Part shown: positions 1-36,105 of the stretch, in pieces
Layout: each line of letters starts with the position of its first letter
How positions within the stretch are numbered: the first letter of the stretch is position 1
Source of the DNA: Bacteroidales bacterium
Lineage (GTDB): Bacteria > Bacteroidota > Bacteroidia > Bacteroidales > JAAUTT01
Direction: 5' to 3'
Assembly (NCBI GenBank): GCA_025361285.1
Contig: JANYAP010000183.1
Span: 1-36,105, forward strand
DNA: 36,105 bases
Translations under genes and position numbers: made by a program
Notes under the pieces: generated by a model
What the model saw: the letters and a program-made list of their open reading frames with translations, nothing else
Databases searched by the model: none
Told to the model about the DNA's origin: nothing

Positions 1-1
1 A

Positions 2-229
2 CAAACTGCAATTTCCGATGAGGAAATACAGAATACGATGGATTTAGAAGATGAAATTTTGGAAGAATTGGAAAAAAAAGAGCGTCGAATAGGCGATTTA
101 ATCGATTCTATTAATCAAAAGGATAAAGCCTTGGGCGAAAAGGATAAAGCTTTGGGCGAAAAGGATAAGGCTTTAAGTGAAAAAGACAAATTAATAGAAG
201 AGCTAATGCGAAAGTTGGGACAAAGATAA
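2..229 (+). CDS. C-terminal part of a coiled-coil-tailed protein, possibly Rpn/PD-(D/E)XK nuclease family (5' end outside window)
   Basis: The reading frame is open from base 2 with no stop before TAA at 227-229, so the gene enters from the left and only its last 75 or so residues are visible. They are highly charged and helical: an acidic stretch (DLEDEILEELEKKERR), then three tandem KDKALGE/KDKALSE heptads and a decayed fourth, ending ELMRKLGQR. This makes a short coiled coil. Tails of this kind (EKDKALEEKDKLI..L) are common at the end of Rpn-family putative transposase/nuclease proteins in Bacteroidetes, which is why that family is suggested. No catalytic domain is visible here, so the family is an inference from tail style alone. 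An internal ATG at 38 exists but is unlikely to be the start. Confidence 0.5.
   Translation, partial: QTAISDEEIQNTMDLEDEILEELEKKERRIGDLIDSINQKDKALGEKDKALGEKDKALSEKDKLIEELMRKLGQR
117..179 (+). repeat. Three tandem 21-bp units coding for coiled-coil heptads
   Basis: Units begin at 117, 138 and 159 and read AAAAGGATAAAGCcTTGGGCG with few differences. A fourth, diverged unit follows at 180-200. Each encodes seven residues (KDKALGE), so copy-number change keeps the frame and shifts the coil by whole heptads. Confidence 0.85.
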
Positions 230-257
230 CATATAGTTTTTACCCCAATCCCAAAAC

Positions 258-303
258 AACTCTGAAGCGATTCATAATCGCGAGGTTTAACAACGGAGTT
301 TTA
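258..303. terminator. Hairpin between convergent genes
   Basis: AACTCTG (258-264) can pair with CGGAGTT (294-300) around a perfect inner stem GCGATT/AATCGC (267-281), followed by TTTTAT. It lies between the 3' ends of the left-edge gene and the minus-strand polymerase gene, so it could end transcription for one or both. Pairing was judged by eye. Confidence 0.4.
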
Positions 304-312
304 TAATCTCAC

Positions 313-3255
313 TTACACATACCTCGGGTCGCTTTCTAACGGTAGTTTGGCTAATTTTTCGACGGTAATGGATTGAAAACCGAAATCTTCATTTACTGTC
401 CCCATCAATAGGTACATACCGTATCCGGCAAACGGATATTTTTTTAGTGAATTAGGGAAATGAACAGTGTCGAAGAATTCGCCCAGCGAATCGAGGAAGC
501 AGCCCATATTCATTATATCGCCTTTAACTGTGCGTATGTATTTTATAGTAACCAAATTACCAACCATCCTAACTTTTTTGCCTACCGCCGTTGGCAAATC
601 TTTGGCAAAAATTTCTCCTCGAAACGGGGTTTTTAGCATGTCGAACATGCTAATCGATACTGGAAAGCCAAGAAGCTCTATTTCATCGTATGCATCTTCG
701 ATAGTGTTTTCGGCTAATTGCGGCATTTGGTAGGTTTTGGTTTCAACTTTAAAAAGTGTGCTAAAGGCAGGCTCGGGCTTGGTTTTACTACAAAGCAAAT
801 GCGCCTCCCAAAGTAGTTGCTTTTTACTTTTTTGTGTAAAGCGAAACGATCCTATCCGAATAAGTATAATTAATTGCTCAATGCCAGTTTGTACGCGTTG
901 CACGAAGTCGTTAATGCTTTTATAATTACCGTTTTGTATCCTTTCGTTTATTATTGCCTCAATAACCGAATGCTCAAAATTGGCGATGTGTGTAAATCCT
1001 AAGTAAACATCGGTTACGTAAATGCAGGTTGTTGGCTGGCTTTTGTTTATGCATGGCAGGTTAATAGTCGCGCCCCAGCGTTTGGCTTCGTTTACATACA
1101 CCCAGGTGCGAAAAAAACCACCGAAATTATTTATTACTGCCACCATAAATTCGAGTGGGTAATATGTTTTAAGATACAGACTTTGAAAGCTTTCCACCGC
1201 ATACGAGGCCGAATGCGCCTTCGAAAACGAATATCCAGCAAACGACTCAATTTGTCGCCATACTTCGTTTGTAACTTCTTCGTTATAACCACGTTCGTGG
1301 CAATTCGAAAAAAACTTGTTTACAATACGCTCAAATTCTTTTTTCGAACGAAATTTGCCACTCATGGCTCGGCGTAGCACATCGGCATCGGCCAAGTCTA
1401 GCCCTGCAAAGTGGTGGCAAACTTTCAGCACATCTTCCTGATACACCATAACTCCGTAAGTTTCCTTCAATTGCGCTTCCATAATTGGATGCAGGTAATG
1501 CACGTTTTCGGGATTATGAAACCGACTGATGTAGGCTTTCATCATACCCGATTTTGCAACACCTGGCCGAATAATTGAGCTAGCTGCAACAAGGCTTATG
1601 TAGTTATCACATCGAAGTTTTTTAAGCAGTCCGCGCATGGCAGGGCTTTCAATATAAAAACATCCATTGGTTTCGCCATTACGAAGTTGTGCTTTCACCT
1701 TTTCGTCGGTTTTAAACTTCGCAATATCGTGCGGATCTAAGCTTATGTGGCGGTTTTGTTTAATGATATCAACGGCTTCTTTAATATGCCCAATACCGCG
1801 CTGGCTAAGTATATCGAGTTTTTCGAAGCCAATTTCCTCGGCGGTGTACATATCCCATTGTGTTGTGGGGAAGCCTTTTGGTGGCAAATCGAGTGCTGTA
1901 TAATATGTCATAGGAAGTTCCGAAACCAAAATTCCGCCAGCATGTATGGAGCGAATGTTCGGGAAGTTTATTAATGAATTTGCAATTGCAAGAATCTTAC
2001 CAGTAATGTTATTCCGATTACTGTCTTCCTCAGGATGAGCAACAAAGGTGTCGATTTCATTTTTCGGCAAGCCATACACTTTGCTTAATTCGCGTAGTAT
2101 CGAACTTTCCTGAAAGGTTCCTATTGTGCCCAAAAGAGCTGTGTGGTTGCGTCCATATCGTTTAAATATATAGTCTTGAACATCTTCGCGCTCTTTCCAC
2201 GAGTAATCGATATCGAAATCGGGCGGACTGCTTCGCTTTGGGTTTAGAAACCGTTCGAAATATAAATCGAGTTCAATGGGGTCGATATCGGTTATTTTCA
2301 GGCAATAGGCTACCACGCTGTTACCTCCACTTCCGCGACCAACGTGGTAAAGGTTGCGCGCCATTGAGTAACGAATTATATCCCAGGTAATTAGAAAGTA
2401 TGCTGAAAATTGAAGTTTGAAAATAATTTCGAGTTCGTCCTTAACTCGCTTTTGAGCAATTTTATTATTCTTGCCATATCGATAGTCAACCCCTTCGAAT
2501 GCAAGCTTTTCCAGCAGAAGTTGGTCGTCGTAAATGCTTTCCGTGAAGGAGCGTTTGTTTTTGGTGATTTTAAAATTGAAGCTAAAGCCGCATTTTTCAA
2601 TCAGCCGTTCGGTGTTGCTAAACATTTCATAACATGGTTCATATAGCTTTTTTAGTTTATCGATGGTAATGAAAATTTCGTTTTGGCGAGCCAATTGTTC
2701 GGGTAAAAGCATGCTTAACAGTGCATTATGGTCAATAGCTCGCAAATGCCTATGTAATTCATAATCGTTAGTCGATGAGAACGTTACGGGATATTGAATT
2801 ACAAATTTGTCGGGGCGCTGCGAATAACCTTGAGTAACTACCCTGTTAATTTCCCACGGACGAACGCCAATATATTCATTTTCTCGCAGTTGGCTTATAG
2901 TTCGGCTTCCTGGTGCGTAAAGAACAAACGCATTCGCAAACTCGGGTGCCGACGAAGGAAGGGGCTTTTGAGCAAGTGTATATTCGGTAAGGTGCTGGTT
3001 TAGTTCGTGAAAGCCTTCGTTGTTTTTGGCAATGCCAGTGTATAGATAATGATTTTGATGCCTAAACTCAATGCCGACAATGGGAGCAATGTTGTTTTCG
3101 AAGCAAAGTTTTACAAAATCGAGGCATGCCGACGAGTTATTTATATCGGTTAGTGCCAATGCCGTTGCGCCAGTTTTTAGTGCATTTGCAACCAAAACTT
3201 CGGGCGACATTGTGCCGTAACGTAAACTATAATATGAACGACAGTTGAGGAACAC
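313..3255 (-). CDS. dnaE: DNA polymerase III alpha subunit (DnaE-type, 980 aa, degenerate PHP domain)
   Basis: This is a C-family replicative or translesion DNA polymerase catalytic subunit. Residues 1-65 form a PHP domain. The palm carries the family signature GRGSGGNSVVAYCLKITDIDP (306 on) and PDFDID (345-350); D346, D348 and D481 (in EKLDIL) match the expected catalytic aspartates. YQEDVLKVCHHFAGL..ADVLRRAMSGK (605-634) is typical finger/thumb sequence, and an OB-fold (GKKVRMVGNLV..GDIMNMGCFLD) lies at about 892-935. At 980 residues it is shorter than standard DnaE (about 1160) and seems to lack the far C-terminal tau-binding region. In PHP the usual H-x-H of the first metal motif reads N4-C-R6, and LTDH reads LTDI, so metal-dependent proofreading is unlikely. 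The start is GTG (3255), with an in-frame stop 18 nt upstream. It may be the second, accessory alpha subunit of Bacteroidetes; no ImuB/DinB partner is adjacent. Confidence 0.9.
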   Translation of the reverse strand: MFLNCRSYYSLRYGTMSPEVLVANALKTGATALALTDINNSSACLDFVKLCFENNIAPIVGIEFRHQNHYLYTGIAKNNEGFHELNQHLTEYTLAQKPLPSSAPEFANAFVLYAPGSRTISQLRENEYIGVRPWEINRVVTQGYSQRPDKFVIQYPVTFSSTNDYELHRHLRAIDHNALLSMLLPEQLARQNEIFITIDKLKKLYEPCYEMFSNTERLIEKCGFSFNFKITKNKRSFTESIYDDQLLLEKLAFEGVDYRYGKNNKIAQKRVKDELEIIFKLQFSAYFLITWDIIRYSMARNLYHVGRGSGGNSVVAYCLKITDIDPIELDLYFERFLNPKRSSPPDFDIDYSWKEREDVQDYIFKRYGRNHTALLGTIGTFQESSILRELSKVYGLPKNEIDTFVAHPEEDSNRNNITGKILAIANSLINFPNIRSIHAGGILVSELPMTYYTALDLPPKGFPTTQWDMYTAEEIGFEKLDILSQRGIGHIKEAVDIIKQNRHISLDPHDIAKFKTDEKVKAQLRNGETNGCFYIESPAMRGLLKKLRCDNYISLVAASSIIRPGVAKSGMMKAYISRFHNPENVHYLHPIMEAQLKETYGVMVYQEDVLKVCHHFAGLDLADADVLRRAMSGKFRSKKEFERIVNKFFSNCHERGYNEEVTNEVWRQIESFAGYSFSKAHSASYAVESFQSLYLKTYYPLEFMVAVINNFGGFFRTWVYVNEAKRWGATINLPCINKSQPTTCIYVTDVYLGFTHIANFEHSVIEAIINERIQNGNYKSINDFVQRVQTGIEQLIILIRIGSFRFTQKSKKQLLWEAHLLCSKTKPEPAFSTLFKVETKTYQMPQLAENTIEDAYDEIELLGFPVSISMFDMLKTPFRGEIFAKDLPTAVGKKVRMVGNLVTIKYIRTVKGDIMNMGCFLDSLGEFFDTVHFPNSLKKYPFAGYGMYLLMGTVNEDFGFQSITVEKLAKLPLESDPRYV

Positions 3256-3631
3256 GGAATGAATTATAAATTATGAATTATGTGTATGTGTTAATAGTAT
3301 GTGTATTACGATAATAATGATTAATAGTTAATCGTATTTTAAGATTTAAATATAAACATTTTTTGTTAAGATAGTGGCTTGAGTGTAAAAAATATTATGT
3401 CGAATTATGTAAAAATTAGTAAGACTTACTCTTTAATAGTTTCAAAGCGATTATATTTAGTTTTATAACTGAATAAGAGGCATTTAAGAAGCGATTTAGG
3501 CATATTACGATTTTTCCTTCATGCACGATAATTCAATTTTCATTACTTTTTTAATATTTACGCAAAAACTTTGAGTATTACCTACCAATTGTATATTTTC
3601 GTATCTTTATTTTTCTACTAATTTTATTGTA
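3256..3631. other. Divergent intergenic region, AT-rich
   Basis: This gap separates the minus-strand polymerase gene from the plus-strand DUF349 gene and must hold promoters in both directions. It is very AT-rich. The only candidate seen is TTTG at 3570-3573 with TATATTTT at 3592-3599 (18-nt spacing), a near match to the Bacteroidetes TTTG/TAnnTTTG promoter pointing at the DUF349 gene. No small gene or RNA was recognised. Confidence 0.35.
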
Positions 3632-5602
3632 ATGGAAACCATCGAACCTAAAGACTCTGTTCAAGTTGAACAATTCGACGCTGAATTACTTCCTGTCGAA
3701 ACTACCACCGAAACCACCGTTGTTGCTGAAAACGCTACCGAATTGAACGAAACGGTTATTGAACAGCACGACGAAATTGTTATACCTCACCATCACACCG
3801 ATTCCGACGATGAGGAAGTTAATGTTGACCCTAGTAATATTGAGGAACACGCTGCCGAAATACATGCCGAAGCGGGTCAATCATCGGAGGATTATGCTCA
3901 GTATTCAAAAGCCGAATTAGTGCAAAAGCTCGCCGATTTGGTTTCGGGCAAACCTGTCGAAAAAATTAGGCAAGCCGTTGAAAGCATTAAGATTAACTAT
4001 TATAAGAAAAATAAAGCCGAACTCGATAAGCTTCGAAAGGAAGCCGAGGATGCTGGTACGGAAGCCACAATTACTGCCGAGCCCGACCCTTTGGAAAATA
4101 GTTTGAAGGAGCTTCTTAAAAAATATAGAGATTTAAAAATTGATTTCAACCAAAAGCAAGAAGCTGAAAAGCTTAGTAACCTAAAGGTAAAATATCAAAT
4201 TATCGATGAAATAAAGGAACTGGTTAACCGTAACGAATCGATAAACGAAACCTTTCACCAATTTCGCGAACTTCAAAACCGCTGGCGGTCGATTGGAGTG
4301 GTGCCGCAAGCTAACCTTAAGGATTTGTGGGAACGATACCATCATTTTGTGGAGATATTTTACGATTTCATTAAAATAAATAAGGATCTTCGCGACCTCG
4401 ACCTTAAAAAGAATCTGGAAATTAAGATCGATATATGCGAAAAATCGGAACATCTACTACTGGAACCTTCTATTGTTAAAGCTTTTAATAGCTTACAAAA
4501 GCTTCACGAGCTTTGGCGCGAAACCGGACCAGTTCCTGCCGAATCGAAATCGGAAACGTGGGAACGATTCAAAAATATTACTGGAAAAATTAATAAAAGT
4601 CATCAGGATTATTTTGAAAATCAGAAAGATGAGCAAAATAATAACCTTCAAGCAAAAGTTGCTTTGTGCGAACGCGCCGAAGAGCTTGCTAGCCAGGACA
4701 TAAGCTCGCCAAACGACTGGGAGCTTGGTTATCAAAAAATGATTGAAATTCAAACCGCATGGCGCGATATAGGCTTTGCACCAAAAAAGGACAATAACCG
4801 AATATATGGTCGTTTTCGGGCAGCATGCGACAATTTCTTTTTGAGAAAACGCGAGTATTTTGCCCAAAACAAGGAAGAACAGGTAAACAACCTTCAACTA
4901 AAAACCGAGCTTTGTATGCAGGCCGAGGCTTTAAAGGATTCTTCCGAATGGAAAGCCAGTTCGGAGGATTTTATAAATCTGCAAAAAAAATGGAAGGAAA
5001 TAGGCTCTGTACCCCGCAAACATTCCGATGCAATATGGAAACGGTTTCGCTCGGCATGCGATCAGTTTTTTCAAAACAAGTCAAAGCATTACAGCACAAT
5101 CGATTCGCAATACGAAAACAATTTAAAGCTGAAAATCGATTTGATAACCGAAATTGAGGCTTTTGAAGCTAAAGGCAGTGGCGAAGAGAATTTCGAGCAA
5201 CTGAAAGATTTTCAACGCCGTTGGAGCGAAATTGGTTTTGTGCCAATGAAAAATAAGGACGAAATACAGAAAAAATATCGCGATGTAATTAACAAACACT
5301 TCGATAATCTGAAAATTGACGAGGGCAAAAAGAATCTGTTGAAATTCAAAAATAAGATCGAAAACCTTTCGTCGAAACATCAGGGCGGACATAAAATTGA
5401 TATGGAGCGCGATAAAAATATCAACAAACTGAAACAGCTTGAAAATGATGTTATTCTGTGGGAAAACAACATCGGATTCTTTGCTAAATCGAAAAACTCC
5501 GAAGGCATGATAGCCGAAGTGAAACGCAAAATAGAACAGGGCAAGGAAGAAATAAAATTGCTTCAGGACAAAGTGCGCATGATAGATGGAATGGAGGGGT
5601 AA
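3632..5602 (+). CDS. DUF349 domain-containing protein with five repeats
   Basis: A 656-residue, highly charged helical protein. After an acidic N-terminal 90 residues rich in E, T and H come five DUF349 units, each with a core like F..L...W..IG.VP......W.RF. Recognisable cores are FRELQNRWRSIGVVP, LQKLHELWRETGPVP, IEIQTAWRDIGFAP, FINLQKKWKEIGSVP and LKDFQRRWSEIGFVP. The last 70 residues form a coiled coil. DUF349 proteins are conserved in Bacteroidetes; their role is not established, although nucleic-acid or cytoskeletal scaffolding has been suggested for relatives. No signal peptide or membrane segment is present, so it is probably cytoplasmic. It is followed 83 nt later by the CTP synthase gene in the same direction. 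ATG at 3632 opens the conserved acidic region. Confidence 0.88.
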   Translation: METIEPKDSVQVEQFDAELLPVETTTETTVVAENATELNETVIEQHDEIVIPHHHTDSDDEEVNVDPSNIEEHAAEIHAEAGQSSEDYAQYSKAELVQKLADLVSGKPVEKIRQAVESIKINYYKKNKAELDKLRKEAEDAGTEATITAEPDPLENSLKELLKKYRDLKIDFNQKQEAEKLSNLKVKYQIIDEIKELVNRNESINETFHQFRELQNRWRSIGVVPQANLKDLWERYHHFVEIFYDFIKINKDLRDLDLKKNLEIKIDICEKSEHLLLEPSIVKAFNSLQKLHELWRETGPVPAESKSETWERFKNITGKINKSHQDYFENQKDEQNNNLQAKVALCERAEELASQDISSPNDWELGYQKMIEIQTAWRDIGFAPKKDNNRIYGRFRAACDNFFLRKREYFAQNKEEQVNNLQLKTELCMQAEALKDSSEWKASSEDFINLQKKWKEIGSVPRKHSDAIWKRFRSACDQFFQNKSKHYSTIDSQYENNLKLKIDLITEIEAFEAKGSGEENFEQLKDFQRRWSEIGFVPMKNKDEIQKKYRDVINKHFDNLKIDEGKKNLLKFKNKIENLSSKHQGGHKIDMERDKNINKLKQLENDVILWENNIGFFAKSKNSEGMIAEVKRKIEQGKEEIKLLQDKVRMIDGMEG

Positions 5603-5626
5603 AAAGTTGAAAGACAGATAGATAGA

Positions 5627-5650
5627 AGTCGTAAGATATTAGTCGTAAGA
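5627..5650. repeat. Short direct repeat AGTCGTAAGA
   Basis: AGTCGTAAGA occurs at 5627-5636 and again at 5641-5650 in the gap between the DUF349 and CTP synthase genes. It is a small direct repeat in otherwise simple sequence; no function is apparent. Confidence 0.6.
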
Positions 5651-5676
5651 CAGAAGTAACTAGTATTAATTCATAA

Positions 5677-7299
<1,623 letters not shown>

Positions 7300-7316
7300 A
7301 TATTAGCTCCCCAAAA

Positions 7317-7366
7317 ATCAAACCTTTTTTATAGCTTTGTGGCTTCAAAAATGGTTTGATATTTTT
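7317..7366 (+). terminator. Intrinsic terminator after pyrG
   Basis: ATCAAACC (7317-7324) pairs with GGTTTGAT (7353-7360). After one mismatch the stem continues as TTTTT against AAAAA. The right arm is followed by ATTTTTG. This lies 18 nt after the pyrG stop and before yidC, so yidC probably has its own promoter. Confidence 0.6.
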
Positions 7367-7403
7367 GTTATAAACACTTAATCAATACGATATAAAATTT
7401 ATT

Positions 7404-9269
7404 ATGGATAGGAATTCAATTATTGGGTTAGTTTTAATTGTCGGGATACTTATTGTTTTCGGCATAATGTCGCAACCCTCAAAAGATCAAGTAGAAGCGC
7501 GAAAACTTGCGCAAGATTCGATGCTTATTGCGCAGCAAGCCGAAGCCGCCAAACAAAAGGAAATTAGCACATTACGCGATTCAATTTCTATAAAAGAAGC
7601 TCAATTACCCGATTCGATAAAAAACAGGAAGTTGTCCGATCAATATGGTGTATTTGCTTCATCGTCAAACGATTCCAATCAGTTCATTACTATCGAAAAC
7701 GAATTGTTAAAGGTTAAGCTTAGTACCAAAGGTGGGCGCCCTTATTCCGTTGAGTTGAAAAAATATTCGCGATACGATTCAACCGCTCTGGTGTTGTTTG
7801 ATGGCGATTCCACTGAGTTGGGGCTTAATTTTTTCTCGCAAAACAAATTAATATCAACCAACAACTTATACTTTAAGCAAGTAAATGGCCTAAAAGATAT
7901 TATTGTACGCAATCAGTCCGATTCGGTTGCTTTGCGCCTTTATGCTGGCGAAAACTCGTACATAGAGTATGTGTATTGTATGAAACCCAACGATTATATG
8001 GTTCGGTTCGCAGTTAATTTTGTGAACATGGAAAACATTATTGCTAACAATTCCAATTCAATCGACCTTAATTGGAGCTTGTATGTGCCAAGGCAGGAAA
8101 GGGGTGCATCAAACGAAGACGGGCTTACCAACATTCATTTCAAACATTTTCAGGACGATGATGAGGACATGAGTGCAACCTCGAGCGATACTGAAACAAA
8201 GGAGGTTGCCACTAAATTAAAGTGGATAGCCTTTAAACAACAGTTTTTTTCGTCGGTAATTGTGGCTGGCGAAAGTTTTAACAATGCCAGTCTTACTTCT
8301 ACACCTATTACCGATAAAACTAAGTATCTGAAGATGTATAAGGCTACAATTGCATTGAGTTATCAAAATAAGCCATCGTATTCAGTACCAATGAGTTTTT
8401 ATTTTGGTCCAAACCATTTCTTAACTTTAAAAAAATACGATATCGATTTGGAAAAACTGGTTTTCCTTGGCCGAAATATAATTCGTATTGTAAACCAGTA
8501 TGTTATTATACCAGTGTTTAATTTCCTTAGCAAATTTATGTTAAGCTATGGGCTTATCATTCTGCTACTTACATTAATTATAAAAACCGCATTGTTTCCT
8601 TTAACATTCAAATCGTATCTAAGTCAAGCGAAAATGCGGGTTCTGAAACCCCAAATCGACGAAATAAATAAAAAGATACCCAAGGAAAAGGCAATGGAGC
8701 GCCAACAGGCTACTATGGGGCTTTATAAGAAGGCTGGGGTTAATCCGCTCGGGGGGTGCATACCAATGCTGCTGCAGTTTCCAATATTAATTGCTATGTT
8801 TAGGTTTTTCCCTGCTTCTATAGAACTACGTCAGCAATCGTTTTTGTGGGCTACCGATCTTTCTACATACGACTCAATTATGTCGTTGCCGTTTGAAATT
8901 CCGCACTATGGCAGCCACATTAGCTTGTTTACCATATTAATGACTGTTACCACTATCATAAGCATGAAAATGAGCAATACCACCATGACCGACAACCAAA
9001 TACCAGGCATGAAAACCATGATGTACATTATGCCCGTAATGTTTATGTTTATGTTGAACAGTTTCTCGGCTGGTCTTACTTATTATTATTTTCTTGCAAA
9101 TGTTATAACAATTGGGCAGAATGAAGTGTTTAAGCTTATGATTAACGAAGACAAACTGCTTAAGCAAATTCATGCACATAAATTAAAGCCAGCTAAGAAA
9201 AAATCGGGCTTTCAGGAACGATTGGAAAAGATGGCTAAGCAACGCGGAGTTAGTTTGCCAAAGCGATAA
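7404..9269 (+). CDS. yidC: Membrane protein insertase YidC (Oxa1 family)
   Basis: Inserts and folds inner-membrane proteins, alone or with SecYEG. The 621-residue protein has the Gram-negative layout. An N-terminal anchor (IIGLVLIVGILIVFGIM, about 5-22) is followed by a large periplasmic beta-rich domain (about 80-350) containing the family-typical VKLSTKGGRPYSVELKKY. The conserved Oxa1 core then spans about 355-590, with FMLSYGLIILLLTLIIKTALFPLTFKSYLSQAKMRVLKP (split here as one helix plus cytoplasmic loop), GGCIPMLLQFPILIAMFRFFP and a final helix pair ending SAGLTYYYFLANV. The basic C-terminal tail (KLKPAKKKSGF..KMAKQRG) fits ribosome contact. It follows pyrG after a terminator-like hairpin. 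The arrangement DUF349-pyrG-yidC is co-directional and housekeeping in character. Confidence 0.96.
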   Translation: MDRNSIIGLVLIVGILIVFGIMSQPSKDQVEARKLAQDSMLIAQQAEAAKQKEISTLRDSISIKEAQLPDSIKNRKLSDQYGVFASSSNDSNQFITIENELLKVKLSTKGGRPYSVELKKYSRYDSTALVLFDGDSTELGLNFFSQNKLISTNNLYFKQVNGLKDIIVRNQSDSVALRLYAGENSYIEYVYCMKPNDYMVRFAVNFVNMENIIANNSNSIDLNWSLYVPRQERGASNEDGLTNIHFKHFQDDDEDMSATSSDTETKEVATKLKWIAFKQQFFSSVIVAGESFNNASLTSTPITDKTKYLKMYKATIALSYQNKPSYSVPMSFYFGPNHFLTLKKYDIDLEKLVFLGRNIIRIVNQYVIIPVFNFLSKFMLSYGLIILLLTLIIKTALFPLTFKSYLSQAKMRVLKPQIDEINKKIPKEKAMERQQATMGLYKKAGVNPLGGCIPMLLQFPILIAMFRFFPASIELRQQSFLWATDLSTYDSIMSLPFEIPHYGSHISLFTILMTVTTIISMKMSNTTMTDNQIPGMKTMMYIMPVMFMFMLNSFSAGLTYYYFLANVITIGQNEVFKLMINEDKLLKQIHAHKLKPAKKKSGFQERLEKMAKQRGVSLPKR

Positions 9270-9277
9270 GTTGGAAT

Positions 9278-9320
9278 TGCGTTTCGGCGTGAGCATTCTA
9301 TAGCTCGCGCCGAAGTCGCA
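9278..9320 (+). terminator. Hairpin after yidC without a T-tract
   Basis: TTCGGCGTGAGC (9283-9294) pairs with GCTCGCGCCGAA (9303-9314) at 11 of 12 positions, and TGCG/CGCA extends the stem outwards. No run of T follows, so it may mark an mRNA 3' end or attenuate read-through into the ATP-grasp genes rather than act as a strict intrinsic terminator. Confidence 0.45.
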
Positions 9321-9375
9321 GTTTAATGCTTGTCGAAACGTTTAAAAATTAACCTATTAACCTATATTTTAAGGC

Positions 9376-10443
9376 ATGAGTAAACGACACGAGCTTAGTA
9401 AAAAACACCTTATTATAAATTTTTTAAAACTACCTAACCGCAAGCCACTTTGGCAAATATTTTACGAAATAATCTATTTAACAATTACTTATGGCTTGTT
9501 GCCTAACCATTATTTTGGAAGGTATTTATTTAAAAAGGAGGTTTCTAATATTAAGGATTTTCTTCCTGCCAAGATATTACAAAAAATAAAACCCTTTTTT
9601 AACGACCAGTTGGTTGACGAAGTTTTGGAAAATAAGCTTTATTACAATTTATTTTATAGTCAATTTAGCATACCATTACCTAAAATACTGATGTATAACC
9701 ATCGTAATTTGTTTGTAATTGGTAGCAAAGCATATAAAATTAACACCCCCAGTGAGTTTTTGGAAATTCTCTCGGAATTAATGAAAGCGAACTCGCTCGA
9801 TTCGATATTCATTAAATGCACCTACTGGACTTACGGTGGCGACAGTATTTATAAATTTTTTGCGCATCAACTTGTGTCGGAGCAAACCAAAATAAAGGCT
9901 CTTTACGGCGAATTAGTTAGCTCTGGGTATCTGTTTCAGGAAACTATTGAACAGCACCCCACAATGAATGCACTTAACCCTTCGTGCCTGAATACAATAC
10001 GCATGGACACTTTTACCGATAGCGATGGGGTAATTGAAGTAATGTCGGCGTACCTGCGAATAAGTGTTCGAAACTCACATGTCGATAATATCTCGTCGGG
10101 AGGTTGCCTTGTTAAAATCGACCTCGAAACAGGGCGTCTTCACGCCGACGGTTATCTTGGTTTCAGGTTTGATGTTGGAGTGCCGATTACAGAACACCCA
10201 ATAACAAAAATGCAATTCGGCACTTTTGCAATTCCACAATTCGATAAGGTGAAGGAATTAGTTCTCAACGCAGCCAGCTATATGCCTGGTTTACGCCTTA
10301 TTGGTTGGGATATTGGTATAGGAGTTTCGGGGCCAATTTTAATAGAAGGAAATTCCGATTACGACAATACCTCAAACGACTTTGTATCTGGCGGATTCCT
10401 GTCGAATAAGGTTTTTTTGAAGGCTTGGAACGAATACAAATAA
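9376..10443 (+). CDS. Sugar-transfer-associated ATP-grasp-like protein, copy 1
   Basis: A 355-residue protein resembling the ATP-grasp family often found in polysaccharide and surface-sugar gene clusters (ATPgrasp_ST type). Visible family features are PSCLNTIRMDTFTD (202-215), AYLRISV..HVDNISSGG (225-243), IDLETGRL, the strand IGWDIGIG (309-316) and the terminal metal/ATP motif GPILIEGNSDYD (319-330). ATP-grasp enzymes join a carboxylate to an amine or hydroxyl through an acyl-phosphate; the substrate here is unknown. There is no signal peptide. The N-terminal third is aromatic and basic (LWQIFYEIIYLTITYGLLP) and could be membrane-associated. Six bases separate it from a paralogue of identical length, so the two are surely co-transcribed. 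There is no glycosyltransferase next door. Confidence 0.72.
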   Translation: MSKRHELSKKHLIINFLKLPNRKPLWQIFYEIIYLTITYGLLPNHYFGRYLFKKEVSNIKDFLPAKILQKIKPFFNDQLVDEVLENKLYYNLFYSQFSIPLPKILMYNHRNLFVIGSKAYKINTPSEFLEILSELMKANSLDSIFIKCTYWTYGGDSIYKFFAHQLVSEQTKIKALYGELVSSGYLFQETIEQHPTMNALNPSCLNTIRMDTFTDSDGVIEVMSAYLRISVRNSHVDNISSGGCLVKIDLETGRLHADGYLGFRFDVGVPITEHPITKMQFGTFAIPQFDKVKELVLNAASYMPGLRLIGWDIGIGVSGPILIEGNSDYDNTSNDFVSGGFLSNKVFLKAWNEYK

Positions 10444-10449
10444 GGAGGT

Positions 10450-11517
10450 ATGCATAGGAATGCGAAAATAGGTAAAATAGAACTTGTTAAGAGATTTATG
10501 AAACTGCCAAACCGAAAACCTATTTGGCAGGTACTATGCGAATGTGTCTATCTTACAATTACTTATCGCTCGTTGCCTAACCATTATTTTGGAAGGTATT
10601 TATTTATAAAGGGCGTAACTAATATAACCGATTATCTTCCAGCTAAGATATTACAAAAGATAAAGGCTTTTTTTAACGACCATTCGGTTGCCGAGGTGCT
10701 GGAAAATAAGCTGTATTTTAACTTTTTTTATGCACTGCCTAACATCCCATTACCTAAAATCCTTATGTATAACCATAGGGATATGTTTGTTATTGATTGC
10801 AAGCCCTATAAAATTACTACCTCCAACGAATTTGTGAATATTCTTGCGCAATTGATGAAAACAAAATCGCTCGATTCCTTATTTATTAAAGGCACCTACG
10901 ATTGTTATGGTGGCGAAAATATATATAAGCTTTTTGCGAACCAACTTGTTACGGAGCAACCAAAAGTAAAAGCACTTTTTAGCGAAATAGTTAAAACAGG
11001 GTATTTGTTTCAGGAAACTATTGAACAACATCCTGTAATGAATATTCTTAACCCTTCGTGCCTTAATACTATTCGGATGGATACTTTTACCGACAGCAAA
11101 GGAGTAAGTGAAATTATGTCGGCATACCTTAGAATTAGCATTGATAATGAGATGTGGATAAAAACCGAAGGAGGGGCAATTACCATCGATTTAAATACAG
11201 GCAAACTTTTGTCGGATTGCTACTCTGGCTTCCGTTATGATGTAGGCGAACCTTTAAAAGAACACCCAGTAACAAAAGTTCAATTCAACACTTTTACAGT
11301 ACCTTTTTTCGACCAAATAAAGGAGATGGTTATTAATTCAGCTAGCCTTATGCCTGGCTTGCGTATCATAGGATGGGATATTGGTATTGGTGAGTCGGGC
11401 CCAATTTTAATTGAAGGAAATACCGACTACGACATCACTTGGAACGACTATGCAATTGGTGGTTACCTATCCAGTCCTGTTTTTATGAAAGCCTGGAAAG
11501 AGTTCAATAAAAAGTAA
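10450..11517 (+). CDS. Sugar-transfer-associated ATP-grasp-like protein, copy 2
   Basis: A tandem paralogue of the preceding gene, also 355 residues. The two align without gaps over the first 230 residues (shared runs such as KLPNRKP, LPNHYFGRYLF, YLFQETIEQHP and NPSCLNTIRMDTFTD) and again at the C-terminus (GWDIGIG.SGPILIEGN.DYD). The ATG start is supported by that alignment: KLPNRKP begins at residue 18 in both. A GGAGGT sequence directly abuts the ATG, which is too close for normal ribosome spacing. The loop holding VDNISSGG in copy 1 reads WIKTEGG here and is two residues shorter by the next conserved strand, losing the D-N pair, while the final IEGN motif is kept. The copies have therefore diverged at a probable active-site loop and may differ in substrate or activity. 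Confidence 0.72.
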   Translation: MHRNAKIGKIELVKRFMKLPNRKPIWQVLCECVYLTITYRSLPNHYFGRYLFIKGVTNITDYLPAKILQKIKAFFNDHSVAEVLENKLYFNFFYALPNIPLPKILMYNHRDMFVIDCKPYKITTSNEFVNILAQLMKTKSLDSLFIKGTYDCYGGENIYKLFANQLVTEQPKVKALFSEIVKTGYLFQETIEQHPVMNILNPSCLNTIRMDTFTDSKGVSEIMSAYLRISIDNEMWIKTEGGAITIDLNTGKLLSDCYSGFRYDVGEPLKEHPVTKVQFNTFTVPFFDQIKEMVINSASLMPGLRIIGWDIGIGESGPILIEGNTDYDITWNDYAIGGYLSSPVFMKAWKEFNKK

Positions 11518-11541
11518 ACACTGTTACACAAAAACTTTTAA

Positions 11542-12540
11542 ATGATGGATTTATCGACATCGTACATGGGTTTTAAACTCAAAAATCCTATTATTGCTGG
11601 CAGCTCGGGGCTTACCGACTCAGTTGATAAAATTACTGAGATTGAAAAGCATGGTGCTTCGGCCGTTGTGCTACGTTCAATTTTCGAGGAAGAAATTCTT
11701 TTGGAAATGAATGCTAAGTTGCAGCAAATGAGTACGAATGGCTTTGTATATCCCGAAACTGTTGGCGACTACGATTATTTCGATAAGGTAGAAGAGGAAA
11801 CCACATACAAATACCTAAAGTTAATTCGCGATGCTAAATCGGCAGTTCGAATACCTGTATTTGCCAGTATTAACTGCGTTAGCCCGAAAAACTGGACATA
11901 TTTCCCGAAGCAAATTGAGGACGCAGGTGCCGATGCTATCGAACTCAATTTATTTATTCTTCCTACCGATTTTAACCGTACAAGTGCCGACAACGAAAGG
12001 GTTTACTTCAGCATTATCGATGAGGTTCAAAAGCAGGCATCTATTCCCGTTTCGGTTAAAATAAGCTATTACTTTTCAAATCTCGGCAAGTTAATTCAAG
12101 ATATTTCGAAAACAGAAGTTAAAGGTATTGTGCTATTTAACAGGTTTTATAGTCCTGATATTGACATTGAAAACCTAGAAATCAATTCGAGCTTTGTGCT
12201 AAGTAATCCTTCCGATATAGCCATATCGCTGCGTTGGCTTGCAATTATGTCGTGTCGTGTAAATTGCGACTTGGTGGCTTCTACAGGTGTACATACTGGT
12301 AAGGACATGATTAAGCAACTGTTAGTGGGCGCTAAGGCTGTGCAGGTTGCATCTACTTTATACAAAAACGGGTCACAGCAAATAGGGCTTATGTTGGAAG
12401 AACTAAAAACATGGATGGGATCCAAAAAATTTGAATCGATAGCCGAATTTCGCGGTCAACTATCTCAAAAACATATCGATAACCCTGCAGCTTTTGAGCG
12501 GGTTCAGTTTATGAAATATTTCAGAGGATTTAAAGGGTAA
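11542..12540 (+). CDS. Dihydroorotate dehydrogenase-like flavoprotein
   Basis: A 332-residue FMN-type TIM-barrel protein of the dihydroorotate dehydrogenase superfamily. It shows the opening YMGFKLKNPIIAGSSGLT, VFASINCVS, the Asn-containing strand DAIELNLF, the Lys-containing strand PVSVKISYYF, and a C-terminal phosphate-binding region (LVASTGVHTGKDMIKQLLVGAKAVQVAST). Bacteroidetes carry this PyrD-like protein in addition to a true PyrD; the catalytic Cys/Ser loop of real dihydroorotate dehydrogenases is not convincingly seen, so the substrate should be left open. It may start at the first or second Met (11542 or 11545). It lies 24 nt after the second ATP-grasp gene and probably shares its transcript. 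Confidence 0.85.
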   Translation: MMDLSTSYMGFKLKNPIIAGSSGLTDSVDKITEIEKHGASAVVLRSIFEEEILLEMNAKLQQMSTNGFVYPETVGDYDYFDKVEEETTYKYLKLIRDAKSAVRIPVFASINCVSPKNWTYFPKQIEDAGADAIELNLFILPTDFNRTSADNERVYFSIIDEVQKQASIPVSVKISYYFSNLGKLIQDISKTEVKGIVLFNRFYSPDIDIENLEINSSFVLSNPSDIAISLRWLAIMSCRVNCDLVASTGVHTGKDMIKQLLVGAKAVQVASTLYKNGSQQIGLMLEELKTWMGSKKFESIAEFRGQLSQKHIDNPAAFERVQFMKYFRGFKG

Positions 12541-12629
12541 CACTTTAATTAGAGTTACTAAGAAAACTCGTTAAAATGTTAAAAACATGGTTGTATGTCA
12601 ATATTTATAAGAAGTTTCAAATTTTTTTC

Positions 12630-12696
12630 TTGTTACTTTTTTATTCGCTTTCGCTCATGAGAACGCCTTCGGCTAAGTTTTCTAAAAAAGTAACAA
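12630..12696. repeat. Perfect 14-bp inverted repeat between convergent genes
   Basis: TTGTTACTTTTTTA (12630-12643) is exactly complementary to TAAAAAAGTAACAA (12683-12696), with a 39-nt loop containing TTCGCTTTCGCTC and GCCTTCGGC. It lies between the plus-strand DHOD-like gene and minus-strand lpxB. The T and A runs would let it act as a terminator on both strands, and it also looks like a dispersed intergenic repeat. Confidence 0.7.
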
Positions 12697-12769
12697 CTTA
12701 GCGATAGCGATTTCATGAACACCTTAAAAATAATATGTTGTGAATAAAGAAGAGTTTTTTTTAGAGGCG

Positions 12770-13891
12770 CTAATTATCAAGTAAATAATTAACCATTAGT
12801 TCCCCAATCCTTTTCGATGCACCCGAACCGCCACATTTTTCGAGCAATTCGGAGTATTTCGTAAGCATTTTTTCGCGGTAATCGCACTCGTACAATATTT
12901 TACCCAATTCGGCAACAATATCTCTATCTAGGTTGTACTGCATCAATTCCTTCACAACTACTTCATCCATAATAATATTTACGAGCGAAAAGTATTTAAT
13001 CGGAAAAAACGGCTTTCCAATAATATAAGTTGCGTTACTTATTCGGTAAACAACTACTTGCGGAATATTGAATAAAGCTGTTTCCAATGTAGCTGTGCCA
13101 GAGGCAACTACGGCAGCAGTGGAATTATTGAGCAATTCGTATGTTTGGTTAAAAACGAGCTTACACTGGCTGTTAGCCATATGTTTCTGGTAGAAGGAAA
13201 CTTCGAACGACGAAGTGCAAGCTATAACAAACTGATAACCAGTAAATCGACTAGTTATGCCAGTAATAATAGGCAGCAATTGCGATATTTCCTGTTTACG
13301 GCTTCCCGGGAGCAGCGCAATTATAGGTTGTTCGGTTAGGTTGTTTTTGCGAATAAACTCCTCTCTACTACACATAGTTTGTTTACGTTCCTCAATTGCA
13401 TCGATAAGCGGGTTGCCAGCGTAATCGACTTCGTAATTATGCTTGGCGTAAAACGCTTTCTCGAACGGAAAGATAACGAACATTTTATCGACAAACTTTT
13501 TAATAGTTTTTACACGCCCTTCCTTCCATATCCATACTTTAGGCGATATGTAATAATACACTTTAAAACCATTAGTTTTGGCAAACCTTGCAATTCGAAG
13601 GTTAAAGCCTGGATAATCGATTAATACAACTACATCGGGTTTAAACTCAATAATGTCGTTCTTACAGAATTTGAGGTTGTTAGCTATTGTACGAGCATGA
13701 GCAATAATTTCGAATGCGCCCATAAATGCTGTTTCGCGGTAGTTTTTCACTACGGTAGCACCTTCGGCTTCCATCAAATTGCCGCCCCAACCGCGTATTA
13801 CTGCATCGGTGTCGGCAACTTTCAATGCTTTTACTAAATTGGAGCCATGTAAATCGCCCGACGCTTCGCCAGCAATAATATAGTATTTCAT
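12770..13891 (-). CDS. lpxB: Lipid-A-disaccharide synthase
   Basis: Joins UDP-2,3-diacylglucosamine to lipid X to form the lipid A disaccharide at the inner membrane. At 373 residues it is normal for the family. It opens with the signature YIIAGEASGDLHGSNLV (4-20), then GWGG, PDVVVLIDYPGFNLRIA, YYISPKVWIWKEGR, PFEKAFY, the UDP-binding LLPGSRKQEI and the C-terminal ASGTATLETALFNIPQVVVYR. This GT-B fold glycosyltransferase confirms an LPS-making Gram-negative host. It is the last gene of a long minus-strand run; surE and two small membrane proteins lie upstream, and surE-lpxB proximity is a common Bacteroidetes arrangement. Three 11-bp direct repeats sit in the gap before its start. Confidence 0.97.
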   Translation of the reverse strand: MKYYIIAGEASGDLHGSNLVKALKVADTDAVIRGWGGNLMEAEGATVVKNYRETAFMGAFEIIAHARTIANNLKFCKNDIIEFKPDVVVLIDYPGFNLRIARFAKTNGFKVYYYISPKVWIWKEGRVKTIKKFVDKMFVIFPFEKAFYAKHNYEVDYAGNPLIDAIEERKQTMCSREEFIRKNNLTEQPIIALLPGSRKQEISQLLPIITGITSRFTGYQFVIACTSSFEVSFYQKHMANSQCKLVFNQTYELLNNSTAAVVASGTATLETALFNIPQVVVYRISNATYIIGKPFFPIKYFSLVNIIMDEVVVKELMQYNLDRDIVAELGKILYECDYREKMLTKYSELLEKCGGSGASKRIGELMVNYLLDN

Positions 13892-13892
13892 T

Positions 13893-13925
13893 AAATATCA
13901 AATAAATATCAAATAAATATCAACA
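13893..13925. repeat. Three tandem 11-bp units upstream of lpxB
   Basis: AAATATCAAAT occurs at 13893 and 13904, with AAATATCAACA at 13915. The units fill the 17-nt gap between the 97-aa membrane protein and lpxB and include the TGA stop of the former. Copy number would change both its C-terminus and the distance to the lpxB start. Confidence 0.75.
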
Positions 13926-14202
13926 TTCCCAAAACAACAAAAGTAAGAATAAGCGTTGCCATAATTACGCCGCGTGCCGAATAATAATGATTGCGCCACA
14001 GAAACAAAAAGAACAAACCCAAGTTTGGAATTCCACATAAGCTTATCAACTTGGGCAATACCTCTATTTTGGAGGTATGTTTAATAAAAAACGATAACGA
14101 CACTTCTGTGAAACTAGTGCTATAAAACATAAGTAATGATAAGGCAGGTAATAATATACCGAATATTAGCCCTAAGCCAAGCGAATCGAAGCGTGAACGC
14201 AT
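13909..14202 (-). CDS. Small three-helix membrane protein
   Basis: A 97-residue hydrophobic protein with three predicted membrane helices: LGLGLIFGILLPALSLLMF (about 8-27), LISLCGIPNLGLFFLFLW (about 52-69) and VIMATLILTFVVLGMLIFI (about 79-97). There is no recognised domain. It sits 17 nt upstream of lpxB on the same strand, so co-expression with lipid A synthesis is likely. The gap to the C_GCAxxG_C_C gene upstream is 71 nt. Its function is unknown; the position suggests an envelope role, but that is inference. Confidence 0.7.
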   Translation of the reverse strand: MRSRFDSLGLGLIFGILLPALSLLMFYSTSFTEVSLSFFIKHTSKIEVLPKLISLCGIPNLGLFFLFLWRNHYYSARGVIMATLILTFVVLGMLIFI

Positions 14203-14273
14203 ATTTTATTATTATATTTTAAACAGAATTGTGATTATCATTAGCTTATAGCCGATGTTGGGTGCTGACATTA

Positions 14274-14714
14274 TTATCGTATTAATTCATCCAATATCCT
14301 TACTGAATCTGAAATGCATTTCTCACATACAAATTCACTAAGCTTATTGTCCTTCATAAATTGGCGACCTTCTTCGGTTTGTAAATCGCATTTTAATAGC
14401 GATTTACAATCAATAGTGCCATGTATTGCTTTAAATTTATCACTAAAACTTCGCACCATCGAATATGTCTTATCTTTGCTTGCTTGGGTGTCTGAATCCT
14501 TTTTACAATTATAGATTCCCATAACCATAAATGAGCCTGTTACGGCTCCGCATGTTTCCTGAAGCCTTCCCATTCCACCTCCAAATCCACACGACAAGCT
14601 CATTGCTAAATTGTTGTCGAAACTTAAATCTGTTACATAAGCCGATATAACTGATTGGGCGCAGTTTAGCCCAGATTTAAAGGAGCGAATTGCATTTTCT
14701 TCAATTTTTGTCAT
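14274..14714 (-). CDS. C_GCAxxG_C_C family protein
   Basis: A 146-residue cysteine-rich cytoplasmic protein of the C_GCAxxG_C_C family, named for its cysteine pattern and presumed to be redox-active or metal-binding. Visible motifs are SGLNCAQSV, SLSCGFGGGMGRLQETCGAVTGSFMVMG (halves of the signature, with C-G-A-x-x-G) and a C-terminal CKSLLKCDL plus VCEKCISD. Family members accompany redox enzymes and transporters but have no firm biochemical role. The gene lies in the surE-lpxB run, with about 100 nt on the surE side, so it may be an insertion into an otherwise common gene order. Confidence 0.88.
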   Translation of the reverse strand: MTKIEENAIRSFKSGLNCAQSVISAYVTDLSFDNNLAMSLSCGFGGGMGRLQETCGAVTGSFMVMGIYNCKKDSDTQASKDKTYSMVRSFSDKFKAIHGTIDCKSLLKCDLQTEEGRQFMKDNKLSEFVCEKCISDSVRILDELIR

Positions 14715-14816
14715 TGGTTAATGATAATTTATTGATTTAGTTTGAATTCCAATTGCTTTGATAATGTCTGTTTAACTGCACAAAGATTAATTATATTCAT
14801 CAAATAATCCTTGTCG

Positions 14817-15125
14817 TTATAGTTTAATGAGTCGTCGAGCGAAATTTTGTAATTGAAAAGTTGACGAAAGTATTAAAGAAATAATAAAACCCGTAACAGT
14901 GTGTTCATAAACTAGAACTAGTAATACAAAAAATATTTTAGGAATGTGCGTTATTAAAAAACCTCTTATTCCGGCTTTGTCATTATTGTTTATAAGTTTC
15001 CATTCCTTCCAGTACGCCGAATCAATCTCATGGTTTATAAAGTATTGTTGTATAATATGATAAACCCAAAACAATAAGTCTATTCCCGTTAAGCATTTAA
15101 TTACTATTAAACCTTCCAATCCCAC
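14817..15125 (-). CDS. Small membrane protein overlapping surE
   Basis: A 102-residue hydrophobic protein, probably with two membrane segments (VIKCLTGIDLLFWVYHII, about 8-25, and IPKIFFVLLVLVYEHTVTGFIISLIL, about 60-86). The frame opens with GTG at 15125, inside the last codons of surE, giving a 19-nt overlap that suggests translational coupling. There is no ATG near the N-terminus, so the start is uncertain. The composition (WKEWKLINNNDKAGIRG loop between helices) looks like real protein. No family is recognised. A chance open frame in AT-rich DNA is possible but less likely given length and position. Confidence 0.55.
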   Translation of the reverse strand: MGLEGLIVIKCLTGIDLLFWVYHIIQQYFINHEIDSAYWKEWKLINNNDKAGIRGFLITHIPKIFFVLLVLVYEHTVTGFIISLILSSTFQLQNFARRLIKL

Positions 15126-15892
15126 TTGTTAAGCCTATCGATACTATCGTAAGCGGTCATATCTATCTGCACAGGCACTATGGAAACATATTTATGATGC
15201 AAAGCCCATTCGTCGGTATCTTCGGAATGCGGTTCGAGATTATAAAATTCGCCTGTAAGCCAGTAATACTCCCGATTGGCCGGATCTACGCGTTTGTCGA
15301 ATTCTTCGCGCCATACCCCTTTGTTTTGCCTACAAATACGAACTCCAACTATTTCGTTTAACGGAAGCTTAGGAATGTTCACATTTAGACAAGTTCCTGG
15401 CGTTATGCCATTTTCAAGCGCGTTTATTGCAATTTTTCGAACGTATTGTATCGATGCTGTAAAATCGGGGTTTTTCGAGAAATCGAGTAGCGAAAAGCCG
15501 ATTGATGGAATTTCGTACAAGCAGCCTTCGATAGCTGCGGCCATAGTTCCCGAATACACTACGCTCGACGATGAATTAGCTCCATGATTAATGCCCGAAA
15601 CCAACAAGTCGGGTTTGTTATCGCGAAAAAGTTGATTATTAGCTAGTTTAACGCAATCGACTGGTGTTCCCGAAACAATGTAATAATCGAGATTTTCCTT
15701 TTGTTCAATTTTCTCCATCCGCAACGGCATATTAACCGTAATAGCGTGAGACATACCCGATTGAGGATGACTTGGAGCCACAACTATTAAGTGCCCATAA
15801 GGCTGAAGTGCTTCAATTAAAGCCTGTATTCCTTTAGCTCGGTAACTATCGTCGTTGGTAATTAAAATTACCGGTTTTTTAGGTTTTCCCAA
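15107..15892 (-). CDS. surE: 5'/3'-nucleotidase SurE
   Basis: A metal-dependent nucleotidase acting on nucleoside monophosphates, and in some species on polyphosphate. At 261 residues it is typical. The N-terminal ILITNDDSYRAKGI holds the metal ligands D14 and D15. VAPSHPQSGMSHAITVNMPL, the substrate loop VSGTPVDCVKLA and the metal/phosphate motif LVSGINHGANSSSSVVYSGTMAAA (split in two conserved parts) all match the family. It is followed on the same strand by an overlapping small membrane protein, then the C_GCAxxG_C_C gene and lpxB. Upstream, 99 nt separate it from dprA. Confidence 0.96.
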   Translation of the reverse strand: MGKPKKPVILITNDDSYRAKGIQALIEALQPYGHLIVVAPSHPQSGMSHAITVNMPLRMEKIEQKENLDYYIVSGTPVDCVKLANNQLFRDNKPDLLVSGINHGANSSSSVVYSGTMAAAIEGCLYEIPSIGFSLLDFSKNPDFTASIQYVRKIAINALENGITPGTCLNVNIPKLPLNEIVGVRICRQNKGVWREEFDKRVDPANREYYWLTGEFYNLEPHSEDTDEWALHHKYVSIVPVQIDMTAYDSIDRLNKWDWKV

Positions 15893-15991
15893 AACATTAT
15901 GTTGTTAAAATATAAGGGTCAAAGATACGGAAAATGTGGCTTTCATGCTTTCCGAATAATTTAAATAATTTAATAATGACAGTAATTGCAG

Positions 15992-17104
15992 TTACCGAGC
16001 TAACCTATAAACCTTGCCAGGAAGGGTTCGCACAATGCCCGCAAATTCGAGGTTTAGCAACATTGCCGAAACTTTACTACCAGGCATGTTCATTCGGTTG
16101 CTAATGAGATCGATAGATAATTCGCCGTTTTCGCGTAGCATCTGTACTATTAATTGTTCGTCGTCGGATATATTAATAAATAGCTCGGTTTGTTTAGGTG
16201 GCGAAGGTATTTGGGGCGAATCCCACCCTAGCATATACTCCAAATCGTTAATACCTTCAATAAGTGTTGCCTTGTTGGTTCGTATAAGCCAATTGCAACC
16301 AGTTGAATATTGGTCGTTTACGCGACCGGGAAAAGCCATAACATCGCGATTATACGATCCTGCAATGTCGGCAGTAATAAGGGCTCCGCCTTTAATTGCC
16401 GATTCAATAACTATGGTAACATCGGCCAAACCAGCAATAATTCGGTTGCGCTTAATAAAATTGTTACGGTCGATAATGGTATCGCTAATAAAATCGGTTA
16501 CTAGCGCACCCTGTTTGGTAATTTCTTTTGCGGTAGTTTTATGCACTGCCGGATATAACGATGCTAAACCGTGCCCAAGCACTGCAATAGTTTCGAGTCC
16601 ATTTTTCAGGGCCGATTTATGCGCGCAAATATCAATACCATACGCTAAACCACTAACTATTATTGCTTTGTGGTTATGTGCTTTTATGTCGCTCAGTAGT
16701 TTGTTGCAACACTCTCGTCCATAATCGGTTGCATTACGAGTGCCAACTATGCTAATAATTTTAGCTTGATTAAAATCTACATTGCCCATATAATACAAAA
16801 TAACAGGCGAATCGTCGCAGTTTTTAAGGCGTGCGGGATATTTTTCGTCCAAATAGAAATGGTATCCTATTTCGTATCTATTAATAAATTCGATTTCTTT
16901 TTCGGCTTTCTCTAAAACTTTGTGATTTACAATCTGTTCGGCCAAATGTTCGCCAATACCGGGTATTTTAAGTAAAGTCTTTTTCTTTTCGCGAAAAACT
17001 GCTTCTACGCCACCAGTATAGGCAATTAGTTTTTTTGCATTAATGCTTCCAATACCGGGTATTAGGCTTACCCCGATCTTGTATTTTAGAAGTTCGTCGA
17101 GCAT
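15992..17104 (-). CDS. dprA: DNA-processing protein DprA
   Basis: Binds incoming single-stranded DNA during natural transformation and loads RecA. The 370-residue protein has the full three-part layout. An N-terminal helix-hairpin-helix region (SLIPGIGSINAKKLIAYTG and LLKIPGIGEHLAEQI) is followed by the Rossmann-like core with ISIVGTRNATDYGRE, SGLAYGIDICAHKSAL, RNRIIAGLADVTIVIES and GGALITADIAGSYNRDVMAFPG, then a C-terminal winged-helix domain (about 305-368) that many but not all DprA proteins carry. Everything needed looks intact. It is 35 nt after a two-TM protein gene and upstream of surE. Confidence 0.96.
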   Translation of the reverse strand: MLDELLKYKIGVSLIPGIGSINAKKLIAYTGGVEAVFREKKKTLLKIPGIGEHLAEQIVNHKVLEKAEKEIEFINRYEIGYHFYLDEKYPARLKNCDDSPVILYYMGNVDFNQAKIISIVGTRNATDYGRECCNKLLSDIKAHNHKAIIVSGLAYGIDICAHKSALKNGLETIAVLGHGLASLYPAVHKTTAKEITKQGALVTDFISDTIIDRNNFIKRNRIIAGLADVTIVIESAIKGGALITADIAGSYNRDVMAFPGRVNDQYSTGCNWLIRTNKATLIEGINDLEYMLGWDSPQIPSPPKQTELFINISDDEQLIVQMLRENGELSIDLISNRMNMPGSKVSAMLLNLEFAGIVRTLPGKVYRLAR

Positions 17105-17139
17105 AATATACTTATTTGTAGGTGCTTTTAAGGTAGAGC

Positions 17140-17625
17140 TTACTGAACTTTTTGAAACATGGTAAGCGATGTAACCAATTCGTTTCGTTGGCGTTTACTT
17201 AGTAAACTAACACTAATAGGCGGATATTTAGCTATGTTTTGCGCTACTTTCTGATAGAGTATAACATAACTTTGCAGTCCTAGCAATTTTTTTCTAAATT
17301 CGAATTTATAAAACGTAGCCTTCTTTATTTCAACAGCTTGCAGGCGCTTACTGAAATGAGCAAGCGAGTAATACCGAAACACTAACTTCTGCCCCATATC
17401 GTTATAAAAAAAATAATAGTAATTACGTATCAACCCAAAGGAAAAATATGCGGCATAAATAAACAGAAAAAAAGATATCCAAATAGTAAACGAATAACCC
17501 ATTAGTCCATTGTAGTAAAAATTAAAACTAAAAAACAAAATAATTGTTATGCTAAAAAGAAGTACGAAAAGTGCTCGGTTATATAGTTTAAGCCTAATTG
17601 TTGCTTTTTTGCTGTCGATAATCAT
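17140..17625 (-). CDS. Membrane protein with two N-terminal helices and a cytoplasmic domain
   Basis: A 161-residue protein. Two membrane helices (ALFVLLFSITIILFFSFNF, about 18-36, and FTIWISFFLFIYAAYFSFGL, about 46-65) are followed by a roughly 90-residue, beta-rich, basic domain (FFYNDMGQKLVFRYYSL..VEIKKATFYKFEF) that ends in a helix (SKRQRNELVTSLTMF). This outline, two helices then a small PH-like domain, is seen in many conserved bacterial membrane proteins of unknown role. No family can be named. It lies between the proline dehydrogenase gene (37 nt) and dprA (35 nt), tightly enough to share a transcript. Confidence 0.75.
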   Translation of the reverse strand: MIIDSKKATIRLKLYNRALFVLLFSITIILFFSFNFYYNGLMGYSFTIWISFFLFIYAAYFSFGLIRNYYYFFYNDMGQKLVFRYYSLAHFSKRLQAVEIKKATFYKFEFRKKLLGLQSYVILYQKVAQNIAKYPPISVSLLSKRQRNELVTSLTMFQKVQ

Positions 17626-17662
17626 AGTAAAATAGGTTTAGAAGCGAAGATAAGGATAATAA

Positions 17663-18829
17663 CTACAATTTTATTTTTTTGCGACGTTTTAATTCCGTAG
17701 CAATAAGACTACGTTCGCGACTTGCTTGAGCGGCTATTGATGAGTTTTCGTTAGCGCTACGAATAAGATATGGAATCACCTTATTTATTGGACCATACGG
17801 GATATACTTTGCTACATTATAACCCTCGCAGGCTAGGTTAAACGATATATGATCGCCCATCCCGTAGAGTTGTGCAAAATATATTCTACTGTCGTTCTTT
17901 GCAACACCGTTCTTTTTCATTAACTCGGTAAGAAAAAAGCAGCTTTCCTCGTTATGAGTTCCGGCGAGTATCGAAATTTTATCGATATTGTAAACACAAA
18001 AGCCTAATGCCTGATTATAAGCTCTGTCGGTGCTATCTTTATCGGGCCAAATGGGCGATGAGTAGTTCATTTGCAAAGCTCTTGCTCTTTCTTTTTCCAT
18101 AAAAGCACCGCGAACAAGTTTGAAGCCCAGTTTATACCCCTTGCTTACTGCTCGTTCGAGGCATTTGTTCAGGTACTCTAGCCTATCGGTACGGTACATT
18201 TGAATGGTGTTGTAAACAATAATTTTATCGCGATTAAACTTCTCCATCATTTCGGTAACTGTTTCGTCGATAAAATCCTGAAAAACAACATCTTCGGCAT
18301 CAATCATAATTGAAATTTTCTTTTCGTATGCTTTCCAACAGAGTTCTTCAACGCGTTCGCGAAAAACGTTTGTGTTGCGCGAAATATCTATGCCGTTATT
18401 AGAATTTAAACGACTTAAAATATCTTCTCCGCAAATTGCCGATGGTTTTAAAACAGCGAAAGCAATATTGGCGCAACAGGCAGGCAATTCAATGCCTCGA
18501 ACCGATTCGTCCATAGTTTTGCGAATTTCATCAATCGACTTATTGCCTTCAACGCTATAGTCGAGTATCGATTTTACATTGTATTTAGCTAATTTCACTA
18601 CGGTTAAAACCGATTCATCTAACGATGTGCCGCCACAAAACTGTTTGAAATATGTGCGTTTTACAATCCAACTTACTGGCAATCGGTATTTTACGCAAAA
18701 GCCCATTAGTTTACTCCAAAACACATAGAGCGGTCCGATTTGGAGTATTCGGAATAGCCATAACGCTCTCCGTAATGACGATGTGCTTTTGTTGGCAAAC
18801 GCTATTTCTGTATTTTCGAAAAAAATCAT
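17663..18829 (-). CDS. Proline dehydrogenase family protein
   Basis: Oxidises proline to pyrroline-5-carboxylate using FAD, the first step of proline breakdown. The 388-residue protein is the stand-alone PRODH domain, without the PutA aldehyde dehydrogenase. Family motifs include SIMIDAEDVVFQD, LGFKLVRGAFMEKERA (substrate/FAD strand), AGTHNEES, YFAQLYGMGDHISF and the C-terminal IPYLIRSANENSS, which corresponds to the R-R..E.N substrate-binding signature. An N-terminal helical stretch (about 1-70) may aid membrane contact, since such enzymes pass electrons to quinone. It is the first gene of the minus-strand run reaching lpxB. No partner P5C dehydrogenase is in the window. Confidence 0.92.
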   Translation of the reverse strand: MIFFENTEIAFANKSTSSLRRALWLFRILQIGPLYVFWSKLMGFCVKYRLPVSWIVKRTYFKQFCGGTSLDESVLTVVKLAKYNVKSILDYSVEGNKSIDEIRKTMDESVRGIELPACCANIAFAVLKPSAICGEDILSRLNSNNGIDISRNTNVFRERVEELCWKAYEKKISIMIDAEDVVFQDFIDETVTEMMEKFNRDKIIVYNTIQMYRTDRLEYLNKCLERAVSKGYKLGFKLVRGAFMEKERARALQMNYSSPIWPDKDSTDRAYNQALGFCVYNIDKISILAGTHNEESCFFLTELMKKNGVAKNDSRIYFAQLYGMGDHISFNLACEGYNVAKYIPYGPINKVIPYLIRSANENSSIAAQASRERSLIATELKRRKKIKL

Positions 18830-18935
18830 TAGATAAATTTGTTCAACAAATTTATAATTAAACCAGCAAGTTAACGATGATTTAAATCATACCTCAAGCT
18901 TTCGTAAAATTTAAAAATATTGCTTAGGCACTGAT

Positions 18936-19004
18936 AAAAAAGCTTTTCTGAAGTCGTAGGCAAATTTCCCTAAATGCCATAAGGCGTTAGGTAAAAAGCT
19001 TTAA
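18936..19004 (-). terminator. Hairpin after the DNRLRE lipoprotein gene
   Basis: AAAAAAGCTTTT (18936-18947) faces AAAAAGCTTTAA (18993-19004), with an inner CCTAA/TTAGG pairing between. It lies 18 nt past the stop of the 19022-19672 gene and in front of the proline dehydrogenase gene, a good place for a terminator, though the stem is A/T-rich. Confidence 0.4.
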
Positions 19005-19021
19005 TGCAAAAGTAATTATAT

Positions 19022-19672
19022 TTAGTAGTAAACTACCAGCTTAGGCCTTTTGCTGCTTACTGAATAATCGCTTGAAGCTAACACAACCGAACGAAATGGA
19101 AACTCATCAACTAGTTTAAGCATAAAGCCATGGTTGTCAGATGGATGATTAATCATATCTTGAGCAATTGTAGAAATATCAATGGTATAAGATTGATACG
19201 ACAACCAACTTTTAGGAACGACGACATTTAAATTGATAGTTGTGGGCTGGTTGCTCCAACAAACACTATCTTCGTTCCATTTCCTAGTTATTTGGCTAAT
19301 TGTAAATGCATTATCGCCAGTATGTTCTGTAATATTTTGATAACTAAGAAAGTATAATGATAGCGTTGCTCGTTTAATGACGGTTTGAGCCGGAATAACG
19401 GTTAAATTAAATTCTATAAGCGATCGAGCGGTATCAAAAAAACCTCCATTAGTCCACGAGAACATGGTAAAATTGGCACTATTACCGAAGTTTTTGTTTG
19501 CCGTAATGCTTTCTATAATAGCATCTTTGCCGTTTGCACTATCGGGCTGAAACACTATTGCAATTTTAACGGTATCGGAAACCGATTCGTACCCAGACTC
19601 TTTTGTGCAACACGTGAGGATTGTGCTAAAAGTGCTGATAAATAATATGGTACAGAAAAAAAAATGTCGCAA
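19022..19672 (-). CDS. Lipoprotein with a DNRLRE-type domain
   Basis: A 216-residue lipoprotein. The signal peptide ends in a lipobox-like ILTCC (about 18-22), so acylation at Cys21 or Cys22 is expected. The rest is one beta-rich domain: an N-terminal strand with AIIESITANKNFGNS, then RSLIEFNLTVIPAQTVIKRATLSLYF, ITRKWNEDSVCWSNQPTT and a final LVDEFPFRSVVLASSDY..RPKLVVYY. The pattern of a roughly 160-residue domain starting D/E-x-x-I..N-x-N-x-G and ending R-P-x-L-x-V-x-Y is that of DNRLRE domains, common in secreted adhesive and carbohydrate-related proteins. It is the first of a series of minus-strand surface protein genes. The ligand is unknown. Confidence 0.75.
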   Translation of the reverse strand: MRHFFFCTILFISTFSTILTCCTKESGYESVSDTVKIAIVFQPDSANGKDAIIESITANKNFGNSANFTMFSWTNGGFFDTARSLIEFNLTVIPAQTVIKRATLSLYFLSYQNITEHTGDNAFTISQITRKWNEDSVCWSNQPTTINLNVVVPKSWLSYQSYTIDISTIAQDMINHPSDNHGFMLKLVDEFPFRSVVLASSDYSVSSKRPKLVVYY

Positions 19673-20545
19673 AAGTTCGGAAATTAATATAAAACAAACG
19701 ATTTGTTAACGTGGTAGTATTGTGCAATTTACCAAATTGTGTTTTTGTAATATTTGGCAATATTTCTATCCTTGCTAATCAAGAATGAATTGTTTACCGA
19801 TGCATCGGCAGCAATCATTCAATCAAACGGATCGCGAGTAAAATTAAAATTAATTGCCTGACTTATTATTTTTGATTCAATGCTATTACTACTGTAACAC
19901 AATCCTGTTTCGTTTAAAAACTATATTTCGGTTTTCGCAATTAGCGAAATGCAAACCCTACCCATTAATTAGCCCTAAGCCGCGCATGGTTAAACGATTT
20001 AGCCGCCCCGAATATAAGCAAATTAAATTGTTTAATGCAAATGTAATAAATTGTACGTAATACAAAATACGTAATCGAACGCTTTTTGTTCGTAATTTTA
20101 TCTAGCAGCCCCAAAAAACACCCTAATGTACAAACTAATCATGGGGGGTAGATTTTTAAAATATAGTAAACGTGGGTATAATAGACAAAAGTAATGCTAT
20201 TTATTGATTTAATTCCACATCAATTATTCGATATATTATTGAAATATTGATATTTATATGATATTCTTACGTTTTATAATGCCTTTTAAAATTCAGCTAA
20301 ATTTAAATTTTGATCAAACTTTCTATTAATTGGGTGTTTGAGATTATTTAGCATTACTTTTGTCTATTAGACCTAAACGTGTTATCTAATAACGGTTTTA
20401 TTTTGGATTGTGCTTAATGAAAGGGCTAAATTAGGGTGTATTGCGGCGCGATTTCTATACAATCTGCCAAGTTAGTAAGTAGTGATTTTAAACACGCAAT
20501 TTTCGATGTAGCCCGCATTCAATTTGAGCCGATTCTGGTGCTAAA
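19673..20545. other. 873-nt intergenic region with inverted repeats, no gene seen
   Basis: No reading frame here looks coding on either strand. The main structure is the 20180-20368 inverted-repeat pair, listed separately. CGAACGCTTTTTGT at 20076-20089 recurs at 21506-21519, before the next T9SS gene. GC content and codon-like patterning are low throughout. It could hold a decayed insertion or regulatory DNA for the surface protein island. Confidence 0.5.
20180..20368. repeat. Perfect 19-bp terminal inverted repeats around a 151-nt interval
   Basis: AATAGACAAAAGTAATGCT (20180-20198) is exactly complementary to 20350-20368. Similarity extends outwards: ACGTGGGT on the left and ACCTAAACGT on the right. 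The interior is AT-rich and has no open frame. Each arm contains TACTTTTG facing outwards (minus strand on the left, plus strand on the right), a match to the Bacteroidetes -7 TAnnTTTG box, but neither has TTTG at the right distance. Confidence 0.7.
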
Positions 20546-21484
20546 TCACTCTTTAATTATTTTTGTTGTATGGATTCCATTACGACTCTTCAATTTTAAA
20601 ATATATAAACCTTTAGGTAAATAAGAAATATCAATCTTTCCATTTTCTCTAATATCAAGTATTTTCAATAAATTGCTGTTTGCTGAATATACTTCGACTA
20701 CACTAAACTGATTATTTTCTATTTGCAGATAGCCTTTTGTTGGATTAGGATAAACAAATAATGGCTCCACATTTTCTGCATTAGCAACATTATTCGTTGC
20801 ATTTACACGAAAATCAACATCATATATACCAGTTTGAATTACTTCTCTATAATCTTTGAATGAAAACTTTAGTTTGTAATCCCCTGATGCTAAGATTCCA
20901 AGATTAATAGAATCAGTTTTTGGAGCACTCAAACATTTTATATAACTATCATATTTTCCACTCACATAAATAATATTACTCTTAATACTATCCTTTTCAA
21001 GGTTGTAGCCACAATTCCATGCGCCTAAAGAAGTAAAAAAGTAAACCGAATCTGATTGATAAAGGTTAACAGGTTTTAAATAAACACTATCTATGGGTAA
21101 AACTGAGAAATTAACAGTGTCAATTTCTTTTATTGTATATGGATTTGAATAAGAATTAATTACACTGTATATGATTCTATTTTGACCACTCTCCAATTTA
21201 CCCAATAGCAAAGTGTCGTGAACATTAAACAGACATTTAGCATTACTATCAAAGGTACCACTTATGAAATACGTATTATACGTTACGCTGTCTAACTTTG
21301 ATGAATATGTACACCCGCCACCTAAAGCATTAATATAACACGATATTTTAACGTTTACATTTTCATTTAAAACAGAATTTTGCGGCAATACTCTTAAACT
21401 ATCTATCACAAGTGTTTGGCTAAATAATTCTATCACAAACAAATTGAAGATTAAAAAAAACATTAATTTTTTAGTTGGGTTCAT
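20546..21484 (-). CDS. Secreted T9SS protein with a duplicated 100-residue domain
   Basis: A 312-residue secreted protein. A signal peptide (KKLMFFLIFNLFVIELFSQ, about 5-23) leads into two tandem beta-rich repeats of exactly 100 residues. GGGCTY..DSVTYNTYFISGTFDSNAKCL (55-85) corresponds to AWNCGY..DSIKSNIIYVSGKYDSYIKCL (155-185), with cysteines C58/C84 and C158/C184 in register, so each repeat probably has one disulfide. A short linker leads to a type A T9SS sorting domain from FVYPNPTKGYLQI (about 243) to ISYLPKGLYILKLKS..TTKIIKE, the signal for export through the T9SS and surface attachment or release. The domain family is not recognised. Confidence 0.82.
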   Translation of the reverse strand: MNPTKKLMFFLIFNLFVIELFSQTLVIDSLRVLPQNSVLNENVNVKISCYINALGGGCTYSSKLDSVTYNTYFISGTFDSNAKCLFNVHDTLLLGKLESGQNRIIYSVINSYSNPYTIKEIDTVNFSVLPIDSVYLKPVNLYQSDSVYFFTSLGAWNCGYNLEKDSIKSNIIYVSGKYDSYIKCLSAPKTDSINLGILASGDYKLKFSFKDYREVIQTGIYDVDFRVNATNNVANAENVEPLFVYPNPTKGYLQIENNQFSVVEVYSANSNLLKILDIRENGKIDISYLPKGLYILKLKSRNGIHTTKIIKE

Positions 21485-21523
21485 AATATTAATTTTTAAT
21501 GGTAGCGAACGCTTTTTGTATTA

Positions 21524-21614
21524 TGCCACAGATTAACAGATTGTTAAATATTAAAAATGCTAATATAATCTGACAATCTGTGGCAATTTTCATTTTATAA
21601 ATGGACTGTAATTA
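21524..21614. repeat. ATGCCACAGATT element, copy A
   Basis: TGCCACAGATT (21524-21534) faces AATCTGTGGCA (21575-21585). The right arm is followed by a tail, ATTTTCATTTTAT..TGGAC..TAATTA, to about 21614. Copy B at 33254-33334 shares both arms and the tail, with about six differences in the last 34 nt. Here it separates two T9SS genes, just upstream of the 20546-21484 gene. Confidence 0.8.
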
Positions 21615-21623
21615 ACACTAATA

Positions 21624-23258
21624 TCATTCCTTAACTAACTTATCAACAAACACTTTGCCAGTATCAATAAGCTTTACGATATAAATGCCTTGTGGAAGGT
21701 ATGTTATATCTATTTGATCTGAAATAGATTGGTTAACCACCATTTTACCTTGCAAATCGTATATTGCAATAATTGCATCTGAAGAATAGCCTGAAGGGAT
21801 ATACAACTTGTCCGAAGCGGGGTTAGGGTAACAATTTAGTTTCAAGCTTGAAGTTTGATTAAGTTGTTTTATATCAGTCATTTTAAGAAATGGTTTGCCA
21901 TCTTCCCAATTTGCTACAACTTGTTTTCCAAACCAGTTTAAATCCCCAAGTGGGTAATCGTCGGATCCTGCGTATAAAATAGCATGATTCGTTGGCATCA
22001 AATTAAAAGGTAATGGCCAAATGAAATCGCCATTTGATTCTCCTGAAGGATGCCAAATATTTGCAAATGGATAATCAATATCTCTTTTGGAGTTAGGCAA
22101 GAAGTTATTAGCTCTATTCTTAAACATATTGGTGAATGCGTCTTGAGGGATATCTCCCATAGCAAATTGAGGATCGAATGAAGTTCCATTTTCTTGAAGA
22201 AAATTATTGTAAAAATCCCAGTTGTATTTTTTGGCGTAGTTATTGTTGGTTGGAGCAATAAAGGGTTGTATGGTGATGTTGTTTAAATTAGCAAATGCAA
22301 GAACAGTAGGGTCGTTCATTTTCAAATTATTGAAAATATTCACTTCCCTGCTTTTTGTTGAATCGAGAATATGGGGAAATATTGCAATATCGCCACAGAG
22401 GGTATCAGTTATTCCTGGCCCCGACCAGTCGTTCCAGTCTCCATAATATGTATAGTCGTCGGCAGGGAAATGGCGTACACCAACATATCCTCGGATTTGT
22501 GTATTGTAGAATATATTATTTTTTACGGTAAAGCTTTTACTCCAAGTTGGCCAATATGTTTCGCCCCAAGTATTGCAATAAGTGTTATGGTTGATAAATT
22601 CGGAACTGTTAGGGCCTACAAGACCAATATTAAACATACTACCACACAGAAAAAATGTGTTATTGTAGCTTTTATAGACGACACTATCTCCGAAACCTAC
22701 ATTTCCAATACCACCCCAGCTCATCCATGGTTGAGCGCTTAAATTGAATACAATATTATTTTTCTGTATAATCGTTAAGCCATTATTACCAATGGTTTCC
22801 AATATTTGGCTTGCTCCTTGTATAATGCAATTGTCAATAGTAATGCTGATATTTGGAGTGTCGATTGAAACAACTGCTCCTATTTGGTTTATGTCATTAG
22901 CATAACCCATCATTCCCAAATTTGTTAATGTGCAATTAGCTGCAATAGTAAATAAATGCTTGGCATTACTTTCTACTGTTGTTGAATTGTACTTTACTAC
23001 GGCAGGAATCTCATTGGAGGGTTCTGTTTCGCCTATAATTGTTGTTGGTAAGGTTAGTTTTACCACTTCAGTAATAAGGTATTCTCCACCTCGCTTCAAA
23101 ACCAGCGTTTCTCCTGGGTGTGAGGCAACAGCATCAATCAATGTGTTTTCTCCAGGGTCAACAATAAATTCAGCTTGCGAATATGTGAGTCCAACACTCG
23201 TTTTTGCAAAAAAAATAAAAAGTAATGCAATACTTTTAAGCCTTATAATTGCTTTCAT
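21624..23258 (-). CDS. Secreted T9SS protein with a right-handed beta-helix
   Basis: A 544-residue secreted protein. The signal peptide (LKSIALLFIFFAKTSVGLTYS) is followed by AEFIVDPGENTLIDAVASHPGETLVLKRGGEYLI, the usual opening of parallel beta-helix proteins (NTL..AV....G.TI.L..G.Y). Then come repeated strand-turn units such as IDNCIIQGASQIL, IQKNNIVFNLS and VKNNIFYNTQIRGY (about 120-270). This matches pectate-lyase-like or DUF4957-type surface proteins that bind or cleave acidic polysaccharides; no catalytic residues can be assigned. Residues 300-460 contain a second, less regular part with many aromatics. The last 73 or so residues are a T9SS type A sorting domain (LNCYPNPASDKLYIPS..ITYLPQGIYIVKL..VFVDKLVKE). 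Confidence 0.83.
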   Translation of the reverse strand: MKAIIRLKSIALLFIFFAKTSVGLTYSQAEFIVDPGENTLIDAVASHPGETLVLKRGGEYLITEVVKLTLPTTIIGETEPSNEIPAVVKYNSTTVESNAKHLFTIAANCTLTNLGMMGYANDINQIGAVVSIDTPNISITIDNCIIQGASQILETIGNNGLTIIQKNNIVFNLSAQPWMSWGGIGNVGFGDSVVYKSYNNTFFLCGSMFNIGLVGPNSSEFINHNTYCNTWGETYWPTWSKSFTVKNNIFYNTQIRGYVGVRHFPADDYTYYGDWNDWSGPGITDTLCGDIAIFPHILDSTKSREVNIFNNLKMNDPTVLAFANLNNITIQPFIAPTNNNYAKKYNWDFYNNFLQENGTSFDPQFAMGDIPQDAFTNMFKNRANNFLPNSKRDIDYPFANIWHPSGESNGDFIWPLPFNLMPTNHAILYAGSDDYPLGDLNWFGKQVVANWEDGKPFLKMTDIKQLNQTSSLKLNCYPNPASDKLYIPSGYSSDAIIAIYDLQGKMVVNQSISDQIDITYLPQGIYIVKLIDTGKVFVDKLVKE

Positions 23259-23276
23259 TTCACAATCTTTTTAAAT

Positions 23277-24854
23277 TTATACTTCAACATTTTCAAACAG
23301 TTTAATTATTTCGCTTTGCATTAATGCTCGGTTATATATTTTTACGTCGTCGATTCTGCCTGGTGTAAAATCGAATGTAGGCCTACTATATCTGGGTGTT
23401 TTTCCTATATTTATATCTGAGTTGAATCTCCTGAAATTGCCGTTAGCCCTCATTTGTATAGTTAATTCGCCATTAATATAAAGCTTTGTTGTTTGTCCAT
23501 CGTATGTTCCAACAACAAAGTACCATTTATATAATTCGTACTTTTCGAAATTAGATTTCGGATCGGTACCTGCCACTATTTGAAAAATACCATTTACTGT
23601 TGTTATATAAAATACAAATTGTCGCTTATCCACTTCTCCTGTTACGCTCGAATATAAATTACCAATAATACTTATACCGTATTGATATCCTGAATAAAAC
23701 GAAGTTTCTTTGCCAACTAAAATATTTTCGCCATTACCTTTAAAAGAGGTTGTATAATACCATGCACACAACGATATTTGTTGACTTGGATTAAGCATAG
23801 GCGAACTTTTTACAGTAACATAATCGGTAGTTCCATTTAAATCGAGCGCTGTATTAACTTCGTTTAATGCACCTGCGCCATACAATCCTAATCCCCAATA
23901 CTTTCCATTGTTTTGGTTTCCGCTATAATCCAACACATCGCCATCGAACTTATAATAAGCTACTAAACCATCGTAAAGCGAATTTTTCTCCAACACCACT
24001 ACCAATGGTCCTTTGTCCTGAGCTCGGTAGTGCAACCGAAGTTGTTCCTTTGTAAATGTTTTTCGGTAGGTTATATATCTATCCTTTGTAATTTCGATGG
24101 TAAAGTTGTTATGTCGCTCGGGCAACGATATTTTAGTTGTAATACCTAACGTGTCGTAATTGTTATTCCCTTCAATAGTTCTTGAAAGGAAGGAGTTAAG
24201 TTTACCCGAATAAACCAAAGTAGCATTGTTATATACTGCCGAATCGTTATATATTGATATATAAGCATTTGATGTTTTGTAGTTTTTAAACGTATCGTTA
24301 AATGCGAATGCGCCTAAGCGAAAATCGAATGTTTCGGAAATGTTGTAATTAAATGAAGTATATCCGAAATCTTCGGGTCGGCTATCGGCTGTACTAAGTA
24401 CTTGGGGTGTTAGCGTTGAAGTAGCATTTCTTGTTACTGTAATTGTCAATGGAAGTGAGGTTTGTACTATTTGAGCTTTAACCGATTCCATTTTTGGCGA
24501 GGCGTAAACAACGTTATCGCACGCATCGAGTATAACGAATTCACATATTTTGTAACCTCCTTCGGCAATTGCAATTGGCTTACTAACGTAATATCCATTC
24601 ATACAGTATATTTCAATTTTCTCGGTTTTTATTACAACATTACCTTGTAAATCTTCCACGGTAACTACGGCATTTGTAATGCCTTGTATATAACCACTAT
24701 CGGAGGCTGATTTTATATAGCTTGTAGATGGAGAAACCGAAAATGTAAATTCGATATTGCCTTGTACTTTTTCCTCGTTGTTAGCTTTATTGCACGAAAC
24801 TAATGCAAGTGCTAGCATTGCGAATATTTGTGCGATGAGGATAAGCAATTTCAT
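23277..24854 (-). CDS. Lipoprotein with a C-terminal LamG-type domain
   Basis: A 525-residue surface lipoprotein. Signal peptide LLILIAQIFAMLALALVSC has its lipobox at about C21. Residues 30-300 are beta-rich, with an N-terminal part (IEFTFSVSPSTSYIKSAS..VTVEDLQGNVV, then ISIAEGGYKICEFVILDA-like strand alternation) similar in style to Bacteroidetes DUF4493/fimbrillin-like lipoproteins, although no family is certain. Residues about 305-525 form a LamG/concanavalin A-like domain: DGLVAYYKFDGDVLDYSGNQNNG, ALDLNGTTDYVTV, ISLCAWYYTT, WYFVVGTYDGQTTKLYINGE and GRIDDVKIYNRALMQSEI, the family's hallmark ending. LamG domains bind sugars or proteins. It sits 18 nt upstream of the beta-helix gene, so the two are probably co-expressed. 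Confidence 0.85.
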   Translation of the reverse strand: MKLLILIAQIFAMLALALVSCNKANNEEKVQGNIEFTFSVSPSTSYIKSASDSGYIQGITNAVVTVEDLQGNVVIKTEKIEIYCMNGYYVSKPIAIAEGGYKICEFVILDACDNVVYASPKMESVKAQIVQTSLPLTITVTRNATSTLTPQVLSTADSRPEDFGYTSFNYNISETFDFRLGAFAFNDTFKNYKTSNAYISIYNDSAVYNNATLVYSGKLNSFLSRTIEGNNNYDTLGITTKISLPERHNNFTIEITKDRYITYRKTFTKEQLRLHYRAQDKGPLVVVLEKNSLYDGLVAYYKFDGDVLDYSGNQNNGKYWGLGLYGAGALNEVNTALDLNGTTDYVTVKSSPMLNPSQQISLCAWYYTTSFKGNGENILVGKETSFYSGYQYGISIIGNLYSSVTGEVDKRQFVFYITTVNGIFQIVAGTDPKSNFEKYELYKWYFVVGTYDGQTTKLYINGELTIQMRANGNFRRFNSDINIGKTPRYSRPTFDFTPGRIDDVKIYNRALMQSEIIKLFENVEV

Positions 24855-24899
24855 TGATAGTTATTTTCGTTTAATTAATATTTGCCGTTTATATGAAAT

Positions 24900-25817
24900 T
24901 TACTTTACTACGAGCAATTTGTATGTAGTGTATTGATAATCATTAAGTATGCGCACATAGTATATTCCATCGACAAAAGATCGTAAATCTATTTTTATAT
25001 CGCTATGCGCCTTATATTCCGACGATAGAACATAACCTTGTGCCGATAATACTTCAACAGTAAAAGGATGTTCATTCTCTGAAGTTATAGTTATGTAATC
25101 GGATGCAGGATTGGGGAAGATTTCAAATTTCTCTTTATCAGTTATCGAATTAACTCCATTGCCTTCGTCTACACTACCCCAATAAAAACATTTGCTTAAG
25201 CTTTTATTATCAGTTATGTAAAGTAAGCCGTTGTTATTGTATGAACATAACAAAGTGCGGATAGTGCTTGGTCCACATAGTGGACGAGGTATGATGCTAG
25301 TTATCAATCCATTAATTGCACCAACGCCTTCAATCCAATCGGCTTCATTAGTAAATCTTATTCTTTTATGTAGCTCATTATTAATAGTAATCGAATCTAT
25401 TGTATCAACAATGCAACTATAATAAGAAATATCAACAGTTTCTTTAATGTTAACACTAAAATCATACAATAACGTTTCAATGTTATAATTTGATTGTTCT
25501 TTAAAGTAAACTTGCTGAGCAGCAATATCTTCGCGAATAAAACCAACAAGGTTCCAGTATTTCGATGATGTATCGGTTTGTGATACCAGTTTTTTGTAAA
25601 CTGTTTCACCTATGGTAGTATCGGTAGATATTTTAAATACTTCAGTAGTTATCGATGTGGTTTCAATTGTATTGCTATCGAGGCACTTTAAAAAACGAAT
25701 TTCAGTTTGTTTAAGCACATTCCATCTATTACCTTCTACCACAAGTGGTTTATAGGTTTGGCTATGAAGGATACCTACAAGAAATACAAACGAAAGTTGA
25801 AGTAAAGTTTTTTTCAT
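24900..25817 (-). CDS. Secreted protein with a T9SS type A sorting domain
   Basis: A 305-residue protein. Signal peptide LLQLSFVFLVGILHSQ is followed by a domain opening with VEGNRWNVLKQ and containing ETVYKKLVSQ, WNLVGFIREDIAAQQVYFKEQ and ETLLYDFSVNIKETVDI. This order (W-x-V, then VYYR-like strand, then LLYDF) is often seen in Bacteroidetes secreted proteins of unknown function. CGPSTIRTLLCSYNNNGLLY (about 208-227) has a likely disulfide. The final 75 residues are a type A sorting domain (FEIFPNPASDYITITSE..IDLRSFVDGIYYVRILN..TTYKLLVVK). It is the most upstream intact T9SS gene of the island, 45 nt before the LamG lipoprotein gene. Confidence 0.8.
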   Translation of the reverse strand: MKKTLLQLSFVFLVGILHSQTYKPLVVEGNRWNVLKQTEIRFLKCLDSNTIETTSITTEVFKISTDTTIGETVYKKLVSQTDTSSKYWNLVGFIREDIAAQQVYFKEQSNYNIETLLYDFSVNIKETVDISYYSCIVDTIDSITINNELHKRIRFTNEADWIEGVGAINGLITSIIPRPLCGPSTIRTLLCSYNNNGLLYITDNKSLSKCFYWGSVDEGNGVNSITDKEKFEIFPNPASDYITITSENEHPFTVEVLSAQGYVLSSEYKAHSDIKIDLRSFVDGIYYVRILNDYQYTTYKLLVVK

Positions 25818-25854
25818 GGATGGTTGGATTTGAATTATGTAAAAAAACTAATGG

Positions 25855-26012
25855 TTAGTATTTTATAATTTTGATGTTTATAGTTGATACAGAAGTTTTT
25901 AACATTACCACGTATATGCCTGAGGCTAACTCCGTAATGTCAATAACCTGATTTTCAGTTACTGACTGCATTTTCTTCCACTCAAAAGGCTTTTAAGTAA
26001 TAACTTTTTCAT
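25855..26012 (-). pseudogene. Internally deleted T9SS gene remnant
   Basis: On the minus strand, ATG at 26012 begins MKKLLLKSLLSGRKCSQ and then stops (TAA), the start of a signal peptide cut off before its hydrophobic core. One frame over, and running to TAA at 25855-25857, is a clean T9SS type A sorting-domain end: KPFEWKKMQSVTENQ, IDITELASGIYVVMLK, then STINIKIIKY. The body of the gene is missing and the two ends are joined out of frame. This is best explained by an internal deletion of a secreted-protein gene. The rest of the 340-nt gap (25818-26157) holds nothing recognisable. Confidence 0.7.
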
Positions 26013-26157
26013 AGTTAGGAATTTAAATTGTTGATAATTAAGTTGTTCATTTTATTATACGAATCGATGAAATTTTAACATGCCACGCTTGATAGGAAAC
26101 ATCCTAAATAAGCAATCTGCAAAGGAATCCGCATTAGGAGTTTATGTTGACCAAAGC

Positions 26158-26820
26158 TTACTTTTTATAAGCAAACTCTGTAATAATCAATTTGTTGGTT
26201 CTTTCAATCTTTATCCAGCCATACTTATTAATCCCTTTGGCAGAAAATTTAAATCCTAAATACTTTGGGGATTTTATATTAACCCATTTACCATAACCGC
26301 CCATCGGCGATTTATTATTATCGTAGAAATACAATTTACGCTCCGAACTCCAATTATTTCGTTTACTTATTGTATCATTCAGGTTTAATGTATCTATGAA
26401 ACATCTCATGCCTGAAGATAGGTCATCGATAACCTTTTCTGCCAATATCTCAAATGAATCGCTAGTTGCAACCTGATAATACTGGAAAAAAGCAGGCATA
26501 CAATCAATAAGTATATTTGGATCATCTGATTGCGGACAGCATTCTGCGTATGGAGTATCGTTTAAATCTCCAACACTAAGAATTAAATCGTATATTCCAT
26601 CGCCATTAATATCAATCGAGTCGGAACCTGCCATTTCCCAACAGCCAATTTGTTTTAAATTCACAGAAAACCCTGGTGAATATACCTTATGAGTATAGCT
26701 TTCATCATAAGCACCAGCTAAAACCAAGTCGGCTGAACTTTTACTGTAGTGGCCAAGCGTTTCTTTAATGCACGAAACAACCACTAAAATTAAAATGCTT
26801 GTAAAAATAATCTTTCGCAT
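26158..26820 (-). CDS. Lipoprotein of unknown function under a putative ECF promoter
   Basis: A 220-residue lipoprotein with a short signal peptide and lipobox ILVVVSC (C17). The mature part contains IDINGDGIYDL (about 72-82), a Ca2+-binding-loop-like D-x-N-x-D-G-x-x-D motif as in FG-GAP and dockerin-type repeats. It also has a cysteine-rich section (ECCPQSDDPNILIDC, with further Cys at about 60 and 140) and a C-terminal beta-rich part (GYGKWVNIKSPKYLGFKFSAKGINKYGWIKIER), where the last stretch resembles the KYGWI..I motif of many Bacteroidetes secreted proteins. The domain family is not recognised. It follows the sigma-factor operon on the same strand and has its own copy of the ECF-like promoter about 95 nt upstream of the ATG. 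Confidence 0.75.
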   Translation of the reverse strand: MRKIIFTSILILVVVSCIKETLGHYSKSSADLVLAGAYDESYTHKVYSPGFSVNLKQIGCWEMAGSDSIDINGDGIYDLILSVGDLNDTPYAECCPQSDDPNILIDCMPAFFQYYQVATSDSFEILAEKVIDDLSSGMRCFIDTLNLNDTISKRNNWSSERKLYFYDNNKSPMGGYGKWVNIKSPKYLGFKFSAKGINKYGWIKIERTNKLIITEFAYKK

Positions 26821-26913
26821 AGTTTTTTATTATTAATTGTAGGTTACAAATTGCTTATAATAAGTCATAAACCTATTCTCACAACTCTATTTAGCTAAAA
26901 ATATGAACCTTTA

Positions 26914-26950
26914 TTTATAAGACGCAGCAATTAAAAAACGTTCCCGAAAA
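26914..26950 (-). promoter_or_regulatory. Putative ECF sigma promoter for the 26820 lipoprotein gene
   Basis: On the minus strand the element reads TTTTCGGGAACGTTTT, 8 nt, TGCGTCTTATAAA. The GGAAC (26944-26940) and CGTC (26924-26921) are separated by 15 nt, fitting -35 and -10 boxes of ECF sigma promoters. Both blocks and their spacing are identical to the copy at 29237-29273 over the sigma gene. Transcription would start near 26914 and reach the lipoprotein ATG after a leader of about 95 nt. Confidence 0.7.
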
Positions 26951-26957
26951 AAACGAA

Positions 26958-27863
26958 TTATTGTAAAAATATATTGAAGCCCGCACCAACACCCATTTTT
27001 TGAAACGACGAATAAGGGTATTTTTTATCGTTAACCAACGAGCGTTGGTAAAATGGAGCAACAAAAAGTCCGAAATTGTGCGTTATCTTGTAGTTAAGTG
27101 ATGGCGCAAAGGCGGCACTTACATCGGTTTTACGAATTACCGACGATGACGGATTATTTGTATTTCCTTGCTTATAGCCTATTAGAAAATCGGTTACAAA
27201 ACCTCCGCTTAGCAAAAGCGAAAGCTTTTTATTAAATACCCAACTATAGCCGAATAATGCATACACATTTAGATAGTTGTAATAATAATCGGACGAAATA
27301 TTATCGGTAACAAACAACGAATCGTATGGTTCGTGGGTATTAGTCTGTATATTAGCCGAATAATAAGTTAGGAGTTCCTGTTGCTTTTCGTGATAACGAG
27401 TAAATCCAGTGCCAACCGAAAGAACAAAATTGCTGTAATTGTAATTCCAAAGTAACGCAAAGCTCTTATTAACAACTGATTGAGAGTTTGTAGCATTGGC
27501 GGTAGTAACGCTACTCTCGTTTCCGTTAATGTAAGGTGCTACACCAAAGCTTATTGAGTTTGGAGTTATGTGCGAAAGAAACGAATGCCCTGTAAGTAAC
27601 GCATTGTTAGTCAAGAAGGATTGCGACGATATTTTCGAAAAAAACCTGTTAAAACTCGATTTCTTTTTTCCAGACGAAACCGCTTTTTCAATTTCCACAA
27701 TTGTATCGGTTACCCTAAGAGTATCGGGTTTTAAATACACTGTATCGTATTCAAAAACAATTACTTCATTTAACGTATCGCGTAACGATGAGGTTTCTTG
27801 AGAAAATAATATAATAGAATATACGGCATAACTAAGTGTAACACAAAGCCTTTTAATATTCAT
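26958..27863 (-). CDS. Outer-membrane beta-barrel-like protein of the sigma operon
   Basis: A 301-residue protein with signal peptide LCVTLSYAVYSIILFSQ. A short periplasmic stretch follows with DTV repeats (EYDTVYLKPDTLRVTDTIVEIEK, about 38-60) and a basic patch (GKKKSSFNRFF). From about 95 onward, alternating strands with aromatic residues (FALLWNYNYSNFVLSVGTGFTRY, YYNYLNVYALFGYSWVF, LSLLLSGGFVTDF, FGLFVAPFYQRSL, GVGAGFNIFLQ) look like an 8-stranded-type barrel of the outer-membrane beta-barrel superfamily. It is the third gene of the sigma/anti-sigma operon, 60 nt after the anti-sigma-like gene. An envelope-stress or surface-sensing role is suggested by that order. Confidence 0.75.
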   Translation of the reverse strand: MNIKRLCVTLSYAVYSIILFSQETSSLRDTLNEVIVFEYDTVYLKPDTLRVTDTIVEIEKAVSSGKKKSSFNRFFSKISSQSFLTNNALLTGHSFLSHITPNSISFGVAPYINGNESSVTTANATNSQSVVNKSFALLWNYNYSNFVLSVGTGFTRYHEKQQELLTYYSANIQTNTHEPYDSLFVTDNISSDYYYNYLNVYALFGYSWVFNKKLSLLLSGGFVTDFLIGYKQGNTNNPSSSVIRKTDVSAAFAPSLNYKITHNFGLFVAPFYQRSLVNDKKYPYSSFQKMGVGAGFNIFLQ

Positions 27864-27923
27864 GTAAATTAAGGTTATCTAATAAACCGTCAAATATATT
27901 AAAACTAAAAACATCTCAGGAAT

Positions 27924-28589
27924 CTATTTTTTTAGTTTCTTCTTAATCACCACCGTATCCTTTAAAACAACGTTGTTTTGCTTAACAAAAATGGTTTTAC
28001 GTACTCGTTTTATTTTTTGCGGTTCGAGGTTTGTAGTTGATAATGAGTCGATTGTGTTGTTGGTTAATTCGCCTTTAACACTAGCTTGCTGTGGAATGGT
28101 ATTGACGGCTTCACTATTATTTTCGAGCTTGGTATGCAAACTTGGCTGCGATGAGCTTATTTTATTTTGAGGTGAATTGTTCTTAGTGTTTTTGTTAACT
28201 ATCTCATTATTAGCAATATTATCGGTTTTTTTATTGTTAATTGCTTTATTGTTTTCGAGCGTAACATTCTGGTTTTCAAACGTATTTGGTATGGAGATTC
28301 TAAGTTTTAAAAATTCTTCGTTTTTGTTCAATATCTCAATCTTACTTTCAAGCAATTGAATTTTAGACGATAATGTATAGTTGGCAATTCCCAGAAAGGC
28401 TGATGAGCCTGCAAAAGCAAGTAATGCGCCCAAATAAAAAACGTTGAAAGTAGCAAAGCTAAATTTCATGAAGTTAGTTTTGCTTAACTTAGCGCTAAGA
28501 GCTTCCCAATCGGCGTTATTAGTTTGAGATTCAAACCTCCCAAACTTTTCGGAGTACAAGTTTTCGATATAATTCTTTTTGTTTTCCAT
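27924..28589 (-). CDS. Single-pass membrane protein, probable anti-sigma factor
   Basis: A 221-residue protein encoded 4 nt after the ECF sigma gene. The N-terminal 40 residues are cytoplasmic and contain FESQTNNADWEALSAKL, a short W-containing helix like those at the N-terminus of Bacteroidetes anti-sigma/regulator proteins. One membrane helix lies at about 45-69 (ATFNVFYLGALLAFAGSSAFLGI). Then come a coiled coil (LSSKIQLLESKIEILNKNEEFL), a long Asn/Lys/Ser-rich spacer (about 100-190) and a basic C-terminal strand set (RVRKTIFVKQNNVVLKDTVVIKKK). There is no classical ZAS or FecR domain. The role is inferred from gene order and topology: sigma binding inside, sensing in the periplasm. Confidence 0.65.
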   Translation of the reverse strand: MENKKNYIENLYSEKFGRFESQTNNADWEALSAKLSKTNFMKFSFATFNVFYLGALLAFAGSSAFLGIANYTLSSKIQLLESKIEILNKNEEFLKLRISIPNTFENQNVTLENNKAINNKKTDNIANNEIVNKNTKNNSPQNKISSSQPSLHTKLENNSEAVNTIPQQASVKGELTNNTIDSLSTTNLEPQKIKRVRKTIFVKQNNVVLKDTVVIKKKLKK

Positions 28590-28593
28590 AAAA

Positions 28594-29217
28594 CTATTGA
28601 CTAAGTTTTTCGAGACAAAATGAGTATAATTCCTTTTGAATCAAACCTCTGGCTCTAAGTAATCGAGTTCGAGATGTAGTGATGTCGATATCTAAAAGTT
28701 GAGCTATTTCGTCGTGCTTCATGTTTTCGATACACGATAGGTTAAATACAACTCGGTAATGTTCGGGTATTCGTTGCAAAGCGCCTAATAGCTCTGATTC
28801 GGACAGGTCGGCCGATAAAACGAATTCGGCGTTATTGTGTTTTAAATCAACGTGTTTATTATCGTTACCTTCCGATTCATTGTAATGATGATTATCTGAA
28901 TAATGAAAGTTTGCTTCGTTAACATCTTCAATACTAATGTGGTTATACTTTTTATTATGCTTGCGTAGGTGCGAAATAGCTGTGTTTACAAAAATTCGCT
29001 TCATCCAACCGTCGAACGAACCTTTTTCGCTGTACTGCCTAATGTTCGAGAAAACTTTTATAAAGCCCTCTTGAACAACGTCTTTTGCAGTTTCGGCATC
29101 GCCAACATAACGCAAACAAACGCCTTTCATTTTGGGAGCATACATTTCGTATAACAACCTCTGCGCAAGTTTGTTGTACTGTCTGCATTCCTTTATTATT
29201 TCATCGAATTTATTCAC
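28594..29217 (-). CDS. ECF-type RNA polymerase sigma factor
   Basis: Directs RNA polymerase to a small regulon. Region 2 (YEMYAPKMKGVCLRYVGDAETAKDVVQEGFIKVF..FDGWMKRIFVNTAISHLRK) and region 4.2 (ALQRIPEHYRVVFNLSCIENMKHDEIAQLLDIDITTSRTRLLRAR) are complete; there is no region 3, as in ECF factors. The linker between them is long (about 50 residues) and holds seven His plus many Asn and Asp. The frame is open back to a TTG at 29250, but that codon lies inside the putative -10 of the gene's own promoter, so the GTG at 29217 (VNKFDEII) is chosen, giving about 207 residues. An anti-sigma-like gene follows after 4 nt. An identical promoter element before 26820 suggests a second target. Confidence 0.9.
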   Translation of the reverse strand: MNKFDEIIKECRQYNKLAQRLLYEMYAPKMKGVCLRYVGDAETAKDVVQEGFIKVFSNIRQYSEKGSFDGWMKRIFVNTAISHLRKHNKKYNHISIEDVNEANFHYSDNHHYNESEGNDNKHVDLKHNNAEFVLSADLSESELLGALQRIPEHYRVVFNLSCIENMKHDEIAQLLDIDITTSRTRLLRARGLIQKELYSFCLEKLSQ

Positions 29218-29236
29218 AAAACAAAATAAGATTTCG

Positions 29237-29273
29237 TTTATAAGACGCAAAGATGAGAAAACGTTCCCGAAAA
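29237..29273 (-). promoter_or_regulatory. Putative autoregulatory ECF promoter of the sigma operon
   Basis: Minus-strand reading: TTTTCGGGAACGTTTT, 8 nt, TGCGTCTTATAAA. GGAAC (29267-29263) and CGTC (29247-29244) are 15 nt apart. The predicted transcript would start near 29236, about 19 nt before the GTG at 29217. The same blocks and spacing occur at 26914-26950. Confidence 0.7.
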
Positions 29274-29451
29274 TTCATCAAAATTTATTCATCAACATTT
29301 TTTATTGCATAAATAGGTGTGCAAATGGTATTTATAAAATAATTGAAAATATTTCACTTTTCTCATCAGGGTATAATAATTTTTTTGTGTGATACTGGTG
29401 AGAACGGTTCAAAAGAACATAAAATTAATAATCATTTAAAAAATCTGTATT

Positions 29452-30585
29452 ATGAAAAATTTACGTATTTATTTCTCTGTATCATTGGTAGTTGTTGCAT
29501 TATTTTCTCAGAGTTGCCAAAAGAATGAAGTAATTGAACAAAAAGCCGACACTGGCATTTTACCTGAGCGTTTTAAGGTTGATATCCCTACTTCGTTGAG
29601 CAGCAACCAGTCGAAAATCAAGTCGGCATCGGTATCAAACGCCGATACTATTAAAGGTAACGAAATTTACAAACACCTTAACTTTTTTATTGCGGTGGGT
29701 GAGGGAGCTAGCGATATTGTCGAAAAAATTATTGGCAGCATAGCTCTTTATCAAATCAATAGGCCAATGGTTATTAGCTATCAAAGCGATGACGATAATC
29801 GGGTTAAAAACCTAGTAGTTAAGGAGAATGTTGAATACAACGGCCGCCAATGGAAATACATGCTTACCATTACCGATGCCGCATCGGAAGGCGAAACTGA
29901 TGGAGGAAAAGGAATGCAAATTCTATGGAATCCTAGTCCCATCGAAGGTATCGCAATTCTGCGTCCGTATAATATCGATAGGGTTAAAAACCTTAGCTCG
30001 CTCGATGCAATATTTCGCATTGAATATTCCGAAGTACCTACAAATGAGTACGATTCGCACATGGTAGTTGAAATAGCCAACCTTCCAATGCCCGATGCTC
30101 GTATCGACCAGTTTGCTTTGCACAGCATGAAAATGTTTGTTGGGAAAAAAGGCGATGTGGTTGATGTTTATGGAAATTCCGATCATCCTAATGCTAAGTT
30201 CTTTACCGAAAGTACTGGTTTCGACTGGGCTTTTACGGCCTCGGGCTTTATTGCCGAAAACATTGGTGTTGCCGAAGTGGGTTTACCTCCATGTACATTA
30301 GATAAAAACGATCGCAAGGTAATTCTCGAAGACTACTCTATAAAAAGTGTTCTCTCAAAGCAAATAAACGACTGGTTTTATGGTGTGTACGGTGTTCATA
30401 TCGATGCAAACGACTTATCGCAATATTTGCAAAATGCCGATGCTCCCGGATATTTTAATAATGGCGGTTTTGTTTCAGCTGGTACTTCGCCAGATGCTAA
30501 GTACAACGCTCTTTCTAACCGAATTAAGTTACTTACACCTTTTAACCCTAAATTAGTAAACGAATTGGCTATTGATTTTAAATAA
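29452..30585 (+). CDS. Lipoprotein of unknown function, divergent from the sigma operon
   Basis: A 377-residue lipoprotein: signal peptide LRIYFSVSLVVVALFSQSC with the acylated Cys at about 22, then a flexible Ser/Lys-rich stretch. A roughly 300-residue mature domain follows with no motif I can name. Visible runs include HLNFFIAVGEGASDIVEKIIGSIALYQ, VEYNGRQWKYMLTITDA, GGKGMQILWNPSPIEGIAILRPY and GFDWAFTASGFIAENIGVAEVGLPP. The mix of amphipathic helices and strands suggests a compact ligand-binding fold. It is transcribed away from the sigma gene with about 200 nt between them, and no ECF-like box was found on its side. A strong intrinsic terminator follows at 30658-30696. Confidence 0.7.
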   Translation: MKNLRIYFSVSLVVVALFSQSCQKNEVIEQKADTGILPERFKVDIPTSLSSNQSKIKSASVSNADTIKGNEIYKHLNFFIAVGEGASDIVEKIIGSIALYQINRPMVISYQSDDDNRVKNLVVKENVEYNGRQWKYMLTITDAASEGETDGGKGMQILWNPSPIEGIAILRPYNIDRVKNLSSLDAIFRIEYSEVPTNEYDSHMVVEIANLPMPDARIDQFALHSMKMFVGKKGDVVDVYGNSDHPNAKFFTESTGFDWAFTASGFIAENIGVAEVGLPPCTLDKNDRKVILEDYSIKSVLSKQINDWFYGVYGVHIDANDLSQYLQNADAPGYFNNGGFVSAGTSPDAKYNALSNRIKLLTPFNPKLVNELAIDFK

Positions 30586-30657
30586 CGATTAAAATGTAAT
30601 AGACTGTAAACCTATATTTTAATTGAGGTTTGAATGGATATTTCGTATGCATTTTAC

Positions 30658-30696
30658 CGCCAAGTTTGCAGGAATTTTTGCAAGCTTGGCGTTTTT
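30658..30696 (+). terminator. Strong intrinsic terminator after the 29452-30585 lipoprotein gene
   Basis: CGCCAAGTTTGCA (30658-30670) pairs with TGCAAGCTTGGCG (30679-30691) at 12 of 13 positions around an 8-nt loop and is followed by TTTTT. This is the clearest terminator in the window and ends the lipoprotein transcript about 73 nt past its stop. Confidence 0.85.
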
Positions 30697-30742
30697 CTTA
30701 TCTATAGGTTCTTTAATCTGCAAAATTGCGCCTTCCGAATAT

Positions 30743-30772
30743 TTTGTTGTTCCTTAAAAGCGATTACCTTTG
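30743..30772 (+). promoter_or_regulatory. Bacteroidetes housekeeping promoter, TTTG / TACCTTTG
   Basis: TTTG at 30743-30746 and TACCTTTG at 30765-30772 are 18 nt apart, matching the Bacteroidetes -33 and -7 (TAnnTTTG) boxes. It lies just past the terminator at 30696 and about 380 nt before the GatB/YqeY gene, so it drives that gene through a long leader or makes a separate short RNA. Confidence 0.6.
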
Positions 30773-30900
30773 CACAATATATTACATAAAATAACTTAAT
30801 AGAAAATCAGCGAGTTACCGTTATTTAGGCTTTGTAATTAAATAAGTTGTACGAAGGTTTGAATTACAAAACCATTCAGGAATGAAATCCATAAAAGTAT

Positions 30901-31084
30901 GCTGTCATTCCGACGCAGGTCGGTACGGCAATGCCCTCACGGGAGGTAATCCCATACAAGTAAGCTATAGCATTACTGTCGAACATTCGTTTGAGATCCC
31001 GACCTACGTCGGGATGACAGCAACACTAATGGATTGCCTTCGGCGAGCTCGTAAACTCGATTCCGACCTACGTCGGAATGACAC
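30901..31084. repeat. Cluster of three CCGACcTACGTCGG palindromes
   Basis: Copy 1 (about 30903-30924) runs inverted relative to copy 2 (30993-31020) and copy 3 (31058-31084). The core is ATTCCGACCTACGTCGGAAT or its CCCGAC/GTCGGG variant, with 6-8 bp stems. GCTGTCAT flanks copy 1 and ATGACAGC flanks copy 2, so copies 1 and 2 bound a roughly 120-bp inverted repeat. This is a REP/MITE-like intergenic element in the 572-nt gap before yqeY; any frame across it is an artefact. Confidence 0.8.
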
Positions 31085-31157
31085 TTAATCGCATGACTTA
31101 TTTAATTACAACGCCTTAGCTGATAATTCCAATATAAAATCAAAAATAATAAATGGT

Positions 31158-31607
31158 ATGAGTTTATTCGACAAAGTTAACAACGACATTAAAAATGCAA
31201 TGCTCAACAAGGAGCCAAAGGACAGACTTGAAGCTTTGCGGGCTATAAAAGCTGCGTTTCTTTTAGCCAAAACCGAAAAAGTAGGAGTGGAGCTTACCGA
31301 AGAGTTGGAGCTGAAAATTATTAATAAGCTTGTAAAACAGCGTCGCGAATCGGCCGATATATATAAAACCCAGAACCGTGCCGACTTGTACGATAGGGAA
31401 GTTGCCGAAATGGTGGTTATTGAAGCGTATTTGCCTGCACCAGTATCGATGGACGAAATTGAGGCTGTAATAAAAGCGGTTATCGAAAAAACAGGAGCTA
31501 AAGCTTTAACCGATTTGGGTAAAGTTATGGGTATTGCATCGAAGGAGTTAGCTGGCAAAGCCGATGGAAAAGTAATTTCGGAAATTGTAAAACGGTTGTT
31601 AGCCTAA
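31158..31607 (+). CDS. GatB/YqeY domain-containing protein
   Basis: A 149-residue protein equal to the C-terminal tRNA-binding domain of the amidotransferase subunit GatB, encoded alone as in YqeY. Typical sequence is seen along the whole length: LFDKVNNDIKNAMLNKEPKDRLEALRAIKAAF (start), KLVKQRRESADIYKTQNRADL, EAYLPAPVSMDEI and the ending LGKVMGIASKELAGKADGKVISEIVKRLL. It is cytoplasmic. The family is thought to bind tRNA or tRNA-like substrates, but the stand-alone role is not settled. It is preceded by a repeat-rich leader with a promoter at 30743-30772 and followed by an inverted-repeat terminator shared with aroA. Confidence 0.93.
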   Translation: MSLFDKVNNDIKNAMLNKEPKDRLEALRAIKAAFLLAKTEKVGVELTEELELKIINKLVKQRRESADIYKTQNRADLYDREVAEMVVIEAYLPAPVSMDEIEAVIKAVIEKTGAKALTDLGKVMGIASKELAGKADGKVISEIVKRLLA

Positions 31608-31655
31608 TGTTTTTCAATAGTTCGGTAGTTTTTTTTTCATTCATGCACGCAATTA

Positions 31656-31699
31656 TTAGAAATACATAGAAATATTATCTTATTTCTATGCATTTCTAA
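31656..31699. terminator. Bidirectional hairpin between yqeY and aroA
   Basis: TTAGAAATACATAGAAATA (31656-31674) and TATTTCTATGCATTTCTAA (31681-31699) are inverted repeats matching at 18 of 19 positions with a 6-nt loop. It lies between two convergent genes, and its A/T-rich arms suit termination on both strands. Confidence 0.65.
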
Positions 31700-31755
31700 A
31701 TTATTGTATATAAGCGACTTACTAATATTTTATCGAACTATGCAATTAAAAGTAT

Positions 31756-32988
31756 TCATCCAAGTTTATCCTTCACATCAAAACCTATTTTCATTAAGTC
31801 AGTCCAAAAGGTTGGGTACGATTTGGTTACAACCATAGCATCGTTAATTACCAAATTTTTATAAAGCATAGCAGTTGGGGCAAAGGCAAGCGCCATACGG
31901 TGATCCTTATATGTGTCGATATAAAGATGTTTGTTTGGTGCATCGCGTTTACCGTCACAAGTTAAAACTCCAGTTGCTGGTTCGGAAATTATAAAACCAA
32001 ACTTTGCCATTTCGGTTTGCAAAGCAGCAATGCGGTCGGTTTCCTTAATCCGAAGAGTGTCGGCGCCCGAAATACGAAATGGTATATTCTTCATACACAG
32101 CGTTACCACGAAGGTTTGTACTAAATCGGGGTTATTTATAAAGTCGAATTCGAAAAAATTGGTTTGAGAGTCGGTTTTCGTTAATCGAACTGCGTTTTCC
32201 ATAAATTGAGTACTAACTCCTAATTTTTCAAATAAAACAGCGATAGATGAATCGCCTTGAAAACTGTTCTGCGACAGTCCACGTATCGTAATATTGGCAT
32301 TGTCGGCCAATGCTGCAATTTCGTACCAATAGGATGCTCCACTCCAGTCGGCTTCCACGGTGCAATTATGTGTGCGGTAAAACTGCGGAGCTATGGTAAT
32401 TGTGTTTTCATCCCATACGGCATCTACTCCGAACGCCTTCATTAGCTGCAAAGTAAGCAGAACATAAGAAGATGAAATAAGCTTGCCAGTAATATTAATA
32501 GTTAGCCCATTTGGCAACAATGGAGCAACAAGCAGTAACGCGGTAATAAACTGACTGCTTATACTTCCATTAATATTTAACTGATGGCCAGTAAGTTGCA
32601 TGCCCGAAGTTTTTACTGGCGGAAAACCCTCATTTTCAGCATAAGTAATGTTGGCGCCAAGCTGATTTAACCCATCAACCAACTCGCTAATTGGTCGGTT
32701 TTTCATGCGCTCGCTACCTGTAATTATTTTCTGTTGTGCTGTTGCAGCGTAAAATGCAGTAAGAAAACGCATTGCAGTTCCAGCATGTCCAATATCAATG
32801 CTATTTTCGTTGCTTTGTAAGGCTTTTACCATTACTTTGCAATCGTCGCTATCCGACATATTATTGATTACAAAGTCGTTACCCGATAGTGCTCTTATTA
32901 TTAAAAGTCGGTTGTTAATGCTTTTTGAAGCTGGCAAATCAATTTCGCCAGTAATATCTTTATTATTACAATTTAATATATAATTCAT
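31756..32988 (-). CDS. aroA: 3-phosphoshikimate 1-carboxyvinyltransferase (EPSP synthase)
   Basis: Sixth step of the shikimate pathway: shikimate-3-phosphate plus PEP gives EPSP. The motifs are complete: LPASKSINNRLLIIRAL, the PEP-binding GHAGTAMRFLTAFYA (usually GNAGTAMR; here H replaces N), RMKNRPISELVDGL, SQFITALLLVAPLL, DWSGASYWYEIAAL, the S3P-binding IKETDRIAALQTEMAKFG and TYKDHRMALAFA. The frame is open 19 codons further up to 33045, but family proteins begin at the MNYILN region, so the ATG at 32988 is chosen (410 residues). The extra N-terminal stretch is AT-rich and unlike family members. It is transcribed alone; the neighbouring dihydroorotase is separated by a repeat-bearing gap. 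Confidence 0.95.
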   Translation of the reverse strand: MNYILNCNNKDITGEIDLPASKSINNRLLIIRALSGNDFVINNMSDSDDCKVMVKALQSNENSIDIGHAGTAMRFLTAFYAATAQQKIITGSERMKNRPISELVDGLNQLGANITYAENEGFPPVKTSGMQLTGHQLNINGSISSQFITALLLVAPLLPNGLTINITGKLISSSYVLLTLQLMKAFGVDAVWDENTITIAPQFYRTHNCTVEADWSGASYWYEIAALADNANITIRGLSQNSFQGDSSIAVLFEKLGVSTQFMENAVRLTKTDSQTNFFEFDFINNPDLVQTFVVTLCMKNIPFRISGADTLRIKETDRIAALQTEMAKFGFIISEPATGVLTCDGKRDAPNKHLYIDTYKDHRMALAFAPTAMLYKNLVINDAMVVTKSYPTFWTDLMKIGFDVKDKLG

Positions 32989-33253
32989 TTTGAAAAGAAT
33001 GGAAATTCGTGTTTTAAAGCGGTTTAATATTTTGAAAATAGTCAATTAATTAAAAATCAAATGTATGCAGTTAATAGTATTATTTAGTATACATATCGCT
33101 GCGTGCTACTTTCATTCTAATTTTTAATCAAAAGTAGGAATAAAACTTTAAAAATCTCTTAACGTTGTCTTTGAAGCGAAAATTTGCAGGTTTTTGCGCA
33201 TATTAATATGCGCATACGCAATGTTGAGATAATTTGAAAAGGTTAAAATAACA

Positions 33254-33334
33254 TGCCACAGATTCACAGATATTTAAAAATAAATTATTCTGCGAATCTG
33301 TGGCAATTTTCATTTTATTGCTGGACACTAATTA
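33254..33334. repeat. ATGCCACAGATT element, copy B
   Basis: TGCCACAGATTCACAGA (33254 on) faces TCTGCGAATCTGTGGCA (ending 33305) with one mismatch in 17, followed by the same tail as copy A (TGGCAATTTTCATTTTAT..TGGAC..TAATTA). It lies in the 346-nt gap between aroA and pyrC, which otherwise shows no gene or RNA. Confidence 0.8.
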
Positions 33335-33391
33335 CATTTTGTATCTCAAATAGATCTGTGTACCAGTGCTATAGTGTTTATTATCATAATA

Positions 33392-34744
33392 TTACCTCTC
33401 AAACTGCAACCGCATACCTTTAACCTTTTCATTAAACAAGCCGTTATCGTAAACCAAGTTGCCGTTAACAAACGTATGCGTTACCTTTCCAGTAAACTTC
33501 TGCCCTTCAAGTGGCGACCAACCGCATTTGTATAAGATATTATCTTTAGCTACAGTCCACTCTTTGTTTGGGTCAAGCAGTACAATATCAGCATAATAAC
33601 CTTCACGTATATATCCACGTTTGTTAACCTGAAAAATTTCGGCAGGATGGTGGCACATCTTTTCAACTATTTTACTGATTGATATTTTTCCTTGTTTGCG
33701 CAGTTCAAGCATCACATTTAGTGAATGTTGTACTAATGGTCCGCCCGATGGTGCTTTGGAATAGGCATTTGCCTTTTCCTCAAACGTATGCGGTGCGTGG
33801 TCGGTGGCAATAACGTCTAACGTATTATTTATCAATGCTTCAACAAGCTTTTCTTTGTCGTTCTTGGTTTTAATTGCTGGATTCCATTTTATTTTATTCC
33901 CAAGTTGTTCATAATCACTTTCGTCGAACCAAAGATGATGCACACATCCCTCGCCAGTAATTCTTTTTGTTCTTATTTCTCCTTCATTCGAAAGAAGGCT
34001 AAGCTCTTTAGCTGTAGATAGATGCAAAAGATGTAAGCGGGTATTGTGTTTTTTTGCCAAAGTGGTGGCTAACAAGCTCGATAAGTAACAGGCTTCCTCA
34101 CTGCGTATTAGCGGATGGCATGAAATTGGAATGTTGTCGCCATATTTTTCCTGATAAATAGCCAAATTATTACGGATAGTTTGTTCGTCCTCGCAATGCA
34201 CTGCTATTAAAAGCTTCGATTGTTTAAAAATCTGCTCCAACGTTTCGGGGTTGTCAACCAGCATATTACCTGTCGATGCGCCCATAAATATCTTTATACC
34301 ACATACATGCTTAGGATCGGTTTGCAAAAGCTCGTCGATATTTTCGTTGGTAGCACCCATATAAAAGGAGTAATTGGCAAGCGATTTTTGCGAAGCCAAT
34401 TGGTATTTATCTTCCAAAAGTGCTTGTGTAATGGTTTGCGGGTTGGTATTAGGCATTTCCATGAATGATGTAATGCCACCAGCTACTGCTGCCTTCGCTT
34501 CGGTATATATTTCGCCCTTGTGCGTAAGACCAGGTTCGCGAAAATGCACTTGGTCGTCAATAATACCAGGGATAAGGTATTTACCTTCGGCATTTATCAC
34601 TAAATCATTAGGTTGAACTAAATCATTATGAAGTTCGCCATAAATAATTTTCGTAATTAGCCCATTTTCAATGCAAATGCTTCCTTTCCTTTCGGCATGT
34701 TCATTTACAATTATTGCATTTTTAATTATAGTTCTATTAATCAT
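33392..34744 (-). CDS. pyrC: Dihydroorotase
   Basis: Closes carbamoyl-aspartate to dihydroorotate in pyrimidine synthesis. It is a 450-residue amidohydrolase TIM barrel with flanking beta-sandwich. The first metal motif reads IIDDQVHFREPGLTHKGEI, with Gln at the first His of the usual H-x-H; HFREPG is otherwise intact and the same Gln is typical of this Bacteroidetes subgroup as far as I know. Other ligands look present: the lysine in GIKIFMGASTG, VHCEDE, LHLLHLST and DVIATDHAPHTFEEK. The substrate loop SGGPLVQHSLNVM and the C-terminal GYYADIVLLDPN fit the class. It lies 59 nt downstream of the GT2 mannosyltransferase gene and probably shares its transcript, a common Bacteroidetes pairing. 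Confidence 0.93.
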   Translation of the reverse strand: MINRTIIKNAIIVNEHAERKGSICIENGLITKIIYGELHNDLVQPNDLVINAEGKYLIPGIIDDQVHFREPGLTHKGEIYTEAKAAVAGGITSFMEMPNTNPQTITQALLEDKYQLASQKSLANYSFYMGATNENIDELLQTDPKHVCGIKIFMGASTGNMLVDNPETLEQIFKQSKLLIAVHCEDEQTIRNNLAIYQEKYGDNIPISCHPLIRSEEACYLSSLLATTLAKKHNTRLHLLHLSTAKELSLLSNEGEIRTKRITGEGCVHHLWFDESDYEQLGNKIKWNPAIKTKNDKEKLVEALINNTLDVIATDHAPHTFEEKANAYSKAPSGGPLVQHSLNVMLELRKQGKISISKIVEKMCHHPAEIFQVNKRGYIREGYYADIVLLDPNKEWTVAKDNILYKCGWSPLEGQKFTGKVTHTFVNGNLVYDNGLFNEKVKGMRLQFER

Positions 34745-34779
34745 GTACTTGTAATTATTTTTTCAGTCTTATTAATTCC

Positions 34780-34800
34780 GACTTCTGACTTCTGACTTGT
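34780..34800. repeat. Three 7-bp tandem units between the GT2 gene and pyrC
   Basis: GACTTCT GACTTCT GACTTGT occupies 34780-34800, in the 59-nt spacer just past the GT2 stop. It is a small microsatellite-like repeat, similar in composition to the one before pyrG. Confidence 0.7.
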
Positions 34801-34803
34801 TTC

Positions 34804-35541
34804 TCACTCCTTCCTCTTATACTTCCTAAAATAACTCTTAAACTTCATCAATGCCACGCCCCATAAGGCTTCGTTAAAAATGCCACCGCTCATTTTCGAT
34901 GCTCCAGCCTTGCGGTCGGTAAATATAATAGGTACTTCAACAATGTTAAACCCCGATTTCCAAGCAGTAAATTTCATTTCAATCTGAAAAGCGTAGCCTT
35001 TAAACTTTATCTTGTCTAACTCTATCGTTTCCAGAACTTTACGAGTGTAGCACTTAAAGCCTGCAGTTGTGTCGGCGATATTCATTCCGGTAACAAACCT
35101 TACATATTTCGAGGCGAGATACGACATAAGAACTCTGCCCATAGGCCAATTTACAACGTTTACACCCGATTTGTAGCGCGAGCCAATTGCCATATCGGCG
35201 CCACCTTCCGTGCAAGCATTATAAAGATGCACCAAATCTTCGGGGTTGTGCGAAAAATCGGCATCCATCTCAAAAATTATATCGTAGTTGTTCGCTATAG
35301 CCCACTTAAAGCCCGCAATGTACGCAGTGCCTAAGCCAAGCTTACCTTTTCGTTCTAAAATATGCAAATGGTCGCTAAACTCATTCATTAACGATTTTAC
35401 TATAGCTGCAGTGCCATCGGGCGAGTTATCTTCAATAACAAGCACTTCAAAGAAAACATCTAAACTAAAAACCTTGCGAATAATCTTTTCAATATTCTCC
35501 TTTTCGTTGTAAGTAGGAATTATAACTATGCTTTTTGCCAC
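34804..35541 (-). CDS. Polyprenol monophosphomannose synthase-type glycosyltransferase (GT2)
   Basis: Transfers mannose (or another sugar) from its nucleotide form to a polyprenyl phosphate on the cytoplasmic side of the inner membrane, supplying lipid-linked sugar for envelope glycans. The 245-residue protein is a soluble GT-A domain with no C-terminal membrane helices. Motifs are VIIPTYNEKENI, VIEDNSPDGTAAIV, the metal-binding FEMDADFSHNPEDL (D-A-D), IGSRYKSGVNVVNWP and the family hallmark DTTAGFKCYTRKVL followed by FKGYAFQIEMKF. It is the first gene of the pair with pyrC. Function as a dolichyl-phosphate mannose synthase-like enzyme is from family resemblance; the donor sugar is not proved. 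Confidence 0.92.
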   Translation of the reverse strand: MAKSIVIIPTYNEKENIEKIIRKVFSLDVFFEVLVIEDNSPDGTAAIVKSLMNEFSDHLHILERKGKLGLGTAYIAGFKWAIANNYDIIFEMDADFSHNPEDLVHLYNACTEGGADMAIGSRYKSGVNVVNWPMGRVLMSYLASKYVRFVTGMNIADTTAGFKCYTRKVLETIELDKIKFKGYAFQIEMKFTAWKSGFNIVEVPIIFTDRKAGASKMSGGIFNEALWGVALMKFKSYFRKYKRKE

Positions 35542-35742
35542 TGCTTTACCTTATTATATGAATACTTTGTTATTTATTCGGCTAAGATAAATATTTTGCA
35601 CGATACTATCCAATTTTTGATAATATTTTCCGCTTGTATTCAGTAGGATGGGGGTTTTTATGCAATTGTGTAGCACCATACTGTGTCAATTGTTTAGGGT
35701 TTTAGTGGATTTGATAATATAGTGTCCATTCATAACTTGTAA

Positions 35743-35828
35743 AATCCTGACAGGTTTTGTATTCTATATAACCTCGGTAATTTATAATTATAAGATAATG
35801 TACTTATTACCGAAAACCTGTCAGGATT
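35743..35828. repeat. Nested inverted repeat AATCCTGACAGGTTTT / AAAACCTGTCAGGATT
   Basis: Outer arms 35743-35758 and 35813-35828 are perfectly complementary over 16 bp. Inside them CGGTAAT (35775-35781) faces ATTACCG (35806-35812), directly adjacent to the right outer arm. AGTGTCCAT just to the left (35721-35729) echoes the tail of the ATGCCACAGATT element (TGGACACT in copy B). The 564-nt gap 35542-36105 holds this element, an edge promoter and no credible gene. Confidence 0.8.
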
Positions 35829-36064
35829 AATTACGCAAATTATCGCCTTTAGGGATAGACACTGATTTACTATTAATAAATGTCGTTTAGCCTCCATAAT
35901 CGGGCTTGAAATACTCATATTCATTGATTTGAAACAATAAATGAATATGAGTTAAGGTTGTGAAAGCCCTTCAGGCTTAACTTAACTAATTTATTTTTAA
36001 CCATCTCACAATTAGTTTTTTATCGCATACCATTAAAATAGTTTCAAAATAATTTACCAAAGTA

Positions 36065-36095
36065 TTTGGAATAGCCAAAAAGCGTATTACTTTTG
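36065..36095 (+). promoter_or_regulatory. Bacteroidetes promoter at the right edge, TTTG / TACTTTTG
   Basis: TTTG (36065-36068) and TACTTTTG (36088-36095) are exactly 19 nt apart, matching the Bacteroidetes -33/-7 consensus, and CACCCGC follows as a plausible start region. It points out of the window to the right, so the driven gene or RNA is not visible. Confidence 0.7.
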
Positions 36096-36105
36096 CACCC
36101 GCTAA

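Follow-up and report, generated by a model that had tools for sequence, protein, structure and literature searches.

Paired ECF-type promoter elements point to a probable sigma regulon with a split, putatively barrel-coupled anti-sigma factor in a Bacteroidales bacterium

A 36,105-nt stretch of Bacteroidales DNA (the whole of which we call the window) carries the same two-block element twice, once beside an ECF sigma gene and once in front of a lipoprotein gene, raising the question of whether a single sigma factor reads both. The original prediction, made from the letters alone, was that it does, combining autoregulation with control of the lipoprotein; it also proposed scanning the whole genome for further copies and asking whether copies co-occur with this sigma family in related genomes. 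We found both elements at the predicted positions (Table 1) with blocks and spacing unchanged. Read on the minus strand, each is GGGAACGTTTT-N10-CGTCTTATAAA, and the predicted 15 nt between GGAAC and CGTC is correct. The form TTTATAAGACGCA-N8-AAAACGTTCCCGAAAA has two exact matches, which remain the sole ones in the window when up to three mismatches are allowed, and it did not occur in 100 dinucleotide shuffles of the window. As none is expected by shuffling, a chance origin of the pair is ruled out. Copy A lies ahead of the lipoprotein gene just beyond the operon, as had been described, and no terminator-like site was found on the minus strand of the barrel-to-lipoprotein interval.

Table 1. 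Features of the predicted sigma regulon, in window coordinates
Feature	Position	Strand	Description	Evidence or counterparts
Putative promoter copy B	29237..29273	(-)	GGGAACGTTTT-N10-CGTCTTATAAA, in front of sigma gene	Counterparts upstream of sigma in L174, L115, L169, L035, L170
Putative promoter copy A	26914..26950	(-)	12 bp past barrel stop codon, 100 bp ahead of lipoprotein ATG	Counterparts L175, L169
ECF sigma factor, 207 aa	28594..29217	(-)	GTG start; recognition helix R183-T184-R185	Pfam, tree, residue table
Anti-sigma half, 221 aa	27924..28589	(-)	N-terminal domain, transmembrane helix, disordered tether ending TIFVKQNNVVLKDTVVIKK	Profile match, AF2
Barrel half, 301 aa	26958..27863	(-)	Signal peptide (by eye), EYDTVYLKPDTLRVTDTIVE segment, small OmpA/OmpX/NspA-like beta-barrel	Profile match, AF2, Foldseek
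Predicted lipoprotein, 220 aa (proposed target gene)	26158..26820	(-)	N-terminus MRKIIFTSILILVVVSC, lipobox by eye	No Pfam match, weak relatives only

Judged from the sequence and from the point at which similarity with relatives sets in, GTG 29217, 26 nt downstream of the -10 CGTC, is the likelier sigma start over TTG 29250, and copy B is therefore placed upstream of the gene and not within it. The earlier description of this copy as lying over the start of the sigma gene is imprecise, since an overlap would exist only if TTG 29250 were used. The encoded protein matches Sigma70_r2 (E 1.5e-18) and r4_2 (E 1.6e-12) and no other Pfam domain; this restriction to sigma-70 regions 2 and 4 is what defines an ECF sigma factor. 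The 80 sigma loci among the matches listed bear 78 Bacteroidota titles, one 'uncultured bacterium' (L070) and one Chlorobiota (L035).

Across the source genome (3.21 Mb in 202 contigs, 97.7% complete), GGGAACGTTTT-N8..14-CGTCTTA identified copies A and B only. Fixed spacing with three mismatches added two sites, versus four for the reversed-pattern control, and a looser pattern added one further site, versus two for its own control. These three weak sites all fall inside open reading frames, L004 and L126 in long genes and C66 in a 75-aa ORF, and on that ground we rejected a larger regulon in this genome.

We then have the element's distribution among homologues. A related two-block element, AAC-N14-18-GTC, lies no more than 120 nt ahead of the sigma gene in 33 of 105 dereplicated homologous cases (4 of 109 were dropped as near-duplicates; earlier exclusions were one duplicate locus and one locus too near a contig start), versus an average of 8.3 (maximum 16) in base-shuffled regions and 3 on the reverse strand. 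The commonest form is GCAACC...GTCTA; in a de novo three-letter dyad search of the upstream regions, A/T words swamped the signal. GGGAAC precedes the sigma gene at six loci only, namely the window, L174, L115, L169, L035 and L170. The nearest relative found is the sigma fragment of L174, with 64% identity to the window sigma over 106 residues. In a tree of 103 rows, the GGGAAC-type sigmas and L036 form a single clade of seven (support 98/92). Six of the seven have the element upstream of the sigma gene; L036 showed none within 600 nt before its sigma gene and none after its barrel gene.

The same clade is set apart by its recognition helix. All six members in which region 4 is present carry R183-T184-R185. 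Among the other 96 sigmas, position 185 is Q (81), N (14) or K (1) and never R, position 183 is K (79), R (16) or Q (1), and position 184 is S (72), T (23) or G (1); in the 10 of these 96 whose -35 was recognised by pattern, it is GCAAC every time. Residues 183-185 correspond in the alignment to E. coli sigma-E residues R171, S172 and R173 (with the chain numbering shifted by 3), reported to contact that factor's -35 element, GGAAC (PMC6713349). Because the helix and -35 changes share one branch, they count as one evolutionary event. Such a co-change is of the kind expected if the clade's sigma reads a GGGAAC -35, and the paired change of a -35 base and helix residues offers a clean pair for promoter-specificity tests in this sigma group.

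Across the order, GGGAACRTTTTN{8,12}NGTCTW matched 12 of 393 genomes, comprising all five in which the sigma clade was found and 7 of the 388 others. The reversed-pattern control matched 30 genomes, none of them among the five (counted from the scan table), so that one match on its own carries little weight. The co-occurrence that the original prediction had asked about was observed, though in one clade genome (G160) the match is intragenic and the promoter of its own sigma gene deviates from the pattern. The seven matches elsewhere are intragenic in four cases, precede a gene that by eye looks FecR-type in one, and have no plus-strand gene nearby in two. Four genomes of the same genus had neither the sigma (E <= 1e-35) nor the pattern. 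These data also bear on the possibility that the elements are ECF promoters read by a different ECF sigma of the same genome, which encodes eight matches to the sigma at E <= 0.001, self included; ECF regulons can overlap, as stated for the SM6 promoters of Flavobacterium psychrophilum (PMC9723704). The -35 variant, however, tracks the sigma clade and its helix, and the pattern goes with the sigma in other genomes, leaving another sigma improbable as the reader.

Second copies were found in relatives, in front of targets that vary between genomes. In G330 the element precedes the sigma gene (L174), and AGGAACGTTTTTAGGTTTCTGCGTCTT follows the barrel gene, ahead of another lipoprotein gene (L175); this operon is split across two contigs, with sigma on one and barrel on the other. 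In G093, from another family (L169), the element precedes sigma and GGGAACGTTTTAAAAAATGATGGTCTT follows the barrel gene, ahead of a gene for a T9SS-sorted PKD protein. The L035 contig ends in a cut-off GCGGGAAC. In G051 a copy on another contig lies 50 bp upstream of a gene whose secreted PKD/SprB-repeat product is similar to the G093 target (36% over 287 residues), and G160 has no second copy. The window lipoprotein itself has weak matches in 8 other genomes, and a motif scan of the short flanks of 4 such loci returned nothing.

Operators for some other DNA-binding regulator, rather than promoters, could also take the form of such repeats, and the copies do agree beyond the ECF core, with 34 of the 42 bases around it identical and TTATAAA after the -10 common to both. 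We nevertheless consider operators very unlikely, given two blocks 15 nt apart, the occurrence of a GCAAC/GTC form ahead of further ECF sigma genes, and relatives that retain the -35 and -10 but not the flanks. Least likely of all are functionless direct repeats left by operon duplication or insertion: a 63-nt pair (73% identity) is the longest among the direct repeats listed for 25500-30600, but the spacers of copies A and B differ while both blocks are identical, and the G330 and G093 copies occupy the same places with their own spacers.

We therefore favor, with high confidence, the reading in which both elements would be promoters for the ECF sigma encoded behind copy B. From the sequences we infer that this sigma would bind both: copy B would drive a sigma/anti-sigma/barrel operon, giving autoregulation, and copy A, just beyond the operon, would drive the lipoprotein gene as output. 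The element before sigma in most of the clade, the second copies in G330 and G093, the helix/-35 co-change and the distribution across genomes all support one sigma recognising both elements, and the original prediction was very probably right about the regulon. Control would fall to a split, barrel-coupled anti-sigma factor. An inner-membrane anti-sigma would hold the sigma, its periplasmic tether being coupled, by homology to Dma/Reo, to an outer-membrane barrel that is here a separate protein; an envelope signal would free the sigma and raise expression of its own operon and of the lipoprotein.

The split, which was no part of the original prediction, emerged from comparison with a profile of 45 fused Dma-like proteins (462 columns). 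The anti-sigma half matches columns 1-66 (66 columns; prob 97.5, E 7e-12) and the barrel half columns 209-456 of 462 (prob 99.6, E 2e-24); a Pfam scan gave no match for the former and none of its own for the latter. A hydrophobic segment from residue 48 and AF2 pLDDT under 50 from residue 101 on mark a transmembrane helix and a disordered tether in the anti-sigma half, which by homology only would carry a Dma/Reo-type N-terminal anti-sigma domain. The barrel half gives a confident AlphaFold barrel with Foldseek matches of OmpA/OmpX/NspA type. The sigma gene adjoins the homologue of the Dma-like N-terminus, and the barrel is a further gene; stop codons separate the halves, and the barrel is not C-terminal in the same polypeptide as in Dma/Reo. 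The split recurs in relatives, the barrels of G176 and G040 being surrounded by other genes on a different contig, which rules out a sequencing error in the window as its cause. The anti-sigma and barrel genes (window 26958-28589, minus strand) share a reading frame, as by coordinates they also do in L035, L115 and L171 and do not in L036 and L169; this may be a remnant of one ancestral gene, or chance.

Several loci were classified with the genome as a whole in view. L144, L152, L153, L119 and L179 were counted as split, their barrels having been found in their genomes, and L116, at a contig end and with no barrel found in G016, was left out of the split count. 'Fused' denotes a single ORF of 330 aa or more that includes a transmembrane segment, with barrel checks covering some but not all of these proteins; 58 of the 69 are 380-580 aa long, and subsets of 45 and 38 of these 58 were used in comparisons. 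L122 appears to finish with a different kind of domain: its 377-aa ORF, right after sigma, combines an anti-sigma-like N-terminus with a C-terminal domain of gliding/T9SS-type appearance and no barrel. In a further arrangement (L171, L172, L117, L177 and L181), sigma, anti-sigma domain, transmembrane segment and tether form one protein of ~410-420 aa, and the barrel is a separate gene.

A second promoter beyond the operon is not confined to split systems. A narrow pattern had hinted that it was (some loci were listed twice), and this idea was rejected with a wider one. Under a uniform loose rule, applied to loci that had a site near sigma and no less than 2.6 kb of downstream sequence, second copies turned up at 5 of the 11 split loci and 6 of the 23 fused ones; G330 and L035 were excluded for contig breaks. 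At the sigma-fused split loci L171, L172 and L181, TGCAAC...CATCT lies ahead of sigma and again ahead of a gene that has a T9SS sorting tail; in 12 loci this pattern has 12 sites (11 intergenic) versus 2 on the reverse strand. Because second copies occur in both split and fused loci, having an output promoter beyond the operon seems to characterise the wider class.

How the two halves might connect is suggested by a short motif. Among split anti-sigmas, 13 of 16 have DT[VI] in the tether, compared with 4 of 69 fused proteins and none of 16 short ones with no barrel located (Fisher p 1.5e-9, kinship ignored), counts that are post hoc, as the motif was chosen after some split proteins had been inspected. 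It is also present in all 16 split barrel proteins examined, first at residue 22-95, versus a background of 28 of 336 ORFs of 200-600 aa (80 loci) within their first 130 residues. Its presence in both halves is compatible with the two ends docking. When read-through chains were modelled in two AlphaFold runs, no link between the halves appeared and both motif regions were disordered; as these runs were neither multimer predictions nor built on deep paired alignments, they fail to support strand pairing rather than disproving it. We tentatively suggest, as a model we hold somewhat less likely than its alternatives together, a two-piece trans-envelope anti-sigma in which the tether's C-terminus and the barrel protein's N-terminus, both bearing strand-like DTV/DTI motifs that are nearly absent in fused relatives, dock on each other in the periplasm. 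The link might be reversible, and loss of docking, with the barrel missing, mis-assembled or ligand-bound, might be the signal that frees sigma. The natural split parts barrel from anti-sigma, and each half can be deleted, swapped or binding-tested alone.

By its predicted components, the window system belongs with EcfO-Reo/Das-Dma as a variant in which the anti-sigma is split and the -35 specificity shifted. In EcfO-Reo of Phocaeicola vulgatus and Bacteroides fragilis, an ECF sigma gene is likewise followed by that of an anti-sigma spanning from cytoplasm to outer-membrane barrel, and the strong induction described for that sigma gene under envelope attack, with a regulon that includes NigD lipoproteins (PMC13114119, PMC9308784), parallels the scheme predicted here; Reo, however, is one protein and its window counterpart two. 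In P. vulgatus, EcfO-Reo is reported to be induced by an envelope-directed toxin, with NigD lipoproteins dependent on it (PMC13114119, PMC9308784), EcfO being required for NigD production (PMC13114119), and the B. fragilis EcfO motif is reported as published (PMC7366714). Das/Dma of Bacteroides thetaiotaomicron (ECF21 group) is described as having an anti-sigma domain, transmembrane helix, disordered tether and barrel (PMC13088901), and both window halves are homologous to such proteins; the window differs in placing the barrel on a separate gene and in its GGGAAC -35, GCAAC being common among the homologues examined. Loss of dma2 is reported to raise das2 (log2 4.54) and neighbouring genes in B. 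thetaiotaomicron (PMC13088901), and Dma/Reo anti-sigmas are reported to influence how gut Bacteroidota release vesicles and respond to envelope stress (PMC13088901, PMC9308784). A literature search of limited depth, with a 2024 PNAS paper on Dma1 outside its scope, found no published description of a split form. FecI-FecR-FecA resembles the window in combining a sigma with an anti-sigma in the inner membrane and with a separate protein that forms an outer-membrane barrel (PMC11637429), whereas Pfam scans of the window system gave no FecR, STN or TonB-dependent receptor domain, and its barrel is small and OmpA-like. SM6, the ECF promoter motif of F. psychrophilum, is described as lying before a sigma/anti-sigma pair and T9SS genes (PMC9723704).

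Three further observations concern neighboring or similar loci. A divergent gene adjoining the sigma gene (29452-30585, plus strand) encodes a predicted 377-aa lipoprotein that matched neither Pfam nor NCBIfam. In the interval from the proposed target lipoprotein gene to the next T9SS gene (25857-25992, minus strand), an in-frame KPFEWKKMQSVTENQVIDITELASGIYVVMLKTSVSTINIKIIKY resembles the end of a T9SS sorting tail that lacks the gene it would belong to. In another genome (G168, locus L198), a GGGAAC element lies 20 bp before a FecR-type-looking anti-sigma gene, downstream of another ECF-like sigma gene.
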